Source: Pseudomonas chlororaphis subsp. piscium
GTDB taxonomy: Bacteria; Pseudomonadota; Gammaproteobacteria; Pseudomonadales; Pseudomonadaceae
Assembly: GCF_003850345.1 (NCBI RefSeq)
Contig: NZ_CP027707.1
Location: forward strand, 5,394,001-5,458,000
Reading direction: 5' to 3'
Length of the DNA: 64,000 nt
Shown here: piece after piece, positions 1 to 64,000 of the stretch
Layout: every line of letters starts with the position of its first letter
How positions within the stretch are numbered: position 1 is the first letter of the stretch
Position numbers and translations under genes: made by a program
The notes under the pieces: model-generated
What the model saw: only the letters and a program-made list of their open reading frames with translations
Told to the model about the DNA's origin: nothing
Databases searched by the model: none

Positions 1-80
1 AGGGAGCCGCCACGCACCAGGGCGAGGATCAGCGACAGGTCGGGGTAGTCGAGCCGATAGTGCGTAGCTGCATTGTTCAC
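1..80 (-). CDS. LysR-family transcriptional regulator, N-terminal fragment (cut by window edge)
   Basis: Only the first 26 codons are present. From a GTG at position 80 the minus strand reads VNNAATHYRLDYPDLSLILA and continues LVRGGSL, which is the usual beginning of a LysR winged-helix domain (aromatic-D-L...L..V...GSL just before the helix-turn-helix). The gene runs off the left edge. It is divergent from the GATase-like gene at 169, so by the common LysR arrangement it may control that pair. No clear ribosome binding site precedes the GTG, and an in-frame TTG lies further upstream, so the start is uncertain. Confidence 0.55.
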   Translation of the reverse strand, partial: MNNAATHYRLDYPDLSLILALVRGGS

Positions 81-168
81 TTGGGTAAATGCCAATATTG
101 AATGCGTGAACGCCAATCTATAGTGACTGCCAGCCACCCACAAGCGCTGGCCATACCGGGAGTAGTCC

Positions 169-888
169 ATGCCGCACATCGCACGTCCACCCATCCTGCA
201 CATCGCCCTGGTAGGCGACTACGACCCTCAGGTCACCGCGCACCAAGCCATTCCCCGGGCCCTGGAAATGGCCGCCGAGGAAACCGGCCTCAAGGTGCAC
301 TACCGCTGGATGACCACCGACAGCCTGACCTGCGACGAGCCACTGCAAGAGGTCGACGGCATCTGGTGTGTGCCCGCCAGCCCCTACCGCTCGATGGACG
401 GTGCCTTGCGGGCGATCCGTTTTGCCCGCGAACAGCAGCGGCCCTTCCTCGGCACCTGCGGCGGTTTTCAGCATGCGGTGCTGGAATACGCGCGCAACGT
501 CCTGGGCTGGGCCGATGCCGAACACGGCGAAACCCATCCCGAAGCAGCACGCGCCTTGCTCACGCCGTTGACCTGCGCCTTGGTGGAGGCCACCGACAGC
601 ATTCACCTGTGCGAAGGCAGTCGCATCGCCGAAGCCTATGGCGAGCTCCAGATCAGCGAGGGTTATCGCTGTCGCTACGGGGTCAACCCGGAGTTCGCGG
701 CGCAATTGCTCCAGCACAACCTGCGCCCCAGCGGCTACGACTTGGCCGGCGACCTGCGGGCGGTGGAGCTCAGCGACCATAGGTTTTTTGTCGCCACCCT
801 GTTCCAGCCGGAACGGGCGGCGCTCAAAGGCGTCGTGCCGCCCCTGGTCAGCGCCCTGCTCGCCGCTTGCCTGGAGCGTCACCCATGA
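169..888 (+). CDS. Stand-alone GATase-like protein related to the CTP synthase C-terminal domain
   Basis: The 239-residue protein resembles the class I glutamine amidotransferase domain of CTP synthase without the synthetase domain; it fits the family named CTP synthase C-terminal region-related (seleno)protein. The nucleophile elbow LGTCGGFQ puts a Cys at residue 97. The expected HPE at the end of the fold reads FQPE (residues 212-215), so the catalytic His is replaced by Gln and normal glutaminase activity is doubtful. The N-terminal segment (HIALVGDYDP) matches the start of this domain. GGGAG stands before the ATG. The next gene overlaps by ATGA, so the two are probably translated together. 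The substrate is unknown. Confidence 0.8.
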   Translation: MPHIARPPILHIALVGDYDPQVTAHQAIPRALEMAAEETGLKVHYRWMTTDSLTCDEPLQEVDGIWCVPASPYRSMDGALRAIRFAREQQRPFLGTCGGFQHAVLEYARNVLGWADAEHGETHPEAARALLTPLTCALVEATDSIHLCEGSRIAEAYGELQISEGYRCRYGVNPEFAAQLLQHNLRPSGYDLAGDLRAVELSDHRFFVATLFQPERAALKGVVPPLVSALLAACLERHP

Positions 889-1208
889 TCGCCCGCACAC
901 CCGAGGCGCCCTATTACGCGGTGATTTTCAGCGCCCAGCGCCGCGAACCGGACCCGGCCTACGAGCAGACCGCCGAACGCATGGTCGAACTGGCGCAGCA
1001 GCAGCCGGGATTTCTCGGCATGGAGTTCGCGCGCAACGAGGAGGGCTTCGGCATCACCGTCTCCTACTGGCAGGACCAGGCCTCGATCCTCGCCTGGAAG
1101 CAGCATGCCGAACACCGCATCGCCCGCGAACGCGGGCGCAGCGACTGGTACGCGGCCTGTCATACCCGGGTGTGCAAGGTCGAACGCGCCTACCTGTTCG
1201 AACGCTGA
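885..1208 (+). CDS. Antibiotic biosynthesis monooxygenase (ABM) family protein
   Basis: A 107-residue protein with the ABM ferredoxin-like fold signature: YYAVIFSAQR at the start, then a helix with ERMVELAQQQPGFLG, then the strand GFGITVSYWQD and the helix ILAWKQHAEH. Family members act as small cofactor-free or haem-degrading monooxygenases, and many have unknown substrates. The start is the ATG that overlaps the stop codon of the preceding GATase-like gene (ATGA); an upstream in-frame TTG would lie inside that gene and is less likely. Overlap implies a two-gene unit. No metal- or haem-binding residue can be assigned with certainty. Confidence 0.85.
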   Translation: MIARTPEAPYYAVIFSAQRREPDPAYEQTAERMVELAQQQPGFLGMEFARNEEGFGITVSYWQDQASILAWKQHAEHRIARERGRSDWYAACHTRVCKVERAYLFER

Positions 1209-1265
1209 TACCTCATCGCGAGCCCGCCCGCGATGACCTCGGCCCAGCCAAGCGTGACGCCTGGA

Positions 1266-1598
1266 CTATTGCGCCGCCGGCACCCGATTGCGCACCGCCG
1301 AAATCTCCGGCAGGTCGGTGCGGCGCATGTACACACGCAAGGGTTCGCTGATGTTGATGCGCTCGTCGATGTTCTGCTCCAGCAGCAACTGGATCAGCTC
1401 GCGCTTGAGCACCATGACCTGGCCCTCGGCGGTGGCCCAGACGAATTCGCTGGCGGGGGTGATGGCGTCGTCGGCGACGTCCATGCCGAAGGAATCTTCG
1501 CTGAAGCGCACGATGTGCTGGCCGCTCTTGCGGTTGAAACCGACAAAACCCTTGAGCTGGTCGGCGGCCTGGCAGATGAGTTCGGATGTGATGCGCAT
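1266..1598 (-). CDS. DUF2025 family protein
   Basis: A 110-residue protein, MRITSELICQAADQLKGFVG onward, of the small Pseudomonas family DUF2025. No catalytic motif, signal peptide or membrane segment is visible; the sequence alternates short helices and strands (GQHIVRFSEDSFGMDV, SEFVWATAEGQVMVL). The ATG at 1598 has GAGG at good spacing; a GTG four codons upstream would put that site inside the gene. It stands alone, convergent with the ABM gene. Function unknown. Confidence 0.8.
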   Translation of the reverse strand: MRITSELICQAADQLKGFVGFNRKSGQHIVRFSEDSFGMDVADDAITPASEFVWATAEGQVMVLKRELIQLLLEQNIDERINISEPLRVYMRRTDLPEISAVRNRVPAAQ

Positions 1599-1845
1599 GG
1601 TAAACCTCACTGAGCGTCCCGAAGGACAGGTGATCGATGGTTTACACGCCAGGCAAGAGTGGAAATCTCGGGTTTCCCTCTGACGGGGAAACTTCAGGGC
1701 GCAAGCCTACTGCAAAGCACCCCACAAAAGCGTCGGAAAATTTGCCGCAGGTGCAGATTTATGTCGGTTTCGCGATAGCACAACGGCCATTCAATTGTTA
1801 AAAGGTAGTCCTTTGAAAACCGCCCTCCACGAAAGGACCTCGACC

Positions 1846-2970
1846 ATGCCTGCCACCTTCACCAAAAGCGCCCTGATGCTGAGCCTGATGCTTGGCCTGG
1901 GCCAGGCACAGGCCGCCAGCCCAAGCCCCACCGCACTGGCTGTCAGCCAAGGCATTCCACACCCCGCGGTGATCGCTCACCGGGGCGCGTCCTTCGATGC
2001 GCCGGAGTCCACCGCCGCCGCCTACAAGCTGGCCCGCGACCTGGGCGCCGACTACCTGGAAATGGACCTGCAACGCAGCAAGGACGGCGTGCTGTTCGCC
2101 CTGCATGACAACAACCTGCAGCGCACCACTGACGTCGCCAGCAAGTTTCCCGAGCGCAAGGACAGCCCGGCCAACGCCTTCACCATGGCCGAACTGAAAA
2201 CCCTCGACGCCGGCAGCTGGTTCAACCAGGCCTACCCCGACCGCGCCCGTGCGAGCTACGTCGGCCTGAAGATCCTGACCCTCGACGAAATCATCGACAT
2301 TGCCCAGAGCAACCCGCAGCACAAGCCCGGCCTGTACATCGAGACCAAGGAGCCCAAGCAGTTCCCCGGTATCGAGCACGACCTCAAGGAAAAACTCCAG
2401 GATCGCGGCTGGCTCAGCCCGGCCGGCTCCAAGCTGGCAAAAAGCGACCTGGCGGTAGGCCAGGGCAAAGGCAAGGTGGTGTTGCAGACCTTCGAGAAGA
2501 GCAGCCTGGAACTGCTGCAGAAAGAAATGCCCAAGGTGCCGAAGATCCTCCTGCTGTGGATCGGTGAAGGTGGCATGCAGCCCAAGTCTGACCTGACCTT
2601 CGCCAACAGCGGCGAGAAAGACAAGGCGGCCTACTACGCCAAGCAGGAACCCAAGGACAAGGCCGAGTTCGAACAGTGGGTCAGCTACGCCAAGGCCCAG
2701 GGCGCCATCGGCACCGGTCCGTCGGCGGCACTGACCAATGGCGGCGCCCAGAGCTACTTCGACCTGGTGCAACCCTGGATGAACCAGTTCACCCACGACC
2801 AGGGCCTGCTGGTGCACGTCTACACCATCGACGAGCCGGTGGACTTCAAGAAGGTCCTGGACTCCGGTGTCGACGGTATCTTCACCAACCGCGCCTCGGA
2901 GCTGCTCAAGTACGTCAAGCGTCCGGCCAGCGGCAGCGTGAGCCAGCTGCTCGAGGCCAACGGCTACTGA
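1846..2970 (+). CDS. glpQ: Periplasmic glycerophosphodiester phosphodiesterase
   Basis: Hydrolyses glycerophosphodiesters to glycerol 3-phosphate and an alcohol. The 374-residue protein starts at an ATG preceded by GAAAGGA; residues 1-23 form a signal peptide ending AQA, so it is secreted. The GDPD signature is complete: HRG at 45-47, E54, the metal ligands E72 and D74 in YLEMDLQRSKDG, and HD at 87-88. The middle region (residues 110-270) carries the longer insertion typical of GlpQ rather than the cytoplasmic UgpQ type. An AraC-family gene begins 10 bases after the stop and is probably cotranscribed. The 240-base upstream gap holds an AT-rich promoter-like stretch but no identified operator. 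Confidence 0.92.
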   Translation: MPATFTKSALMLSLMLGLGQAQAASPSPTALAVSQGIPHPAVIAHRGASFDAPESTAAAYKLARDLGADYLEMDLQRSKDGVLFALHDNNLQRTTDVASKFPERKDSPANAFTMAELKTLDAGSWFNQAYPDRARASYVGLKILTLDEIIDIAQSNPQHKPGLYIETKEPKQFPGIEHDLKEKLQDRGWLSPAGSKLAKSDLAVGQGKGKVVLQTFEKSSLELLQKEMPKVPKILLLWIGEGGMQPKSDLTFANSGEKDKAAYYAKQEPKDKAEFEQWVSYAKAQGAIGTGPSAALTNGGAQSYFDLVQPWMNQFTHDQGLLVHVYTIDEPVDFKKVLDSGVDGIFTNRASELLKYVKRPASGSVSQLLEANGY

Positions 2971-2980
2971 GCCGGTCGCT

Positions 2981-3661
2981 GTGCGCACGCCCGAGTGGAC
3001 AGGCCAGCTGTGGCTCGGGCGTGACTACGGACTGATCCAGGGCGAGCTGGGGCGCACCCTGCCCCACGCTCACTACGCCCATCAACTGATCCTCGCCCCC
3101 GCTGCACCGGTCACCGTCAGCCTCGATGGCCAGCCCCGCACCGCCCGCCACGTGTTTATCCCGGCCATGCAACGGCATGCCATCCTCGACGCGCCCGGGA
3201 CCCTGTTCACCCTCTACGCCGAACCGCTGACGATTGACGCCCAGGCCCTGCAAGACAGCCTGCTGGGTGTCGAGCTGACGCTGCCGGCGCTGACCGAAGC
3301 GCTGCAGCGTTGCCCGCGTCGAATCCTCCAGGACCGAAGGCTCGAAAAGGCCCTGGCCGCCCTCGACCGGCAATTGACCGGCAAGGTCTCGGCCAGTGCC
3401 CTAGCGGCCCATGCGCACCTGTCCCTGAGCCAGCTCGAACGGCTGTTCAGTGGCCAGCTCGGCTTGCCGGTGCGACGCCTGGTGCTGTGGCGGCGCCTGC
3501 GCCTGGCGATGGGCCTGGTGCTGGCGGGCCAGGCCATCACCGAGGCGGCTCATGGCGCCGGGTTTGCCGATTCAGCACACTTCTCCCGCACCCTGAAAAC
3601 CCTGTTCGGCGTCACCGCGCGCCAGGCCCTGCAACACATCGAACTGCGCCTGCTGGACTGA
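2981..3661 (+). CDS. AraC-family transcriptional regulator
   Basis: 226 residues. The N-terminal half looks like a small cupin sensor (LPHAHYAHQLILAP). The C-terminal half has the two AraC helix-turn-helix units: SASALAAHAHLSLSQLERLF and, after a linker helix, ITEAAHGAGFADSAHFSRTL followed by FGVTARQAL. The start is GTG at 2981, ten bases after glpQ, so it is likely in that operon and may control it. Its stop lies two bases from the convergent desaturase gene. The effector is unknown. Confidence 0.88.
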   Translation: MRTPEWTGQLWLGRDYGLIQGELGRTLPHAHYAHQLILAPAAPVTVSLDGQPRTARHVFIPAMQRHAILDAPGTLFTLYAEPLTIDAQALQDSLLGVELTLPALTEALQRCPRRILQDRRLEKALAALDRQLTGKVSASALAAHAHLSLSQLERLFSGQLGLPVRRLVLWRRLRLAMGLVLAGQAITEAAHGAGFADSAHFSRTLKTLFGVTARQALQHIELRLLD

Positions 3662-3662
3662 C

Positions 3663-4550
3663 TCAACGCCGCAACGGCAAAGGCACCAGCGGTTCCTCAT
3701 GCACGGCTTGCCTGCTGAAGGGGGCCAGCAACTGTCGCCAATACGCCTTGGGATAATCCGGCTGGCTGCCGATGCCCAGGTCGCCCTGGTGAATCGGGTA
3801 GGCCGAGGAATAAAACGCCGTGCCCAGCAGCCAGTCCCAGACATTGAAGAACAGGCCGAAATTCACATTGCCGGCGGTGCCGTACTTCATGTGGTGAAAA
3901 CGGTGCATCGGCGCCCAGGCAAACACCCAGCCCAGGGGACCGGGGCGCATGTCGACATTGGAGTGCTGCAACAGCAACTGGATGGCGATGGCAAACGCCA
4001 GCAGTTGCGCCACCGGCAACGGGATCCCCAAGAACAGCAGCGGCAACAACCCGGCGCTGGCTTCCAGCAACTGATGCAGCGGGTGCTTCATCAAGCCATT
4101 GAAGCCATACAAGCGCTGCACGCTGTGATGCACCGCGTGCAGGCGCCACAGCCAGGACAGCCGGTGGCTGAAGTAATGCGCCAGGGTCAGGCCGCAGTCG
4201 GCGACGACAATCGCCAGCGCCAACTGCGCCCACAACGACCAGCCACGCGGCCACAAGCCATCGAACGCCAGCAGGCTCACCAGCCCCGGCAACAGCAGCA
4301 ACCCCAGGGCGTTCAGGCTTTCATTGACCAGCGCGTGCAGCACGTCACGCAGGCGATCCTGCTGCGGGCGGTTCCAGTCCACCTCATAGGGCAACCACCA
4401 CTCCGCCAGGAAGGACACCCCGAGCGCCCCGGCGAACACCAGCAGCAACCAGCCCGGGGCCAGCCCCGGCGTGCCTATCACCCACACGCCAGCGCCGATG
4501 AAACCGGCGAAAAACGCGGGACCGTACAAGCCTTTGATCATTGCTTTCAT
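3663..4550 (-). CDS. Sterol desaturase / fatty acid hydroxylase family membrane protein
   Basis: A 295-residue integral membrane protein with the histidine clusters of the di-iron hydroxylase superfamily: HYFSH (HX3H), HAVHH (HX2HH), a further H in LMKHPLHQ, and HRFHHMKYG near the C-terminus. Hydrophobic segments occur at both ends (PAFFAGFIGAGVWVIG; QLLAFAIAIQLLLQ). Members oxidise C-H bonds of lipids or alkyl chains at the inner membrane; the substrate here is unknown. The ATG at 4550 has AGGAGAGG; the longer frame has no such site. Single gene, convergent with the araC gene. Confidence 0.88.
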   Translation of the reverse strand: MKAMIKGLYGPAFFAGFIGAGVWVIGTPGLAPGWLLLVFAGALGVSFLAEWWLPYEVDWNRPQQDRLRDVLHALVNESLNALGLLLLPGLVSLLAFDGLWPRGWSLWAQLALAIVVADCGLTLAHYFSHRLSWLWRLHAVHHSVQRLYGFNGLMKHPLHQLLEASAGLLPLLFLGIPLPVAQLLAFAIAIQLLLQHSNVDMRPGPLGWVFAWAPMHRFHHMKYGTAGNVNFGLFFNVWDWLLGTAFYSSAYPIHQGDLGIGSQPDYPKAYWRQLLAPFSRQAVHEEPLVPLPLRR

Positions 4551-4703
4551 CACTGCCTCTCCTGTTCGAGAGCACAGCTTGAAATACCCGAGGGCCACTG
4601 GAATTGAACAAACGGCGCAAAGCTTGAGCTGAATTAAGGGTGAATTAAGTTGCGCCGGCTAATCTGAGCCCACTCAAAACGAATCACCCCAAGGAAAGAT
4701 GCT

Positions 4704-5021
4704 ATGAAAACGTTGACTGCCCTGTTCGCCGCTACCGCCCTGACCCTGACCGCAGGCCTGGCCCAGGCCGACGTGCGCCCGGACCTGATCCCGGGCCTGC
4801 TCAAGGCCGGCACCATCATGGACCTGGAAAAACTCAACCAGGCAGCACTGGCCGAGCACCCTGGCACCACCGCCGCCAACATCACCGACACCGAACTGGA
4901 ACAGACCGCGGCCGGCGCGTACGTCTACCAAGTGGAGCTGCGCGACGCCAAGGGCATCGAGTGGGACGTCAATCTGGATGCCAAGACCGGCAAGGTCCTG
5001 AGCAACAAGCAAGACAAGTAA
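4704..5021 (+). CDS. Periplasmic PepSY-domain protein
   Basis: 105 residues. Signal peptide 1-22 ends AQA before DVRPD. The remainder is one PepSY domain: AAGAYVYQVELRDAKGIEWD then VNLDAKTGKVL, the motif (E/D)hxhDAxTGxVL seen across PepSY proteins. Such small proteins often sit beside two-component systems or bind protease or metal-related partners, but no such gene is adjacent here. An AAGGA site precedes the ATG and a strong terminator follows at once, so it is a single-gene unit. Confidence 0.88.
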   Translation: MKTLTALFAATALTLTAGLAQADVRPDLIPGLLKAGTIMDLEKLNQAALAEHPGTTAANITDTELEQTAAGAYVYQVELRDAKGIEWDVNLDAKTGKVLSNKQDK

Positions 5022-5032
5022 TTCTCCAGAAC

Positions 5033-5070
5033 AAAAAAGCCGCGTGACCGAAAGGCCACGCGGCTTTTTT
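5033..5070. terminator. Bidirectional rho-independent terminator
   Basis: A perfect 8-bp stem, GCCGCGTG (5039-5046) paired with CACGCGGC (5057-5064), with a run of A on its left and a run of T on its right. It therefore works for the PepSY gene on the plus strand and for the convergent chemoreceptor gene on the minus strand. Confidence 0.9.
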
Positions 5071-5092
5071 CATGCTCTGGCGCTCTGGCGCA

Positions 5093-6718
5093 TCAGGCAC
5101 TCAAGCGTGCCGTCACCTCGTTCAACTGCCCCGACAGCTCGTGCAGGTTCTGGCTGGCGCGCTCGGTGCGCTGCACGTTATCCAGGTTGGTGCTGGCGAT
5201 CGAGGTGATCTCGGTCAGGTTGCGCGAGATGTCCTCGGCCACCGAGGTCTGCTCTTCCGCCGCCGTGGCGATCTGCCGGTTCATGTCGCGGATCGCCTCG
5301 ACCGCCTCGGTGATCCGCTCCAGCATGGCGCCGGCCTGGGTCACCTGCTCGACACTCGCATCACTGCGCGCCTGGCCACTCTCGATCGCATGGGCGGCGT
5401 CCAGCGCGCCGGTCTGCACGGTCTGGATAATCTGGTTGATCTCGATGATCGATGCCGCGGTGCGCTGCGCCAGGCTGCGTACCTCGTCGGCGACCACGGC
5501 AAAACCACGCCCGGCCTCGCCGGCCCGCGCCGCCTCGATGGCCGCGTTGAGCGCCAGCAGGTTGGTCTGCTCGGCGATGCCGCGGATCACTTCCAGGACC
5601 TTGCCGATACGCCCGCTGTCGGCTTCCAGACGGCGGATCACCTCGGCGGTGTTGGCGATTTCACCGCGCATCAGGGTGATGGTGTGGATGGTGCCCTGCA
5701 TCACCTGCTCGCCCTGCTGGGCCGACTGGTCGGCGTCATCGGCGGCCCGCGCCGCATCCGCCGCATGACGCGCCACTTCCTGGGCGGTGGCGGACATTTC
5801 GTTCATCGCCGTGGCGACCTGGTCGGTGCGGTTGAACTGGTCGTTGGTGCCCTGGGACATCAGGGTGGCAATGGCATTCAGCTCGCCGCTGGCGCTGTCC
5901 AGGTCGGACCCGCTGCGCTGCAGGCGGCTGAAGGTTTCGGCGAGGAAATCACGCAAGGTGTTGGCGGCCACCGCCAGCTTGCCCAACTCGTCCTGACGGC
6001 TGCTGGCCACGGGTTCGGCAATCCGCCCACGGCTGAGTTGCGCCACGTAGTCGATCAACTGGCGGATCGGCTCCACCAGGCTGCGGTTGACCAGCCACAG
6101 GCTCAGCAGGCCGATCAGCAAACCCGAGGCCAGCATCACCAGCAGGCCGATCCACACCGTGCGCTGGGCACCGGCGCTGATGTCCCGCGACTGCTCGCTG
6201 CCCTGCTTGCGCAGCTCGCTCACCAGTTCGCTCATCTGCTCGCTGGCGGTGCGGTCCACGCCCTTGACCGCGGCGTCGCCGGCGGCCGGGTCGGCACCGG
6301 CGGCGACAAAGGCATCGCGGCCTTTCTGGTAGGCCGTGCCCAGCACCCGATGCTCTTCACGCAGGCGCTCGATGCGGCCCTTGAGGGTCGCGTCTATACC
6401 CGACTCCGCCGCCAGCTGGCCCAGAATGCCCTGCACATCGCGCTGGCGATCCTCGAACTGCTGCCAGTACTTGTTCAGGTCGGCGCTCTGCTTGCCACGC
6501 AGCAACACGTTCTTCCATTCCTGCACCTGGACCTTGAATTGCAGGTTGGCTTCATCAATCAACTGCGAGGTGCGCAGCGGCCCCTCGATCAAGTCGCGAT
6601 AACCTTGCACGCCATTGGACAGGAAGTGGAAACACGCCAGCGCGATCAACAGCATCGCCAGCAGACTGCCGCTCAACAAAGCCAGAACTTGCGCTCTCAG
6701 GGATTTTTGCAAGGACAT
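5093..6718 (-). CDS. Methyl-accepting chemotaxis protein with four-helix periplasmic sensor
   Basis: A 541-residue transmembrane chemoreceptor. TM1 is at about residues 10-35 ([20 protein letters not shown]), followed by a ~150-residue all-helical periplasmic domain of the four-helix-bundle type, TM2 near 190-210 ([20 protein letters not shown]), a HAMP domain ([15 protein letters not shown]) and the cytoplasmic signalling hairpin with the conserved tip [20 protein letters not shown]. Start chosen at ATG 6718, giving a normal N-terminus; the long frame upstream encodes Arg/Pro-rich residues with no family match. No C-terminal CheR pentapeptide is visible. The ligand cannot be inferred. Confidence 0.92.
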
Positions 6719-6949
6719 CGAATGAGATCTCTCAACAGGGATAGAGCACGCCCGAGGCGGGCATGGGTAGCGTGCGAACATCCCTGTCAGGCGAATCGGG
6801 GCAAGCCGGTCGCGCAGTCGTTGTATGCGTGATCGGCCTGAAAGAGGCTTTCTTGAGGGCCTCCGACAGCCGGTTATAAGCGCCGGATATTGCACTTCAA
6901 ACCGTCACAAAATCGTCATGACGGCTTGCGATGATCGGGCTCAAGTGAA

Positions 6950-6969
6950 CCTGTAAAACCGCCTACAGG
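6950..6969. promoter_or_regulatory. Short inverted repeat upstream of the zntB-like gene
   Basis: CCTGTA and TACAGG are separated by 8 bases, 23 bases upstream of the ATG at 6993. The position suits an operator or leader hairpin for the ZntB/CorA-like gene. No regulator is known; a chance hairpin is possible. Confidence 0.3.
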
Positions 6970-6992
6970 TGCCTTCCCTCCTGCGAGACTCC

Positions 6993-8015
6993 ATGAACCA
7001 CAGCATCGACCATGCCCATCGCGATTCGGATCTGTTCGGCCTGCTCTACGGCTTTGCGTTTCGCCCCGGCGAGCGGGGGCGCGAACTGGATTCGGCCAAG
7101 GCCCTGCAAGCCCTGCAACAGCCGGACGATGGTGGGGAGTTTCTCTGGCTGCACCTGAACCTGGCGCATGCCGCCTGCGAACGCTGGATGCAGACCCACC
7201 TGGCCCTGCCGGAAGAATTCTTCGAGGCCTTGCACGAAGGCTCGCGCTCGACCCGCATCGAGCATGTGGACTCGGCCCTGCTGGCGGTGGTCAACGACGT
7301 GGTGTTCAACTTCGGCAGCATGGTGTCCTCGGACATCTCCACCCTGTGGGTCTGTGTGCGCAGCCGGCTGATCGTCAGCGCGCGCCTGCAACCCTTGCAT
7401 TCGGTGGACAAGCTGCGCTCCTCGGTCAAGGCCGGCGAACGTTTCCGCTCGCCCCTGGAACTGCTGGTGCACCTGCTGCGCGACCAGGGCGAAGTGCTGA
7501 CCCAGATCGTGCGCAAGACCAGCCTCAACGTCGACCAGATCGAAGACCAGTTGCTGGCCGCGCGGATCTCCACCAACCGCGCCGAACTGGGGGCCATGCG
7601 CCGGGTGCTGGTGCGCCTGCAACGCCTGCTGGCGCTGGAGCCGGGCTCGCTGCTGCGGCTGCTCAACCGTCCGCCGCAATGGCTGCAGAAGGAGGACGTC
7701 AAGGAGCTGCGCAAGTCCACCGAGGAGTTCGCCCTGATCATCAACGACCTCACTGCCCTCGGCGAGCGGATCAAGCTGCTGCAGGAAGAGATCGCCGCCA
7801 ATATCAACGAACAGACCAACCGCACCCTGTTCACCCTGACCGTGGTCACGGTGCTGGCGCTGCCGATCAACATCATCGCCGGCTTCTTCGGCATGAACGT
7901 CGGCGGCATCCCCTTCTCCGGGGACCCGGAAGGCTTCTGGATCCTCGTCGCGCTGGTCGCCACCTTCACCGTCATCGCCGGCCGCTGGGCGTTTCGCAAG
8001 CGCCAGGATATGTAG
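6993..8015 (+). CDS. zntB: ZntB/CorA-family divalent cation transporter
   Basis: 340-residue member of the CorA superfamily. A large acidic cytoplasmic domain (about residues 1-275, with the long helix TRTLFTLTVVT leading into the membrane) precedes two C-terminal transmembrane helices; the pore signature GMN is present in FFGMNVGGIPF. The GMN-VGG-IP form and the length fit the ZntB branch, which moves Zn2+ coupled to protons, rather than the Mg2+ channel CorA, but the ion is an inference. ATG at 6993 chosen over an in-frame GTG eight codons upstream. Followed by a REP pair. Confidence 0.85.
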   Translation: MNHSIDHAHRDSDLFGLLYGFAFRPGERGRELDSAKALQALQQPDDGGEFLWLHLNLAHAACERWMQTHLALPEEFFEALHEGSRSTRIEHVDSALLAVVNDVVFNFGSMVSSDISTLWVCVRSRLIVSARLQPLHSVDKLRSSVKAGERFRSPLELLVHLLRDQGEVLTQIVRKTSLNVDQIEDQLLAARISTNRAELGAMRRVLVRLQRLLALEPGSLLRLLNRPPQWLQKEDVKELRKSTEEFALIINDLTALGERIKLLQEEIAANINEQTNRTLFTLTVVTVLALPINIIAGFFGMNVGGIPFSGDPEGFWILVALVATFTVIAGRWAFRKRQDM

Positions 8016-8028
8016 GCTGCCGCTTGTC

Positions 8029-8139
8029 GTAGGAGCGAGGTTTGCCCGCGATGGCGTCGGTGAGTACGCCCAAGGTGACAAGGCTTGAATCCGACGGAGC
8101 CCAAGGCGGCCTCATCGCGGGCAAGCCTCGCTCCTACAG
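8029..8139. repeat. REP pair (inverted REPs, BIME-like)
   Basis: GTAGGAGCGAGGTTTGCCCG at the left and its reverse complement CGGGCAAGCCTCGCTCCTAC at the right flank about 65 bases of spacer. Typical Pseudomonas REP doublet between the zntB-like gene and the phosphate transporter gene. Confidence 0.9.
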
Positions 8140-8263
8140 AAAGGGGGCTGCTTCTTGACCAGTGGTTAAAGGATTCACCCAAACACTGACCTGAGGCAGT
8201 CTCTCTGTAATATTTGGCAACGATCATGGGCGACACTCCTCCCTGCCACAGGATTGTCCGGCA

Positions 8264-9880
8264 ATGGCCACCCCTTCACTGACCGCCGCCTCCCCTTCCC
8301 CCGCCCTCGAAGCCAGACCGCAGCTGGATAAAAAAGCCAGTCCCTTCACCCTGGTGGTGTTCTTCGCGATCCTCGCCATGGGCCTGTTGTTCACCGCCTA
8401 TAGCCTGATGCACGACATGCACGAGCTGGGCACCACGGTCACCACCTGGACCCCGTTCCTGCTGCTCGGCGTGGCGCTGCTGATCGCCCTGGGCTTCGAG
8501 TTCGTCAACGGCTTCCACGACACCGCCAACGCCGTGGCCACCGTGATCTACACCCACTCGCTGCCGCCGCATTTCGCGGTGGTCTGGTCGGGTTTCTTCA
8601 ACTTCCTCGGCGTGCTGCTGTCCAGCGGCGCGGTAGCCTTCGGCATCATCGCCCTGCTGCCGGTGGAGCTGATCCTGCAGGTCGGCTCGTCGGCCGGCTT
8701 CGCCATGATCTTCGCCCTGCTGATCGCTGCCATCCTGTGGAACCTCGGCACCTGGTGGCTCGGCCTGCCGGCCTCGTCGTCCCACACCCTGATCGGCTCG
8801 ATCATCGGCGTCGGCGTGGCCAACGCCCTGATGCACGGCCGCGACGGCACCAGCGGCGTGGACTGGAGCCAGGCCACCAAGGTTGGCTATGCGCTGCTGT
8901 TCTCGCCGCTGATCGGCTTCGCCTTCGCCGCCCTGCTGCTCCTGGCCCTGCGCCTGTTCGTGAAGAACCGCGCGCTGTACAAGGCGCCCAAGGGCAACAC
9001 CCCGCCGCCGTGGTGGATTCGCGGCATGCTGATCGTCACCTGCACCGGCGTATCCTTCGCCCACGGCTCCAACGACGGCCAGAAAGGCATGGGCCTGATC
9101 ATGCTGATCCTGGTCGGCACCCTGCCCATGGCCTACGCACTGAACCGCACCATGCCGGCCGACCAGGCCCTGCAATTCGCCGCCGTGGCGCAAGTCACCC
9201 AACAGGCCCTGGTGAAAAGCGCCCCGCAACCGGCTCCCGCCGACCCGCGCGCGGTGCTTTCCGACTATGTGCGCAGCAAGGAAGCCACGCCGCAGCTGGT
9301 CCCGGCCCTCGCCGCCCTGACCGGCCATATCGGTGACGAAGTGAAGGGCTACGGCTCCCTGGCCAAGGTACCGGCCGAGGCCATGGGCAACGTGCGCAAC
9401 GACATGTACCTGAGCAGCGAGACCATTCGCCTGATGGACAAGAACCAGGTCGGCGACTTCGACGCCGACACCCAGGGCAAGCTGCAACTGTTCAAGCAGC
9501 AGATCGACAACGCCACGCGCTTCATTCCGCTGTGGGTGAAGATCGCCGTGGCCATCGCCCTGGGGCTGGGCACCATGGTTGGCTGGAAACGCATCGTGGT
9601 CACCGTCGGCGAGAAGATCGGCAAGACCCACCTGACCTACGCCCAGGGCGCCTCGGCGGAAACCGTGGCGATGCTGACCATCGGCGCCGCCGATATGTTT
9701 GGCCTGCCGGTGTCCACCACCCACGTATTGTCTTCAGGTGTGGCCGGGACCATGGTCGCCAACGGCGGCGGCCTGCAGATGCAGACCATCCGCAACCTGC
9801 TGATGGCCTGGATACTGACCCTGCCCGCGGCGATCCTGCTGTCCGGCAGCCTGTACTGGCTGTTCACCCAACTGTTCTGA
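8264..9880 (+). CDS. pit: Inorganic phosphate transporter, PiT family
   Basis: 538-residue polytopic membrane protein. Both copies of the PiT signature are present: GFEFVNGFHDTANAVATVIY early and, in the C-terminal repeat, GAADMFGLPVSTTHVLSSG; the first half also has LGLPASSSHTLIGSIIG, and GVSFAHGSNDGQKGMGL precedes the middle. A hydrophilic insertion of about 130 residues (roughly 310-430) separates the halves. It imports phosphate (as a metal-phosphate complex in characterised homologues) with protons. Upstream 120 bases hold no obvious Pho box. REP pairs bracket the gene. Confidence 0.92.
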   Translation: MATPSLTAASPSPALEARPQLDKKASPFTLVVFFAILAMGLLFTAYSLMHDMHELGTTVTTWTPFLLLGVALLIALGFEFVNGFHDTANAVATVIYTHSLPPHFAVVWSGFFNFLGVLLSSGAVAFGIIALLPVELILQVGSSAGFAMIFALLIAAILWNLGTWWLGLPASSSHTLIGSIIGVGVANALMHGRDGTSGVDWSQATKVGYALLFSPLIGFAFAALLLLALRLFVKNRALYKAPKGNTPPPWWIRGMLIVTCTGVSFAHGSNDGQKGMGLIMLILVGTLPMAYALNRTMPADQALQFAAVAQVTQQALVKSAPQPAPADPRAVLSDYVRSKEATPQLVPALAALTGHIGDEVKGYGSLAKVPAEAMGNVRNDMYLSSETIRLMDKNQVGDFDADTQGKLQLFKQQIDNATRFIPLWVKIAVAIALGLGTMVGWKRIVVTVGEKIGKTHLTYAQGASAETVAMLTIGAADMFGLPVSTTHVLSSGVAGTMVANGGGLQMQTIRNLLMAWILTLPAAILLSGSLYWLFTQLF

Positions 9881-9895
9881 ACACCGCCTCTCCCG

Positions 9896-10005
9896 GTAGG
9901 AGCGAGGCTTGCCCGCGATGGCGTCGGTGGTCACTACACCGTTCAAGGATTCGAAGCGGGTGGTGTCTGTCGCAGCCTTATCGCGGGCAAGCCTCGCTCC
10001 TACAG
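9896..10005. repeat. REP pair
   Basis: GTAGGAGCGAGGCTTGCCCG at the left and CGGGCAAGCCTCGCTCCTAC at the right, spacer about 65 bases including GCGTCGGTGGTC, similar to the spacer start of the 8029 unit. Lies between convergent pit and the NCS1 permease gene. Confidence 0.9.
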
Positions 10006-10013
10006 AACGGATC

Positions 10014-11336
10014 TCAGCTGATGGCGGGCAATCTGCCGCGGCTACGGCTGGATAGCCCCACTTGCAAGACAAACGCCAGCACCCCGGTCAGCGGCGCGGA
10101 AAAACTCGCCAGCCCACCGCCGGCCCACATCAGCAGCAGGCCCAGGGCGGTCCCGCCGAACCAGGCGCCCAGCCCCGCGCCGTTGAACGCCGCGACACGC
10201 TCGATGGCCGCCACCTCGGTGCGCCCGAACAGGATCTGCGCCAGCGCCACGCCAACCCAGGCGACGACGAAGATGCCCTGGTAGGCCAGCGCCTTGAGCA
10301 GATAGGCGAACACGTCCGCCAGCATCAGGACGTAGACGATCACCCCCACCGCCAGCGCCCACACCAGGTATGAACCGCGCACGCCGAAGCGGCCGAAGAA
10401 CGCCTGCATGTTCAGGGTCGCCAGGTAGTAATTGGCGGTGTTGATCCGGGTTTGCGTGGCCCAGACGAACAGCAGCCCCCACAGCCCCATGAGTTGCAGG
10501 ATCGCCATCACCACCGAGACTTCGTTGAGCGCGCCTTCGTGGGGAATGCTGCTGACCAGGTAGATGCCCGCCGCGCCGTTGAGCAGGAAAGTCACCGCGT
10601 AGAACGGCATGCCGAAGTTCCAGCGCCCGTGGTAGCTGGCGTCTTCAGGCTTGCCGAAACGCGCGTAGTCGAAGGTGAACAGCATCAGGATCCACACCCC
10701 CATGTACGCCACGAAACAGTCCCACCAGGCAAAGGCGCCCGGGCTGGCCGGGCCGAAATCCAGCCACTGCGGCTGGTAGCCATAACGCGCGATCGACAGC
10801 CCCACCGCCACCAGCAACCCGCCCAGGTACACCGGCAGCAGCACGCCGTTGAGCTTGTCCAGCCAGTGCTGCACGCTGCCCAGAATCAGCGGCACGCTGT
10901 ACAGCACCACCAGCAGGGCGGCCAGCGGATACACCAGCTGCGGATACAGGTGATTGAGCGCCACGGCGATCACCGAACCTTCGAACACCGCGTAGTAGAT
11001 CGCCGTGGAGAAGAAGATCAGCGTCGCCAGGCAGGCCCCGCTGCTGCCGAACAGCAGCCGGGAAAACAGCGCCACCGACAACCCGCTGCGCATGGCGAAA
11101 CGGCTGAGCACGCTGTTGACCAGGCCATAGCAGAGCACCGACAGCAGCATGCCGATCAGCGCATTGCGGGTGCCGTGGGCCAACGCCAGGGACGCCCCGA
11201 CCACGATGTAGAACATGGCGCTGCACACGGCCCACCAGGCCATGGTCAGCGACAGCTTGCCCATGCGCGCATCCGCGGCGACAGGGAGATTGGCCGGGTC
11301 CTGCCCGGTTTGATTCGCTTGCGATAAAGCAGCCAT
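10014..11336 (-). CDS. NCS1-family permease (cytosine/allantoin permease-like)
   Basis: 440 residues with about 12 hydrophobic segments and the NCS1 features of cytosine permease CodB: LTMAWWAVCSAMFYIVVGAS at the start, the short inter-helix turns, and a C-terminal helix pair. NCS1 carriers import cyclic amide or ureide compounds (cytosine, uracil, allantoin, hydantoins) with H+ or Na+. It is last of the minus-strand pxp/biotin-carboxylase cluster, 112 bases after pxpC, which suggests that it imports the cluster's substrate, perhaps 5-oxoproline or another lactam; that link is inferred. Confidence 0.82.
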   Translation of the reverse strand: MAALSQANQTGQDPANLPVAADARMGKLSLTMAWWAVCSAMFYIVVGASLALAHGTRNALIGMLLSVLCYGLVNSVLSRFAMRSGLSVALFSRLLFGSSGACLATLIFFSTAIYYAVFEGSVIAVALNHLYPQLVYPLAALLVVLYSVPLILGSVQHWLDKLNGVLLPVYLGGLLVAVGLSIARYGYQPQWLDFGPASPGAFAWWDCFVAYMGVWILMLFTFDYARFGKPEDASYHGRWNFGMPFYAVTFLLNGAAGIYLVSSIPHEGALNEVSVVMAILQLMGLWGLLFVWATQTRINTANYYLATLNMQAFFGRFGVRGSYLVWALAVGVIVYVLMLADVFAYLLKALAYQGIFVVAWVGVALAQILFGRTEVAAIERVAAFNGAGLGAWFGGTALGLLLMWAGGGLASFSAPLTGVLAFVLQVGLSSRSRGRLPAIS

Positions 11337-11448
11337 ATGCGTGAACTCCAGGACCAGTCAAGGGTTGAAGCGCGGGCAGCCGCCACCGCACCGAAGCGCG
11401 GTGGCGACCAACCTTTTGGCATTTACCCGCGCCAGGCGGCGGGCAGAA

Positions 11449-12423
11449 TCAGGAAGGGAACAGCTTGCTCAGACAGGCGAGCTTTTTCTTGTAGGAGCGC
11501 CGGGCCTCCAGCGCTTCTTCCAGGGTCACCGCGACGAAACGGGCCTTCTGGTTGGGTTGCATCTGCCCGATCAGGTCGAGGTCGGCGCTGATCACCGTGC
11601 CGATCATGGCGTAGCCGCCACCGGACACCGCATCGCGGTGCAGCACTATGGGTTCGAGCCCGGCGGGCACCTGGATCGAACCTATGGGGTAGCAGCTGTC
11701 GACGATGTTCGACGGATCGGAACCGGCGCCGAACGGCTGCTCCCGTGGCTGGAAGCCCAGGGCGCTACCGCCCTTGAAGCGATAGCCGATGCGGTCGGCT
11801 TCCGAACCCACGGTCCAGGGCTCGGCGAAGAAGCTGGCCTTGGCCGCGTCGGTCAGGCGCTCGTAGTACAGACCGGGCACCACCCGCAGGCTGATCTCGC
11901 CGCCCAGCGCCTGGCGCAGGGCCATGGGCAGGCTGGCGCCCGGCCGGCTCTTGGCGCTGTCGACGCCCACCGGCAACTCATCCCCCGCCACCAGCCGCCG
12001 GCCCTGGAAACCACCGAGGCCGCCCAGGGCATAGGTCGAGCGACTGCCCAGCACCAGCGGCACATCGATGCCACCGGCGACCGCCAGGTAGGCCCGGGCG
12101 CCGGCCTTGGGAAAATCGAAGCGCAACACTTGCCCGGCCTTGACCGCGAAGGCGGTGTCCAGGTGCATGTCCACGCCATCGACCTTGGGCGTCATGTGGG
12201 CGCCACAGACCGCCACCAGCGCATCGCGGGTGAACGCCAGTTCCGGGCCGAGCAGTGTGCACTCCAGCCCCGCCGCGCCGGCCGGGTTACCCACCAGCTG
12301 GTTGGCTGCGCTCAGGGCGTACTGGTCCAGGGCTCCGGACGGCGGAATGCCCAGGTGGTAATAACCTTCGCGGCCCAGGTCCTGCACCGAGGTGGCCAGG
12401 CCGGGTTTGATAACCTTGATCAT
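11449..12423 (-). CDS. pxpC: 5-oxoprolinase subunit C (KipA/AHS2 carboxyltransferase-like)
   Basis: 324 residues of the AHS2/KipA family, the same fold as part of the carboxyltransferase domain of urea carboxylase. Family features: VIKPGLATSVQDLGREGYYH at the N-terminus, GIPPSGALDQ, the glycine-rich YLAVAGGIDVPLVLGSRSTY, and SGGYAMIGTVISADLDLIGQ near the C-terminus. With PxpB and PxpA it hydrolyses 5-oxoproline to glutamate using ATP in B. subtilis. Here its ATG overlaps the pxpB stop (ATGA) and a biotin carboxylase lies in the same operon, so a biotin-dependent carboxylation step is possible instead. Confidence 0.88.
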   Translation of the reverse strand: MIKVIKPGLATSVQDLGREGYYHLGIPPSGALDQYALSAANQLVGNPAGAAGLECTLLGPELAFTRDALVAVCGAHMTPKVDGVDMHLDTAFAVKAGQVLRFDFPKAGARAYLAVAGGIDVPLVLGSRSTYALGGLGGFQGRRLVAGDELPVGVDSAKSRPGASLPMALRQALGGEISLRVVPGLYYERLTDAAKASFFAEPWTVGSEADRIGYRFKGGSALGFQPREQPFGAGSDPSNIVDSCYPIGSIQVPAGLEPIVLHRDAVSGGGYAMIGTVISADLDLIGQMQPNQKARFVAVTLEEALEARRSYKKKLACLSKLFPS

Positions 12424-13292
12424 GCCAGCACCTCCTGCAACGACTTGGGATAACCGACCGGGTCGGCGAGGAACGCATCCAGGGAGAACTCCACCGGACG
12501 GATACGCAGGTCGAACCGCCCGGCCTCGACCTCGGCCACCGCCCGGTCATAGGCCTCGCGGTCCATGGGCTTGAACTGCACGATGTCGCCCGGACGGAAG
12601 AACACCATGTGTTCCTTGAGGTACGCCAGGTTCTGCTGCGGGTCGTAGATCGGCGCCGGGGTGACGCCGAACATCTGGTAGCCGCCGGCGCCGCGCACCG
12701 AGTAGATGCAGCCGAAACAGCCACCGTGGCCGAGGGTCAGCTTTGGCGTGTCGGTGCGTGGCCGCAGGTACTTGGGCACCTGCAACTGGCGCTCGCGCTC
12801 GACCATCTGGAACATGAACGGCAGGCCGGCGACGAAACCCACCATCGACACAAACCAGGGTGCGCCACTGTGGGCGGCGATAAACGCCTCGACGTCCGCC
12901 AGGCCATTGATCCGCGCCGCGTACTCCAGGTCGGTGGCGCTCGGGTCCTGGTGCCGGTCGCGAAAACGCATCAGGGTTTCATGGGTCCAGGGGTCGTTGT
13001 ACAGCACCGGGATCTCGATGATCCGGGTGTGCAGGGTGCGCTCTGCCACCGCCTCGGCCTCGGCCCCTTGCACGGCTTCAAGCAGCGCATGGGGGGCAAT
13101 GCGGTCGGGGTCGAAACGGATCTGGAACGAGGCGTTGGCCAGGCACACGTCGAGTACGCCATCGAGTTCCAGGCGCTCCACGGCGCGGGTCACCGCCATG
13201 CCCTTGAAGAAAGCTTCCAGGGACATGCTGTCGCTGACCTCGGCGAACAGGTGTTCGTCGGCGCCGAAGCTGTAGCGGATCGCGGTGTTCAT
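12420..13292 (-). CDS. pxpB: 5-oxoprolinase subunit B (KipI/AHS1 family)
   Basis: 290 residues, longer than the usual ~220-240 of KipI, of the AHS1 family. Typical parts: IRYSFGADEHLFAEVSDSMS start, PVLYNDPWTHETLMRF, FVAGLPFMFQMVERERQLQV, and the loop GGCFGCIYSVRGAGGYQMFG followed by VTPAPIYDP. AHS1 pairs with AHS2 (PxpC) and in urea carboxylase the two are fused as the carboxyltransferase. It overlaps the biotin carboxylase stop and the pxpC start by 4 bases each, so the three are translationally coupled. Confidence 0.86.
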   Translation of the reverse strand: MNTAIRYSFGADEHLFAEVSDSMSLEAFFKGMAVTRAVERLELDGVLDVCLANASFQIRFDPDRIAPHALLEAVQGAEAEAVAERTLHTRIIEIPVLYNDPWTHETLMRFRDRHQDPSATDLEYAARINGLADVEAFIAAHSGAPWFVSMVGFVAGLPFMFQMVERERQLQVPKYLRPRTDTPKLTLGHGGCFGCIYSVRGAGGYQMFGVTPAPIYDPQQNLAYLKEHMVFFRPGDIVQFKPMDREAYDRAVAEVEAGRFDLRIRPVEFSLDAFLADPVGYPKSLQEVLA

Positions 13293-14677
13293 GCGGCACC
13301 TCCCATACGGCGCGCGGCCAGCCAGGTTTCCAGGGTGCCGGTGTGGAAGTCGGCGTGGTGCAGCCAGGGCTCGGCGAGCAGTTCCCGGTGCAGGCCCAGG
13401 GTGCTGGCCATGCCGGTCAATGTGCAGTGTTCCAGGGCGATGCGCGCCCGGGCCAGGGCCTCGCCACGGTCGCGACCATGGACGATCAGCTTGGCCAGCA
13501 GCGAGTCATAGTACGGCGGCACGCGGTATCCCGGGTACAGATGGCTGTCGACCCGCACACCCGCCTCCTGCGGCCAGATCAACTCTTGCACCACCCCGGG
13601 GCTGGGGAAGAAGTCCCGGGCCGGGTCTTCGGCGTTGATGCGCATCTGCAAGGCCGCGCCATTGAGGCGGATATCGCTTTGCCGCAACCCCAGCGGCTCG
13701 CCGCCGGCAATGCGCAACTGGGCCTGGACCAGGTCGATGCCGGTCACCAGCTCGCTGACCGGATGCTCGACCTGGATCCGCGTGTTCATCTCGATGAAAA
13801 AGAACTCGCCGCTGCTCTCGTCATACAGGTATTCCAGGGTACCCGCGCCCCTGTAGCCGAGGGCTTCGCTGAGGCGCACGGCGCTGGCGCACAGGGTTTC
13901 CCGCTGCAGGTTGTTGAGGACCGGCGACGGCGCTTCCTCGAAGATTTTCTGCCGCCGCCGTTGCAGCGAACACTCACGCTCGAACAGGTGCACCGCGTGC
14001 TTGCCATCGCCCAGCACCTGCACTTCGATATGCCGGGCCTTGCCGATAAAACGCTCCAGGTACAGCGCGCCATTACCGAAGGCGGTCTGCGCCTCGCGCT
14101 GGGCACGGGGGAATTCTTCCGCCAGTTGGCTGGCGTTTTCCGCCAGGCGAATACCCCGTCCTCCACCACCGGCCGAGGCCTTGATCAGCAGCGGAAAACC
14201 CACGGCCTCGGCGGCTTGCAGGGCCATGTCGAGTTCGAACAGTTCCCCGGGTGAACCCGGCACCACCGGCACCCCGGCGGCCTGGGCGGTGCGCCGGGCT
14301 TCGGCCTTGTCGCCCATGCGGCGAATGGTGTCCGGGCTCGGCCCGACAAAGATCGCCCCCGTCGCTTCCACGGCTGCGGCGAACTCGGCGTTCTCCGAAA
14401 GAAACCCGTAGCCGGGGTGCACCGCATTGGCGCCACTGGCGTGCAAGGCACCCAGCAAAGCCTGCACGTTCAGGTAGCTCTGGTCGGCGCGGGCGGGGCC
14501 AAGCACCTGCACCTCATCGGCCAGGCGCGCGGCCATGGAATCGACGTCCGCTTCGCTGCACGCGGCCACGGTGGGAATGCCCAGGGCCTTGGCCGCGCGA
14601 ATGATGCGCACGGCGATTTCGCCACGGTTGGCCACCAGCAGTTTGCTGATGGCTTGAGTACTGATGGTCCGAGTCAT
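13289..14677 (-). CDS. Biotin carboxylase subunit of a 5-oxoprolinase/urea-carboxylase-like complex
   Basis: 462-residue AccC-type biotin carboxylase: KLLVANRGEIAVRIIRA at the N-terminus, ATP-grasp glycine loop KASAGGGGRGIRLAE, ECSLQRRRQKIFEEAPSP, and the catalytic EMNTRIQVEHPVSE. It uses ATP and bicarbonate to carboxylate biotin on the carrier protein encoded just upstream. The ATG at 14677 follows GAGGGCAGG. It is not the housekeeping accC: it sits between a small biotin carrier gene and pxpB/pxpC, the order of parts found in urea carboxylase. An equivalent block is known to me in P. aeruginosa (around PA0491-PA0496). Confidence 0.88.
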   Translation of the reverse strand: MTRTISTQAISKLLVANRGEIAVRIIRAAKALGIPTVAACSEADVDSMAARLADEVQVLGPARADQSYLNVQALLGALHASGANAVHPGYGFLSENAEFAAAVEATGAIFVGPSPDTIRRMGDKAEARRTAQAAGVPVVPGSPGELFELDMALQAAEAVGFPLLIKASAGGGGRGIRLAENASQLAEEFPRAQREAQTAFGNGALYLERFIGKARHIEVQVLGDGKHAVHLFERECSLQRRRQKIFEEAPSPVLNNLQRETLCASAVRLSEALGYRGAGTLEYLYDESSGEFFFIEMNTRIQVEHPVSELVTGIDLVQAQLRIAGGEPLGLRQSDIRLNGAALQMRINAEDPARDFFPSPGVVQELIWPQEAGVRVDSHLYPGYRVPPYYDSLLAKLIVHGRDRGEALARARIALEHCTLTGMASTLGLHRELLAEPWLHHADFHTGTLETWLAARRMGGAA

Positions 14678-14687
14678 GGGCCTGCCC

Positions 14688-14933
14688 TCACTGGTCATCG
14701 AGCGTGGCAACGACCTGACCCGGTTCCACCGGATCGCCGTCCTCTACCGCGAAGGCTGTGAGGCGACCGGCCGTCCCGGCGGTCAGTTCGGAAAACTGCT
14801 TCATGACTTCGATCAGGCCGATCACGGTGTCGGCGTCGACGCGCTCGCCAACCTCGACGAAGGGCGCCGACTCGGGCGTGGCCTTGCGATAGAAGGTACC
14901 CGGCAAGGGGGTGATAACGGAATGTTCGGCCAT
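14688..14933 (-). CDS. Small biotin carboxyl carrier protein
   Basis: 81 residues, just the biotinyl/lipoyl-attachment domain without the Ala/Pro-rich linker of AccB. The biotin lysine lies in EVMKQF, where most carriers have AMKM; the hairpin partner VEDGDPVEPGQVVATLD is normal. AGAGGAAC precedes the ATG at 14933, and the biotin carboxylase starts 10 bases after the stop. It probably shuttles carboxybiotin between the carboxylase and PxpB/PxpC. Confidence 0.88.
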   Translation of the reverse strand: MAEHSVITPLPGTFYRKATPESAPFVEVGERVDADTVIGLIEVMKQFSELTAGTAGRLTAFAVEDGDPVEPGQVVATLDDQ

Positions 14934-15034
14934 GTCTGTTCCTCTTGGAATAGTTGTAGAAAGGCAGGCAAAAAATCTTCGGCGAACCCCGGCGTCTTCG
15001 CGCCTGGTGTTGTGGCTGGGGGTTGCGGAGCGGC

Positions 15035-15793
15035 TCAGCGCGGCGCACGCACCTCGATTCCGGCCTGGTCCAGGGCGGCGCGGGTGGCCTCCACCAGGCA
15101 CAGGGCGCCAGGGGTGTCGCTGTGCAGGCAGATGGAGTCGAACTCGATCTCCAGGTCCTCGCCCTCCACGGTGCGCACCAGGCCTTGCTGGCAAGCGCGC
15201 ACCACACGGGCGGCGACCGTGGCCGGATCGAGGGCACGAACGTTGCGGGTGAAGACGATGGAGCCGCTGAGGTCGTACTCGCGGTCGGCGTAGAACTCGC
15301 GGATCACTGGCTGGCCCAGCTCCCTGGCGACCCGCCAGATCACCGAGCCGGGCATGCAATACAGCAGCAGCCCGGGTTCCAGGACTTGCAAGTGTTCAAC
15401 CAACAAGCGGGCGGCTTCCTCATCCCGCGCCAGGTGCATGTAGAGCGCGCCATGGGGCTTGATGTGTTGCAGCGCCACGCCCTGGACCCGCGCCAGTTCA
15501 CGCAGGGCGCCGAGCTGATAGAGCATGTCGTCCACCAGTTCCCGGGCCGGGGCATTGATGTGCCGGCGGCCGAACCCCACCAGGTCGCGGAACCCCGGAT
15601 GGGCACCGATGGCCACGCCCAGACGCTTGGCCTGCTCGACGGTACGCCGCATGGTGCCGGGGTCGCCGGCATGAAAGCCGGTGGCGATGTTGGCCGAGCT
15701 GATGAAGCCCATCAGCTCGTTGTCGACGCCATCGCCGATGGTCCAGGGGCCAAAGCTCTCGCCCATGTCCGAATTGAAATCCACTGCCTGCAT
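15035..15793 (-). CDS. pxpA: 5-oxoprolinase subunit A (LamB/YcsF family)
   Basis: 252 residues of the LamB/YcsF family: [23 protein letters not shown] start (here GDG), [36 protein letters not shown] and [17 protein letters not shown], all signature blocks of PxpA, which has a metal-dependent TIM-barrel-like fold and performs the ring-opening half of ATP-dependent 5-oxoproline hydrolysis. The ATG at 15793 has TTGGAGC; the longer frame begins inside the promoter. It is first in the operon, 101 bases before the biotin carrier gene. Confidence 0.9.
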
Positions 15794-15867
15794 CACTGTT
15801 GCTCCAACTTCTCGTGACTTCGTGCAGTGGAAATTACGGCCGCCCTTGACCCCTTGGGAAGATCTAT

Positions 15868-15891
15868 TATCAGATACGGCATCTTCTGAAA
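15868..15891. promoter_or_regulatory. Candidate LysR operator for the pxp operon
   Basis: TCAGA (15870-15874) and TCTGA (15885-15889) form an inverted repeat with a 10-base spacer; inside it AGAT...ATCT adds further symmetry. It lies about 75-95 bases upstream of pxpA and on the lysR side of the operon, the place for a T-N11-A type LysR activator site. Inferred from position and symmetry only. Confidence 0.45.
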
Positions 15892-15910
15892 AACAGATAC
15901 CGACATTCAT

Positions 15911-16019
15911 GTAGGAGCGAGGCTTGCCCGCGATGAGGCCATGACAAACGCCACCGGGCCAGACTCCTGAACCGGTGGTGTGATCACTGACGCCTCGCGG
16001 GCAAGCCTCGCTCCTACAG
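15911..16019. repeat. REP pair inside the divergent lysR/pxpA promoter region
   Basis: GTAGGAGCGAGGCTTGCCCG and the reverse copy CGGGCAAGCCTCGCTCCTAC enclose about 65 bases. The unit ends 19 bases before the lysR start codon, so it occupies the space where the lysR leader or promoter would be expected. REPs usually lie downstream of genes. Confidence 0.9.
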
Positions 16020-16038
16020 AAGCTTTGAGGAATTCGTG

Positions 16039-16956
16039 ATGTCCCTCACCCTGCGCCAGGTCCGCTACTTCGTCGCCACCGCCGAGATCGGGCAGATTTC
16101 CCAGGCGGCGATCCACCTGAACATCTCCCAGTCGGCGGTGACCACGGCGATCAAGGAACTGGAAGCCATGCTCGGCGTGCAGCTGTTCCTGCGTTCGGCC
16201 CAGGGCATGAACCTGACCGACGCCGGACGGCATTTTCTCAACCGCGCCTATGTGATCCTGCGCAGCGTCGACGACGCGCTGAACAGCCCGCTGCCGGACT
16301 ACCGCGCCAGCGGCGTGCTGCACCTGGCGGCCAGCTACACGGTGATCGGCTACTTCCTGCCGCACCACCTGCAACGCCTGGAACACTGGCATCCGGACGT
16401 GACCATCGAGGTCCACGAACAGGAACGCCAGGCCATCGAACAGGGCCTGCTGGAAGGTCGCTTCGACATGGCCGTAGTGCTGACCGCCAACCTCACCCAC
16501 CCGGACATCGTCTCCGAAACCCTGTTCAACTCCGAACGCCGCCTGTGGCTGCCCAGCCATCACCCGCTGTGCGAGCGCGCCACCGTCAGCCTCGCCGACG
16601 TGGCGCAGGAACCCTACATCCTGCTGACCGTCGACGAAGCCGAACAGAGCGCCATGCGCTATTGGGAAAACGCCCGGCAGAAACCCCGGGTGCGGGTGCG
16701 CACCAGTTCGGTGGAGGCGGTGCGCAGCATGGTGGCCAACGGTAGCGGCGTGGCGATCCTCTCGGACCTGGTGCACCGCCCCTGGTCGCTGGAAGGCAAA
16801 CGCATCGAAACCCTGACCGTGAGCGACCCGGTGACACCCATGAGCGTCGGCCTGGCCTGGCATCGCGAACGGGCGTTCACCCCGGCGATGCAGGCGTTTC
16901 GCGACTACTTCCACGACGCGTTCCTCGCGCCGCAGCAGCTGTCGGCACGGCGTTAG
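16039..16956 (+). CDS. LysR-family regulator, divergent from the pxp/biotin carboxylase operon
   Basis: 305 residues. Winged helix at 1-65 ([20 protein letters not shown], then [39 protein letters not shown]), then the periplasmic-binding-protein-like effector domain. GAGGAA precedes the ATG at 16039. The divergent position makes it the likely regulator of pxpA onward, perhaps responding to 5-oxoproline or the true substrate of the complex. Confidence 0.9.
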
Positions 16957-16972
16957 GCCGCGCCAGAACGCC

Positions 16973-16994
16973 AGGAGCGAGCTGGCTCGCTCCT
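16973..16994. repeat. Single REP-like hairpin
   Basis: AGGAGCGAG and CTCGCTCCT, separated by four bases, form a tight hairpin between the convergent lysR and pqiC genes. It is a shortened REP end and could also act as a transcription terminator, though no T-run follows. Confidence 0.7.
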
Positions 16995-17008
16995 ACAGGG
17001 GATGGGTA

Positions 17009-17614
17009 TCAGGAACAGCGCGTGGCAGGGTTTTGCGCCCAGCGCTTGGCGGTGCCGGCAATGCGCTTGGCCAGCTCGTCGATGGCTCGCTGATGGGCCT
17101 GGACCAGGCTCGACAGCTCGACGCTGGCCGGCTGGCTGATGCGGCTGCTGCAGGTCAGGCTGCGACGCTCGACGCCGTCACCGCGCAGGCGCAGGTTCCA
17201 CACCACGTCGATCAGCGCATAACGCCCCGGCACCGATTCGAAGCGGCGCACATCGGTCTGCAGCGACAGGATCGGCTGTCCCGCTGACTTGGGCAGGCCT
17301 TCCAGGTTGCGCGTGCCCAGCTGCAGCTCCATCTGGCTGGCCAGGGCGTCGTGGAACTCGTCCACCAGCGGCGCGCTCCAGCGCGCGGTTTCCAGGATCG
17401 CCAGGGTGCCGCCGTCCTGGCGCACCACGACTTGCGGCTGGTCGACCTGCATCGGAATGCGCACCCCGGCCATCTCGAACTGCAGGGCCGGCGCCGTGAC
17501 GCCAGCGGGCGCCGGCTCGGGCGCCGGCGGCATCAGGGTGTAGTAATGGGTCGGCGCCGAGCTGCAGGCCGCCAGGCCCAGGGACGCGATCAGCAACACT
17601 AGAGTTTTTTTCAT
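17009..17614 (-). CDS. pqiC: PqiC-type outer-membrane lipoprotein of the Pqi transport system
   Basis: 201 residues with a lipobox LAAC (Cys 17), so a lipoprotein. The rest fits the ABC-transport auxiliary/PqiC family: HYYTLMPPAP after the Cys, GVRIPMQVDQPQVVVRQDGG, and an ARWSAPLVDEFHDALASQME motif. PqiC links the MCE tube PqiB to the outer membrane. Its ATG overlaps the pqiB stop by four bases. Confidence 0.9.
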   Translation of the reverse strand: MKKTLVLLIASLGLAACSSAPTHYYTLMPPAPEPAPAGVTAPALQFEMAGVRIPMQVDQPQVVVRQDGGTLAILETARWSAPLVDEFHDALASQMELQLGTRNLEGLPKSAGQPILSLQTDVRRFESVPGRYALIDVVWNLRLRGDGVERRSLTCSSRISQPASVELSSLVQAHQRAIDELAKRIAGTAKRWAQNPATRCS

Positions 17615-19299
17615 GGCTGGACTTCCGATTCAGGCTCACGAGAAGACGAGGTCGAGGATTTGTAGGCGTCCGGCTGGTTGTCCTTGAGCCGCCCACGGAT
17701 CAGTGCTTCGGGATGACGACTGAGGAAGTCGGTGAGCACCCGCACCGAACGGGCGGTACGCTGCACTTCGTCCATCGCCTGGCCCAGTTGCAGGCGCTGC
17801 GGCGAGTCCTCGGCGAAGCTGTCGTTGGCCGTGGTCAGGGTTTTCTTGGTCTGTTCCAGGGTGTCGCGCATCTCTGGCAATACCTTGCCGTTGACGTTCT
17901 GCAAGGTCTTCTGCATCTCGGTCAGGCTGCCGTTGAGGTTGTTGGCGATGGCATCGATCGGCAATTTGCTGATCTTCTCCACCACTCGCTGCAACTGCTC
18001 CTGCAGCTTGTCGAGCCCGCCCGGCACGGTGGGGATTTCCAACGGTCGCGCGGTCGCATCGAAAGCCACCGGCTTGGCGTTGGGAATGAAGTCCATGGAG
18101 ATATACAGCTGGCCGGTCAGCAGGTTGCCGCTACGCGCCTGGGCCCGCAGGCCATGCTGGACGAAGGTACTGATCAGGTAGCCCGCGCGACTTTCGTCGG
18201 CACCGCTGAGTTTCTCCAGTTGCTGATGGACCTTGCCCAGCCGCGCCGGGTAGATCACCACGCCGACCACGGTGGAGAAGCTCTTTTTCTGCTCGTCGTA
18301 ATCCAGGTCCATCGACACCACTCGGCCGATGTTCACCCCGAGGAACTCCACCGGCGCATTGAGCGCCAACCCGCGCAGGGTCTGGTCGAAACGCATGCGC
18401 ATGTAGTACGGGTCGCCGTCGGGCGGCGCCAGCGCGGTGTCCGGGTCGGCGAACAGCTGGTAGCTGGCGTTCTCGTCGGCCGGCTTGGCGTTGGGGCTGT
18501 ACTTGGGTTCGACGAAGGCGATGCCGCCGGCGAGGATCGACGAGATGGACTCGGTGTTGACCTTCAGGCCGTTGGCGCCCAGGGTCACGTCCACGCCGCT
18601 GGCGTTCCAGAAGCGCGAGTCGGTGGTGACGAACTGGTCGTTGGGGGCGTTGACGAAGATCCGCACGTCCACGCCCTTGCCGTTTTCCGAGAGCTTGTAG
18701 GAAATCACCTGGCCTACCTCGATGCGCCGGTAATAGACCGGCGAACCGACGTCCAGCGACCCCAGGTCATCGGTGCGCAGGGTGAAGCGCTTGCCCTTTT
18801 GCCCGTAAGTCACAGGTGGCGGCGTTTCCAGGCCGACGAAGCTTTTCTTGCGTTTTTCTTCCCGGCCGGCGTCGGCGCCGATAAAGGCCCCCGACAGCAG
18901 GGTGTCGACACCCGACACGCCTCCCGCACCAATGCGTGGGCGCACCACCCAGAACATCGAGTCGGCGGCGGTGAAGGACTCCGCCGACTGGTCCAGCTCG
19001 ACCTTGGCGATCACCTTGCTGCGGTTCTTGCTCAAGGCGATGGAGGTGACCTTGCCGATCACCACGTTCTTGTACTTGACCTGGGTCTTGTTGGCTTCCA
19101 GGCCTTCGGCGGTCTGGAAGCTGATGGAGATCTCGGGCCCGGCCGACAGCGACTTGTGCACCAGCATCGACAGGCCGACCAGGGCCGCGACTATGGGCAC
19201 GATCCACACCAGCGAAATATTGAACCGGCGCGTCCTGACCGCGGGGGTGCCCGGCCTCGCTGGCGCGCTTGAAGCGTTGGAACCTGGATGATCAGACAT
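17611..19299 (-). CDS. pqiB: Intermembrane lipid transport protein PqiB (three MCE domains)
   Basis: 562 residues. One N-terminal transmembrane helix (ISLVWIVPIVAALVGLSMLV) follows a short cytoplasmic tail; three MlaD/MCE domains follow (first beginning ISISFQTAEGLEANKTQVKY, second GKRFTLRTDDLGSLDVGSPV, third YYMRMRFDQTLRGLALNAPV), then a long helical C-terminus (LEQTKKTLTTANDSF) that builds the needle spanning the periplasm. Start ATG 19299 overlaps the end of the second pqiA gene by eight bases. Confidence 0.92.
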   Translation of the reverse strand: MSDHPGSNASSAPARPGTPAVRTRRFNISLVWIVPIVAALVGLSMLVHKSLSAGPEISISFQTAEGLEANKTQVKYKNVVIGKVTSIALSKNRSKVIAKVELDQSAESFTAADSMFWVVRPRIGAGGVSGVDTLLSGAFIGADAGREEKRKKSFVGLETPPPVTYGQKGKRFTLRTDDLGSLDVGSPVYYRRIEVGQVISYKLSENGKGVDVRIFVNAPNDQFVTTDSRFWNASGVDVTLGANGLKVNTESISSILAGGIAFVEPKYSPNAKPADENASYQLFADPDTALAPPDGDPYYMRMRFDQTLRGLALNAPVEFLGVNIGRVVSMDLDYDEQKKSFSTVVGVVIYPARLGKVHQQLEKLSGADESRAGYLISTFVQHGLRAQARSGNLLTGQLYISMDFIPNAKPVAFDATARPLEIPTVPGGLDKLQEQLQRVVEKISKLPIDAIANNLNGSLTEMQKTLQNVNGKVLPEMRDTLEQTKKTLTTANDSFAEDSPQRLQLGQAMDEVQRTARSVRVLTDFLSRHPEALIRGRLKDNQPDAYKSSTSSSREPESEVQP

Positions 19300-19906
19300 C
19301 TTCAACCTCTACATCCCAGATAAGCCGGGGATCGAAACTCATGGCCGCGAACATCGTCAGGACCACGACCAAACCAAAGAACAGGATGCCCATGCGCGGC
19401 TCGATCGAGCTCAGGGCGTGGAATTGCACCAGCGCCGCCACCAGGGCGACCACCAGCACGTCGAGCATCGACCAGTAGCCGATCACCTCGATAAAGCGGT
19501 ACAGCTTGGCGCGCTCGCGCATCGCCCAATGGCTGCGACGCTGGCAGGTGATCAGCAGCATCCCCAGGACAAAGAACTTGATGCACGGCACCACCACGCT
19601 GGCGATGAAGATCAGCAGGGCAATGTCCCAGGAGCCGTGCTGCCAGAACTCCAGCACACCACTGAGAATAGTGTTTTCGCTGCCGCTGCCGAATATCTGG
19701 GTGTACATCACCGGCAGCACGTTGGCCGGGATGTAGAGAATCAGGCTGGCCACAAGGAAGGCCCAGGTGCGGCTCAGGCTGTTGGGTTTGCGCGCATGCA
19801 CCACCGCCTCGCAGCGCGGGCAGTAGTGAACGTCCTGCGGGCAGGTCTGGCCGCAGGTGTGGCACAGCATCAGGCCCAGGTCGCGGGCGTAGGGAGGCTG
19901 GTGCAT
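19292..19906 (-). CDS. pqiA2: Paraquat-inducible protein A, second half-size subunit
   Basis: 204 residues: a double-Cys zinc ribbon (CHTCGQTCPQDVHYCPRCE, residues 15-33) then four hydrophobic helices with the PqiA signature NVLPVMY and GSWDIALLIFIASVVVPCIK. E. coli PqiA holds two such modules in one chain; here the second is its own gene. ATG at 19906 shares one base with the stop of the first (TGATG). Confidence 0.9.
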   Translation of the reverse strand: MHQPPYARDLGLMLCHTCGQTCPQDVHYCPRCEAVVHARKPNSLSRTWAFLVASLILYIPANVLPVMYTQIFGSGSENTILSGVLEFWQHGSWDIALLIFIASVVVPCIKFFVLGMLLITCQRRSHWAMRERAKLYRFIEVIGYWSMLDVLVVALVAALVQFHALSSIEPRMGILFFGLVVVLTMFAAMSFDPRLIWDVEVEDV

Positions 19907-20514
19907 CAGTAGCGGCCCTCCAGGTCGTCCCAGAGGCGGCGGATGCCCTTGCCGGAAATCAGGATGATCAGCACCGTCAGCATCGACAACGACCACAGCC
20001 CCAGGCCCGGGTGCACGTCGAGCATGCCGGCCAGCTTGACGATGGCCACCAGGATGCCCAGCAGGCACACCTCCAGCATGCTCCACGGCCGCAGGTGTTC
20101 CAGGGCGCGCATGCAGGCCTTGAAGCCCGGCGCCGCGCGCCCGATATTGGCGAAGCCCAGCACCCAGCACAGCAGGAGGATCTGCAAGCCGGGGGCAAGG
20201 ATGATGGCCAGGCCGGTGACGGCGGCGATCAGGCTGATGCGGCCCTGGGCCAGGGCTTCGACCGACTGCCAGAGGGTGGCTTCATTGCTCAGGCCTTCGA
20301 GGCTGATGCCGATCACCGGGAAGGCATTGGCGAACACGAACAGCAGCGCCGCGGTGATCGACAGGGCAAGCAGCTGCTGCACGTTCAGGTTCCGGGCGCG
20401 CTCCAGCACCGCCCCGCAGCGCGAACACTGGGAGGTCTGGCCTTTTGCAAGCGGCACGGATTCGTACAGCGAATCGCAATGCTCGCAGATGATCCAGTTG
20501 GGAGAGAGTGTCAT
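19906..20514 (-). CDS. pqiA1: Paraquat-inducible protein A, first half-size subunit
   Basis: 202 residues: zinc ribbon CEHCDSLYESVPLAKGQTSQ then CSRCG, followed by four transmembrane helices with ANAFPVIGISLEG and RPWSMLEVCLLGILVAIVKL. Corresponds to the N-terminal module of E. coli PqiA in the inner membrane. First gene of the four-gene pqiA1-pqiA2-pqiB-pqiC operon, divergent from a tetR gene 144 bases away. The Shine-Dalgarno site is weak. Confidence 0.9.
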   Translation of the reverse strand: MTLSPNWIICEHCDSLYESVPLAKGQTSQCSRCGAVLERARNLNVQQLLALSITAALLFVFANAFPVIGISLEGLSNEATLWQSVEALAQGRISLIAAVTGLAIILAPGLQILLLCWVLGFANIGRAAPGFKACMRALEHLRPWSMLEVCLLGILVAIVKLAGMLDVHPGLGLWSLSMLTVLIILISGKGIRRLWDDLEGRY

Positions 20515-20658
20515 GGTCTTCGAGTCAGGTGGGACAGCGGAGGGCGCTGATCCATGGCGCGTATTCTCTGCAAAAGTAGAGGATGGTGTCTAGTTTTACC
20601 TGAGGACTGCAAACGCTCTGGTGCGCCATAATGTATGCCCCTTGCTGCCACTCAGACC

Positions 20659-21306
20659 ATGAACGATTCAAAAATGCTCCCGGCTAAAACCCCGCGCTCG
20701 CCGAAACAGACTCGTGGCCATGAACGAGTCACGGCGATTCTCGACGCCTGCGCCCACCTGCTGGTCAGCCAGGGAGTGGCCAGCCTGACCATGCATGGCC
20801 TCGCGCGCGAAGCCGGCACCTCCATCGGTTCGCTGTACCACTTCTTCAGCGACAAGCAGAGCGTGCTCGACGCCCTCGGCCAGCGCCACATCGACGCCAT
20901 CGACCAGATCACCGCCAACCTCCTGGCCATCGACCCGGCGACCTGGGTCGAATCGAGCAGCCAGCAGGTGATCGAGCGGATGATCATGCCGATCATGGAA
21001 TACCTCGAGACCCATCCCGACCTGCTGCAGATGATCAGCCCCGCCTTCGCCCCCGGCCAGCTCCAGGCCCCAGAGGCGCGGGAGCGAATCCAGGCAACCT
21101 ACGCCCGGATGCTCGCCCTGCGCCTGCCCGGCGCCACTGCCGCGCAACGCGAGACCTATGTGACAGCGATGCTTGGCTTGCCCATCGGACTGTTCCAGGT
21201 TGCTCTGGAGCATAGCCAGCTCAAGAGCATTCTGCTGCTGCAGGAAGTGCCCAGGGCGATGAAGGCCTACCTCGAGGCCATCGAGCGGCACCACGCCGCC
21301 CGCTGA
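20659..21306 (+). CDS. TetR-family transcriptional regulator
   Basis: About 215 residues. TetR HTH: RVTAILDACAHLLVSQGVAS, LTMHGLAREAGTSIGSLYHF, FSDKQSVLDALGQRH. The C-terminal ligand domain is helical with no recognisable effector. It is divergent from pqiA1 and may regulate it. Two in-frame ATGs (20635 and 20659) are possible; a CATAAT sequence at 20627-20632 looks like a -10 box and favours 20659, but neither has a good ribosome binding site. Confidence 0.88.
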   Translation: MNDSKMLPAKTPRSPKQTRGHERVTAILDACAHLLVSQGVASLTMHGLAREAGTSIGSLYHFFSDKQSVLDALGQRHIDAIDQITANLLAIDPATWVESSSQQVIERMIMPIMEYLETHPDLLQMISPAFAPGQLQAPEARERIQATYARMLALRLPGATAAQRETYVTAMLGLPIGLFQVALEHSQLKSILLLQEVPRAMKAYLEAIERHHAAR

Positions 21307-21318
21307 CCTCTGCTGTTT

Positions 21319-21762
21319 TCAACTGGCGCTATCGAGCGGGCGACGCAGCATCAGCCGTTCCCGCACCAGGTCGTAACCCCAGTGATAGACATAGGTGTAC
21401 GGCAGGAAGAACAGCAGCACGCCGATGTCGAGAATCAGCGCCTGCATCAGGCTGACCTGCAGCCACCAGGCAATCAGCGGCACGCTCACCGCCACCAGGC
21501 CACCCTCGAACAGCAGCGCGTGGGCGACCCGGGTCCAGCCGCTGGGCGCCAGGGCCAGGCGCTTGAGCAGGCGGTCGAACAGGCCATTGAAGACCACGTT
21601 CCAGGCCAGGGCGATCAGGCCGATGGCGATGGTCGCCACACCCATGTCGACAAAGGGTTTGTCCATGATCCAGGCCAGCAGCGGCGTGCACAGCGCGAAC
21701 GCCAGCAACTCGAAGCCCACGGCCTGGAAAACCCGCTCGGTCAAAGATTTGGTAGTGCTCAT
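21319..21762 (-). CDS. PACE-family multidrug/biocide efflux transporter (first copy)
   Basis: 147 residues with four transmembrane helices arranged as two bacterial transmembrane pairs: ERVFQAVGFELLAFALCTPL, then NVVFNGLFDRL; second pair RVAHALLFEGGLVAVSVPLI, then YTYVYHWGYD. This is the AceI-like proton-coupled exporter family (chlorhexidine, acriflavine, short diamines). ATG 21762 follows CGGGAG; an upstream ATG at 21795 with GAGGTG is a possible alternative. A LysR gene is divergent, the AceI/AceR arrangement. A second PACE gene lies at 36451. Confidence 0.9.
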   Translation of the reverse strand: MSTTKSLTERVFQAVGFELLAFALCTPLLAWIMDKPFVDMGVATIAIGLIALAWNVVFNGLFDRLLKRLALAPSGWTRVAHALLFEGGLVAVSVPLIAWWLQVSLMQALILDIGVLLFFLPYTYVYHWGYDLVRERLMLRRPLDSAS

Positions 21763-21852
21763 GATCCGGCTCCCGCCAGTGAATGTGGTTGCCATGATCA
21801 CCTCAACTACCGATACTTCATAATCATTAACCATCGATCAAGGCGATAGTTC

Positions 21853-22707
21853 ATGGCCTCACACGAAGTACTGCTGGCCTTTGTCCAGGCCGCCACCCAA
21901 GGCTCGTTTTCCGCGGCCGCGCGCAAGCTCGGCAAGAGTCAGTCGACCATCAGCGCGGCGGTGGCGAGCCTGGAGATCGACCTCGACCTGCAACTGTTCG
22001 ACCGCAGCAGCCGCAAGCCCGCCCTCACCCCGCAAGGCCACGTCATGCTGCAGCGGGCCGAAGACATCCTGGCCGCCACCAGCCGCCTGGAAATGGCCGC
22101 CAGCCAGCTGGCCCAGGGCGTGGAGGCCAAGCTCACGGTGGCCCTGTCCGACACCTATCAGTCGGATCGTTTCGAAACCTCGCTGAGCGCCTTCGAACAA
22201 CGCTACCCGGACCTGGAACTGGAATGCCTGATCGCCGAATGCGACGACCTGATCGAGCTGGTCCAGCGCGGCCGGGCGCAGATCGCCTTCGCCGAAATGC
22301 AGCCCGACTACCCGGCGGACCTGGACCATTCGACGGTGGACGAGCGCACGGAAATCGCCCTGTTCGTGTCGCGCAAGCACCCCTTGGCGGCGCTGAAAAA
22401 TATCGACCAGGCCCGGCTGCAACAGCACCGCGAACTGCGCCTGGCAACCATCGTCAATCCCTACGACAGCCGGGCCAAGGGCCGGGTATGGTCGGCGCCG
22501 AGCTACCTGATGCTGCTGGAAATGGCCCAGGGCGGTTTTGGCTGGGCGCCCCTGCCGCGCTGGCTGGTGGAGCGTTTCGGCGCCGACAGCCTGGTGGAAC
22601 TCGATGCCCGTGGCTGGCCGCGTAACGTGGCGGTCGATGCCCTGTGGTCGCGCCTGCACCCGCCTGGCCCGGCGGGCAGCTGGTTGCTGGGGCGGATGCT
22701 GGAATAG
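21853..22707 (+). CDS. LysR-family regulator paired with the first PACE gene
   Basis: 284 residues. HTH at 1-60: LLAFVQAATQGSFSAAARKL, GKSQSTISAAVASLEIDLDL, LFDRSSRKPALTPQGHVML; substrate-binding-like effector domain follows. Divergent from the PACE exporter with 90 bases between the starts; by analogy with AceR it probably activates the exporter in response to its substrate. Confidence 0.9.
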   Translation: MASHEVLLAFVQAATQGSFSAAARKLGKSQSTISAAVASLEIDLDLQLFDRSSRKPALTPQGHVMLQRAEDILAATSRLEMAASQLAQGVEAKLTVALSDTYQSDRFETSLSAFEQRYPDLELECLIAECDDLIELVQRGRAQIAFAEMQPDYPADLDHSTVDERTEIALFVSRKHPLAALKNIDQARLQQHRELRLATIVNPYDSRAKGRVWSAPSYLMLLEMAQGGFGWAPLPRWLVERFGADSLVELDARGWPRNVAVDALWSRLHPPGPAGSWLLGRMLE

Positions 22708-22750
22708 TCGCGACGATCGGCCGGAACGGCTGCGGCGTATTCGAAATCGC

Positions 22751-22793
22751 CGTAGGCCTTCGGCCTTATCGCAGCCTGCGGCAGCGGCTACAG
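22751..22793. repeat. REP of the GCAGCGGCTAC type
   Basis: CGTAGGCCTTCGGCCTTATC then GCAGCCTGCGGCAGCGGCTA form an imperfect hairpin. This differs from the GTAGGAGCGAGG type and recurs at 46490 and 62501. Located between the convergent lysR and ECF sigma genes. Confidence 0.7.
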
Positions 22794-22811
22794 GGTTCGG
22801 CAGGATTCAAT

Positions 22812-24062
22812 TCAGAGGGTTTTCAGTGCTTCGAGCTTGTTCTCGATAAAACGCCGTTCCGGCTCTTGCCGGGTCAGTTCCAGGGCTCGCAGATAGGCTT
22901 CCCGCGCCGACTCCACCCGGCCCAACTGCCGGCAGAACTCGGCCCGCGCCGAATGGGCCAGGTGGTAATCCTGCAACTCGCCCCGGGCCAGGATCGCCTC
23001 GACCCGCTCCAGGCCGGCCAAGGGCCCGTCCCGCTGGGCGATGGCGGCCGCGCGGTTCAACTCGATCACCGGCGACGGCATGGCGCGCAACAACACGTCA
23101 TACAGGCCGATGATCTGCTGCCAGTCGGTTTCCCCGGCCGTCGCCGCTTCGGCATGCACCGCGGCGATCGCCGCCTGCAGGCAGTAGGGGCCGAAACGTC
23201 GGGTGCCCAGGGCGTGCTCCACCAGGGCGCAACCTTCGGCGATCAGTTCGCGATCCCACAGCGAGCGGTCCTGTTCGTCCAGCAGCACCAGCTCCCCGGT
23301 GGCCGAGGTTCGCGCCGGGCGCCGCGACTCATGCAGCATCATCAAGGCCAGCAAGCCCATCACTTCCGGTTCCGGCAGCAGTTCCAGCAACAGGCGCCCA
23401 AGGCGGATCGCCTCCTGGGTCAGGTCCTCGCGGGTCAGCTCCGCGCCCATCGACGTCGAGTAGCCTTCGTTGAACACCAGGTAAATCACCCGCAACACGC
23501 TGTCCAGGCGCTCGGGCAGTTCGCCCAGGGACGGCACCTGATAAGGGATGTGCGCATCGCGGATCTTGGCCTTGGCGCGCACGATGCGCTGGGCGATGGT
23601 GGCCGGCGCGCAGAGAAAGGCCCGGGCGATTTCCTCGGTGGTCAGGTCGCAGATTTCCCGCAGGGTCAGCGGCACCTGGGCGTCCGCCGCCAGCGCCGGG
23701 TGGCAGCAGGTGAAGATCAGGCGCAGGCGGTCGTCTTCCAGGTCTTCCTCGCTCCAGTCAGCCTGCTCCAGCTCTTCCAGCTGACTGACCAGCGCCGCCT
23801 GGGACGCGGCGAACCGCGCCCGCCGACGCAAGCCGTCGATGGCCTTGAAACGCCCGGCCGACACCAGCCAGGCCCGCGGGTTGTCCGGTACGCCGTCGCG
23901 CTGCCAGCGCTCGACCGCGACGAAGAACGCCTCGTGCAAGGCTTCCTCGGCGAGGTCGAAATCCCCCAGCAGGCGAATCAGGGTCGCCAGGATCCGCCGC
24001 GACTCGTTGCGGTAGACCCTCTCCACCAGCGCCTTGACGCTGTCTTGCGCGGCCGTCGGCAT
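22812..24062 (-). CDS. ECF42-type RNA polymerase sigma factor with long C-terminal extension
   Basis: 416 residues, about twice a normal ECF sigma factor. Sigma region 2 is at about 8-80 (ESRRILATLIRLLGDFDLAE, FFVAVERWQRDGVPDNPRAW), region 4 near 110-180 (LTLREICDLTTEEIARAFLC, RIVRAKAKIRDAHI), then a ~200-residue helical TPR-like extension (ITPV-less, with LERVEAILARGELQDYHLAH). This matches the ECF42 group, which is controlled through the extension and not by an anti-sigma factor. The partner DGPF protein is encoded two genes upstream in the same operon. Start overlaps the stop of the upstream gene (TGATG). Confidence 0.88.
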   Translation of the reverse strand: MPTAAQDSVKALVERVYRNESRRILATLIRLLGDFDLAEEALHEAFFVAVERWQRDGVPDNPRAWLVSAGRFKAIDGLRRRARFAASQAALVSQLEELEQADWSEEDLEDDRLRLIFTCCHPALAADAQVPLTLREICDLTTEEIARAFLCAPATIAQRIVRAKAKIRDAHIPYQVPSLGELPERLDSVLRVIYLVFNEGYSTSMGAELTREDLTQEAIRLGRLLLELLPEPEVMGLLALMMLHESRRPARTSATGELVLLDEQDRSLWDRELIAEGCALVEHALGTRRFGPYCLQAAIAAVHAEAATAGETDWQQIIGLYDVLLRAMPSPVIELNRAAAIAQRDGPLAGLERVEAILARGELQDYHLAHSARAEFCRQLGRVESAREAYLRALELTRQEPERRFIENKLEALKTL

Positions 24063-24553
24063 CAGTCCGGCATGCCTCGGGTCACCAGGCTTTCCAGGCG
24101 ATCCAGGCTCTGCCCCCAGCCCTCGTGAAAGCCCATGGCTTCATGGGCCTGGCGATCCTCTTCGCTCCAGTGCATGGCGCGGGCGGTGTAGAGGGTCTTG
24201 CCATCCACTTCGTCGAAGGTCACCTCGGCGCTCATGAAGGCCTTGCCCGAAGGGATCCAGCCCGGCAGGAAGGCGTCGGTGAACACCAGCCGCCGCGGCG
24301 CGACTATCTCCAGGAACACGCCCATGGTCGGGTACTCGTTGCCATCCGGTGCGCGCATCAGGGTGCGAAACTGGCCGCCGACCCACAGGTCCATTTCACA
24401 CTCGGGGGTGGTCATGCCGTGGGGGCCCCACCATTGCACCAGCAACTCGGGTTCGGTCCAGGCGCGAAACAGCTTGCCGGGCGGCGCATCGATCAGGCGA
24501 CTGATGGACAACTCGTATTGGGCGGGCGCACGGCCCGCGCTGTGCTCGGTCAT
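24062..24553 (-). CDS. SRPBCC/AHSA1-domain protein
   Basis: 163 residues. Activator-of-Hsp90-ATPase homologue-1-like (START-fold) domain: LSISRLIDAPPGKLFRAWTE, LVQWWGPHGMTTPECEMDLW, GGQFRTLMR, and C-terminal WGQSLDRLESLVTR. Such proteins bind hydrophobic ligands. AGGAGT precedes the ATG. It lies between the DGPF gene and the ECF sigma gene, a common companion in ECF42 loci. Confidence 0.9.
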   Translation of the reverse strand: MTEHSAGRAPAQYELSISRLIDAPPGKLFRAWTEPELLVQWWGPHGMTTPECEMDLWVGGQFRTLMRAPDGNEYPTMGVFLEIVAPRRLVFTDAFLPGWIPSGKAFMSAEVTFDEVDGKTLYTARAMHWSEEDRQAHEAMGFHEGWGQSLDRLESLVTRGMPD

Positions 24554-24605
24554 TGCGAAACTCCTGCTTATGCTTGTTTTCAGGACTCGTTTGCAAAGGT
24601 TGCGA

Positions 24606-24950
24606 TCAGGGATTCAACTCGCGCACCGGGCGCACCTCGATGCTGCCGACCCGGGCCGCCGGGATGTTGCCGGCGACCTGGATGGCTTCGTTGAGATCCT
24701 TGGCATCGATCAGGTAGAACCCGGCCAACTGTTCCTTGGTTTCGGCGAACGGGCCGTCGGTGATCGACAGCCGGCCGCCGCGCATGCGCACCGTGGTCGC
24801 GGTCTGCACCGACTCCAGGGCCTCGGCGGCGATCATCCGGCCGCTGCCCTGCACCGACTCGGCGTAGGCCATGCACTCGGCGTCCTTCGGGCTCTCCGGC
24901 AGGCTGTGCAACAGCTGTTCGTCGCTGTAGACCAGGCATAGGTATTTCAT
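24606..24950 (-). CDS. YciI-like DGPF-domain protein, partner of the ECF42 sigma factor
   Basis: 114 residues: MKYLCLVYSDE at the N-terminus and the name-giving motif in LSITDGPFAETKEQLAGFYL, followed by IDAKDLNEAIQVAGNIPAA and EVRPV. DGPF proteins are the conserved companions of ECF42 sigma factors; whether they sense a signal or are enzymes is not settled. AAGGAGAG precedes ATG 24950. Confidence 0.92.
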   Translation of the reverse strand: MKYLCLVYSDEQLLHSLPESPKDAECMAYAESVQGSGRMIAAEALESVQTATTVRMRGGRLSITDGPFAETKEQLAGFYLIDAKDLNEAIQVAGNIPAARVGSIEVRPVRELNP

Positions 24951-25017
24951 GGGGCTCTCCTTGATCGGGCTGATCAACTATGGCTGCAGTTTCAGGCTTT
25001 GGCGAAAAACCCGACGA

Positions 25018-25452
25018 TCAGGGTTGCAGGTCGAACAGCACGGTGCCGCTCATCATGTCGAACGGCGCCGACCAGTGTTCGTGCACCACTTTCCACTGCC
25101 CACCAATACGCTGGTAACCCGCGGTCACGCGCATCCAGCAGGCCTTGGTCTCGCCCTTGTCGTCGGTGCCGCCGCAGTGGGCCAGCCAGTGGGCGAAGGC
25201 GATGTCGTTGGCCCCGACTATGTGCAGTTGCTCGAAGTCGAAGATGCCAGGGCCGGGGCAGACTTCCATGCAGGTCTTCCAGTGCGCGCGGTAGGCCTCC
25301 TTGCCCTTGAATTGCAACGCGGTCACGGCGTCGAACGAGGTGATGTCGTCGGCGTAGTAGCTGACGATACGATCGATGTCCTTGACCATCACGGCCTGGC
25401 GCCAGGCGTCGATCAGGCTGCGGATTTCGCTTTCGGTGGTTTGGGCGTTCAT
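25018..25452 (-). CDS. NTF2-like (SnoaL/DUF4440-type) protein
   Basis: 144 residues, cone-shaped NTF2 fold: EIRSLIDAWRQAVMVKDIDR, IVSYYADDITSFDA, and C-terminal WMRVTAGYQRIGGQWKVVHE. Members may be small isomerases or ligand carriers. AAGGAG precedes ATG 25452. First of the four-gene operon NTF2-DGPF-SRPBCC-ECF42, so probably made with, and under control of, that sigma factor. Confidence 0.88.
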   Translation of the reverse strand: MNAQTTESEIRSLIDAWRQAVMVKDIDRIVSYYADDITSFDAVTALQFKGKEAYRAHWKTCMEVCPGPGIFDFEQLHIVGANDIAFAHWLAHCGGTDDKGETKACWMRVTAGYQRIGGQWKVVHEHWSAPFDMMSGTVLFDLQP

Positions 25453-25636
25453 GGCGATTCTCCTTGCGATTGAGTGACAGGGGCTCAAGGTGGCCGCCAG
25501 AGGCGACCGTTAAATCGTGAAGACACCCTTAGTCGTCTGGCCGCCGGGCAAATCGACAAGGCCAGGAAAAAAAACCGGGACCCCGGGCAAAATCGCTAGA
25601 ATCGCCACTCCTACAGCCTCCCCCTAGTGCTTGGAT

Positions 25637-26134
25637 ATGGATAGCCCAACGACCACCCGACTCGTGCCCTACGAACAGCTCGATGCCACGCAATTGCAGC
25701 AGCTCGACGCGCTCGAGGTGCACCCGCAACAGAAGAATTATTCCGGCGACATCTACACCGCGCTGCATACCCTGCTCAAGGCACCGGAACCCGGGATCAA
25801 GGGCTTCGCCCTGCTGGCCGACGAAGTCCCGGTGGCGTTCCTGCTGCTCAAGCGCCCGCCGTTCCTACCCCATTGGGCCGACCCCGACACCGCCACCCTG
25901 CATGCCTTGCAGGTCGATCACCGGGTCCAGGGTAAAGGCTACGGCCGCGCCTGCCTGCAAGCCCTGCCCGCCGCCGCGCGCCTGGTGTGGCCGGAGATCA
26001 AGGGGCTGATGCTGTCGGTGGACGCGGACAACCAAGCGGCGTTCAACCTCTACCTGAAGCAAGGCTGGGTCGACAGCGGCGAGGCCTACCGGGGCCGCAT
26101 CGGTTACGAACGCCGCCTGGCCCTGATTTTCTGA
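25637..26134 (+). CDS. GNAT-family N-acetyltransferase
   Basis: 165 residues. GNAT acetyl-CoA motif A is LHALQVDHRVQGKGYGRACL (Q/R-x-x-G-x-G/A: VQGKGYGRA), with a C-terminal motif B LSVDADNQAAFNLYLKQGWV. Start at ATG 25637; a TTG two codons earlier is also open. The PPOX gene begins 17 bases after the stop, so the pair may be cotranscribed. Substrate unknown. Confidence 0.88.
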   Translation: MDSPTTTRLVPYEQLDATQLQQLDALEVHPQQKNYSGDIYTALHTLLKAPEPGIKGFALLADEVPVAFLLLKRPPFLPHWADPDTATLHALQVDHRVQGKGYGRACLQALPAAARLVWPEIKGLMLSVDADNQAAFNLYLKQGWVDSGEAYRGRIGYERRLALIF

Positions 26135-26151
26135 CGTTACCCAGGAGAAGC

Positions 26152-26760
26152 ATGATGCTGACCACCCTCGAACAACTGGAAGCGATCTACGGCCTGCCCC
26201 TCGAGCGGGCCGTGCGCAAGGAAATCCCCTTCCTCAACCCGGACTATCAGGCCATGGTGCGCGCCTCGCCGCTGGTGATCCTGAGCACCAGCGGTCCCGA
26301 CGGCATGGACGGCTCGCCCCGCGGCGATGCCCCGGGTTTCGTGCGGATCATCGACGAGCGCACCCTGGCCCTGCCCGACCGCCCGGGCAACAACCGCATC
26401 GACAGCCTGCGCAATATCGTCAGCGACCCGCGGGTGGCCCTGCTGTTCATCATCCCGGGCATCGGCGAGACCCTGCGGGTCAATGGCCGGGCGCGGATCT
26501 CGGCCGAGCCGGCGCTGCTGGACAGCTTCGCGGTGAACGGCAAGCCGGCGCGCACGGTGATCCTGGTGGACGTCGAGGCGGCCTACTTCCACTGCTCCAA
26601 GGCCATAGTGCGTTCCGACCTGTGGAACCCCGAGCACTACCTGGAACGCTCGGCCCTGCCCTCGGCCGGCGCCATCCTCAAGCGCCTCTGCGACGGCCAG
26701 TTCGACGCCGACCGCTACGACCGGGAAATGCCGGAACGGGTGCGCAACAGCCTGTATTGA
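26152..26760 (+). CDS. PPOX-type flavin-binding protein (MSMEG_1061-like)
   Basis: 202 residues of the pyridoxamine 5'-phosphate-oxidase-like split-barrel family: FLNPDYQAMVRASPLVILST, DGSPRGDAPGFVRIIDERTL, LPDRPGNNRIDSLRNIVSDP, ALLFIIPGIGETLRVNGRA. The blocks match the subfamily of FMN-dependent PPOX proteins seen as MSMEG_1061. CAGGAGAAG precedes two adjacent ATG codons (26152, 26155). Probable oxidoreductase; substrate unknown. Confidence 0.87.
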   Translation: MMLTTLEQLEAIYGLPLERAVRKEIPFLNPDYQAMVRASPLVILSTSGPDGMDGSPRGDAPGFVRIIDERTLALPDRPGNNRIDSLRNIVSDPRVALLFIIPGIGETLRVNGRARISAEPALLDSFAVNGKPARTVILVDVEAAYFHCSKAIVRSDLWNPEHYLERSALPSAGAILKRLCDGQFDADRYDREMPERVRNSLY

Positions 26761-26768
26761 ATGCTTCT

Positions 26769-26858
26769 GTAGGAGCGAAGCTTGCTCGCGATAAAGGTTA
26801 ACGCGGTACATCAGCCAGACCGCGACGCCCCTATCGCGGGCAAGCCTCGCTCCTACAG
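26769..26858. repeat. REP pair
   Basis: GTAGGAGCGAAGCTTGCTCG at the left and CGGGCAAGCCTCGCTCCTAC at the right around a short spacer, between the PPOX gene and the convergent GNAT gene. Confidence 0.88.
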
Positions 26859-26883
26859 GGCGCTGTCGTGGAATCGCAAGCAG

Positions 26884-26911
26884 AAAAAAGGGCTGCCTCG
26901 TCGCAGCCCTT
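26884..26911 (-). terminator. Rho-independent terminator of the minus-strand GNAT gene
   Basis: GGGCTGC (26890-26896) pairs with GCAGCCC (26903-26909); six A on the left become a T-run on the minus strand, six bases after the GNAT stop. Confidence 0.85.
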
Positions 26912-26916
26912 CGATT

Positions 26917-27414
26917 TCACAACTCCAGCACCATCTCATGCCAGGCCATGCCGCCATGGTCCGACGCCGAGGCCTTGAGGTAGACGAAGCCGAAGCGCTC
27001 GTACAGCGGCACATGCCGCTCCTTGCACATCAGGTTGATGCTGGCCTTGCCCAGGCCGCGCATGCGCTCGATAAAGGCCTCCAGCAAGCGCCGGGAAACA
27101 CCCTGGCCCTGATAGTCCGGATGCACCACCACCGACATGATCACCACGTGAGGCCCGGCCGGGTCGTGGCCGATCAGTTCCTTGAAGGCCTCGTCGGCCA
27201 TCTCGACCTCGAAGGCCGCGCCGGAATTGATGAAACCGGCCACCACGCCATCCACCTCGGCGACGATGAAACCCTCGGGCCAGGTGGCGATGCGGGTGGC
27301 GATCTTTTCTCGGGTGGCGGCTTCGTCGCCTTCGTAGGCCAGGGTTTCGATGGCGAAGCAGCGGTCCAGGTCAGCGGCGGCGACCTGACGGATCAACAGG
27401 TTGGATAAGGTCAT
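26917..27414 (-). CDS. GNAT-family N-acetyltransferase (AANAT-like)
   Basis: 165 residues: LIRQVAAADLDRCFAIETLA start, a central FIVAEVDGVVAGFINSG strand pair, acetyl-CoA loop VVHPDYQGQGVSRRLLEAFI, and C-terminal ERHVPLYERFGFVYL. The arrangement resembles arylalkylamine-type acetyltransferases. Single gene with its own terminator. Substrate not inferable. Confidence 0.88.
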   Translation of the reverse strand: MTLSNLLIRQVAAADLDRCFAIETLAYEGDEAATREKIATRIATWPEGFIVAEVDGVVAGFINSGAAFEVEMADEAFKELIGHDPAGPHVVIMSVVVHPDYQGQGVSRRLLEAFIERMRGLGKASINLMCKERHVPLYERFGFVYLKASASDHGGMAWHEMVLEL

Positions 27415-27583
27415 GGGGAACAGATCGGCTATGGGAAATGTCGCCGATCATAAAGTAATAAGGCTTGCATATCGAATGGCGGCAAGCCCGTAAAACCTGC
27501 ATATAGTCGCTGTCATCCGCATGCCAATCAGGCTATTTATCAGGGCTCAATCAATCCCATCCTGGTCGAGTACGGAAGTCGCC

Positions 27584-27694
27584 ATGAGCAATGTTCAGAT
27601 CGGTTTGCTGGTGCTGTTCGGCATCAGTGCGTTCGGTTTTGTCACCCTGTCCATCGACCTGTGGCGCGCCCGCCGGTTGGGCAAGGGCAAATGA
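27584..27694 (+). CDS. 36-residue single-pass membrane protein
   Basis: A short frame from ATG 27584: residues 1-5 polar, about 6-27 hydrophobic (IGLLVLFGISAFGFVTLSID within it), then a basic tail WRARRLGKGK. This is the layout of a small inner-membrane protein with a positive cytoplasmic C-terminus. GGAAG lies ten bases upstream, and a GC-rich hairpin begins right after the stop. An AT-rich 150-base region precedes it. Function unknown. Confidence 0.62.
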   Translation: MSNVQIGLLVLFGISAFGFVTLSIDLWRARRLGKGK

Positions 27695-27715
27695 CCGGGC
27701 CCGCCGCGGGCCCGG
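27695..27715 (+). terminator. GC-rich hairpin after the 36-residue ORF
   Basis: CCGGGCCCG and CGGGCCCGG with a three-base loop begin directly after the TGA. No T-run follows, so it may be a weak terminator or an mRNA-end stabiliser. Confidence 0.5.
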
Positions 27716-27737
27716 CCTGTACTCGCGATGCGCCTCA

Positions 27738-28223
27738 CTACTCCTTGAGCGGCAGCCATATCTCCAACACGCCCTGGCCGGTGTCGGGGTTGAAGTCGGC
27801 GCTGTAGCGTTCGAATTCCGGCGCATCGGCGGCTTCGCGCCCGGACTGTGGCAGCCAGGTTTTCCAGATGTATTGGAAGGTCTGCGGCAGGCTCGCGAGC
27901 GGCCCCTTGTGCTCGAACACCGCGTAATGCTGCGGCGGCACCTCGATCCAGCGATACAGCTCGGGCAAATCGTCGAGCTTGCTGATCTCGACCCCGGCGA
28001 TGTATTCGAAGCCGCCCTTGCCGTCGGGGTTGCAGCAGAGGCCGTAGGTCTCCTCCCCCACCTGGCCGGGGACCTTGCCGAGATGGGGAATAAAGCGTTC
28101 CCAGAGTTCAGGAATGCGCTGCGTCGTCTCGGGAGTGAAACGCCCGCCGAGGCCGGCAATCAGCAGAAAGCGCCCCTTTTCGAAGCGCGGCACCGGCCCG
28201 CTGACCTGTTTTTGCTCATCCAT
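27738..28223 (-). CDS. GyrI-like / AraC effector-binding domain protein
   Basis: 161 residues with the GyrI-like SHS2-module fold: FLLIAGLGGRFTPETTQRIP, ELWERFIPHLGKVPGQVGEE, YGLCCNPDGKGGFEYIAGVE, YAVFEHKGPLASLPQTFQYI and the final ADFNPDTGQGVLEIWLPLKE. Stand-alone versions bind hydrophobic cations or act as small hydrolases of alkylating compounds. No DNA-binding domain is attached. Confidence 0.85.
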   Translation of the reverse strand: MDEQKQVSGPVPRFEKGRFLLIAGLGGRFTPETTQRIPELWERFIPHLGKVPGQVGEETYGLCCNPDGKGGFEYIAGVEISKLDDLPELYRWIEVPPQHYAVFEHKGPLASLPQTFQYIWKTWLPQSGREAADAPEFERYSADFNPDTGQGVLEIWLPLKE

Positions 28224-28289
28224 GATGCGACTCCTGCCTGAAAAATGGGTTCGGCAGGGAGTATAGAGGCCAAACCCGAATCGCCTGCA

Positions 28290-28955
28290 TCAGAGTGCGG
28301 GAAGTTCCGCGACCGCCGCGCCGACGATGAACTCCTGGTAACCGGATAGAATCACGTAGACCGCGAAATAGCAGAAGATCGCCGCAGATGCCAGGTAGGA
28401 ATAGCGCAACAACTTGTCCCCCAGCAGCTTGCCGCCCTGGGTCGCGGCAAAGCACAGGCCCACGACCCAGGCCAGCCCGGCGCAGAAGAAACCGCTGAGG
28501 AACAGCCCGGAACTGAGCAGGTCGCCGCCACCGGAACGGGCAATCAGGGTACCGCCCACCGCGGCGAACCAGAGGATCGCGCTGGGGGACGACATGGCCA
28601 GGAAAATGCCGCGGAAAAACTCCTTGCGCGGCGAACCGTTGTCCACCTCGCCAGCCTCGGCCAGCACGGCGCTGTGGTGGATCGCCGAATAGATCATCTT
28701 CGCCGCGAAATACACCAGCAGCGCCGACCCGCCGATCCACAATACCCAGCGCACCATCTCGTACTGCAGCAGCACGGTCATGCCGGCCAGCGCCAGCACC
28801 GCGTAGACCAGGTCACCGACGCAGGTGCCAAGGCCCAGGCAGAAACCCTGGAAGTAGCCACGCTGCATGGCCAGGGTAATCATCGCGATATTGGCCACGC
28901 CTATGTCCAGGCACAGCGAAAGGCTCAGCAGAAAGCCGCTGGTAAACTCCATCAT
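28290..28955 (-). CDS. LysE-family exporter
   Basis: 221-residue protein with six predicted helices: FTSGFLLSLSLCLDIGVANI, YFQGFCLGLGTCVGDLVYAV, VRWVLWIGGSALLVYFAAKM, FRGIFLAMSSPSAILWFAAV, GLFLSGFFCAGLAWVVGLCF and a last helix. The SP-A segment in helix 4 (normally NP) fits a divergent LysE/RhtB member. Such carriers export amino acids or related compounds. AGGATG precedes the start codon. Confidence 0.85.
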   Translation of the reverse strand: MMEFTSGFLLSLSLCLDIGVANIAMITLAMQRGYFQGFCLGLGTCVGDLVYAVLALAGMTVLLQYEMVRWVLWIGGSALLVYFAAKMIYSAIHHSAVLAEAGEVDNGSPRKEFFRGIFLAMSSPSAILWFAAVGGTLIARSGGGDLLSSGLFLSGFFCAGLAWVVGLCFAATQGGKLLGDKLLRYSYLASAAIFCYFAVYVILSGYQEFIVGAAVAELPAL

Positions 28956-29207
28956 TCATCCTGTTCGATGCGGTTGTTCGAGTGGGGGGTATTTAACGCG
29001 GGCGGGCCCGGCGAACACAATGCGCAGGCTGCGAATCCAGCCACGAGGATGCAAATCCCTGTCCAGGCCGCGCCGCTGCCGGCGAAAAAATAGTTGTCGC
29101 CCCCCTCTGGACAGCCTGGCGCCACAGCCCTTATCGTCTGCCCCCAGGCCACCGCAGTGGCCGACGTCGCTCGGACGGTTCCGGGCGCTCACGTACTCGA
29201 GGCAACA

Positions 29208-30419
29208 ATGGCCGAACAAGGTTCGCCGCGCCGCTTTGCGCGCATAGATCGACTCCCCCCCTACGTATTCAATATCACTGCCGAGCTGAAGATGGCTGCG
29301 CGTCGGCGCGGCGAAGACATCATCGACTTGAGCATGGGTAACCCCGACGGTGCGACTCCACCGCACATCGTCGAAAAACTGGTCACCGTCGCCCAGCGCG
29401 AAGACACCCACGGCTACTCCACCTCCAAGGGTATTCCGCGTCTGCGCCGGGCCATTTCGCGCTGGTACAAGGATCGCTACGAGGTCGATATCGACCCGGA
29501 AAGCGAAGCCATCGTCACCATCGGTTCCAAGGAAGGCCTGGCGCACCTGATGCTCGCCACCCTGGACCAGGGCGATACCGTGCTGGTGCCCAACCCGAGC
29601 TACCCGATCCACATCTACGGCGCGGTAATCGCCGGCGCCCAGGTGCGTTCAGTGCCGCTGGTGCCGGGCGTGGACTTCTTCGACGAACTGGAACGAGCCA
29701 TCCGCGGCTCGATCCCGAAACCGAAGATGATGATCCTCGGTTTCCCGTCCAACCCGACCGCGCAGTGCGTCGAGCTGGATTTCTTCGAGCGGGTGATCGC
29801 CCTGGCCAAGCAGTACGACGTGCTGGTGATCCACGACCTGGCCTACGCCGACATCGTCTACGACGGCTGGAAAGCCCCGTCGATCATGCAGGTGCCGGGC
29901 GCCAAGGACATCGCGGTGGAGTTCTTCACCCTGTCCAAGAGCTACAACATGGCCGGCTGGCGTATCGGCTTCATGGTCGGCAACCCGGAGCTGGTCAGCG
30001 CCCTGGCGCGGATCAAGAGCTACCACGACTACGGCACCTTCACCCCGCTGCAGGTGGCGGCCATCGCCGCACTGGAAGGTGACCAGCAGTGCGTGAAAGA
30101 CATCGCCGAGCAGTACCGCCAGCGCCGCAATGTGCTGGTCAAGGGCCTGCACGAGCTGGGCTGGATGGTCGAAAATCCCAAGGCCTCGATGTATGTCTGG
30201 GCGAAGATTCCCGAGGCCTATGCCCACCTGGGCTCGCTGGAGTTCGCCAAGAAACTGCTGGCCGAGGCCAAGGTCTGCGTCTCGCCAGGGGTGGGTTTTG
30301 GCGAGTACGGCGATGATCATGTGCGCTTCGCCCTGATCGAAAACCAGGACCGCATCCGCCAGGCCGTGCGTGGTATCCGCGGCATGTTCCGCGCCGATGG
30401 CCTGGTGCAGAAAGGCTGA
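29208..30419 (+). CDS. alaC: Alanine transaminase AlaC
   Basis: 403-residue class I/II PLP aminotransferase, close to E. coli AlaC (YfdZ): pyruvate + glutamate to alanine + 2-oxoglutarate. Seen: [20 protein letters not shown] start, [53 protein letters not shown], and the PLP lysine in [27 protein letters not shown] precedes the ATG. The 250-base upstream region is GC-rich and holds no other gene I can support. A terminator follows. Confidence 0.9.
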
Positions 30420-30444
30420 TACGCCCCGACAAACAAGCAGGCAC

Positions 30445-30472
30445 AAAAAAACCGCATCGCTGCGGTTTTTTT
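30445..30472. terminator. Bidirectional terminator between alaC and gntP
   Basis: ACCGCA (30451-30456) pairs with TGCGGT (30461-30466) around TCGC, flanked by A-run and T-run, so it serves both convergent genes. Confidence 0.88.
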
Positions 30473-30493
30473 GTGGGCGGTGTATCGCGGGGT

Positions 30494-31846
30494 TTAAACC
30501 ACCAGCGACAACAGCAGGATAAAAATCAGGCCAACCACCGAGAGGATGGTTTCCATCGCGGTCCAGGTCTTGAAGGTTTCCGCCACGGTCATGTTGAAGT
30601 ACTGCTTCACCAGCCAAAAACCGGCGTCGTTGACGTGGGACAGGATCAGGGAACCGGCACCGGTGGCCAGCACCAGCAGCTCGCGGTTGACCCCAGGAAT
30701 CATGCCGACCACTGGCACCACGATGCCCGCGCCGGTGATGGTCGCCACGGTCGCCGAACCGGTGGCGATGCGAATCACCGCCGCCACCAGCCACGCCAGG
30801 AGGATCGGCGAGATCTGCGCGTTGACCGCCATGTGGCCGATCACGTCACCCACGCCGCTGGTCACCAGCATCTGCTTGAAGCCACCGCCGGCACCGATGA
30901 TCAGGATGATCGCCGCGGTCGGCGCCAGGCTGGCGTCGAGCAGCTTGAGGATCTGCTTGGAGCCGATGCCCTGGCGCGAGCCGAAGGTGTAGAGCGACAG
31001 CAGCAAGGCCAGCAGCAGCGCGCTGATCGGGTGACCGATCATGTCCATCCAGATGCGGAAGAAATGCCCGTCCGGGAAGGCCACGTCGGCGAAGGTCTTG
31101 AGCAGCATCAGGAACACCGGCAGCAGCACGGTCAGCAGGGTCACGCTGAAGCTCGGCAGGTTGGCCGAGGTGTTCTCGCGCGCCAGCTGGTCCACCAGCT
31201 CCTGGGACGGATGACCCGGGATGTGCTTGGCGATGAAGGTGCCGTAGATCGGACCGGCGATGATCGCAGTCGGCAGGGCCACGATCAGGCCGTAGAGAAT
31301 GGTCTTGCCGATGTCGGCGCCAAACACGCCGATGGCCAGCAGCGGGCCCGGATGCGGCGGCACCAGGCCGTGCACCGCGGACAGGCCGGCCAGCAGCGGG
31401 ATACCGATCTTGATGATCGACACGCCGGTGCGCCGGGCGACGATGAACACCAGCGGGATCAGCAGCACGAAGCCGATCTCGAAGAACAGCGGGATGCCCA
31501 CCAGGAAGGCGGCGAACATCATCGCCCACTGCACCCGCTCCTTGCCGAACGAGCGGATCAGGGTCTGGGCGATCTGATCCGCGCCACCGGATTCGGCCAT
31601 CATTTTGCCGAGCATGGTGCCCAGCGCGAGGATGATCCCGACGAAACCGAGTACACCACCGAAGCCGTCCTGGAACGCCTTGATGATCTTGTCCACCGGC
31701 ATGCCCGAAGTCAGGCCGAGGAAACCCGCGGCGATGGTCAGGGCGATGAAGGGATGCAGCTTGAATCGGGTGATCAGCACGATCAGCCCGATAATGGTGA
31801 CCACTGCGTCTACCAGCAGATAGGTCTCTTGGGACATGCCAAACAT
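30494..31846 (-). CDS. gntP: Gluconate:H+ symporter, GntP family
   Basis: 450 residues, 12-14 helices. GntP landmarks: LITRFKLHPFIALTIAAGFL, GFGGVLGFVGIILALGTMLG, MFAAFLVGIPLFFEIGFVLL, HGLVPPHPGPLLAIGVFGAD, and the end IATGSATVATITGAGIVVP with SHVNDAGFWLVKQYFNMTVA. It imports gluconate for phosphorylation by the adjacent gluconokinase. It is downstream of gntK with an 83-base gap that carries a candidate GntR operator, so it may have its own promoter. Confidence 0.92.
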   Translation of the reverse strand: MFGMSQETYLLVDAVVTIIGLIVLITRFKLHPFIALTIAAGFLGLTSGMPVDKIIKAFQDGFGGVLGFVGIILALGTMLGKMMAESGGADQIAQTLIRSFGKERVQWAMMFAAFLVGIPLFFEIGFVLLIPLVFIVARRTGVSIIKIGIPLLAGLSAVHGLVPPHPGPLLAIGVFGADIGKTILYGLIVALPTAIIAGPIYGTFIAKHIPGHPSQELVDQLARENTSANLPSFSVTLLTVLLPVFLMLLKTFADVAFPDGHFFRIWMDMIGHPISALLLALLLSLYTFGSRQGIGSKQILKLLDASLAPTAAIILIIGAGGGFKQMLVTSGVGDVIGHMAVNAQISPILLAWLVAAVIRIATGSATVATITGAGIVVPVVGMIPGVNRELLVLATGAGSLILSHVNDAGFWLVKQYFNMTVAETFKTWTAMETILSVVGLIFILLLSLVV

Positions 31847-31905
31847 GGGGTTGCCTCCGGTTTGTTGTTTTTATTCAAGCGTTAAAAACGTGAGCCGAGT
31901 GGGAT

Positions 31906-31919
31906 AGCGCTATCTGTGT
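31906..31919 (-). promoter_or_regulatory. Candidate GntR operator upstream of gntP
   Basis: On the minus strand the sequence reads ACACAGATAGCGCT, one mismatch from the Pseudomonas GntR consensus as I recall it (AC-N-AAG-N-TAGCGCT). It is 60-73 bases before the gntP start and inside a wider palindrome around TAGCGCTA. Confidence 0.6.
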
Positions 31920-31929
31920 GAACCGAAGC

Positions 31930-32463
31930 TTATCGGGATGGGTCCAGCCCGTGCTCCAGCCACCAGCCATGGGCCTGTTCGGCCAGCCGGTCAACGCTGT
32001 GGATGGTGGCGTCCAATGCCAGGGTCAGGGGTTCGCCCACGGGAGATTCGAGGGTAGCGAACTGACTGTCGATCAGGGTCGAAGGCATGAAATGCCCCGG
32101 ACGGTGGGCCACGCGATCGGCGGCCACCTGTGGTGTCAATTGCAGGAAAACGAAGCCCAGGCCGGGCGTGGCGCTGCGCAGGCGGTCGCGGTACTTGCGC
32201 TTGAGCGCCGAGCAGGTCAGCACCGGACGCTGTCCGGCGGCCAGGGCACGACGCAACTCGTCGCACAGGCTGTCGAGCCAGCCGGCACGGTCGTCGTCAT
32301 CCAGGGGAATACCGGCACTCATCTTGGCGATATTGGCGGCAGGGTGGAACGTATCGCCTTCAATGGCCGTGGCGCCGCTGCGCTGGCACAGCGCTTCACT
32401 GACGCTGGACTTGCCGCAGCCGGCAACGCCCATGATGACCAGGGCGGTGATGGGTTGACTCAT
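31930..32463 (-). CDS. gntK: Gluconokinase
   Basis: 177 residues. Walker A GVAGCGKSS at residues 12-20, then GDTFHPAANIAKMSAGIPLD and DDDRAGWLDSL, CSALKRKYRDRLR, and GHFMPSTLIDSQFATLE: the full set of the GntK P-loop kinase family. Converts gluconate to 6-phosphogluconate with ATP. Divergent from gntR, same strand as gntP. Confidence 0.95.
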   Translation of the reverse strand: MSQPITALVIMGVAGCGKSSVSEALCQRSGATAIEGDTFHPAANIAKMSAGIPLDDDDRAGWLDSLCDELRRALAAGQRPVLTCSALKRKYRDRLRSATPGLGFVFLQLTPQVAADRVAHRPGHFMPSTLIDSQFATLESPVGEPLTLALDATIHSVDRLAEQAHGWWLEHGLDPSR

Positions 32464-32484
32464 GTAACACCTCAGCGCGCAGAC

Positions 32485-32498
32485 AGCGCTACCTTCGC
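32485..32498 (-). promoter_or_regulatory. Candidate GntR operator near gntK start
   Basis: Minus strand contains AAGGTAGCGCT, the exact AAG-N-TAGCGCT core of the recalled GntR consensus; the leading AC is not kept. It lies 22-35 bases upstream of the gntK ATG. Confidence 0.6.
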
Positions 32499-32635
32499 TC
32501 TTGAAAACGCTAGTGCAAAAATAGTTTATGCCGACGCCTTCTTGTCATTTTTGTGGGTTGCCGCGTATATAGGCCGCGAAACCAAAGAGTGCGGGTCAGG
32601 CCGACCGCGCTCACGCATTGCAGCTGTTTCGAGAC

Positions 32636-32649
32636 AGCGCTACCTTAGT
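32636..32649 (-). promoter_or_regulatory. Candidate GntR operator near gntR start
   Basis: Minus strand reads ACTAAGGTAGCGCT, a full match to AC-N-AAG-N-TAGCGCT as recalled for P. aeruginosa GntR. It ends 29 bases before the gntR ATG, so it suggests autoregulation. The core repeats that at 32485 about 150 bases away. Confidence 0.65.
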
Positions 32650-32678
32650 GACTTGAATTTTGTTTGGCAAGCCGTCTG

Positions 32679-33710
32679 ATGACCTCCTCCAAGAACGATA
32701 AAAATACCCGCACCACGGGGCGCCCTACTCTCAACGAAGTCGCGCGTCTGGCTGGCGTCAGCCCGATCACCGCCTCGCGAGCCTTGCGCGGCATCGACAC
32801 GGTGGCCACCGAACTGGTGGAAAAGGTGCGCAAGGCCGCCAGCGAACTCAACTACGTGGTCAACCCCGCCGCTCGCGCCCTGGCCTCGGCCCAGAGCCAT
32901 TCGGTTGTGGTGCTGGTGCCGTCGCTGTCCAACCTGCTGTTCATCGATACCCTGGAAGCCATTCATCAGGTTCTGCGGCCCAAGGGCTTCGAAGTGCTGA
33001 TCGGCAACTTCCACTACTCCCGCGACGAAGAAGAAAACCTGCTGCGCAACTACATGGCCTACCAGCCCCGTGGCCTGCTGCTGACCGGCTTCGACCGGAC
33101 CGAAAGCGCCCGACGGATGGTCGAAGCCAGCAACGTCCCCTGCGTCTACATGATGGACCTCAACCCCGAGGCCGGCCTGAACTGCGTGGGTTTCTCCCAG
33201 CACAACGCCGGGGAAACCGCCGCCGAGCACCTGATCTCCCGCGGGCGCAAGCGCCTGGCCTACATAGGCGCCCAACTCGACCAGCGCACCCTGATGCGCG
33301 GCGAAGGTTTCCGCCGTGGCCTGGAGAAAGCCGGCCTGTACGACCCGAAACTGAAAGTCCTCACTCCGCGCCCTTCGTCGGTGGGCCTGGGCGGCGAACT
33401 CTTCCTGCAACTGATGCACAGCCACCCGGACGTCGACGCGATCTTCTTCGGCAACGACGACCTGGCCCACGGCGCCCTGCTGGAAGCCATGCGCTGCGGC
33501 ATCAGGATCCCCGAGCAAGTGGCGGTGATGGGCTTCAACGACCTGCCCGCCTCGGCGCACATGGTGCCGCGCCTGAGCAGCATCAGCACCCCGCGCGAAG
33601 CCATCGGCCGCCGCGCCGCGGAACAACTGCTGACCCTGATGGCCGGCAACAGCGTGGCCAAGCCGGTGGTGGACATGGGCTTCGAACTGAAGGTGCGCGA
33701 AAGCACCTGA
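32679..33710 (+). CDS. gntR: LacI-family repressor of gluconate genes (GntR)
   Basis: 343 residues. LacI HTH and hinge: TLNEVARLAGVSPITASRAL, NPAARALASAQSH. The periplasmic-binding-like domain follows (FIDTLEAIHQVLRPKGFEVL; DVDAIFFGNDDLAHGALLEA; MGFNDLPASAHMVPRLSSI). The ATG at 32679 gives the usual short N-terminal tail. Divergent from gntK, with two matching operator-like sites between them. In Pseudomonas this protein represses gntP/gntK until gluconate or 6-phosphogluconate binds. Confidence 0.92.
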   Translation: MTSSKNDKNTRTTGRPTLNEVARLAGVSPITASRALRGIDTVATELVEKVRKAASELNYVVNPAARALASAQSHSVVVLVPSLSNLLFIDTLEAIHQVLRPKGFEVLIGNFHYSRDEEENLLRNYMAYQPRGLLLTGFDRTESARRMVEASNVPCVYMMDLNPEAGLNCVGFSQHNAGETAAEHLISRGRKRLAYIGAQLDQRTLMRGEGFRRGLEKAGLYDPKLKVLTPRPSSVGLGGELFLQLMHSHPDVDAIFFGNDDLAHGALLEAMRCGIRIPEQVAVMGFNDLPASAHMVPRLSSISTPREAIGRRAAEQLLTLMAGNSVAKPVVDMGFELKVREST

Positions 33711-33717
33711 GCCACAT

Positions 33718-34335
33718 TCAGGAACGCAGGCTCAGGGCGCTGAGCAGTACGCCGAAGCCCACCAGCAGAACGCCGAACAGCTGGTCGATACGCCGCTTGT
33801 AAGCCATGAGCCGGGCCCGGATGCCCGGCGTCGAGAAGAACAGCGCCACCGCCACGAACCACAGCACATGGGCCAGGACAATGATCGCGCCATAGCCGAT
33901 CTGCACACCCGGCGCGGTCCCTGGCTGCATCACCTGCATGAACAGGCTGACCACAAAAATCATGGTCTTGGGGTTCAGCGCATTGGTCAAAAAGCCGGTG
34001 CGCAGCGCCGTCCATGCCGAAACCCGCGGCGCATCCGTCGCCACCTCCTCCTCGACTGCGCGAGTACGCAGCATCCGGATACCGAGATAAACCAGGTACA
34101 GCGCCCCGGCGATCTTCAACGCGCTGAACAGCAGCAGCGACTCCTTGACCAGCAGGCCGACGCCAAACAGCGTGTAGCCGATATGCAGCATCACCCCGAG
34201 CCCGATCCCCAGTGCCGTGAACACGCCGTGCCGGCGCGACAGCACCAGGCTGTTGCGCGTGACCATGGCGAAATCCGGCCCCGGGCTGAGCACCGCCAGC
34301 ACAGTGATGGTGATTACCACTAACAGTTCAGTCAT
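33718..34335 (-). CDS. LysE/RhtB-family amino acid exporter
   Basis: 205 residues, six helices with the family signature SPGPDFAMVTRNSLVLSRRH in the first loop and GFLTNALNPKTMIFVVSLFM in the fourth helix region. Exports amino acids or homoserine-lactone-like compounds; specificity unknown. Divergent from a GcvA-like LysR regulator, across a 17-bp palindrome. Confidence 0.9.
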   Translation of the reverse strand: MTELLVVITITVLAVLSPGPDFAMVTRNSLVLSRRHGVFTALGIGLGVMLHIGYTLFGVGLLVKESLLLFSALKIAGALYLVYLGIRMLRTRAVEEEVATDAPRVSAWTALRTGFLTNALNPKTMIFVVSLFMQVMQPGTAPGVQIGYGAIIVLAHVLWFVAVALFFSTPGIRARLMAYKRRIDQLFGVLLVGFGVLLSALSLRS

Positions 34336-34362
34336 TTTCAAACACCTTCGCTATAGAATCCG

Positions 34363-34379
34363 GCCCATACTTTATGGGC
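34363..34379. promoter_or_regulatory. 17-bp palindrome between lysE-like and gcvA-like genes
   Basis: GCCCATActtTATGGGC is a perfect 7+7 inverted repeat with a three-base centre, midway in the 66-base divergent intergenic region. It is well placed as the binding site of the LysR regulator encoded to the right. Confidence 0.5.
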
Positions 34380-34401
34380 ACGAACCCTCACAGAGCGAAC
34401 G

Positions 34402-35367
34402 ATGAAAACTGACATTCTCGGTGATAAAAACTCACAGACAGCCAATCGCCGCCTGCCGCCCCTGAGCGCCCTGCGCTGTTTCGAGGCCGCCGCTCGCCTG
34501 GAGAGTTTCACCCGCGCCGGCGAAGCCCTGCACCTGACCCACGGCGCCATCAGCCGTGCCGTGCGCGCCCTGGAAGAAGACCTCGGCACACGGCTATTCG
34601 AACGTCGCAGCCACCGGGTATTTCTCACCGAGGCCGGCCGCGAATTGCTGCACAGCGTGGAGCATGCCTTCGACCTGATCGACGCCGCCGCACGCAAACT
34701 GCGAACGCCGGACAAGACCGCGGCCCTGGTGCTGTCCTGTGAGCCGACCCTGCTGATGCGCTGGCTGATTCCCCGAATCCCGGCATTTTTCGCCGCTCAT
34801 CCGGATATCCCCCTGCAACTGGTGGCCGGCGGCGGGCCCTTCGCTTTTGCTCAAGGCATCGACCTGGCGATCCGCCGCAACGACTTTCCCTGGCCGCCGC
34901 ACACCCATGCGCAGTGGCTGTTCGACGAAGCCATCGGCCCGGTATGCCGCCCGGAACAGGCTGCCCACTGGGCCCGCAATGTAGCAGGCACGGCCCGGTT
35001 ATCGAGCACTGCACCGCGCCTGCACAGCGCGACCCGGGCGCAGGCCTGGGAGCAATGGTTGACCCTCAAGGGAATGGAACAGGCGCCGGGCAAGGAGCAG
35101 GTCTTCGAGCATTTCTACTTCAGCCTGCAAGCGGCGGTCGCCGGGTTGGGACTGGCGATCGCGCCCTGGCAACTGGTGCGCGACGACCTGGAGTCGGGCC
35201 TGCTGGTCGCGCCTTTCGGTTTTATCGCCGACGGCAGCGCGTATTACCTGTTGTCACCCGAGGCGATCGACCCGGACTCAGCCGTCGCCCGCTTACTCGA
35301 CTGGCTGCGCCACCAGGCGCTGCCGCTGGACGGTGAGCAGCACGGCGCCACCCGCCCAGCCACATAA
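34402..35367 (+). CDS. GcvA-like LysR-family regulator
   Basis: 321 residues. LPPLSALRCFEAAARLESFT, AGEALHLTHGAISRAVRALE, LFERRSHRVFLTEAGRELL give the GcvA-subgroup HTH; the effector domain has CEPTLLMRWLIPRIPAFFAA typical of that subgroup. Divergent from the LysE exporter and likely its regulator. Confidence 0.9.
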   Translation: MKTDILGDKNSQTANRRLPPLSALRCFEAAARLESFTRAGEALHLTHGAISRAVRALEEDLGTRLFERRSHRVFLTEAGRELLHSVEHAFDLIDAAARKLRTPDKTAALVLSCEPTLLMRWLIPRIPAFFAAHPDIPLQLVAGGGPFAFAQGIDLAIRRNDFPWPPHTHAQWLFDEAIGPVCRPEQAAHWARNVAGTARLSSTAPRLHSATRAQAWEQWLTLKGMEQAPGKEQVFEHFYFSLQAAVAGLGLAIAPWQLVRDDLESGLLVAPFGFIADGSAYYLLSPEAIDPDSAVARLLDWLRHQALPLDGEQHGATRPAT

Positions 35368-35377
35368 GCAGACGGGC

Positions 35378-36301
35378 TCACGGCCTCACCTCTGCATGAA
35401 CCTCCGGCGCCAGCGCCGGATCCTGCCCACCCAGCAACTGCACAAAGGCCTGGGCAGCCTTTTGCAGCGGCTGGTTCTTCAGCCACACCGCGTGCACCGG
35501 CAGCAGCAGGCCGTTGTCGATGTTCTTGAAGGTCAGGCGCTTGAACCTTCCAGCCTTGAGCAAGGGCGCGATCACCGACAGCGGGAAGTTGCCCCAGCCG
35601 ATGCCGGACTCGACCATGTCTAGGGCCATGGCCAGGCTGTCGGTGCGCCAGTAGGACTCGGCGATCAGCGGCCGGGTATCGCGGATCGGCAGGTCGCGAC
35701 TGGCGACCACCACCTGGCGGACGTTGACCAGTTCCTCCAGATAGAGGGTGGCGTCCGGCGCCTCGGGTAAGGGATGGCGCGCGGAAATGCAGGCGATCAT
35801 CCGTTCGCTGCCGACGTACTGGAAATACTCCAGCACGTTCAGGCTGAGCCCGGCGAAAGCCACGCCGACCGCGATCCGGCCAGTGTGCAGCAGCTGCAGC
35901 ACATCGTCCTGGGGCGCGCTCAGCACCTCGATATCGAGCAACGGATGACGCTCGGCGATCAGCTTGATCGCCGCCAGCACCCGGGACTTGTCGATGTCCT
36001 CGACCACGCCGATGGACAGCCGGCTTTCCAGCCCCAGGGACAGCTCCACCGCATGTACCTGCAGGTGCTTGAGCTGCTCGGCGATCAGCCGCGCGTGGGG
36101 CGCCAGGGCGTTGGCCATGGCGGTGGGCACCGGCTCGCGATGGCTGCGATCGAACAAGGGATATCCCAGCTCCGCCTCGAGGTTGGCGATGCCCATGCTC
36201 ACCGCCGACGGCACCTTGCCCAGGGCCCTGGCCGCCGCGGAAAACGAACCGCGCTCGAGCACGGCGAGAAACAACTGGATGCTGTCGCTGGAGAAATTCA
36301 T
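35378..36301 (-). CDS. LysR-family regulator paired with the second PACE gene
   Basis: 307 residues. IQLFLAVLERGSFSAAARAL, GKVPSAVSMGIANLEAELGY, LFDRSHREPVPTAMANALAP form the HTH; the effector domain follows. Similar in the recognition region to the LysR at 21853 (GSFSAAARxLGK), which also faces a PACE exporter. Divergent from the PACE gene at 36451 and convergent with the GcvA-like gene. Confidence 0.9.
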   Translation of the reverse strand: MNFSSDSIQLFLAVLERGSFSAAARALGKVPSAVSMGIANLEAELGYPLFDRSHREPVPTAMANALAPHARLIAEQLKHLQVHAVELSLGLESRLSIGVVEDIDKSRVLAAIKLIAERHPLLDIEVLSAPQDDVLQLLHTGRIAVGVAFAGLSLNVLEYFQYVGSERMIACISARHPLPEAPDATLYLEELVNVRQVVVASRDLPIRDTRPLIAESYWRTDSLAMALDMVESGIGWGNFPLSVIAPLLKAGRFKRLTFKNIDNGLLLPVHAVWLKNQPLQKAAQAFVQLLGGQDPALAPEVHAEVRP

Positions 36302-36347
36302 GGGATGCCTGTCTATTGATTCCGACCTATCAAAAAACCTGAAAGCT

Positions 36348-36366
36348 TCTGACTTTTTCTGTCAGA
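36348..36366. promoter_or_regulatory. Inverted repeat in the lysR/PACE divergent region
   Basis: TCTGACtttttctGTCAGA: two 6-bp arms with a 7-base centre, about 50 bases before the lysR start and 85 before the PACE start. A plausible LysR operator; no comparable copy was found at the first PACE pair. Confidence 0.45.
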
Positions 36367-36450
36367 CATATTGAAGCTATCTTGCGCCGCATTCGCCAGC
36401 CATTCCTGCAAAAGGAGCGGCCCGGGCCAACGAACGCGGAGGAAAAAAGC

Positions 36451-36882
36451 ATGCAAGGCATCAAGCGCAAACTGGTTTACGTGTCACTGTTCGAGGTGTT
36501 CGGCATGACCTTCTCGGCCCTGGGCCTGGCCTTGCTGTCCGGCACCTCGCCGAGCAGCACCGGCCCGCTGGCGGTGGTGATCACCAGCATCGCGGTGACC
36601 TGGAACTTCATCTACACCAGCCTGTTCGAGCGCTGGGAAAGCCGCCAGGTCTCGCGGACCCGCACGGTCAAGCGGCGGATCGCCCACGCCGTGGGTTTCC
36701 AGCTGACGCTGATCCTGTTCCTGATTCCGTTGATCGCCTGGTGGATGCACATCAGCCTGGTGCAGGCCTTCCTGCTGGACCTGGCGCTGATCCTGTTCAT
36801 CCCCTGCTACACCTTCGTCTTCAACTGGCTGTTCGACCGGGTGTTCGGCCTGCCGGCGTCGGCGCTGCCGGATCCGGCCTGA
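36451..36882 (+). CDS. PACE-family efflux transporter (second copy)
   Basis: 143 residues, two transmembrane pairs: KRKLVYVSLFEVFGMTFSAL with SIAVTWNFIYTSLFERWE, then KRRIAHAVGFQLTLILFLIP with CYTFVFNWLFDRVF. The conserved E in each first helix and the F-x-x-L-F-(D/E)-R turns fit the AceI-like family. GGAGG precedes the ATG. Divergent from LysR. Confidence 0.9.
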   Translation: MQGIKRKLVYVSLFEVFGMTFSALGLALLSGTSPSSTGPLAVVITSIAVTWNFIYTSLFERWESRQVSRTRTVKRRIAHAVGFQLTLILFLIPLIAWWMHISLVQAFLLDLALILFIPCYTFVFNWLFDRVFGLPASALPDPA

Positions 36883-36964
36883 GGCCAAGGTGCAAATCGG
36901 CATCGCCGAAGGCCGGTGTCGCTGTTAGATTTCCTGGGCCCTTCACCCGCCAAGGAAAGCCTCC

Positions 36965-37594
36965 ATGGGAACCCTGAGAATTCTCGGTAAAGCCTCGTCG
37001 ATCAACGTCAGAAAGGTGCTGTGGACCTGTGAGGAACTGGGCCTGCCCTACGAACGCGAGGATTGGGGCAGCGGCTTCCAGTCGACCCACACAGCGGAGT
37101 TTCTCAAGCTCAACCCCAATGCCCAGGTGCCGGTGCTGATCGATGACGCCGGCGCGCTCTGGGAATCCAACAGCATCTGCCGTTACCTGACCAGCAAGGT
37201 CACCGGGCAAACGCTGCTGCCCGGCGAGCCTCGGGCCCGAGCGCTGGTGGAGCAATGGATGGACTGGCAGGCCACGGAACTCAACCCCGCATGGAGCTAC
37301 GCCTTCGTTGCCCTGGTCCGGCAGAACCCGGACTTCCAGGACCCGCAGCGGATCGCCGCCGGCATTCGCGGCTGGAACGACAAGATGGCCCTGCTTGAAC
37401 AGCAACTGGCGAGTACCGGGGCCTATGTGCTCGGCTCGCAGTTCAGCCTGGCCGATATCGTCCTCGGGCTGTCGGTGCATCGCTGGGCCATGGCGCCCAT
37501 CGAACATCCGGACTTCCCCGCCGTCGCCGCCTACTACCAACGCCTCAGCGAGCGTCCGGCCTTCCTGCTGCATGGACGCAATGGCATTCCCTGA
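36965..37594 (+). CDS. Glutathione S-transferase family protein
   Basis: 209 residues. Thioredoxin-like domain with GKASSINVRKVLWTCEELGL, the cis-Pro region NPNAQVPVLIDD and the glutathione-binding ESNSICRYL; helical C-terminal domain with the N-capping GSQFSLADIVLGLSVHRW. Ser in the active-site loop suggests a Ser-type GST (theta/zeta-like). Substrate unknown. A CCAAGGAAAG site precedes the ATG. Confidence 0.9.
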   Translation: MGTLRILGKASSINVRKVLWTCEELGLPYEREDWGSGFQSTHTAEFLKLNPNAQVPVLIDDAGALWESNSICRYLTSKVTGQTLLPGEPRARALVEQWMDWQATELNPAWSYAFVALVRQNPDFQDPQRIAAGIRGWNDKMALLEQQLASTGAYVLGSQFSLADIVLGLSVHRWAMAPIEHPDFPAVAAYYQRLSERPAFLLHGRNGIP

Positions 37595-37610
37595 ATCGTC
37601 TTTTTCTTCT

Positions 37611-37720
37611 GTAGGAGCGAGGCTTGCCCGCGATAAAGCCATGACAGGCGCTACCCAATTCGGATCCTGAATCGGTGTTGTGATTAAGGGCGCTTTCGCG
37701 GGCAAGCCTCGCTCCTACAG
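37611..37720. repeat. REP pair
   Basis: GTAGGAGCGAGGCTTGCCCG and CGGGCAAGCCTCGCTCCTAC around a 65-base spacer, between the GST and MFS genes. The remaining 160 bases before the MFS gene are AT-rich and probably carry its promoter. Confidence 0.9.
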
Positions 37721-37883
37721 AAGCCGGATGCGGTTTTGGCTGATGCAGCGGCATGAACCAGCAAAATGTAACGAAATACAACAATAAATCACTGAACGAC
37801 CCATCTTCCGGGCCAGCATTCACAATCATTAATTTCCGTTAGCCAGCTAAGATTCCTCTTCATCGCAACCTGGAATCCCGCCC

Positions 37884-39305
37884 ATGTCGTCCCTCGCCCC
37901 CACCGTCGCTACCGACGGCCTCGACCCGGTCCGCGCCGCCGATATCTCCGCCCGCATCGATCGTCTGCCCGCCGTCGCCACGGTCTGGCGCCTGGTGGCG
38001 CTGCTGTCCATTGGCGGTTTCTTCGAGCTGTATGACCTGTTCCAGACCGCCTATATCAGCCCCGGCCTGATCCGCGACGGGATCTTCGCCACCGGCAGCC
38101 AGGGCGTGTTCGGTTTCTCCGACCAGGCGGCCTTCGCCTCGGCGACCTTTCTCGGCCTGTTCCTCGGCGCCAGCCTGCTGAGCCCGATCGCCGACCGCTT
38201 CGGGCGCCGGGCGATCTTCACCTTCGCCCTGATCTGGTACACCGGCGCCACGGTGCTGATGGGCGTGCAGACCTCGGCCCTGGGGATCATCGGCATGCGC
38301 TTTCTGGTGGGCATCGGCCTGGGCATCGAGCTGGTGACCATCGACGCCTACCTCTCCGAGCTGGTGCCCAAGCACATGCGCAGTTCGGCCTTCGCCTTTG
38401 CCTTTTTCGTGCAGTTTCTCTCGGTGCCGGCGGTGGCGCTGATGTCCTGGTGGCTGGTGCCGCAGGACCCGTTCGGCATCGCCGGCTGGCGCTGGGTGGT
38501 ATTGGCCAGCGCGGTGTTCGCGCTGTTTATCTGGTGGCTGCGTTCCCGCCTGCCGGAGTCGCCGCGCTGGCTGGCCCAGCATGGGCGCTTCGCCGAGGCC
38601 GAGCGGATCATGGACGGCATCGAGGCACGCTGCGCCAAGGATCACGGCAAGCCGCTGGACACCCCGCAGCCCGAGCCCCTCGGCGTCCAGGGCGCGGGGC
38701 GTTTCGCCGATATCTGGCAACCGCCCTATCGGCGCCGGGCGCTGATGCTGATCGTGTTCCATGTGTTCCAGGCCATCGGCTTCTTCGGTTTCGGCAACTG
38801 GCTGCCGGCGTTGCTCTCGGGCCAGGGCGTGAGCGTCACCCACAGCCTGATGTACGCCTTCATCATCACCCTCGCCTATCCGCTGGGGCCGCTGCTGTTC
38901 GTCAAGTTCGCCAACCGCTTCGAGAACAAGTGGCAGATTGTTGGCTCGGCCCTCGGCGCCATGACCTTCGGCACCCTGTTCGCCTGGCAGAGCACGGCTT
39001 TGGGGCTGATCGTCTGCGGGGTGATGATCACCTTCTGCAACGCCTGGCTGAGCTTCAGTTACCACTCCTATCAAAGCGAGCTGTTCCCCACCAATATCCG
39101 CGCCCGGGCGGTGGGTTTCTGCTACTCGTTCAGCCGCCTGTCGACGGTGTTCAGCAGCCTGCTGATCGGCTTTTTCCTCGACCGCTTCGGCACGCCCGGG
39201 GTCCTGGCGTTCATCGTCAGCAGCATGCTGATCGTGATGTTCACCATCGGCCGTTTCGGCCCGCGTACCCGCAACCTGGCCCTGGAGAACATCGCCCATC
39301 CTTGA
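37884..39305 (+). CDS. MFS transporter (metabolite:H+ symporter type)
   Basis: 473 residues, 12 helices. LLSIGGFFELYDLFQTAYIS in helix 1 has the acidic D used by the aromatic/metabolite:H+ symporters; loop 2-3 motif is SPIADRFGRRAIFTFALI and the matching SRLPESPRWLAQHGRFAEAE follows helix 6 as in sugar-porter-like carriers. ELFPTNIRARAVGFCYSFSR near helix 10-11 also fits. Substrate unknown; the neighbours give no clue. Confidence 0.88.
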   Translation: MSSLAPTVATDGLDPVRAADISARIDRLPAVATVWRLVALLSIGGFFELYDLFQTAYISPGLIRDGIFATGSQGVFGFSDQAAFASATFLGLFLGASLLSPIADRFGRRAIFTFALIWYTGATVLMGVQTSALGIIGMRFLVGIGLGIELVTIDAYLSELVPKHMRSSAFAFAFFVQFLSVPAVALMSWWLVPQDPFGIAGWRWVVLASAVFALFIWWLRSRLPESPRWLAQHGRFAEAERIMDGIEARCAKDHGKPLDTPQPEPLGVQGAGRFADIWQPPYRRRALMLIVFHVFQAIGFFGFGNWLPALLSGQGVSVTHSLMYAFIITLAYPLGPLLFVKFANRFENKWQIVGSALGAMTFGTLFAWQSTALGLIVCGVMITFCNAWLSFSYHSYQSELFPTNIRARAVGFCYSFSRLSTVFSSLLIGFFLDRFGTPGVLAFIVSSMLIVMFTIGRFGPRTRNLALENIAHP

Positions 39306-39462
39306 CCGGTTGCCGCTGGCCGCAAGCGGCAAGGCTTGTCCGCCGCGTGCCGCCAGCCTTGCCGGGCAACCGGCGCAGAGCCCTGTCCCAGAGCCCTGCG
39401 CAGTAGCGGCATGCAAATTGCTGCGCAGCCCTGCGATAGCCCTTACACACAGGTACCCAATC

Positions 39463-39972
39463 ATGTTGGTCAGTGCCCAGAAAACCTCGGCGATCCAGCC
39501 CACCCAGCGGTCCGACATGGACCCGAGCACCGCGGCCGCCAGCGCGCTGTACAGCGGTTTGATGCAGAACGTGCAGAACGCGGCGAACAACCAGATATCC
39601 CAGGCCGTGCAGCAGGCCAGCAACACGGTCAATGACAATGTCGCGGCGGCCTTCGCCAAGACCCGCGTGCTGCTCCAGGCCACGCCGCCGACCGCCAGCA
39701 CCGCGCAGGCCAACAGCGCCACGCAGAGCTCGGCCCTGGACGAGTTCAAGGACTACATGAGCAAGTCCCCTGAACAGCGAATGCGCGACCGCATCCTCGA
39801 AGAGATGGGCATTACCGAGGAAGACCTGAAAAACATGCCGCCGGAGAAACAGCAGGCGGTGGCTCAGGAAATCGCCCAGCGGGTCCAGGACAAGCTGAAG
39901 CTGGCGCAAGTCGAGAAGGACGCCAGCAGCGTCGATAAGCAAGTCACCGACAAGTTCCTCGCGGCGCTTTAA
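39463..39972 (+). CDS. Conserved hypothetical protein, mainly helical
   Basis: 169 residues. The first ~70 are Ala/Gln/Asn-rich and low in complexity (NAANNQISQAVQQASNTV); the second half is charged and helical with ILEEMGITEEDLKNMPPEKQ then QAVAQEIAQRVQDKLKLA. No signal peptide. The ATG at 39463 follows AGGT; an internal ATG at 39517 is possible. The C-terminal pattern resembles small uncharacterised Pseudomonas proteins. A terminator follows. Confidence 0.7.
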   Translation: MLVSAQKTSAIQPTQRSDMDPSTAAASALYSGLMQNVQNAANNQISQAVQQASNTVNDNVAAAFAKTRVLLQATPPTASTAQANSATQSSALDEFKDYMSKSPEQRMRDRILEEMGITEEDLKNMPPEKQQAVAQEIAQRVQDKLKLAQVEKDASSVDKQVTDKFLAAL

Positions 39973-39990
39973 AAGCGGCCAGTCGAAACA

Positions 39991-40013
39991 GGGTTCCCAC
40001 GGGAACCCTTTTT
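39991..40013 (+). terminator. Rho-independent terminator
   Basis: GGGTTCCC and GGGAACCC with a two-base loop followed by a run of T, 19 bases after the hypothetical gene. Confidence 0.88.
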
Positions 40014-40038
40014 CATGGGTCGGCTTGAGCGGCTGCGC

Positions 40039-40911
40039 TCAGCCCTGGGCCAGCATATCGAGCAAGGCCCGCAGCGCCGGCGACGGCTCGCTGCCCTCGG
40101 CCAGCACCAGGGCAAAGGTGCGCGGGATCGGCACGTCCAAGGGCAGTACGCACAACCCATGGCGTTGCTCCGGCAAGGTCATCTGCGGCACCAGGGTCAG
40201 CCCCACCTGCTCGCGGACCAGGGTGAAGGCGCTGCTCCACTCCCGCACCTCGACCCGCACATCCGCCAGCTCCAGGCCGGCATCCGCCGCCAGGCTGCGG
40301 GCATTCACCGAACAGCCGCCGGTGGCCAGCACGAAGGGTTGGCTCACCAGCTCCTGCAAGGTCACGCCCTGCTCCTGACCGCGGCGCGCCAGGGCATGCC
40401 CAGCCGGCAGCACCGCCACCCAGGCATCGCGTCCCAGCAGGCCGACGCTGCGCTCGGGCGCAGGATTGAGCAGCACCCCGACATCGATCAATCGCGCTTC
40501 GAGCAAGGCCTCGACCTCGTCGTCGCTGACCTCCAGCGCCACCACCTGGATGCCCGGATACAGCTGCTTGAAGCGTCGTAGCAGCGGCGGCAGGAAAGTC
40601 GCCAGCACCATGGGGAAACTCGCCAGGCGAATGGTGCCGCGCTGAATGTCCCGGCAGGCGTCCGCGGTGTCGCGGATGTTCTGCAACGCCGCGAGCATCA
40701 GCCGCGCCTGTTCGACCACCTGTTCGCCGACGGCAGTGGGCAGGGTCTGGCGGTTCTCCCGGGTGAACAGCTGCACGCCCAGGCTGTCTTCGAGCAGCGC
40801 CAGGGCCTGGCTGGCGCCGGACTGGGTCATGCCGACCCGCTCGGCGGCGCGGGTGATGTTGCCGGTATCCGCCACGGCCACCAGCATGCGCCAGTGCATC
40901 AGGTTCATCAT
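40039..40911 (-). CDS. LysR-family regulator
   Basis: 290 residues. MLVAVADTGNITRAAERVGM, TQSGASQALALLEDSLGVQL, FTRENRQTLPTAVGEQVVEQ make the HTH; the effector domain follows (LASFPMVLATFLPPLLRRFK). Two ATGs (40911, 40908) are possible. It is divergent from the GstA gene at 41008 and may control it. Confidence 0.9.
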   Translation of the reverse strand: MMNLMHWRMLVAVADTGNITRAAERVGMTQSGASQALALLEDSLGVQLFTRENRQTLPTAVGEQVVEQARLMLAALQNIRDTADACRDIQRGTIRLASFPMVLATFLPPLLRRFKQLYPGIQVVALEVSDDEVEALLEARLIDVGVLLNPAPERSVGLLGRDAWVAVLPAGHALARRGQEQGVTLQELVSQPFVLATGGCSVNARSLAADAGLELADVRVEVREWSSAFTLVREQVGLTLVPQMTLPEQRHGLCVLPLDVPIPRTFALVLAEGSEPSPALRALLDMLAQG

Positions 40912-41007
40912 GGCAGTAGCTGTCCTTATGGGAGTTTTCTGGAAGATTAATTTTACTGAGAACAGCGCGGACTATGACACTGATCTCCCCCCTCTGGAGA
41001 GCCCTCG

Positions 41008-41613
41008 ATGAACCTGTATTTCTCGCCCAACGCCTGCTCGCTGGCCCCGCATATCGTGCTGCGCGAGCTGGCCCTGCCGTTCAATCTGGTCCGGGTCGAC
41101 AACCGCAACAAGACCACGGCCGACGGCGCCGACTTCCTGGCGATCAATCCCAAGGGGTATGTGGCGGCGCTGGAACTGAAGGACGGCCAGGTGCTGACCG
41201 AAGGGCCGGCGATCCTGCAATACCTGGCCGACCTCAAGCCGCACACGGGCCTGGCACCGGCCAACGGCAGCTGGCAACGGGTGCGTTTGCAAGAGATGCT
41301 CAACTTCGTCTCCAGCGAGATCCATGGCGGCCTCGGCTGGCTGTTCAATACAGAGTTTCCCGAAGCGACCCAAGCGCTGATCCGGCAGAAACTGTTCAAG
41401 CGCCTGGCGCTGCTGGACCGCAGGCTGGAGCAGCAGAGCTACCTGCTGGGCGAAGCCTTCGGCGTCGCCGACGCTTACCTGTTCACCGTGCTGCGCTGGA
41501 CCGCCGGCTTTGCCATCGACCTGGAACAGTGGCCGGCGCTGTCGCGCTTCCAGGCCCGCATCGCCCAGCGCGAAGCGGTGCAAGCAGCGCTCACGGCCGA
41601 GACAGCCCTGTAG
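41008..41613 (+). CDS. gstA: Beta-class glutathione transferase
   Basis: 201 residues. MNLYFSPNACSLAPHIVLRE carries the Cys 10 of bacterial beta-class GSTs; the cis-Pro segment is NPKGYVAALELKDGQ and the glutathione-binding part LTEGPAILQYLADL. The C-terminal domain keeps GEAFGVADAYLFTVLRW. Its stop codon TAG is formed by the first bases of the REP that follows, so the natural C-terminus may have been set by REP insertion. Confidence 0.92.
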   Translation: MNLYFSPNACSLAPHIVLRELALPFNLVRVDNRNKTTADGADFLAINPKGYVAALELKDGQVLTEGPAILQYLADLKPHTGLAPANGSWQRVRLQEMLNFVSSEIHGGLGWLFNTEFPEATQALIRQKLFKRLALLDRRLEQQSYLLGEAFGVADAYLFTVLRWTAGFAIDLEQWPALSRFQARIAQREAVQAALTAETAL

Positions 41614-41702
41614 GAGCGGCCGGTCGACGCTCGATTGCCCGCGATGGCGATTGCCCTGACACACCGCGCCGTCTGCATCGCCAGCAAGCTTGGCTCCTAC
41701 AG
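41610..41702. repeat. REP pair that supplies the gstA stop codon
   Basis: Begins GTAGGAGCGGCCGGTCGACG and ends AGCAAGCTTGGCTCCTACAG. The spacer contains GCGATTGCCCTGACACACCG, which is nearly repeated in the next unit at 41727. Confidence 0.88.
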
Positions 41703-41726
41703 AAGCAGAAGCCCCACCACGCCTCT

Positions 41727-41807
41727 GTAGGAGCGAGGCTTGCCCGCGATGGCGATTTCTCTGATACACCGCACTGCCCGCATCGCCAGCAAGCTTGGCT
41801 CCTACAG
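41727..41807. repeat. Second REP pair, tandem to the previous one
   Basis: GTAGGAGCGAGGCTTGCCCG at the left and AGCAAGCTTGGCTCCTACAG at the right. Spacer GCGATTTCTCTGATACACCG matches that of the 41610 unit in most positions, and also the unit at 45335, so the three probably descend from one mobile unit. Confidence 0.9.
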
Positions 41808-41822
41808 AAGCCGCTCGCCTGC

Positions 41823-43301
41823 TCAGCCCAGCCCTCCCCGTTGAATAAATTCAGTCAGGGCCAGCACATCCACCGAGCCCGGCCGATCCTGATCGAGAAA
41901 GGCCACCTGGCTGCGCACCGCACGGTGGATGCGGGTGCTGCCGACGCCCAGTTGCAAGGGCCCGCGCAGGTCGATGGCCTGGGCGGCGACTATCAGTTCG
42001 ATGCTCGCCAGCCAGGCCAGGCGCTGGGTCAGTTGCCGGGTTTTCTCGATCACCGCCAGGGCCTGGCCGGCGTAGTCTTCCACTCGATCGGCCACCGGCA
42101 CGCAGACTGCCGGCAGCGGATTGGCCAGATGGCCGATCTCCGCCAGCAGCGCCGCGGCACTGCGTTGCAAGGCGGCCATGCCGACATGCCCGGGTCGCTC
42201 GATGAGAAAGCGCGGCAGTTCGCTGGAGGCTGGAGACAGCAGCTTGGCGATGCGCTCGGCGGAACAGGCGGCGACCCGGCTCACAGCCAGCCCCAGGCCT
42301 TCCCCCGCGAGCGCCAGGTGGGTGCTGTCGAAATTGGCGGTGGCCAGGACCTGGCGCTGCTCGTCGATTAATGCCGGGTTATCGGCGCCGCTGGCCAGTT
42401 CCACCTGCAGATGCTCGCGCAGCTGCGCCCAAGCCTGTCGCGCGGCGCCCTGCACCACGCCGGCACAGCGAAAGCTCAAGGGATCCTGCAAGCGCCGGGC
42501 GCTGTCTGGCTGCTGCAACTGGCTGCCCTCCAGCAAGTCCAGCAGCGCCGCCGATTGCTCGGCCTGGCCCGCCGCCGGCCGCAGGCGCGCAGCCCAGGGC
42601 TGGAAGGGACTGAGGTTCGCCCGATAACCTTCGCAAGACAGCGCCAGCGCCGCCAGCAGGCTGTCCAGGGCCTGGTCGGCCTCGGCCAGCAACAGGGCGC
42701 CCAGGCCAATGCTCGCGGCATTCGCCGAGACCAGCACCAGGCCGTCCTTGTCTACCAGCCGTGCCGGTTGCAGGCCATTGCGCTGCAAAGCCTCCCGCGC
42801 CGGCAGCCGCTCGCCGCGCCAGTGCACCCAGCCCTCGCCGAGCAGCGCCAGGCTCAGGTGCGCCAATGGCGCCAGATCGCTTTCCCCCAGGGAGCCAAGC
42901 AAGGGCACCTCGGGTTCGATCCCGGCGTTGAGCAAGGCCAGCAAGCTGTCGGCGCTGGCCTGGGAGATCCCCGAGCGGCCCTGGGCCAGCCCGGCCAGGC
43001 GCGCGGCAATCATCACCCGCAGTTCGGTCCGCGTGGCCAGGCGCCCGATACCCACGGCCCGGCCCAGGGGGATCCGCCGTTGCAGGTCGTCATCCGGCTG
43101 GGTCAGGGTCAGATCCACCGCCGCGCCGAGGCCGGTGGTCACGCCGTAGATGGCGTCGCCCGCGGCCATCCGTTCCCGCAACAACCCATGACCGGCGGCG
43201 ATCCGTTGCCGGGTGGCCGGGGTGAATTGCAGCGCCGCATTTTCGCGGGCAACGCGCAGCAGGTCAGCCAGCGCCAGGCCTTGCGGGCCCAGGCCGATCA
43301 T
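41823..43301 (-). CDS. Histidine-ammonia-lyase-like protein lacking the MIO triad
   Basis: 492 residues with the overall fold of the HAL/PAL family (AIYGVTTGLGAAVD at 50-63; LGSLGESDLAPLAHLSLALL at 135-154; LQDPLSFRCAGVVQG at 271-285; ADNPALID). The Ala-Ser-Gly that cyclises to the MIO electrophile is missing: canonical GSVGASGDLAPL reads GSLGESDLAPL, one residue shorter. The catalytic Tyr of QDPYSLRC is Leu 275, the LINGTQ Asn region reads LVSANAAS, and SANQEDHVSM reads LIERPGHVGM. Ammonia-lyase activity is therefore unlikely and the function is open. Its ATG overlaps the stop of the upstream OCD-like gene, so the two are made together. Confidence 0.85.
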   Translation of the reverse strand: MIGLGPQGLALADLLRVARENAALQFTPATRQRIAAGHGLLRERMAAGDAIYGVTTGLGAAVDLTLTQPDDDLQRRIPLGRAVGIGRLATRTELRVMIAARLAGLAQGRSGISQASADSLLALLNAGIEPEVPLLGSLGESDLAPLAHLSLALLGEGWVHWRGERLPAREALQRNGLQPARLVDKDGLVLVSANAASIGLGALLLAEADQALDSLLAALALSCEGYRANLSPFQPWAARLRPAAGQAEQSAALLDLLEGSQLQQPDSARRLQDPLSFRCAGVVQGAARQAWAQLREHLQVELASGADNPALIDEQRQVLATANFDSTHLALAGEGLGLAVSRVAACSAERIAKLLSPASSELPRFLIERPGHVGMAALQRSAAALLAEIGHLANPLPAVCVPVADRVEDYAGQALAVIEKTRQLTQRLAWLASIELIVAAQAIDLRGPLQLGVGSTRIHRAVRSQVAFLDQDRPGSVDVLALTEFIQRGGLG

Positions 43302-44302
43302 GCGAAACGCAGCCGCTGGCCGATGCCCAGGCGCCGGGCCTTTTGCAGCAGGGCATGGCCCAGGGCGATATCGCTGAGGCTCAGGCCACGGTGCCAGAAC
43401 AGGATGTTTTCTTCGGCATGCTGCCGGCCGCTACGCTGGCCCGCGACTATCTGCCCGAGCTCGGCGTGCAGGGTTTGTTCACTGAGTTTGCCGGCCTCGA
43501 CGTGGGCCCGCAGCGCACCGAACATCCCGCCCTTGCACTGGCCCCAGTCGTCCACCACCAGCTTGTCCATGATGTCGGTCAGCGACAGCTCCACCGCGCT
43601 CATGGTGCCGTAAGGCACGACAAAGGCACCGGGCTTGATCCACTCGGTGCGCAGCAGCGGTTCGGGCTGGTTCAGCCGCGACGCCTCGACCACAATGTCC
43701 GCGCCGCGCACCGCGCTCTCCCAGTCGTGGGTGACGATCACCGGCTTGCCCAGGTCGCGGCGCAGGCGTTCGGCAAAGGCTTCGCGGCTGTCTTCGCGAC
43801 GCGAGTGCACGCGGATTTCCTCGAAGTCGAACAGGTGGTCCAGCAGCCGCACGTTCCAGTACGCCGTGCCGCGAGCGCCGATATGGGCCAGCGCCTTGCT
43901 GTCCGGGCGGGCCAGGTACTTGGCGCCGATGGCGGTGATCGCACCGGTGCGCATATCGGTGATCGCCGAGGCATCAAGGATCGCCTGGGGCACGCCGGTG
44001 GCCGGGTCCAGCAGGTTGAGGATCGCCAGTTCCGACGGCAGGCCCTGGCGGTAGTTGTCGACGAAGTCGCCCACCACCTTGACCCCGGCGTGGCCGATGT
44101 CGCCACCGAGCACCCCGCGCAGCACATTGAAATGGCCGTTGATAACGCCCCCGGGAATCAGGTGGGTGCGCGGCTCGATCACCGCTTCGCCACGGCCCTG
44201 GAGCGCCAGGCTGGCTTCGATGGCGGCGAGGATCTCGTCGTTGCTCAGGGCCAGCTCGGCGATGTCCAGGCCGTTGAGAAAATCGATATAGATGGGTTTC
44301 AT
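43298..44302 (-). CDS. Ornithine cyclodeaminase / mu-crystallin family protein
   Basis: 334 residues. Family blocks: GVKVVGDFVDNYRQGLPSEL, AITDMRTGAITAIGAKYLAR, then a Rossmann domain and a C-terminal return. The nucleotide-binding loop reads HIGARGTAYWN, not the usual GxGxQA, and the position of the catalytic Asp (usual ...VNAVGAD) reads FVVPYGTMS, so neither NAD use nor cyclodeaminase chemistry is assured. ATG 44302 starts five bases after the stop of the binding-protein gene. Coupled by overlap to the HAL-like gene. Confidence 0.85.
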   Translation of the reverse strand: MKPIYIDFLNGLDIAELALSNDEILAAIEASLALQGRGEAVIEPRTHLIPGGVINGHFNVLRGVLGGDIGHAGVKVVGDFVDNYRQGLPSELAILNLLDPATGVPQAILDASAITDMRTGAITAIGAKYLARPDSKALAHIGARGTAYWNVRLLDHLFDFEEIRVHSRREDSREAFAERLRRDLGKPVIVTHDWESAVRGADIVVEASRLNQPEPLLRTEWIKPGAFVVPYGTMSAVELSLTDIMDKLVVDDWGQCKGGMFGALRAHVEAGKLSEQTLHAELGQIVAGQRSGRQHAEENILFWHRGLSLSDIALGHALLQKARRLGIGQRLRFA

Positions 44303-44307
44303 GTGGC

Positions 44308-45237
44308 TCACTCGCTCTTGAATACGATCTGCTCGATCCGCACGGCCTTGGGGATCAAGTGGTTGGCGAGGAACAGGTCGGCGGTGCGTTGCTGGCTGGC
44401 CACGACCCGGGCATCGATGCCTTGCAGCGGCGAGCGCGAACGATGGCTGAAGTAGCTTTCCACCACCGGCCGTTGCAGGCCGAGGATGCGCGTCATGCTG
44501 TCGATGCTGGCGTCGCGCTGGTCGAAGGACAGCTGCTGGGCCGCGCCGAAGGCCTTGAGGATTGGCGCCACGGCAGCGCCGTGCTGACGCACGAACGCAC
44601 CGCTGGCGATGTAGAAGCTGCCGCCGGAATCCAGGCCCTGGCCATCGCTGAGCAGGCGTGCGCTGCCGTCGAGCAAGGCTGCCGAATAGTAGGGATCCCA
44701 GATCACCCAGGCGTCCAGCTTGCCCTGCTCGAACGCCGCGCGGGCATCGGCCGGCGACAGGTACACCAGGCTTACGTCGCTGAGTTTCAGGCCGGCGCGT
44801 TGCAGGCTCTTGAGGAAGAAATTGTGCGCGCTGGAACCCTTGAGCAGCGCCACCCGCTTGCCCTTGAGGTCGGCCAGGCTCTGCGCCTGGCTGTTCTTGG
44901 GCAGCAGGATGGCTTCGGTCTTGCCGTCGCTGGGCTCGACGCCGATGTATTGCAAGTCGATCCCCGCGGCCTGGGCAAAGATCGGCGGGATGTCACCGAT
45001 ATTGCCCACATCCACGCTGCCGCCGTTCAGTGCCTCGATCAGTTGCGGGCCGCCGGGGAATTCGATCCATTGCACCTGGGTGCCCGGCAAGGCTTTCTCC
45101 AGCAACTGGTGCTCGCGAGCCAGGACCATGCTCACCGAGCTTTTCTGATAGCCGATCCGCAATTGCCCAGGCTCGGCGGCCAGGACCAGCGCAGCGCAGA
45201 GCGTGAGACACAGGGTGACGATAAAACCTTTGAACAT
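44308..45237 (-). CDS. Aliphatic-sulfonate-type ABC solute-binding protein (SsuA/TauA-like)
   Basis: 309 residues. Signal peptide 1-20 (LCLTLCAALVLAA). Mature part begins LRIGYQKSSVSMVLAREHQL as in SsuA, with FPGGPQLIEALNGGSVDVGN, LKGKRVALLKGSSAHNFFLK and DAWVIWDPYYSAAL, all ligand-site blocks of the family. The mature protein has no Cys and few Met, as is common for sulfur-starvation proteins, but the set is too small to weigh. No permease or ATPase gene is near; the gene leads into the OCD and HAL-like genes. Confidence 0.88.
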   Translation of the reverse strand: MFKGFIVTLCLTLCAALVLAAEPGQLRIGYQKSSVSMVLAREHQLLEKALPGTQVQWIEFPGGPQLIEALNGGSVDVGNIGDIPPIFAQAAGIDLQYIGVEPSDGKTEAILLPKNSQAQSLADLKGKRVALLKGSSAHNFFLKSLQRAGLKLSDVSLVYLSPADARAAFEQGKLDAWVIWDPYYSAALLDGSARLLSDGQGLDSGGSFYIASGAFVRQHGAAVAPILKAFGAAQQLSFDQRDASIDSMTRILGLQRPVVESYFSHRSRSPLQGIDARVVASQQRTADLFLANHLIPKAVRIEQIVFKSE

Positions 45238-45283
45238 CGGTGACTCCCAAACGAATTGAAAACACGGTCGGCCATGACGGCCT

Positions 45284-45415
45284 CATCGCCAGCAAGCCTG
45301 GCTCCTACAGAAGCCAGAAACGCCGCAGGCCAATGTAGGAGCGAGGCTTGCCCGCGATAGCGATCCCCCTGACACACCCCACCGCCTGTATCGCGCGCAA
45401 GCTGCGCTCCTACAG
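45284..45415. repeat. REP cluster: one single and one paired REP
   Basis: A single REP end (CATCGCCAGCAAGCCTGGCT to CTACAG, 45284-45310) and a pair starting GTAGGAGCGAGGCTTGCCCG (45335) and ending GCGCTCCTACAG (45415). Spacer GCGATCCCCCTGACACACCC resembles those at 41610 and 41727. Confidence 0.88.
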
Positions 45416-45443
45416 AGGCGCTGCCGCTCCAGGCGCAAGCGGC

Positions 45444-46457
45444 TTACAGGGCGGCGCTGACGCGGCTGGCGATTTCGCTCGGCACCCAGCCTTGCCAGAC
45501 CTGCGGCTGCTCGCGCAGGAAGGCCTCGGCGACCTGGCGCGGTGGCTGGCGGGTTTCGCTCATCTGGCCCAGGGTGCGGTTCAGCAGGTCGATCGGCAGG
45601 TCGACCTTTTCAAAGAAACTCACCAGCTCCGGGTACTGCGCCTTGAACGGCGCGGACACGCCGATGGCCAGGTGCGCCGGCATCGACCGGGTGCCCTGCG
45701 GATGGGGGTTGCTGGCATCGGCCAGGGTCTTCCAGGCCTCGGCGTTGAAGGCTGGCTCCTCCAGCTTCACCAGCTTGAACTTGCCCAGTAGCGGCGTCGG
45801 CGACCAGTAATAGAACAGCACCGGTTTGCCGCGGCGGATCGATGAGCTGACCTCGGCATCCAGGGCCGCGCCGGAACCGGTGCGGAAGTTCACGAAGCTG
45901 TCGCTCAGCCCATAGGCCTTGAGCTTCTGGCTGTTGACGATTTCCGAGGTCCAGCCAGTGGGGCTGTTGAGAAAGCGCCCACGGCCCGGGTCTTCCGGAT
46001 CGCGGAACACCTCCTTGTAGCGTGCCAGGTCAGCCACCGATTTCAGCTCCGGCGCCAGCGGCTTGATACCGCGCTCGGCATCGCCCTTGATCACGTATTC
46101 CGGCACCCACCAGCCTTCGGTGGCGCCCTTGACCGTATCGCCCAGGCCGAACACCTTGCCCTCGGCTTCGGCCTTGACCCAGGCCGGACTGCGCCCGGCC
46201 CACTCTTCGCCAATCACCTGGATATCGTTCTTGGCAAGCGCCGCTTCGAGGCTGACCGTGCTGCCGGGCAGGGTCTCGGTCGGATAGCCGTAGCCCTTCT
46301 CGACGATCAGCCGCAGCACCTCGGTGATCAGGCTGCCGCTTTCCCAGGTGATGTCGCCGAAGTGGATCGGCGCCGGCTTGTCCGCCGCTGGCGCCTGCTG
46401 GGCCAGCAGGCTGAAAGTCAGCAGCGAGGTGCCGAGCAGGTGTTTGATGATCTTCAT
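45444..46457 (-). CDS. Glycine-betaine-type (OpuAC/ProX-like) ABC solute-binding protein
   Basis: 337 residues. Signal peptide ends QQAPAA before DKPAP. Mature: IHFGDITWESGSLITEVLRL, GYPTETLPGSTVSLEAALAK, VIGEEWAGRSPAWVKAEAEG, GATEGWWVPEYVIKGD and PVLFYYWSPTPLLGKFKLV, the aromatic-box blocks of the OpuAC fold for quaternary amines or similar cations. It stands without a permease or ATPase gene, between the TonB receptor gene and the SsuA-like gene, all on the same strand, and a REP cluster separates it from the latter. Confidence 0.9.
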   Translation of the reverse strand: MKIIKHLLGTSLLTFSLLAQQAPAADKPAPIHFGDITWESGSLITEVLRLIVEKGYGYPTETLPGSTVSLEAALAKNDIQVIGEEWAGRSPAWVKAEAEGKVFGLGDTVKGATEGWWVPEYVIKGDAERGIKPLAPELKSVADLARYKEVFRDPEDPGRGRFLNSPTGWTSEIVNSQKLKAYGLSDSFVNFRTGSGAALDAEVSSSIRRGKPVLFYYWSPTPLLGKFKLVKLEEPAFNAEAWKTLADASNPHPQGTRSMPAHLAIGVSAPFKAQYPELVSFFEKVDLPIDLLNRTLGQMSETRQPPRQVAEAFLREQPQVWQGWVPSEIASRVSAAL

Positions 46458-46489
46458 GGTGAACCTCTTGCTGGTTATTCACGTATTCC

Positions 46490-46594
46490 GTAGCCGCTGC
46501 CGCAGGCTGCGACCGGTCTGGACGGCATTGCGTATTTTCGAGGCCGCCGGGAAGGTCCTGCGGACCTTGGCGCAGCCTTCGGCAGCGGCTACAG
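46490..46594. repeat. REP pair of the GCAGCGGCTAC type
   Basis: GTAGCCGCTGCCGCAGGCTG at the left, GCAGCCTTCGGCAGCGGCTA at the right, separated by about 60 bases. It ends at the stop codon of the TonB receptor gene. Confidence 0.85.
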
Positions 46595-46596
46595 GG

Positions 46597-49251
46597 TTAA
46601 AAGTCGTAGCTGAGCCTGGTGTAATAGAACGCCCCCTCCGGCGCCGACGGCGACAGGTAGCTGTACTGCTGCCCCGGGGTCTGGCGCAGGCGGGTGTTGA
46701 AGTCGTCGGGCTTGCTGTCGAACAGGTTGTTGGCGCCCACCGACAGGCGCAGTTGCCGGGTGAAGGCGTAGTTGACGTCCAGGTCGGTGTTCCACTGCGC
46801 AGAGAAGGTCTGGTCGTACTGCGCGTTGGCCGCCGACGCCGCGTATTTGCGGTACTCGCCATAGCGGGTCTCGGACAGCGCGATGGTCCAGGGGCCGTAG
46901 CGATGGATCGCCCCCAGCACCAGCTTGTCTTCCGGGTAGCCGTGTTCGAGGAAGCCCTGGGCTTCGCGGGTCAGCACGTCGAAGCCGAACGGGTTGGAAT
47001 GGATCTTCTCGATGCTGGTGCGGGCCTTGGTGTAGCCGGCCGACAGGCTCAGGGCGCCGTAGCGCTGCAGGTCGAGGTTGTACTTGCCGACGATGTCGAC
47101 GCCACGGGTGCGGGTGTCGGCGGCGTTGGTCATGAACTGCGCCCAGGTGTACTGGCCGAACCCGGCCTCGCTGAGAATCCGCTCGGCGTCCGGCCCGGAA
47201 ATCCCGCCGCTGTAGAGCAGCCGGTCGCGGATGGAGATCTGGTAGGCGTCGATGGTCAGCGACGCCTGCTCGCTCGGCCGCAGCACCAGGCCCAGGGAAT
47301 AGTTGGTGGACTTCTCCGGCTTCAGCGGCTGCGCGCCCAGGGCGCGGGCCGCCGGGTGGTCGGCCGGGAGCATGCGGGTCAGCACCGGGTTGCCGTTGAT
47401 ATCGACGTTGGTGGTGGTGGTCCAGGAAGTGCCGATCTGCCCCAGGGTCGGCGCCCGGTAGGCGTTGTTGACCGTGGCCCGCAAACCCACCTGCGGGGTG
47501 AAGTCGTAGCGCGCCGAGAGCTTGCCGGTGGTGGCCGAGCCGAAGTCGGAATAGTGCTCGGTGCGCCCGGCAAGCCCCAGCTGGAACTTGTCGGTGACCT
47601 GGTTTTCCATGCCGAAATACACCCCGCCGACATGCCGCTTGTAGGTCCCGGCATCGTCCGGGGTCAGGCCGGATGCCTGCACCGCGCCCACTTGCACGCC
47701 ATCGATGCCGCCGAAGGAATAGGAGGAATAGTCGCCCTCCTCCAGCCGGTACTGCTCGTCGCGATAGGCCACCCCCGCCGAGACTGTGAGCGGATGCTCC
47801 GACCAGGCGACGTCCAGGTCCTTGGCATAGTCCAGGGTCAGGTTGGTCTGTTCGTTGACCAGCGTGGCCACGTCGAACTTGGTCGGGCTGTTGGCGCCGT
47901 AACTGGGGTTGACCGTGTTGAAGGCCAGTTCGTCGTGCTTGTCGCGGCCATAGGTGGCGCTGAGGTCGAAGCGCCCGAGGCTCTCGTCCTCGTAGCGGCT
48001 GCCCACTGTCAGCGCGCCATCCTCATAGCGGTAGCGGTACTTGGGAATGGTGCCGTTGGGGTAGATCGAGGCGACGTTGTTGGGGTTGCTGGCCAGCAGC
48101 GGCGGCGTGTTGTTGACCGACTTGTCCTGGCCGAAGGTGGCGAAGCTGTAGAGTCGCCACTGATCGCTGAGGCCGACTTCGGCGTTGGCCGCCAGGTTGT
48201 ATTTGTCGCGACTGGCGCCGCCCCAGCGCGGGTCCTGCAACTGGCCGCCGGCTTCATATTTGTCGCCGATGTCGGTGGGTTTGTTGTTCAGGCCATTGAA
48301 GCTCAGGGTCAGGAAACCATCCCCCGGCAGGCCCAGGCCGTACCAGCCATCGGCGCTCTTGCTGAAACCGTCGCCCTGGGCGTACTGGCCCAGTTGGGTG
48401 TTGAGCTGGCCACCGCTGTCGCGCTCCTTGAGCACGATATTGACCACCCCGGCCACCGCGTCGGAACCGTACTGCGCCGAGGCGCCGTCGCGCAGCACTT
48501 CGACATGGTCGATGGCGCTGATGGGAATCATGTCCAGGTCCACCGGCTGCGCGCCAATGAAGGGTACGCCGCCGGAGATGTTGACCACCGCCGAGGCGTG
48601 CCGGCGCTTGCCGTTGATCAGCACCAGGGTCTGGTCCGGCGACAGCCCGCGCAGGGAAGCGCCCTTGGGGTTCTGCCCGCGGGTGGCGCTCTGGTTCTGT
48701 GGAAAGTTGAACGACGGCAGCAGTTGGAACAGCGCCTGGTTGAGGCTGGTGGCGCCGGTCTGCACCAACTCCTCGCTGTTGATCACGTCCACCGGCGCCG
48801 CGCTGGTCAGGGCCGTGGCGTCGCTGCGCCGGGTACCGATGGCCACCACCCGGTCGAGGGTCGGGGCCGCGGCTTCGCTGGCCTGGACCTTGGCCTTGCT
48901 GCCGGTCGCGCTCGCCGGTTGCGGGCCTTCCTTGATGATGAACGCGCCATCCGGGCTGACTTGCAGTTGCAGGCCGGTGCCGCGCAAGGCAGCCGCCACC
49001 GCCTGCTCGGCGGACAACGAACCATCGACCCTGGCCGAGGAGTAGTTGCCCAGTTGCGGGGTAAAGGAAATCACCTGGCCGCTTTGCCGGCTGATGCTCA
49101 GCAGCACCTCGTCCAGCGGACCGGGTGCCAGGTGGTATTGCTGGCGAGCCGCTTCGGCCCCCTGGGCGCCAGCAAGAAACAGCGCGGCCAAGGGGCCGAT
49201 GGCCAAGGCCAGACGCGAACGACGCTGCACGGTTGTGGATATAGGCAACAT
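46597..49251 (-). CDS. TonB-dependent receptor/transducer with N-terminal signalling (STN) domain
   Basis: 884 residues. Signal peptide 1-34 or so (LAIGPLAALFLAGAQGAEA). An STN domain follows (YHLAPGPLDEVLLSISRQSG, NYSSARVDGSLSAEQAVAAA), then a linker, the plug (VDVINSEELVQTGATSLNQA; LRGLSPDQTLVLINGKRRHA; DHVEVLRDGASAQYGSDAVA) and a 22-strand barrel ending with YYTRLSYDF (terminal Phe). The STN domain and the FecI/FecR genes upstream mean that it probably signals its own ligand to the sigma factor. The ATG at 49251 has GGGGGGAG. The ligand may be a compound bound by the two adjacent solute-binding proteins; this is inference. Confidence 0.93.
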   Translation of the reverse strand: MLPISTTVQRRSRLALAIGPLAALFLAGAQGAEAARQQYHLAPGPLDEVLLSISRQSGQVISFTPQLGNYSSARVDGSLSAEQAVAAALRGTGLQLQVSPDGAFIIKEGPQPASATGSKAKVQASEAAAPTLDRVVAIGTRRSDATALTSAAPVDVINSEELVQTGATSLNQALFQLLPSFNFPQNQSATRGQNPKGASLRGLSPDQTLVLINGKRRHASAVVNISGGVPFIGAQPVDLDMIPISAIDHVEVLRDGASAQYGSDAVAGVVNIVLKERDSGGQLNTQLGQYAQGDGFSKSADGWYGLGLPGDGFLTLSFNGLNNKPTDIGDKYEAGGQLQDPRWGGASRDKYNLAANAEVGLSDQWRLYSFATFGQDKSVNNTPPLLASNPNNVASIYPNGTIPKYRYRYEDGALTVGSRYEDESLGRFDLSATYGRDKHDELAFNTVNPSYGANSPTKFDVATLVNEQTNLTLDYAKDLDVAWSEHPLTVSAGVAYRDEQYRLEEGDYSSYSFGGIDGVQVGAVQASGLTPDDAGTYKRHVGGVYFGMENQVTDKFQLGLAGRTEHYSDFGSATTGKLSARYDFTPQVGLRATVNNAYRAPTLGQIGTSWTTTTNVDINGNPVLTRMLPADHPAARALGAQPLKPEKSTNYSLGLVLRPSEQASLTIDAYQISIRDRLLYSGGISGPDAERILSEAGFGQYTWAQFMTNAADTRTRGVDIVGKYNLDLQRYGALSLSAGYTKARTSIEKIHSNPFGFDVLTREAQGFLEHGYPEDKLVLGAIHRYGPWTIALSETRYGEYRKYAASAANAQYDQTFSAQWNTDLDVNYAFTRQLRLSVGANNLFDSKPDDFNTRLRQTPGQQYSYLSPSAPEGAFYYTRLSYDF

Positions 49252-49320
49252 GACTCCCCCCAAAAGCATCCAACAATGGAAATCCAACAACGCTGCTCCC
49301 CGCAGCGTTTACGGGAGTGA

Positions 49321-49370
49321 TGTGCAACGGCCGGGCGAAAACTTGCAGATCCTTTGGTTATGGTCTTAGA
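49321..49370 (-). promoter_or_regulatory. 50-bp element shared with the desaturase promoter (copy 1, TonB receptor)
   Basis: Aligned without gaps to 52967-53016, 38 of 50 bases are identical. Conserved blocks read on the plus strand are TGTGCAACG, AAAACTTGCAGATC, GGTTAT and CTTAGA. It ends 69 bases before the TonB receptor ATG on the minus strand, so it probably contains the promoter and a binding site, possibly for the FecI-like sigma factor at 50452. Confidence 0.7.
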
Positions 49371-49401
49371 ACCACCTCAAGCGGCGCAGGCCAATGCTTC
49401 T

Positions 49402-49483
49402 GTAGGAGCGCAGCTTGCGCGCGATGCAGCCAACGCGGTGGGCCAGGAAAACCGCCATCGCGGGCAAGCCTCGCTCCTACAGA
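49402..49483. repeat. REP pair
   Basis: GTAGGAGCGCAGCTTGCGCG and CGGGCAAGCCTCGCTCCTAC, between fecR and the TonB receptor promoter. It separates the fecIR transcript from the receptor gene. Confidence 0.88.
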
Positions 49484-49490
49484 AGCAGGG

Positions 49491-50450
49491 TCAGGCGGCA
49501 CTCAGGGTTACCCACAGATCGGTATGGCGGGTAATGCGGATCGGCAGGGTGCGGGCCAGGCTGTCGAGGATCTGTTGCGGGTTGTCCAGGCGGAACAGGC
49601 CGCTGACCCGCAGCCCGGCGATGGCCGGATCCAGGCGCAACACCCCGCGTCGATACGGGCGCAATGCTTCCACCACTTCCGACAGCGGCGTATCGCGCAG
49701 CTCCAGCAAGCCGTCGACCCAGGCCGTGGCACTGCCACGGCTCGGGCGCACCGGGCCGAAATGGAAGGCGTCGTAGGCCACCTCATGGCCGCCGGGCAAT
49801 TGCAGGCGTTCGCCACTGCGCCCGGCGATGTCCAAGGGACCGTTGAGCGCCGTGGCATGCCCCTGGCCGTCGCGTTCGCGCACCAACAGGCGGTTGCCCG
49901 TGGCCTGGATCCGCGCCTGCGCGGTGTGGATGAAAAACGGTCGGGCCGGATCGCTGGCCAGGTTCAGCAGCACTTCGCCATCCAGCAAATGCACCACCCG
50001 ACGCTGGCGATCGAAGTCGATGTTCGCCGCGCTCCGGGCATTCAGGCTCAGCTCGCTGCCGTCCGGCAGGCTCAACGACTGGCGCTGGCCGGTGCCGGTG
50101 TGCAGGTCCGCGGTCAGCTCGGCCAAAGGCAGGCCGCGCTGACTGACCAGCGCCCCCGCCCCCAGCACTACGCCGGCGCCGAGCAAGGCCCGCTGTAGCA
50201 CCTTGCGCCGACTGCTCGGGGCGTTCAGCGCCCGCTGCAACAGCTGGCCATTGACGCCCTGGGCAATCGGCACCTGGAACACCCCAAGGCGGGTTTCCAA
50301 CTGGCGACACAGCTGCTCGTGCCGCGGGTCCGCATTGCGCCAGCGCTGGTAGGCTCGGCGCTCGGCCTCGCTGGCCTGCCCCGAATTCATCAGCACCCAC
50401 CAGCGGGTGGCGTCGTCGATCAGCTGTTCCCGACTCGGTTCGTGGCTCAT
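49491..50450 (-). CDS. FecR-family anti-sigma / signal-transducing membrane protein
   Basis: 319 residues. Cytoplasmic N-terminal anti-sigma domain with DDATRWWVLMNSGQASEAER and RWRNADPRHEQLCRQLETRL; one transmembrane helix near 88-105 (LLGAGVVLGAGALV); periplasmic FecR domain with TADLHTGTGQRQSLSLPDGS, ELSLNARSAANIDFDRQRRV and a C-terminal STN-like segment SGLFRLDNPQQILDSLARTL. It passes the receptor signal to the FecI-like sigma factor, whose gene ends one base before. Confidence 0.92.
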   Translation of the reverse strand: MSHEPSREQLIDDATRWWVLMNSGQASEAERRAYQRWRNADPRHEQLCRQLETRLGVFQVPIAQGVNGQLLQRALNAPSSRRKVLQRALLGAGVVLGAGALVSQRGLPLAELTADLHTGTGQRQSLSLPDGSELSLNARSAANIDFDRQRRVVHLLDGEVLLNLASDPARPFFIHTAQARIQATGNRLLVRERDGQGHATALNGPLDIAGRSGERLQLPGGHEVAYDAFHFGPVRPSRGSATAWVDGLLELRDTPLSEVVEALRPYRRGVLRLDPAIAGLRVSGLFRLDNPQQILDSLARTLPIRITRHTDLWVTLSAA

Positions 50451-50451
50451 G

Positions 50452-50973
50452 TCATTCCAGGCTCAGGCGCAGACAACGCTGGGCGGCCCGGGTCATGTAG
50501 TCGCTGACCGAACGTTGCGAGATGCCCAGTTGCTCGGCGATCTGCGGGTAGGTCAGGCCGTTGACCTGGGACAGCAGGAAGGTCGCCTTGACCTTGGCCG
50601 GCAGGCCGTCGAGCAGGCGGTCGATGGCTTCCAGCGCCTCGAGCATCTGCGCCAGGTCCTGGGGCGAGGGCTGCACGGCTTCGTCGTCATGCTGCAAGGC
50701 ATCGAGGTAGGCCCGCTCCAGGTCGCGACGGCGCCACAGCTGGTACACCAGGCGTTGCGAAATGGTGGTCAGCAGGGCCCGTGGCTGGTGGATCGGCAAT
50801 ACTTCGGGCCTGCTCAACAGCTGGACGAAGGTGTCGGCGGCAATGTCTTCGGCGCTGGCGCCGGCATCCAGGGAGTGGTGCAGGTGGTAGCGCAGGCGGC
50901 TGCACAGCCAGTCGTAATGACTGCGGAACAGACCGCCCACATAGTCGCTGTGAGTGGTGTCGGCGCCGGACAT
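50452..50973 (-). CDS. FecI-like ECF sigma factor
   Basis: 173 residues. Region 2: LFRSHYDWLCSRLRYHLHHS, SAEDIAADTFVQLLSRPEVL, PRALLTTISQRLVYQLWRRR; region 4: LDGLPAKVKATFLLSQVNGL, TYPQIAEQLGISQRSVSDYM. Standard FecI/PvdS-type iron-starvation sigma. It lacks an upstream copy of the 50-bp element, so it may be driven by a Fur-type promoter in the AT-rich region before it. Confidence 0.92.
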   Translation of the reverse strand: MSGADTTHSDYVGGLFRSHYDWLCSRLRYHLHHSLDAGASAEDIAADTFVQLLSRPEVLPIHQPRALLTTISQRLVYQLWRRRDLERAYLDALQHDDEAVQPSPQDLAQMLEALEAIDRLLDGLPAKVKATFLLSQVNGLTYPQIAEQLGISQRSVSDYMTRAAQRCLRLSLE

Positions 50974-51040
50974 AGTGGCTCCAATGAAGAAGGTTGCGCG
51001 GTATGTCCGGTGTTCCGGTGCGGCGATCCTAACAAGGAAG

Positions 51041-51100
51041 GCTTATTCTTTAATAATATTTAAATTTCATTTTTATAGAATTTTATGGAATTAAAAGATA
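51041..51100 (-). promoter_or_regulatory. AT-rich segment upstream of fecI-like gene
   Basis: About 60 bases of mostly A and T (TTCTTTAATAATATTTAAAT within it) in an otherwise GC-rich region, 70-130 bases before the sigma gene. The location suits a promoter and Fur box, but no copy of the Fur consensus can be read with certainty. Confidence 0.4.
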
Positions 51101-51151
51101 AGCGGCGCCTGCTGGATTTTCGCCAGCAAGCCCGCCTCTCCAGGGATGCTT

Positions 51152-51943
51152 TCAGCGCAGCCGTGCGTAACCCAGCTCTTCAGCCTCGCGCTGATAGTCG
51201 AGGAGGATCTGGTAGTCCGTTTCAGCGGCCGGCAGCACCTCCCGCAGCCCGAGGGTTTCGGCCACGGCGGGCAGTGCCAGCAGCGCCTGGTTCATCGCCG
51301 CACGAATGCGTTCGGCCTGTTCCTCGCCAAGGCCGGCCACCCCGATATAGGGCAGGGTCGGACTGAAAGCGCTGCGGGCGATCACCCGCAGGCCAGCCAC
51401 CTCCTCCTCGGCATAACGGGCCAGGTAGGCGAAGGTCACGCTGTCGATGGCGGCCAGGTCGGCCTGCCCTTGCCGCAGCCAGCGCAGGCTTTCCCGGTGG
51501 CTGCCGCTGATGCCGACACTGGCGAAAAACCGGCCGTCGCGCTGCAGTGGCGCGAGGCGCTGGCGCAACAGGTTCATGCCGCTGTTGGAGTCTTCGCCGT
51601 TGATCACCCCACGACTGCCCCGCAGGGCCTGCAAGGTTCGGCGCGGGTCGTTGTCACGGCCGAGCAGCAGGCTGCAATGATTGCCGGCCGTGCTGTCCGG
51701 CAGCTCGTAACGCGGCCGGCCGATGACCCGGACCTGGCCGCGCAGGGCGGTCATCAGCGGGTAACCGCAGGTCTGGGTCAGCAGCAGGCGCGGCGACAGC
51801 CACAGCTGCATCAGGTCCAGCTCCCGGGCATCGAGCCGGATGCAGTCGAGGCGCTGCAGGATCGCCGCCAGCCACTGTTCATTGGCCTGGCGAACCGGCT
51901 CGGGGGCGACGTACATCAGCAGTTCGGCATAACAAGCAGTCAT
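51152..51943 (-). CDS. PhnD/SsuA/transferrin-type substrate-binding protein without signal peptide
   Basis: 263 residues with the PhnD-like periplasmic binding fold: YAELLMYVAPEPVRQANEQW, LLLTQTCGYPLMTALRGQVR, LRGSRGVINGEDSNSGMNLL, SGSHRESLRWLRQGQADLAA, IDSVTFAYLARYAEE, PTLPYIGVAGLGEEQAERIR. No signal peptide or lipobox is present at this start, so it may be cytoplasmic and act as a sensor or carrier. It begins 22 bases after the desaturase stop and is probably cotranscribed with it. Confidence 0.82.
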   Translation of the reverse strand: MTACYAELLMYVAPEPVRQANEQWLAAILQRLDCIRLDARELDLMQLWLSPRLLLTQTCGYPLMTALRGQVRVIGRPRYELPDSTAGNHCSLLLGRDNDPRRTLQALRGSRGVINGEDSNSGMNLLRQRLAPLQRDGRFFASVGISGSHRESLRWLRQGQADLAAIDSVTFAYLARYAEEEVAGLRVIARSAFSPTLPYIGVAGLGEEQAERIRAAMNQALLALPAVAETLGLREVLPAAETDYQILLDYQREAEELGYARLR

Positions 51944-51965
51944 GGTTCAGGCTCTTCGGGCTCGA

Positions 51966-52910
51966 CTACAGGGCGAAGGGATGTTCGGGGCTGTCGATCG
52001 GCTTGAGGGCATGGCGCCGCAGCAGCTCGCCATAACCCTGCACCACAAAGCCGCCACTGCGCGCCTGCCATTGTTCGCGGCGCTGCCGATAGGCCCGTGG
52101 CAGGCAGTACCACGGCAGCCCGGGCAAATCATGGTGCACCAGGTGCAGGTTGAGGTGCAGGAACAGCCAGGTCCAGGGCCACGCCGCTTCGTTGAGCACC
52201 GTGCGCTGCTCCACCTGGGCGTAGGGGCGGTGCTCGTAGAAGGAACGGAGCATCGCCACCGACAGCGCCGGCACGCTCACCAGCAGCAGGTAATGCCAGA
52301 CCGGCAACACAGTGTAGCGGGCAATGAAGGCCAGCATCAGCAGGGTCAGCGCGCCATGGGTCAGCCACATCAGCCAGGCCTGGCGTTGCCCCTGGCGCAG
52401 GCGCAACCCTTCTTCCCGCGCCAGCGCCAGCAGGGCCAGGGGCGCGCCGAGCAGCAGCCGCCCCAGCAGGGTCTTGTTCAACCAGTGCAGGCCCTGCTCG
52501 AACAGCGAACGGCTGTGCCATTGGCGCTGGCCCAGGTAGCGGCTTTCCGGATCGCGACCGGGCAGGGTCAGGTCTTCGTCGCGGTGATGCTGCAGGTGGC
52601 TGTCGCGGTACAGGGTATAGGGGTACCAGACGGCAAAAGGCGCATAGCCCAGCAGCTTGTTCAGCCACAACCAGCGCGTGGGGTGGCCGTGCAGCAGCTC
52701 ATGCTGCACCGACAGCCACAGCACCAGGATCGGGATCAGCAACAGGGTACTGGGCCAGAGCCCCAGCAGCGGGCTGGCCAGCAGTACGGCGAACCAGCTG
52801 GCGCTGGTGCCGATCAGCAACAGCCAGGTGGGCCATTCGGTGCGGGCGGTGAAGGTCTGGCGCAGGGTGTCGATTTGTTCGCGGTGCAGCGGATCAAAGT
52901 AATGGGCCAT
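51966..52910 (-). CDS. Fatty-acid-desaturase-family di-iron membrane enzyme
   Basis: 314 residues. Three His boxes: HELLHG (HX3H), HLQHH (HX2HH) and the C-terminal LHLVHHDLPGLPWY; hydrophobic helices lie between (LLLIGTSASWFAVLLASPLL; LTLLMLAFIARYTVLPVWHY). The last box with the DLPGLPWY tail is of the desaturase/ketolase/hydroxylase group acting on varied lipids, carotenoids or other hydrophobic compounds. ATG 52910 chosen; the longer frame would begin inside the promoter. The 50-bp element shared with the TonB receptor gene stands upstream, so it may modify the imported ligand or answer the same signal. Confidence 0.88.
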   Translation of the reverse strand: MAHYFDPLHREQIDTLRQTFTARTEWPTWLLLIGTSASWFAVLLASPLLGLWPSTLLLIPILVLWLSVQHELLHGHPTRWLWLNKLLGYAPFAVWYPYTLYRDSHLQHHRDEDLTLPGRDPESRYLGQRQWHSRSLFEQGLHWLNKTLLGRLLLGAPLALLALAREEGLRLRQGQRQAWLMWLTHGALTLLMLAFIARYTVLPVWHYLLLVSVPALSVAMLRSFYEHRPYAQVEQRTVLNEAAWPWTWLFLHLNLHLVHHDLPGLPWYCLPRAYRQRREQWQARSGGFVVQGYGELLRRHALKPIDSPEHPFAL

Positions 52911-52966
52911 GGCGCTACTCAGGACAGGGGCTGGCCGAGGGGCGAACCTTCGGCGTCTTGCTGTTC

Positions 52967-53016
52967 TGTGCAACGAGAAGGGAAAAACTTGCAGATCGAT
53001 GGGTTATTTACTTAGA
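52967..53016 (-). promoter_or_regulatory. 50-bp element shared with the TonB receptor promoter (copy 2, desaturase)
   Basis: The partner of 49321-49370, same orientation to the gene and similar distance (56 bases before the desaturase ATG). Conserved blocks: TGTGCAACG, AAAACTTGCAGATC, GGTTAT, CTTAGA; the variable positions are clustered between them, as expected for functional contacts. Confidence 0.7.
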
Positions 53017-53020
53017 AGCA

Positions 53021-53049
53021 AAAACAAGGAAGCCCGCGGGGCGGGCTTC
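53021..53049 (-). terminator. Rho-independent terminator of the small basic protein gene
   Basis: GAAGCCCGC (53029-53037) pairs with GCGGGCTTC (53041-53049); the A-rich left side gives a T-run on the minus strand. It lies just upstream of the desaturase promoter element. Confidence 0.85.
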
Positions 53050-53062
53050 GTGGGAGGGTCAG

Positions 53063-53176
53063 TCAATGACCGAAAATATTGTGCTCGGCCTTTTTCGCTC
53101 GCTTGTCCGCGCGTTTCTCGATCGCGGTACGGGCTGGTTTCTTCTTCGCGACCTTCTTCGCTTCCACGCCTTTCAT
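53063..53176 (-). CDS. 37-residue Lys/Ala/Arg-rich basic protein
   Basis: MKGVEAKKVAKKKPARTAIE then KRADKRAKKAEHNIFGH. GGAGTG precedes ATG 53176, and a strong terminator follows 13 bases after the stop. About 40 % basic residues and no Cys. Short basic proteins like this are conserved in Pseudomonas; binding to nucleic acid is a reasonable guess, not shown. Confidence 0.72.
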   Translation of the reverse strand: MKGVEAKKVAKKKPARTAIEKRADKRAKKAEHNIFGH

Positions 53177-53277
53177 GATGCACACTCCGCTCGCAGGGGA
53201 TCGTTCATCAGGTATACACCTATCCCAAGCGCTCCGTACTTTTATAATCACCGCCCCGGCCCACCCTGCGAAACCCC

Positions 53278-53715
53278 ATGCCCGACACCGAATACCTGCT
53301 GCTTGCCGACACCCTGCGACCGCTGCTGAACAAGTTCTATCGCGCCCACAATTCGCCGATGCGCGCGGCCGGCGAAGGGCAATCATGGGTGGCGAAACGG
53401 GGAGCGATCGTCGCCGGGCTGAGCCTCACGCCGGTTGCCCAGGGTCACTGGCTGACCGGGCTGTTCGTCGACCCCGCCCATCGCGGCCAGGGCATTGCCG
53501 CAGTGCTGGTCGAGCAGGCGCGCGCGCAGTTGCCGGGCCCTGTGTGGCTGTTCTGTCATCCGGACCTGCAAGCCCTGTACGAACGCATGGGCTTTGCCAC
53601 GGCCCCCGCCCTGCCCCAGGCGCTGGTGGATCGCCTGGCCCGCTATCGAAGGAGCAAGAGCCTGATCGCCATGGGCATAGATCCTTTGGTTAGGTCGACC
53701 AGCGATAATGTGTGA
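53278..53715 (+). CDS. GNAT-family N-acetyltransferase
   Basis: 145 residues with acetyl-CoA loop LFVDPAHRGQGIAAVLVEQA and C-terminal WLFCHPDLQALYERMGFATA. The ATG at 53278 follows GAAACCCC. The last 20 residues extend beyond the fold and their codons contain a 14-base stretch also found in the TonB receptor promoter element. Confidence 0.88.
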   Translation: MPDTEYLLLADTLRPLLNKFYRAHNSPMRAAGEGQSWVAKRGAIVAGLSLTPVAQGHWLTGLFVDPAHRGQGIAAVLVEQARAQLPGPVWLFCHPDLQALYERMGFATAPALPQALVDRLARYRRSKSLIAMGIDPLVRSTSDNV

Positions 53716-53775
53716 TCGCGGGCCCTGGAGCGCGTGCTAGCCTCGGCGGCAAATCGGCCCCCATCAGGATGATCC

Positions 53776-54594
53776 ATGAAACCGACGCTTCTGGCTGTCT
53801 CCCTCAGTGCCCTGCTGCTCCCCGTATTGACCCATGCCGCCGACGCCGCGGTCTCGCCCCAGCAGTACGCCAAGGTCCTGGCCGGCGACTGGCGAGCGCC
53901 GCAGAACAGTGCCCGCGACCGCTATCGCCATCCGCAGCAGACCCTGCAGTTCTTCGGCCTCAAGGCCGACCAGAAACTGATCGAGATCACTCCCGGTGGC
54001 GGCTGGTACAGCGAGATCCTCGCGCCGTTGCTCAAGGACCACGGGCAGTACATCGCCGCCCTCCAGGCCCCGTCCAGCGGCGAGTATTTCCAGAAATCGG
54101 CGGACAGCCTGAAGCAGAAATTCAGCGCCGATCCGACCCGCTACGCCAAGGCCCGGTTCGTCGAGTTCGACCCCAAGGCACCGGTGCTCGGCCAGGCCGG
54201 TTCGGCGGACGCCGTGCTGACCTTTCGCAACGTACATAACTGGGTGCTGGCCGACACCGCGCCGGCGATGTTCCAGGCCTTCTTCAACGTGCTGAAACCG
54301 GGGGGCGTGCTGGGCGTGGTGGATCATCGCGCCAAGGACGGCGCATCCCTGGAAGACATCAAGCACAGCGGCTACCTGAGCACCGCCTATGTGGTGAAGC
54401 TGGCGACGGATGCCGGGTTTGTGCTGGACGGGCAAAGCGAGATCAACGCCAACCCGCAAGACACCAAGGACTACGCGCAAGGCGTCTGGACCTTGCCGCC
54501 GGCGCTCAAGCTGGGGGACGTGGACAAGGCGAAATACCTGGCGATCGGCGAGTCGGACCGGATGACGCTGCGCTTCGTCAAGCCGGCGAAATAA
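53776..54594 (+). CDS. Class I SAM-dependent methyltransferase-like protein with signal peptide
   Basis: 272 residues. Residues 1-21 (LLAVSLSALLLPVLTHAADA) are a clear signal peptide. Mature part: RHPQQTLQFFGLKADQKLIE, then motif I ITPGGGWYSEILAPLL, LTFRNVHNWVLADTAPAMFQ and VLKPGGVLGVVDHRA as in class I methyltransferases. Export to a compartment without SAM is odd; it may be a fold reused for another role. GGATG precedes the ATG. Confidence 0.85.
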   Translation: MKPTLLAVSLSALLLPVLTHAADAAVSPQQYAKVLAGDWRAPQNSARDRYRHPQQTLQFFGLKADQKLIEITPGGGWYSEILAPLLKDHGQYIAALQAPSSGEYFQKSADSLKQKFSADPTRYAKARFVEFDPKAPVLGQAGSADAVLTFRNVHNWVLADTAPAMFQAFFNVLKPGGVLGVVDHRAKDGASLEDIKHSGYLSTAYVVKLATDAGFVLDGQSEINANPQDTKDYAQGVWTLPPALKLGDVDKAKYLAIGESDRMTLRFVKPAK

Positions 54595-54600
54595 CCGCGC

Positions 54601-54630
54601 GGATCGCAACCTGCGGGCAGGCTGCGATCC
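54601..54630. terminator. Hairpin between convergent genes
   Basis: GGATCGCA and TGCGATCC form the outer stem, CCTGC and GCAGG the inner. It sits between the methyltransferase and peptide deformylase stops; no T-run, so termination strength is uncertain. Confidence 0.5.
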
Positions 54631-54637
54631 TCATCCT

Positions 54638-55177
54638 TCAATCGTCGGCGTGGGGATCGAGGTCGGGGAACATCACCTCGGTAAAACCGAACTTGCTGAA
54701 GTCGCTGATCCGCGACGGATACAGGCGGCCGATCAGGTGGTCGCATTCGTGCTGCACTACCCGCGCATGGAAACCCGAAGCCAGCCGCACGATCGGCTCG
54801 CCCTTGGGATCGACGCCTTCGTAGCGAATGTGCTGATAACGCTCGACCGCGCCACGCAGCCCCGGCACCGACAGGCAGCCTTCCCAGCCCTCTTCCAGCA
54901 CCGGGCTCAAGGGGGTGATCAGCGGGTTGATCAGGATGGTCTGCGGCACCGCCTCGGCTTGCGGGTAACGCTCGCTGTGCTCGAAACCGAAGATCACCAG
55001 TTGCAGGTCGACGCCGATCTGCGGCGCGGCCAGGCCGACCCCGCCGACGCTTTCCATGGTCTGGAACATGTCGTCGATCAGTTGCCACAGCTCGGGGCTG
55101 TCGAACATCTCGGGCGGCACCGGTGGCGCGATACGCAGTAGGCGCTCGTCGCCCATTTTGAGGATTTCACGGATCAT
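54638..55177 (-). CDS. def: Peptide deformylase
   Basis: 179 residues. The three PDF motifs are complete: [10 protein letters not shown] (47-55), EGCLSVPG with metal ligand Cys 101, and QHECDHL with His 143 and His 147 and catalytic Glu 144. Removes the formyl group from nascent proteins. As the fmt-linked def is elsewhere in Pseudomonas, this is probably a second copy (type I, with [12 protein letters not shown]). It starts two bases after the YihY gene stop and shares its operon. Confidence 0.93.
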
Positions 55178-55179
55178 GA

Positions 55180-56127
55180 TCAGACTTCGTCAGTGGTCGG
55201 CTTGAGCGAGTGGTCCCGGCCCAGTCCCGATACGTGTTGTTTGGGCTCGTCGTGCTCGCCGGGAACCCTTTCTCCAGGGTTCTTGCCGTCGGACGACATG
55301 TGCTCGATCGCCGCATTCATCTCAGCCCCCAGCAACAGCACCGCCGAGGAAATATAGAAGTACAGCAGCAGGACGATGATCGCTCCGATACTGCCATACA
55401 TGGCGTTGTAGTTGGCAAAGGTCTTCACGTAGAACGCGAAACCCAACGAGGCGATGATCCACACCACCACCGCCAGCACCGAGCCCGGGGTGATGAAGCG
55501 GAACTCCTGCTTCACGTCGGGCATCACGTAGTAGATCAGCGCCACGGCGACCATCATCAGGATCACGATCACCGGCCAGCGCAGGATGGTCCAGACAGTG
55601 ACGATGAAGTCTTCCAAGCCCACCTGCGCGGCGATCCAGCCCATCACCTGCGGCCCGAGCACCATCAAGGCCGCGGCCGCCAGGAGCATGCCGGCGATGC
55701 CGATGGTGTAGATAATCGACAGCGGAAAACGTTTCCACAACGGGCGCTTTTCCACCACGTCATACGCGGCGTTCATCGCGCTCATCATCAGCCGCACGCC
55801 GGCCGAGGCGGTATACAGGGCAATCACGATACCCACCGACAGCAGGCCGCCCTTGGACTGCTGCAACTGGTCGATCACCGGGTTGACCTGTTCCAGCGCC
55901 TGGGGCGGCAACACCAGTTCCGATTGCAGGCGCAACCAGGAGAAGAAGTCCGGCAGGTGCAGGAAACCGATCAAGGCGATCAGGAACAGAATGAAGGGGA
56001 ACAACGAAAACAGCATCTGATAGGCCAATGCCGAGGCGTAGGTCGACATTTCGTCGTCGATGAACTCAGTGACCGTGCGCACCAGCACACGATGCAGGGG
56101 CAGGCCTTTCAAATTCGGCAAAAACAT
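55180..56127 (-). CDS. YihY/BrkB-family inner-membrane protein
   Basis: 315 residues, six helices. Signature parts: [20 protein letters not shown] at the N-terminus, [59 protein letters not shown] and [16 protein letters not shown]. Role unknown in spite of the old virulence-factor name. AAGGAGA precedes ATG 56127. Confidence 0.92.
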
Positions 56128-56207
56128 AGCGTCTCCTTTCGCCGCAAGCATTCAGGGTCGGTGGCGACTCAAGAGCCGTTTTCTACAACAAAGTTTTCTA
56201 CAACAAA

Positions 56208-56390
56208 CTAGCCTAGTTTGGCGACTTTGAACCCTTTCGTCTCATTTGGTGCCGTGACCGCCATGAAAACGGCCATCCGCGGATGGCCGTCGTGTTGCAG
56301 TGCGAGCCGGCGGATCAGGCCTGACACCTGCCTGATATTACCAACGGCCGCGTTGGCCAGGCCTGTCGCCTTATCCGCTGTACTGCCCAT
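56208..56390 (-). pseudogene. Decayed CsbD-family stress protein gene
   Basis: From ATG 56390 the minus strand encodes MGSTADKATGLANAAVGNIR, which fits the start of CsbD proteins (normally about 65 residues, (S/T)-x-DKxxGxANxAxGNxKQ). After GNIRQ the match stops and the frame runs on through a terminator hairpin to a stop at 56208. The simplest reading is an internal deletion that joined the gene's beginning to its terminator. Confidence 0.5.
56265..56290 (-). terminator. Terminator left by the decayed csbD gene
   Basis: ACGGCCATCC and GGATGGCCGT form a perfect 10-bp stem with GC between (56269-56290), followed on the minus strand by TTTT. It lies within the open frame of the csbD remnant. 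Confidence 0.75.
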
Positions 56391-56600
56391 GGCATGCCTG
56401 CGTAGGGCAATCGAGGGCTGGGGTCTTGCCCTGAGGTTGACCCGAGGCCGTGGCACGGAGTTTCAAATATTTTCAGCGGGGCATTTCATCGCCTTATTTG
56501 CCCGCCGCACGCAGGTTGCGCTTTATGTTTGGCGGCCAACCCACGAGAATGCGCAACCTATTCAGGCGCTGCGCTGAAGATCCAATCCCGTAGGAATGTT

Positions 56601-56978
56601 ATGAAACTCGATAAAAAGCTGGCCATCGCCCGCCGGAACCAGGAACTGGGCGGCGCGGTGCTGGGCGTCAACAACTGCCACTTCGCGGAACTGAGCCGCA
56701 GCCGGAATATCTGGTGGTTCGATCTGCCGGTCAGCCGCCTGGCCATCGGTCAGTACGAATGGGTCCACCTGCTGCTGCACACCCCGAGCACCGACCAGTT
56801 GCTGCACCTGAAGGTGCCGACTGTGTTCCTGCGGGAAAAACTCGAAGGCCTGGTGGTACGCAACGCCGGCAAGCGCAAGGCGGCCCTGAGCCTGGAACTG
56901 AGCGCCGACAAGGACTCCTTCCTCAAGGACGTGCGCCCCGCCGGCACCGGCGTGAACTTCGCGCAGTTCCAGCAGTAA
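56601..56978 (+). CDS. Conserved hypothetical protein
   Basis: 125 residues, no signal peptide or membrane segment: KLAIARRNQELGGAVLGVNN, WWFDLPVSRLAIGQYEWVHL, LHLKVPTVFLREKLEGLVVR, and LELSADKDSFLKDVRP. Contains several Trp and a mixed alpha/beta pattern. Preceded by TAGGAATG, followed by a terminator. In P. aeruginosa a similar small gene flanks fadD1. Function not known. Confidence 0.78.
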   Translation: MKLDKKLAIARRNQELGGAVLGVNNCHFAELSRSRNIWWFDLPVSRLAIGQYEWVHLLLHTPSTDQLLHLKVPTVFLREKLEGLVVRNAGKRKAALSLELSADKDSFLKDVRPAGTGVNFAQFQQ

Positions 56979-57004
56979 CCCGGCGGCGACATCAAGCGCC
57001 CAAT

Positions 57005-57032
57005 AAAAAGCCCCGCATCTGCGGGGCTTTTT
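57005..57032. terminator. Bidirectional terminator
   Basis: GCCCCGCA (57010-57017) pairs with TGCGGGGC (57020-57027), A-run on the left and T-run on the right; shared by the hypothetical gene and fadD1. Confidence 0.9.
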
Positions 57033-57046
57033 GTTTGCCTGGCGTT

Positions 57047-58735
57047 TTACTTCTTCACGCCCAGCTTCTTCAGCTCTTCGTCGCGCAGTTCGCGACGCAG
57101 GATCTTGCCGACGTTGGTGGTCGGCAGCGCATCGCGGAACTCGACGGCCTTGGGCACCTTGTAGCCGGTGACGTTGGCGCGCATGTGCTCCATCACCTGC
57201 TCCTTGGTCAGGGTCACGCCCGGCTTGGCGACGATGAAGATCTTGATCGACTCGCCCGACTTCTCGTCCGGCACGCCAATGGCCGCGCACTGCAACACGC
57301 CCGGCAGGGCCGCCAGCACGTCTTCCAGCTCGTTCGGGTAAACGTTGAAGCCGGAGACCAGGATCATGTCTTTCTTGCGATCGACGATGCGGATATAGCC
57401 ATTGGGCTGGATCAGCGCGATATCGCCGGTCTTCAGCCAGCCATCGCTCATCACCTCATCGGTGGCGTCCTGGCGCTGCCAGTAACCCTTCATGACCTGC
57501 GGGCCCTTGACGCAGAGCTCGCCGGTCTCGCCCAGCGGCAGTTCGACGCCGGCGTCGTCGACAATCCGGCACAGGGTCGAGGGTACCGGGATGCCGATGG
57601 TGCCGATCTGGATGTTCTGGATCGGGTTGACGGTGGCCACCGGGCTGGTTTCGGTCATGCCGTAACCTTCGCAGATCGGGCAACCGGTCACGTCTTTCCA
57701 ACGTTCGGCCGCCGCCAGTTGCAGCGCCATGCCGCCGGACAGGGTGACTTTCAGCGCCGAGAAATCCAGCTTGCGGAAGGCTTCGTTGTTGCACAGGGCC
57801 ACGAACAAAGTGTTGAGGCCGACGAAACCGCTGAACTTCCACTTCGACAGTTCCTTGACCATCGCCGGCAGGTCGCGCGGGTTGCTGATCAGGATGTTGT
57901 GGTTGCCGATCAGCATCATCGCCATGCAATGAAAGGTGAAGGCATAGATGTGGTACAGCGGCAGTGGGGTGATCAGGATCTCGCAACCTTCATTGAGGTT
58001 GGAGCCCATCAGCGCCTTGCACTGCAGCATGTTCGACACCAGGTTGCGGTGGGTCAGCATCGCGCCCTTGGCCACGCCGGTGGTGCCGCCGGTGTATTGC
58101 AGCACGGCGACATCGCTGCTGGCCGGGCTGGCGTCCTTGACCGGCTGGCCATGGCCCTGGCTCAGCACGTCGTTGAACTTGACGGCCTTGGGCAGGTGAT
58201 AGGCCGGCACCATCTTCTTCACGTACTTGATGACGCTGTTGATCAGCAGGCGCTTGAGCGGCGGCAGCAGGTCAGCCACTTCGGTGACGATCACATGCTT
58301 GACGCTAGTCTTGGGCACCACGGCTTCGGCCAGGTGCGCCATGTTGGCCAGGCAGACCAGGGCCTTGGCGCCGGAGTCGTTGAACTGGTGTTCCATTTCC
58401 CGCGCGGTGTACAGCGGGTTGGTGTTGACCACGATCAGGCCGGCGCGGATGGCGCCGAATACCGCGACCGGGTACTGCAGGACGTTGGGCAGTTGCACGG
58501 CGATTCGATCGCCGGGTTGCAAATCGGTATGCTGTTGCAGGTACGCGGCAAAAGCACCGGACAGTTCGTACAGCTCACCGTAGGTGAGTGTCTTGCCGAG
58601 GTTGCTAAAGGCCGGTTTGTTGGCAAAACGTTGGCAGGACTGCTTCAACACCGCCTGAATATTCGGATACTCGTCTGGATTGATATCGGCAGCAATCCCA
58701 GCTGGGTACTTATCCTTCCAAAAGTCTTGGATCAT
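57047..58735 (-). CDS. fadD1: Long-chain fatty acid-CoA ligase FadD1
   Basis: 562 residues, adenylate-forming enzyme. P-loop YTGGTTGVAKGAMLTH near 214; YGMTETSP; KTGDIALIQPNGYIRIVDRK; and the C-terminal lysine motif TTNVGKILRRELRDEELKKL. Activates imported fatty acids with ATP and CoA for beta-oxidation. Tandem with fadD2 at 59125, order as in P. putida and P. aeruginosa. The 390-base region between them contains a REP, AT-rich promoter sequence and a palindrome. Confidence 0.94.
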   Translation of the reverse strand: MIQDFWKDKYPAGIAADINPDEYPNIQAVLKQSCQRFANKPAFSNLGKTLTYGELYELSGAFAAYLQQHTDLQPGDRIAVQLPNVLQYPVAVFGAIRAGLIVVNTNPLYTAREMEHQFNDSGAKALVCLANMAHLAEAVVPKTSVKHVIVTEVADLLPPLKRLLINSVIKYVKKMVPAYHLPKAVKFNDVLSQGHGQPVKDASPASSDVAVLQYTGGTTGVAKGAMLTHRNLVSNMLQCKALMGSNLNEGCEILITPLPLYHIYAFTFHCMAMMLIGNHNILISNPRDLPAMVKELSKWKFSGFVGLNTLFVALCNNEAFRKLDFSALKVTLSGGMALQLAAAERWKDVTGCPICEGYGMTETSPVATVNPIQNIQIGTIGIPVPSTLCRIVDDAGVELPLGETGELCVKGPQVMKGYWQRQDATDEVMSDGWLKTGDIALIQPNGYIRIVDRKKDMILVSGFNVYPNELEDVLAALPGVLQCAAIGVPDEKSGESIKIFIVAKPGVTLTKEQVMEHMRANVTGYKVPKAVEFRDALPTTNVGKILRRELRDEELKKLGVKK

Positions 58736-58917
58736 GGAAGCCCACTCCTCAGCAACGCGAATTCGTCAGCGCACTTGATGCGATTATTATTTGTGTGTGT
58801 TTTTTATTGATGTCTATTGTTGGTGAGTCTGGCTGTCTATATAGGCCGAGAAGTCACAAAGCGCGCCGAGAGTAGCAGCTTTGCCAAAGGCCGACTAGAG
58901 CCAAAATCGGCCTAAAC

Positions 58918-58933
58918 AGTCACTTTAGTGACT
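58918..58933. promoter_or_regulatory. Palindrome between fadD1 and fadD2
   Basis: AGTCACTttAGTGACT, 7+7 inverted repeat, about 185 bases upstream of fadD1 in an AT-rich stretch. Possible operator; it does not resemble the PsrA site GAAAC-N4-GTTTC. Confidence 0.35.
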
Positions 58934-59017
58934 CAAGAATATTAAATGGTCATTTTTAGAGTAAAAATTCTATCCAGCCATCCAAGGCTCTGGAACGGGC
59001 TTTTGCGCCCTTCAAAA

Positions 59018-59086
59018 GCATCGCGAGCAAGCTTCGCTCCTACAGAAACCCTGGGTTCCGGTAAAAGCGAGGCTTGCTCGCGATAG
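59018..59086. repeat. REP pair between fadD2 and fadD1
   Basis: GCATCGCGAGCAAGCTTCGC through CTACAG at the left and GGTAAAAGCGAGGCTTGCTC through GCGATAG at the right. The units point outward and the right one has diverged (AAAA for AGGA). Confidence 0.8.
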
Positions 59087-59124
59087 TCGCGCCCTGGCGC
59101 GGGACTGTTACATCCGGTGAAACA

Positions 59125-60813
59125 TCAGGCGATGTCGCGCAACTCCCGACGCAGGATCTTGCCTACCGGCGTCATCGGCAACGACTCACGCAACACAATG
59201 TGTTTCGGCACCTTGTAGCCGGTGAAGTTTTCCTTGCAGTAGGCCTTCAGCTCTTCAAGGCTGACCCCCGACTCGCGGGCCACCACGAACAGCTTCACCG
59301 CCTCCCCCGAACGCTCGTCCGGCACACCGATCACCGCGCAGTTGGCGACTTTCGGGTGGGCCATCACCACGTCCTCGATTTCGTTGGGGTACACGTTGAA
59401 ACCCGAGACGATGATCATGTCCTTCTTGCGATCGACGATGCGCACGAAGCCATCCGGATCGATCACCGCGATGTCGCCGGACTTGAACCAGCCCTCGGCA
59501 TCCAGCACCTCGTCGGTGGCTTCCGGCCTCTGCCAGTAGCCCTTCATGATCTGCGGCCCCTTGATGCACAGCTCGCCGCGCTCGCCCAGCGGCTGCTCGA
59601 CGCCCTGGTCGTCGATGACCTTGAGGGTCGTGCCCGGCACCGGCAAGCCCACCGAGCCCAGGCGCGACTGGTCGCCGTAAGGGTTGGTGCAGGCCACGGG
59701 CGAGGTTTCGGTCAGGCCGTAACCTTCGGTGATGCGGCAGCCGGTCAACTCCGTCCAGCGCTCGGCGGTGGCCTTGACCAGCGCCGTGCCCCCGGAGTTG
59801 GTGAGCTTGAGATTGGAGAAGTCGAGGGTCTTGAACTCGGGATGATCCATCAGCGCGGTGAACAGCGTGTTCAGCCCCAGCAGCGCCGAGAAACGCCACT
59901 TCTTCAGCTCCTTGATGAAACCGCCGATGTCCCGCGGGTTGGTGATCAGCACGTTGTGGTTGCCGGTGACCATCATGCACATGCAGTTCGCGGTGAAGGC
60001 ATAGATGTGGTACAGCGGCAGCGGCGCGATCATCACCTCCCGGCCCTCGCGCAGCAGCGGGTGGCCGTCCGGCCCCAGTTGCCCGAGGCAGGCACTGGCC
60101 TGCTGCATGTTGGCCACCAGGTTGCCGTGGGTCAGCATCGCGCCCTTGGCCAGCCCCGTGGTGCCGCCGGTGTATTGCAGCACGGCGACGTCGTCCAGGC
60201 GGGCGTTCAAAGGCTTGATCGGCTGGCCACGGCCCAGGCGCAATGCGCTCTTGAAGGAAACGGCCTGGGGCAAGCGATAGGCCGGCACCATCTTCTTGAC
60301 CTTGTCGACCAGGGTATTGACCAGCCAGCCCTTGGCGGACGGCATCAGGTCGCCCATCTTCGCCTCGATCAGGAACTGGATATCGGTATCGGGCAGCACT
60401 TGCTCGACCTTCTGCCCGAACAGGTTCATGTACACCAGGGCCCGCGCCCCGGAATCCTTGAACTGGTGGCGCATTTCCCGGGTGGTGTACAGCGGGTTGG
60501 TGTTGACCACGATCAGCCCGGCGCGCAAGGCGCCGAACACGGCGATCGGGTAATGCAGGACATTGGGCATCTGCACCGCGATGCGATCGCCGGGCACCAG
60601 GTCGGTACTGCTCTGCAGATAGCCGGCAAAGGCCGCGCTGTAGCGCTCCAGCTCGGCGTAGGTCATGGTCACGCCCATGTTGCTGAAGGCCGGACGGTCG
60701 GCGAATTTCTTGCAGGAACGCTCGAACACCTCGATCACCGACTTATAGGCACCCTGGTCGATATCGACGGGCACTCCGGCCGGGCGTTTGTCATTCCAGA
60801 AATCAGGCTGCAT
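59125..60813 (-). CDS. fadD2: Long-chain fatty acid-CoA ligase FadD2
   Basis: 562 residues, the same length and plan as FadD1: YTGGTTGLAKGAMLTHGNLV, YGLTETSPVACTNPYGD, KSGDIAVIDPDGFVRIVDRK, MTPVGKILRRELRDIA. The C-terminus is a little shorter than in FadD1 and lacks its Lys-rich tail. Paralogues differ in chain-length preference in P. aeruginosa. Divergent from the hydrolase gene at 61025. Confidence 0.94.
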   Translation of the reverse strand: MQPDFWNDKRPAGVPVDIDQGAYKSVIEVFERSCKKFADRPAFSNMGVTMTYAELERYSAAFAGYLQSSTDLVPGDRIAVQMPNVLHYPIAVFGALRAGLIVVNTNPLYTTREMRHQFKDSGARALVYMNLFGQKVEQVLPDTDIQFLIEAKMGDLMPSAKGWLVNTLVDKVKKMVPAYRLPQAVSFKSALRLGRGQPIKPLNARLDDVAVLQYTGGTTGLAKGAMLTHGNLVANMQQASACLGQLGPDGHPLLREGREVMIAPLPLYHIYAFTANCMCMMVTGNHNVLITNPRDIGGFIKELKKWRFSALLGLNTLFTALMDHPEFKTLDFSNLKLTNSGGTALVKATAERWTELTGCRITEGYGLTETSPVACTNPYGDQSRLGSVGLPVPGTTLKVIDDQGVEQPLGERGELCIKGPQIMKGYWQRPEATDEVLDAEGWFKSGDIAVIDPDGFVRIVDRKKDMIIVSGFNVYPNEIEDVVMAHPKVANCAVIGVPDERSGEAVKLFVVARESGVSLEELKAYCKENFTGYKVPKHIVLRESLPMTPVGKILRRELRDIA

Positions 60814-61024
60814 TGTTCTTGTCCTCGTTACCTGAGTTGTCCGGGCCGCTTCTCTGACGCGACGAAAGGCGGGGCTCTGCGGACGTTAGCAGCTATGGCG
60901 GATAGGGCAAATACGGGCAATGGCGTCATTGACAACGTGAATCTTGCCGCCATGGCGCGCGCAGATCGGACGGGGCCGCGACGATGAGCTATACAATGCA
61001 ACGACCCCGTGCAAAGGAATCGCC

Positions 61025-61969
61025 ATGATCCACCACTCTTTCTGGCTGACCGCGAGCGACCACAGCCAGCTCTACGTCAACCAGTGGCTCCCGGCGGCCC
61101 CGCTCAAGGCCGTGATCCTGCTGGCCCACGGCATGGCCGAACACAGCGGACGCTACGCCAGGCTGGCGCAGGCGCTGTGCAACGAAGGCTACGGCGTCTA
61201 TGCGCTGGACCAGCGCGGTCACGGCAAGACCGCCGAGCACGGGGTACTCGGGCACTTCGCCGACGATGACGGCTGGTGCAAGGTGGTCGGCGACCTGGCC
61301 AGCCTCAACCAGCACATCGGCCAGCAGCACCCGGGAACCCCGATCGTGCTGCTGGGCCACAGCATGGGCAGCTACATCGCCCAGGCCTACCTGCTGCACC
61401 ACAGCGCCAGCCTGTACGGGGCGATCCTCAGCGGCTCGAATTTCCAGCCAGTGGCGCTGTACCGCGCGGCCCGCCAGATCGCCCGCTTCGAACGCTGGCG
61501 CCAGGGCGCCCAGGGCCGCAGCGCGTTGATCGAATGGTTGTCCTTCGGCTCGTTCAACAAGGCCTTCAAGCCCAACCGCACCGCCTTCGACTGGCTCAGC
61601 CGCGACCCCGACGAAGTCGACAAATACGTCCAGGACCCGCTCTGCGGCTTTCGCTGCAGCAACCAGCTGTGGATCGACCTGCTGGGTGGCCTGCAGCAAA
61701 TCAGCAAAGCCTCCAACCTGGCCCAGATCGATCCGGGCCTGCCATTGCTGGTGATGGGCGGAGAATGTGATCCGGTGAGCAATGGCATACGTCTCAAGGA
61801 TCTGGCCGGCGCTCTGCGCGAGGCCGGCAGCCAGTACCTGCAGCTCAATATCTACCCGCAGGCGCGGCACGAATTGTTCAATGAAAGCAACCGCGACGAA
61901 GTGACTGCCGATGTATTGGCCTGGCTCGACCAGGCCCTGCAGCATCGTCGACCGCCGAAGACTGAATGA
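61025..61969 (+). CDS. Alpha/beta hydrolase, monoacylglycerol-lipase-like
   Basis: 314 residues. ILLAHGMAEHSGRYARLAQA is typical of monoacylglycerol lipases/lysophospholipases; nucleophile elbow LLGHSMGSY with Ser 113; acid in GGECDPVSNG; base in ARHELFNES. It probably releases fatty acids that FadD then activates. AAAGGAATC precedes the ATG. The MaoC gene follows by 52 bases. Confidence 0.9.
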   Translation: MIHHSFWLTASDHSQLYVNQWLPAAPLKAVILLAHGMAEHSGRYARLAQALCNEGYGVYALDQRGHGKTAEHGVLGHFADDDGWCKVVGDLASLNQHIGQQHPGTPIVLLGHSMGSYIAQAYLLHHSASLYGAILSGSNFQPVALYRAARQIARFERWRQGAQGRSALIEWLSFGSFNKAFKPNRTAFDWLSRDPDEVDKYVQDPLCGFRCSNQLWIDLLGGLQQISKASNLAQIDPGLPLLVMGGECDPVSNGIRLKDLAGALREAGSQYLQLNIYPQARHELFNESNRDEVTADVLAWLDQALQHRRPPKTE

Positions 61970-62021
61970 CCCTGTTTCCAATCGATACGCCAATCAACGC
62001 TCAGCACAGGACTTGAGAGAG

Positions 62022-62492
62022 ATGACCCAGGTTACCAACACCCCGTACGAAGCCCTCGAAGTCGGCCAGACCGCCAGCTACAGCAAGCACGTGGAAGAGC
62101 GTGACATCCAGCTGTTCGCCGCCATGTCCGGCGACCACAACCCGGTGCACCTGGACGCCGAGTTCGCCGCCGCCAGCATGTTCAAGGAGCGTATCGCCCA
62201 CGGCATGTTCAGCGGTGCGCTGATCAGCGCCGCGGTGGCCTGCGAGCTGCCCGGGCCGGGCACTATCTATATCGGCCAGCAGATGAGCTTCCAGAAGCCG
62301 GTGAAGATCGGCGACACCCTGACCGTGCGCCTGGAAATCCTCGAAAAACTGCCGAAGTTCCGCGTGCGTATCGCTACCCGCGTGTTCAACCAGCGCGATG
62401 AGCTGGTGGTGGACGGCGAAGCCGAAATCCTTGCCCCGCGCAAACAGCAGACCGTCACCCTGCCGACCTTGCCGGCCATCAATATCGGCTAA
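62022..62492 (+). CDS. phaJ: (R)-specific enoyl-CoA hydratase (MaoC family)
   Basis: 156 residues with the hydratase-2 motif AAMSGDHNPVHLDAEFAAAS (catalytic D and H) and AHGMFSGALISAA. In pseudomonads the gene after the fadD pair and lipase is phaJ1, which turns trans-2-enoyl-CoA from beta-oxidation into (R)-3-hydroxyacyl-CoA for PHA synthesis; here the symbol rests on motif and gene order. GAGAGAG precedes the ATG. Confidence 0.88.
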   Translation: MTQVTNTPYEALEVGQTASYSKHVEERDIQLFAAMSGDHNPVHLDAEFAAASMFKERIAHGMFSGALISAAVACELPGPGTIYIGQQMSFQKPVKIGDTLTVRLEILEKLPKFRVRIATRVFNQRDELVVDGEAEILAPRKQQTVTLPTLPAINIG

Positions 62493-62500
62493 GCCGCCTC

Positions 62501-62572
62501 GTAGCAGGCATCCCGCTTTCGCCAGGTTGCGATTGCTGCGCAATCGATCGCAGCCTGGCGGCAGCGGCTACA
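62501..62572. repeat. REP-like unit of the GCAGCGGCTAC type
   Basis: GTAGCAGGCATCCCGCTTTC ... GCAGCCTGGCGGCAGCGGCT, with an internal GATTGC/GCAATC hairpin, between convergent phaJ and the HlyD gene. Confidence 0.7.
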
Positions 62573-62575
62573 CGA

Positions 62576-63439
62576 TCACTGACTCCCCTCCTCTACCTGC
62601 ACGCTCGCCGTCATCCCGGCGCTCAGGTTGACGCCTTCGGGCACCTTGTCGAGCCTGATCCGCACCGGAATCCGCTGCGCCAGGCGCACCCAGTTGAACG
62701 TCGGCTCCACCTCGGCCAGCAGTTGCCCGTCCGGCGTGGCGTTGCGGTCGGTGATGCCGCGGCTGATGCTTTCCACATGCCCCTGCAAGGCTTCCCCAGC
62801 GCTCATCAGCCACACCTTGACCGGGTCGCCGACCTTGATCCGCGGCAATTTGGTTTCCTCGAAATAGGCCTGCACGTAGAAGGTCGAATCGTCGATCAGA
62901 GCCATCACCGATTGCCCGGCGTTCACATAGTTACCTTCAGCCAGACGCAGGTTGGTGATATGCCCGCTGCGCGGCGCGCGGACCTGGCTGCGCGCCAGGT
63001 TGAGCTCGGCGACCTTGGCGTCGGCCTGGGCCTGGCGCAGCTCGCCACGAGCGACACCGGCATTGATCTGCGCGTTCTCCCGCAGCTCGGCGCTGATCGC
63101 CTGCGGCCCGAGGCTGGCCCGGCGGCTGGCTTCACGTTCTTTCAGGTTGAGCTGCTGCTGGCGGGTCTGCACCACCGCCTGGGCTTTTTCCAGCGCCGCC
63201 TCGAAGCGATCGCGGTCAATGCTCAGCAACAGGTCGCCGGCCTTCACCGCCTGGTTGTCATAGGCCTTGAGCTCACGCACCCAGCCCGACACATCGGGGG
63301 CGACTATCACCACGTCGGCGCGAATCCGCGCATCCCGGGTCCAGGGCGTGAGCATGTAGTACTGCCACAGATGAAAGCCGGCAAACAGCGCCGCCGCCAC
63401 CAGGCACAGGGTAAAAGCGATACGTACGGAGGCACGCAT
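62576..63439 (-). CDS. HlyD-family periplasmic adaptor (AaeA/EmrA-like)
   Basis: 287 residues. One N-terminal membrane anchor (IAFTLCLVAAALFAGFHLWQ), then the half-lipoyl YMLTPWTRDARIRADVVIVA and VSGWVRELKAYDNQAVKAGD, a helical hairpin (FEAALEKAQAVVQTRQQQLN) and APRSGHITNLRLAEGNYVNA. This is the AaeA-type adaptor of p-hydroxybenzoate/aromatic-acid efflux. AAGGAG precedes ATG 63439. Same operon as the DUF1656 and FUSC genes. Confidence 0.9.
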   Translation of the reverse strand: MRASVRIAFTLCLVAAALFAGFHLWQYYMLTPWTRDARIRADVVIVAPDVSGWVRELKAYDNQAVKAGDLLLSIDRDRFEAALEKAQAVVQTRQQQLNLKEREASRRASLGPQAISAELRENAQINAGVARGELRQAQADAKVAELNLARSQVRAPRSGHITNLRLAEGNYVNAGQSVMALIDDSTFYVQAYFEETKLPRIKVGDPVKVWLMSAGEALQGHVESISRGITDRNATPDGQLLAEVEPTFNWVRLAQRIPVRIRLDKVPEGVNLSAGMTASVQVEEGSQ

Positions 63440-63449
63440 GAACAACTCC

Positions 63450-63656
63450 TTATAAAGGTCCGAGTACGACAGTGACCAACGTCAGGACACAGACGTACAA
63501 GGCCACATCGAACAGTGCTTCATGCCAGATCCAGCGCCCCAGCGGCGTTGCGCGCAACAGCATGCGCAACGCCCCGGTCAGCACCAGCGCCAGCACCACA
63601 TAAATCAGAAACGGGCTGAGCAATACTCCGCCCAGCGACCACTCACGCAGCCCCAT
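63450..63656 (-). CDS. DUF1656 small membrane protein (AaeX-like)
   Basis: 68 residues, two helices: GGVLLSPFLIYVVLALVLTG and FDVALYVCVLTLVTVVLGPL. DUF1656 genes stand between FUSC and HlyD genes in aromatic-acid efflux operons, as here. Starts inside the end of the FUSC gene. Confidence 0.9.
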   Translation of the reverse strand: MGLREWSLGGVLLSPFLIYVVLALVLTGALRMLLRATPLGRWIWHEALFDVALYVCVLTLVTVVLGPL

Positions 63657-64000
63657 GGTTTTCCTCCTGCTGCCGGCACCAGGTGCGCCAGCTCTTCTGC
63701 AACTGCACCACCGCGCCCTGGGCCAGCTTCAACGCATCGCTGGGCGGTTGGCTGCTCAAGGCCTCGAGCATGGCGCTGCTGGCGTCGACCAGCGCGTCGC
63801 CGCGCCCGGCGCCCGGCCCACGCTCCAGCACCTGCTCCAGGTACTCGAAATAACGTCGCTGCGAAGCATCCGCGGGCACCTGGGCCACCGCCAGGCTCAA
63901 GCGCAGATGCATCAGTTCATCGCCGATATCCAGGCCCAGCAAGCCATCGTCCCAGCGGCTGCGCGCCTGCTCCGGCAATTCCGGGTAATGCCGCGCCAGT
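63643..64000 (-). CDS. FUSC-family efflux membrane protein, C-terminal fragment (cut by window edge)
   Basis: The last 118 codons of a FUSC/AaeB-type protein: LARHYPELPEQARSRWDDGL, DIGDELMHLRLSLAVAQVPA and the soluble helical end LKLAQGAVVQLQKSWRTWCR. The frame continues without stop to the right edge. It precedes and overlaps the DUF1656 gene by 14 bases, the usual FUSC-DUF1656-HlyD order. Confidence 0.82.
   Translation of the reverse strand, partial: LARHYPELPEQARSRWDDGLLGLDIGDELMHLRLSLAVAQVPADASQRRYFEYLEQVLERGPGAGRGDALVDASSAMLEALSSQPPSDALKLAQGAVVQLQKSWRTWCRQQEENHGAA

Follow-up and report, generated by a model that had tools for sequence, protein, structure and literature searches.

The stretch of DNA analysed here (the window; 64,000 nt of Pseudomonas chlororaphis subsp. 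piscium NZ_CP027707.1, with positions within the window as coordinates throughout) carries on its minus strand a FecI-type sigma factor gene and a FecR-type regulator gene, flanked by a TonB receptor operon and by a desaturase gene with a PhnD-like protein behind it (Table 1). The sigma factor scores 151.6 bits against the FecI model NF041727, under the cut-off of 260, and the FecI-type NCBIfam models all stay below their cut-offs; the N-terminal signalling STN domain of the receptor was detected at E 1.1e-4 and 22.4 bits, under the 28.4-bit cut-off. NCBIfam matches of the desaturase lay far under cut-off and a sequence search returned no solved relative of it. The nearest solved relatives of the PhnD-like protein are AioX and ArrX, and no leader was found in the 13 of its 98 orthologs that were inspected.

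Table 1. Genes and sequence features of the locus in the window.
Feature	Position	Strand	Basis or remark
Aromatic-lyase-family protein, no MIO tripeptide, ergothionase-like	41823..43301	-	PF00221
Ornithine cyclodeaminase-family protein	43298..44311	-	PF02423
SsuA-family sulfonate-type binding protein	44308..45237	-	NF008588, TIGR01728 above cut-off
OpuAC-type betaine-binding protein	45444..46457	-	PF04069
TonB-dependent receptor, predicted target 1	46597..49251	-	PF00593, PF07715
Element copy 1	49321..49370	-	upstream of TonB receptor; 38/50 identity to copy 2
Core of copy 1	49321..49349	-	proposed -35/-10 of the sigma's promoter; 1 of 2 exact genome sites
Outer box of copy 1, CTAAG-N3-ATAACC	49356..49369	-	pattern search
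FecR-type sigma regulator	49491..50450	-	PF04773, PF16220; adjacent to sigma in the window
FecI-type ECF sigma factor, 173 aa	50452..50973	-	Sigma70_r2, r4_2 above cut-off; proposed element reader
Sigma gene promoter: AT-rich box plus -10-like TTGTTAGGA	51027..51084	-	conserved
Leaderless PhnD-like protein behind desaturase	51152..51943	-	PF12974
FA_desaturase-family membrane enzyme, predicted target 2	51966..52910	-	PF00487
Element copy 2	52967..53016	-	upstream of desaturase; 38/50 identity to copy 1
Core of copy 2	52967..52995	-	exact match
Outer box of copy 2	53002..53015	-	pattern search; replaced in many FecR-less relatives

A rare element upstream of the receptor and the desaturase

An initial annotation had reported a 50-bp element in two copies, identical at 38 of 50 bases, upstream of the minus-strand starts of receptor and desaturase. 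Both the alignment and the placement proved exact: Markov shuffling of the two upstream regions gave, over 60 pairs, best 50-base identities of at most 27 (mean 23.8), and gaps of 69 and 56 bases separate copies 1 and 2 from the receptor ATG at 49251 and the desaturase ATG at 52910, respectively. On the minus strand the core of the element reads TCTGCAAG-N14-TTGCACA, and at up to three mismatches CTAAGNNNATAACCNNNNGATCTGCAAGTTTT has two matches in the window versus none in 100 shuffles. The element is also rare in the genome as a whole (7,065,155 bases), where CTAAGNNNATAACCNNNNNNNCTGCAAG, again with up to three mismatches, recovered both exact copies and two 3-mismatch matches, against one for a reversed-pattern control. 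The core itself occurs in the 7.07-Mb genome as 2 exact, 2 one-mismatch and 15 two-mismatch sites (control 2), the surplus of inexact matches over the control probably reflecting base composition. Scored with a matrix derived from relatives, the two copies reach 45.2 and 37.5 and the other 17 genome matches all stay at 12 or less. One weight matrix was trained on sites chosen for a near-exact core, and its scores for the core are partly circular. The outer TCTAAG-N3-ATAACC box is retained, with variants, at the receptor promoters of relatives, and is missing in many relatives. Reading of the sequence also revealed a REP-like inverted repeat adjoining copy 1 (about 49400-49490), and the receptor leader contains a conserved hairpin downstream of the element.

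Conservation of the element and its coupling to the sigma gene

We then considered 80 named Pseudomonas loci, which had been fetched by their desaturase, so that the upstream regions were unselected for the core. CTGCA[AG]G-N17-CACA lies upstream of the desaturase in all 80, and the core with at most two mismatches precedes it in 79. When conservation was recounted on all 80 upstream regions without any picking of sites, the mean fraction held by the commonest base was highest in the core (0.98), followed by the downstream flank (0.75), the spacer (0.69) and the upstream flank (0.51). A second copy is found at the TonB receptor in each of the 11 named loci that have this gene, and the 69 receptor-less loci gave as further matches only two isolated 2-mismatch ones (L044, L060).

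Across 298 Pseudomonas genomes we found 77 exact cores, spread over 74 genomes, and 65 of them have a sigma ortholog no more than 6 kb away. The other 12 comprise three strays, five relics of a deleted operon, two contig breaks, one contig end with no sigma found elsewhere and one intact desaturase without a sigma. The element is thus not scattered over unrelated sites, a possibility weighed in the initial annotation, since no more than 3 of the 77 exact cores have no gene of the locus nearby. Conversely, a sigma ortholog (at least 54% identity) is present in 95 genomes, 31 of which have no exact core; when the loci of these 31 were fetched, every one carried CT[AG]CA[AG]G-N17-CACA before the desaturase, a count that is not independent of those for the 80 loci and the 77 cores because the named loci overlap the genome set.

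This co-occurrence of element and sigma is partly inherited, as linkage alone keeps neighbours together. In sp. JUb42 (L070), desaturase, PhnD and OpuAC genes with an exact core stand apart from the sigma ortholog (76%), which is unlinked and alone; the element tracks the sigma even there, supporting the proposal of the initial annotation that the element defines a possible FecI regulon. The same order of desaturase, PhnD and sigma, together with the element, recurs in one genome from a different genus of the family. P. farris (L083) has an intact desaturase and an exact core with no sigma ortholog, its best match (50%) having its own FecR-type gene, and in the L060 assembly the contig stops after PhnD, with no sigma ortholog found elsewhere (best 44%).

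FecR and the receptor are an optional part of the locus

A FecR gene stands next to the sigma in 10 of the 80 named loci and was not found beside it in the other sigma-bearing loci. The steady partners of the sigma are the desaturase, the leaderless PhnD-like protein and the OpuAC protein, whose gene comes after the sigma in the FecR-less loci examined; FecR and receptor are optional and have been lost repeatedly. Of the grouping of receptor, desaturase and binding protein made in the initial annotation, the desaturase and the PhnD-like protein are steady members, to which sigma and OpuAC are added, and the receptor is an optional one. Surface signalling, likewise, applies to a minority of the loci seen and not to the rest, because receptor and FecR form the optional part. 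Several sigmas with recent FecR loss have longer branches than their FecR-bearing kin, which may indicate decay. In one genome (G238) the sigma gene is interrupted by a stop codon.

A conserved box upstream of the sigma gene

Upstream of the sigma gene, 93 of the 98 regions considered align on TTGnTA[CG][CG]AT. A genome pattern search with this box returned five other matches (control 2). Of the five, one is at a TauD-type operon, one at an operon for an ABC permease of cystine/methionine type and one at a related TonB receptor; these three share further consensus, inverted relative to the sigma. Pattern searches with the box gave 6 and 8 matches, self included, versus controls of 2 and 6; a stricter AT pattern matched the sigma promoter alone (control 2), and when 14 SsuA-family loci of this genome were scanned with a weight matrix for the box, nothing scored above -5. 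The likeness to the three sulfur-type promoters, seen by eye and in pattern searches with controls of 2 and 6, is for that reason weak, and suggests control of the sigma by sulfur rather than iron, in which case the gene would answer sulfur limitation.

Interpretation of the element

Together, the scarcity of the element, its placement, its conservation and its coupling to the sigma and receptor genes are best explained by its being the target promoter that the FecI-type sigma uses, which we consider very probable. Conservation is strongest in a promoter-like core of two blocks held at a fixed distance, which makes the sigma's own promoter a likelier identity than an operator. We infer that the sigma holoenzyme would read the element through the two blocks, which we propose as -35 and -10; we found no published motif for checking this assignment. 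In the P. chlororaphis genome the sigma would serve two promoters, one for the desaturase and PhnD-like protein, the other for the TonB receptor together with the downstream binding proteins and enzymes. Receptor and FecR would adjust sigma activity in the window in the manner of cell-surface signalling. Most of the relatives examined have neither gene beside the sigma, and there it would be governed by its own amount, as set by the conserved AT-rich promoter of its gene.

It is improbable, in our view, that the element is instead bound by another regulator, an activator or repressor such as a LysR-type protein, with the sigma as a mere neighbour. The two TGCA blocks repeat at a distance of 21 bases, roughly two turns of the helix, an additional outer box is present, and P. 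farris and the L060 assembly have the site without the sigma, all of which would fit such a regulator; against it, neither element copy holds a detectable sigma-70-type promoter, the block spacing is fixed whereas the outer box can vanish, and JUb42 retains its sigma ortholog at another location. CysB was dropped as a direct reader, given that the element is confined to the locus and CysB serves many genes. Function as a leader RNA, either riboswitch or attenuator, is very improbable: the distance of 56-69 bases to the start codons and the receptor hairpin would suit it, but no inverted repeat is visible in the core, the hairpin comes after the element, and an Rfam search placed no family near the element, its only two matches being weak, eukaryotic and outside it. 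We give virtually no credence to a REP- or MITE-like repeat, mobile or recombinational, that lacks a regulatory role, despite the REP-like repeat beside copy 1, as there are just two exact copies genome-wide, the relatives examined carry them before the starts of the same genes, and the core is conserved beside a variable spacer; copy number and position led to its rejection.

A different question is what the sigma itself answers to. A standard iron system, with the sigma under Fur control and a receptor that imports a ferric siderophore, would agree with the FecI, FecR and TonB receptor families being mostly iron systems (excerpt of PMC9249621), yet the three sulfur-type matches to the sigma box and the SsuA-family protein in the receptor operon speak against it, and we regard it as somewhat unlikely.

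Relation to known systems

Like FecI-FecR-FecA, the window has a FecI-type sigma, a FecR-type regulator and a TonB receptor side by side and, on comparative evidence, a private element at the receptor promoter. Unlike that system, it has a second target, the desaturase with the PhnD-like protein, which is the better conserved one, and FecR and receptor are absent beside the sigma in most relatives examined; nor did the gene content and promoter pattern searches examined here point to iron control. The element offers a predicted promoter through which an ECF sigma would control a regulon of two targets, and the relatives form a natural series, from a full sigma-FecR-receptor system to stand-alone sigmas, in which the role of an ECF sigma after loss of its regulator and receptor could be followed. 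Neither locus nor element was named in the titles and abstract openings covered by a literature search.

In P. aeruginosa, the gene for the ECF sigma PvdS is under CysB control (Imperi 2010, cited in an excerpt of PMC12581299). If our reading of the AT-rich box is right, the window holds another ECF sigma gene answering a sulfur regulator; sigma and targets differ from those of PvdS, and CysB control here is a suggestion. SfnR of P. putida, which depends on sigma-54 and is itself under CysB regulation, governs dimethyl sulfone use (cited in an excerpt of PMC10256816); to this arrangement the two-step sulfur cascade proposed here would be similar, except that an ECF sigma, not a sigma-54 partner, would act in the second step. 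Were the sulfur link true, FecI-type signalling would extend past iron in Pseudomonas.

In such a cascade, sulfur starvation would lead a CysB-type regulator to switch on the FecI-family sigma. The sigma would in turn activate genes to import and degrade a betaine that contains sulfur, ergothioneine for instance (receptor, OpuAC, SsuA and the MIO-less lyase), as well as those for a di-iron membrane enzyme and a PhnD-like sensor in the cytoplasm. In the majority of species with the sigma, it would be freed of FecR and receptor and act as a dose-controlled switch for the di-iron enzyme. We consider this full scheme unlikely as it stands. Ergothionase releases trimethylamine from ergothioneine, and the solved enzyme (6s7j/6s7q), from Treponema denticola, is the best solved match of the window lyase, with 6s7j on top. 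Like ergothionase, the lyase has no MIO tripeptide, GES-D replacing the GASGD of histidine ammonia-lyase in an alignment to both, and is a candidate for the same activity; it is confined to part of the loci. EgtU belongs to the OpuAC family. It is an ergothioneine-specific ABC transporter protein (excerpt of PMC9732360); the OpuAC protein of the window differs from it in being nearest 7yle, named a glycine betaine/proline-binding protein.

Two element copies flank the FecI/FecR pair

We recomputed the alignment of the two 50-base stretches upstream of the receptor and the desaturase and obtained 38 identical positions out of 50, exactly as the initial annotation had claimed; when both upstream regions were shuffled, the best of 60 pairs reached 27. 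The ATG starts lie 69 bases (copy 1) and 56 bases (copy 2) from the element, again as annotated, and the copies do flank the FecI/FecR pair, copy 2 standing ahead of the desaturase and copy 1 ahead of the receptor. The minus-strand order runs from the desaturase through a leaderless PhnD-like protein, the FecI-type sigma factor, FecR and the TonB receptor to an OpuAC protein, an SsuA-family protein, a cyclodeaminase-family protein and an aromatic-lyase-family protein.

Coordinates of the genes and sequence features of the locus (window positions)
Feature	Position	Strand
Element copy 1 (receptor)	49321-49370	minus
Element copy 2 (desaturase)	52967-53016	minus
Desaturase	52910-51966	minus
FecI-type ECF sigma factor	50452-50973	minus
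TonB receptor	46597-49251	minus
Aromatic-lyase-family protein	41823-43301	minus
Hairpin in receptor leader	49289-49309	minus
REP-like inverted repeat	49400-49490	
Direct repeat in sigma gene leader	about 50985-51025	minus

The genome scan proposed with the annotation was run, and the element proved rare at unrelated sites: its core, TCTGCAAG-N14-TTGCACA, occurs in two exact copies in the 7,065,155-base genome (one contig), and in the 298 Pseudomonas genomes surveyed only three of 77 exact cores lack any locus gene nearby (G287, G104 and one of two in G150; G numbers denote surveyed Pseudomonas genomes). A pattern search found no third element copy within the 64-kb window. The whole genome holds 17 imperfect cores, two with one mismatch and 15 with two, against two for a reversed control; a weight matrix trained on relatives scored the window copies at 45.2 and 37.5 and all 17 imperfect cores at 12 or less, and gave no matches at 31 other loci of the same genome.

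A hairpin, CGCTGC..GGAGCAGCG, lies between the element and the receptor ribosome site; it recurs, slightly varied, in the receptor leaders of the relatives inspected and is a possible sign of leader-RNA control. A REP-like inverted repeat, read from the sequence, sits between fecR and the element.

The core is conserved ahead of the desaturase

Using the desaturase as query, we fetched Pseudomonas loci (L numbers) and analysed the best 80 of 147 confirmed candidates. Among these 80, CTGCA[AG]G-N17-CACA precedes the desaturase in every locus and the longer core, at two mismatches or fewer, in 79 (L106 has three). The gap between CACA and the start codon is 29-33 bases at 64 loci and 50-55 bases at the other 16. 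FecR and receptor occur together in ten of the 80, and one further locus, L061, has a receptor without FecR; there a fragment of the FecR start remains, and behind it the receptor leader and the element, whose copy was read directly, are intact. All 11 receptor loci carry a second core (at most two mismatches) ahead of the receptor. Beyond these, the search of all 80 gave just three more core matches, each isolated and with two mismatches (L044, L045, L060).

A sigma match spanning at least 40% of the protein was present in 75 of these best 80 loci. In L077, one of the other five, the contig (L255) ends within the sigma gene; in L099 it stops after PhnD, the ortholog and OpuAC opening another contig of the assembly; in L060 it likewise stops after PhnD, and no sigma ortholog was found in the assembly (best match 44%). 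The last two are L070, whose sigma gene is elsewhere, and L083, which has lost it; both are described below.

Conservation was counted over all 80 desaturase upstream regions, unpicked, with mostly-gap columns dropped. In the core the commonest base had a mean share of 98%, against 69% across the spacer that separates its blocks and 51% in the flank upstream; the downstream stretch, which includes the leader and start, gave 75%. Distant members have TCTACAAG as first block and CGCGCCACA or similar as second, and even there the distance to CACA is 17 bases. Because two short blocks keep a fixed spacing, the core resembles a sigma promoter, in which we infer the assignment of the blocks to -35 and -10. 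Receptor promoters retain the outer TCTAAG-N3-ATAACC box, with variants, as do some distant desaturase promoters; many FecR-less species have other sequence in its place.

Core and sigma factor across the genus

Across 298 Pseudomonas genomes from a larger set, we found 77 exact cores in 74 genomes, against one match (G066) for the reversed core. A sigma match with E no higher than 1e-45 was present in 97 genomes; matches at roughly 48-52% identity were taken for paralogs and left out, and as G051 and G067 have only such matches, 95 ortholog genomes remained. An ortholog lies within 6 kb of 65 of the 77 exact cores, in 63 genomes. The other 12 cores comprise, besides the three without locus genes, five relics, in which the desaturase is cut to an 18-24-codon stub (G058, G183, G220) or nothing convincing is left (G128, G231), two contig breaks (G199, G223), one genome whose contig ends after PhnD and whose assembly yielded no ortholog elsewhere (G107, its contig as long as that of L060), and one with an intact desaturase and no sigma (G233, its contig as long as that of L083).

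Exact cores were absent from 31 of the 95 ortholog genomes; the loci of all 31 were fetched (19 + 12), and each carries CT[AG]CA[AG]G-N17-CACA ahead of the desaturase. Among their receptor-bearing loci, L247, L279, L281, L283 and L284 have their own element copy at the receptor, and in L280, whose contig is as long as that of L061, the automated search gave no copy, since the match to the receptor begins within the gene; the copy was read in L061. Outside this count, the sigma paralog of G051 (L246) comes with separate FecR and receptor matches; the weight matrix found no element there. Locus and genome counts are not independent, since the named loci and surveyed genomes overlap. In the order, a desaturase at E 1e-70 was found in three of 293 sampled genomes; two are Pseudomonas, and the third belongs to a different genus within the family. 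Its desaturase, PhnD and sigma genes follow the window order, and it has an element of the CGCGCCACA kind.

Fossil promoters were seen in L250, L252, L253, L254 and L256, where the element outlives a deleted desaturase operon and the gene is a stub or nothing, and likewise in L261, with a non-exact element.

Two genomes separate the sigma gene from the element. In strain sp. JUb42 (L070) an exact core accompanies the clustered desaturase, PhnD-like and OpuAC genes. The sigma ortholog of this strain, 76% identical, lies at a separate position, with no FecR or receptor matches within the 16 kb fetched around it; the genome has therefore kept both element and sigma although they are apart on the map. 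P. farris (L083) is the counter-case: desaturase and core are present, but PhnD, sigma and OpuAC have no matches at the locus, nor is there a sigma ortholog genome-wide. Its core and near upstream sequence are almost identical to those of L084, a relative that has the sigma, which points to a possibly recent loss.

Repeated loss of FecR and receptor

FecR and receptor presence was assessed next to the sigma gene. Sigma and OpuAC are co-oriented in 80 loci that lack FecR (drawn from L034-L113 and L230-L249), and in five of these (L054, L062, L087, L096, L236) a receptor tail lies between them or in frame with sigma, with differing breakpoints; that of L096 is ten residues (E 0.01). In these five loci the receptor has been deleted. 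A phylogeny of 97 sigma proteins implies nine changes in FecR state, of which strongly supported branches require five. One supported group comprises 72 FecR-less sigmas; depending on where the tree is rooted, this group may derive from a single loss of FecR or may always have lacked it.

Median dN/dS was 0.255 for sigma genes without FecR (81 genes, 3069 pairs with dS 0.1-1.5) versus 0.183 for those with it (10 genes, 45 pairs), indicating that stand-alone sigmas are still constrained overall. Several recent FecR losers have long branches (L054, L108, L153; less so L096, L104), which may reflect relaxed constraint.

Relation to known systems and possible function

The locus would work like FecI-FecR-receptor systems and in the window holds the same parts, and its gene content makes it a member of them (the receptor STN match is below cut-off). 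It is a variant of that kind: it has a second, better-conserved putative target, and relatives have repeatedly lost its signalling half; the titles and abstracts searched do not name it.

In the receptor operon, the SsuA-family protein matches its family above cut-off, the OpuAC protein is of the betaine-binding kind, and the lyase has ergothionase as its best solved relative and, like it, lacks Ala-Ser-Gly, which forms the MIO cofactor in histidine ammonia-lyase. Together these suggest a quaternary-ammonium, perhaps sulfur-bearing, substrate, as a lead only and a rather improbable one. The nearest solved relatives of the PhnD-like protein are AioX and ArrX, which are sensors. By inspection, no leader was seen on this protein in any of the 13 orthologs examined out of 98; at least 20 in-frame codons are open upstream of the gene in 45 of the 98, where a start further up is possible.

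Control of the sigma gene

The region upstream of the sigma gene is strikingly conserved, with an AT-rich box followed by a -10-like word, TTGCTAGGAT, on which 93 of the 98 regions considered are alignable; the box is recognisable also at the unlinked sigma of JUb42. Besides this site, the box pattern has five matches in the genome at three mismatches or fewer (control, two). A further consensus is common to three of them, where the box is inverted relative to the sigma gene. One adjoins a TauD-type dioxygenase/binding-protein operon, another a permease operon beside a methionine-type binding protein, and the last precedes a TonB receptor (L266 3-1397, minus strand) 39% identical to the window receptor over 434 aligned positions. 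Gene names at these matches were read from translations, except for the binding protein beside TauD, which has an SsuA-family match below cut-off.

The AT-rich box hints that the sigma gene might be under sulfur control, perhaps by CysB, a reading we hold tentatively because a matrix scan of 14 SsuA-family loci gave no match to the box. A precedent for a CysB-controlled ECF sigma factor is PvdS, according to the title of a reference in PMC12581299. The sigma gene leader also contains a direct repeat, CACCGGAnCACCGGACAT, kept in most of the relatives listed.
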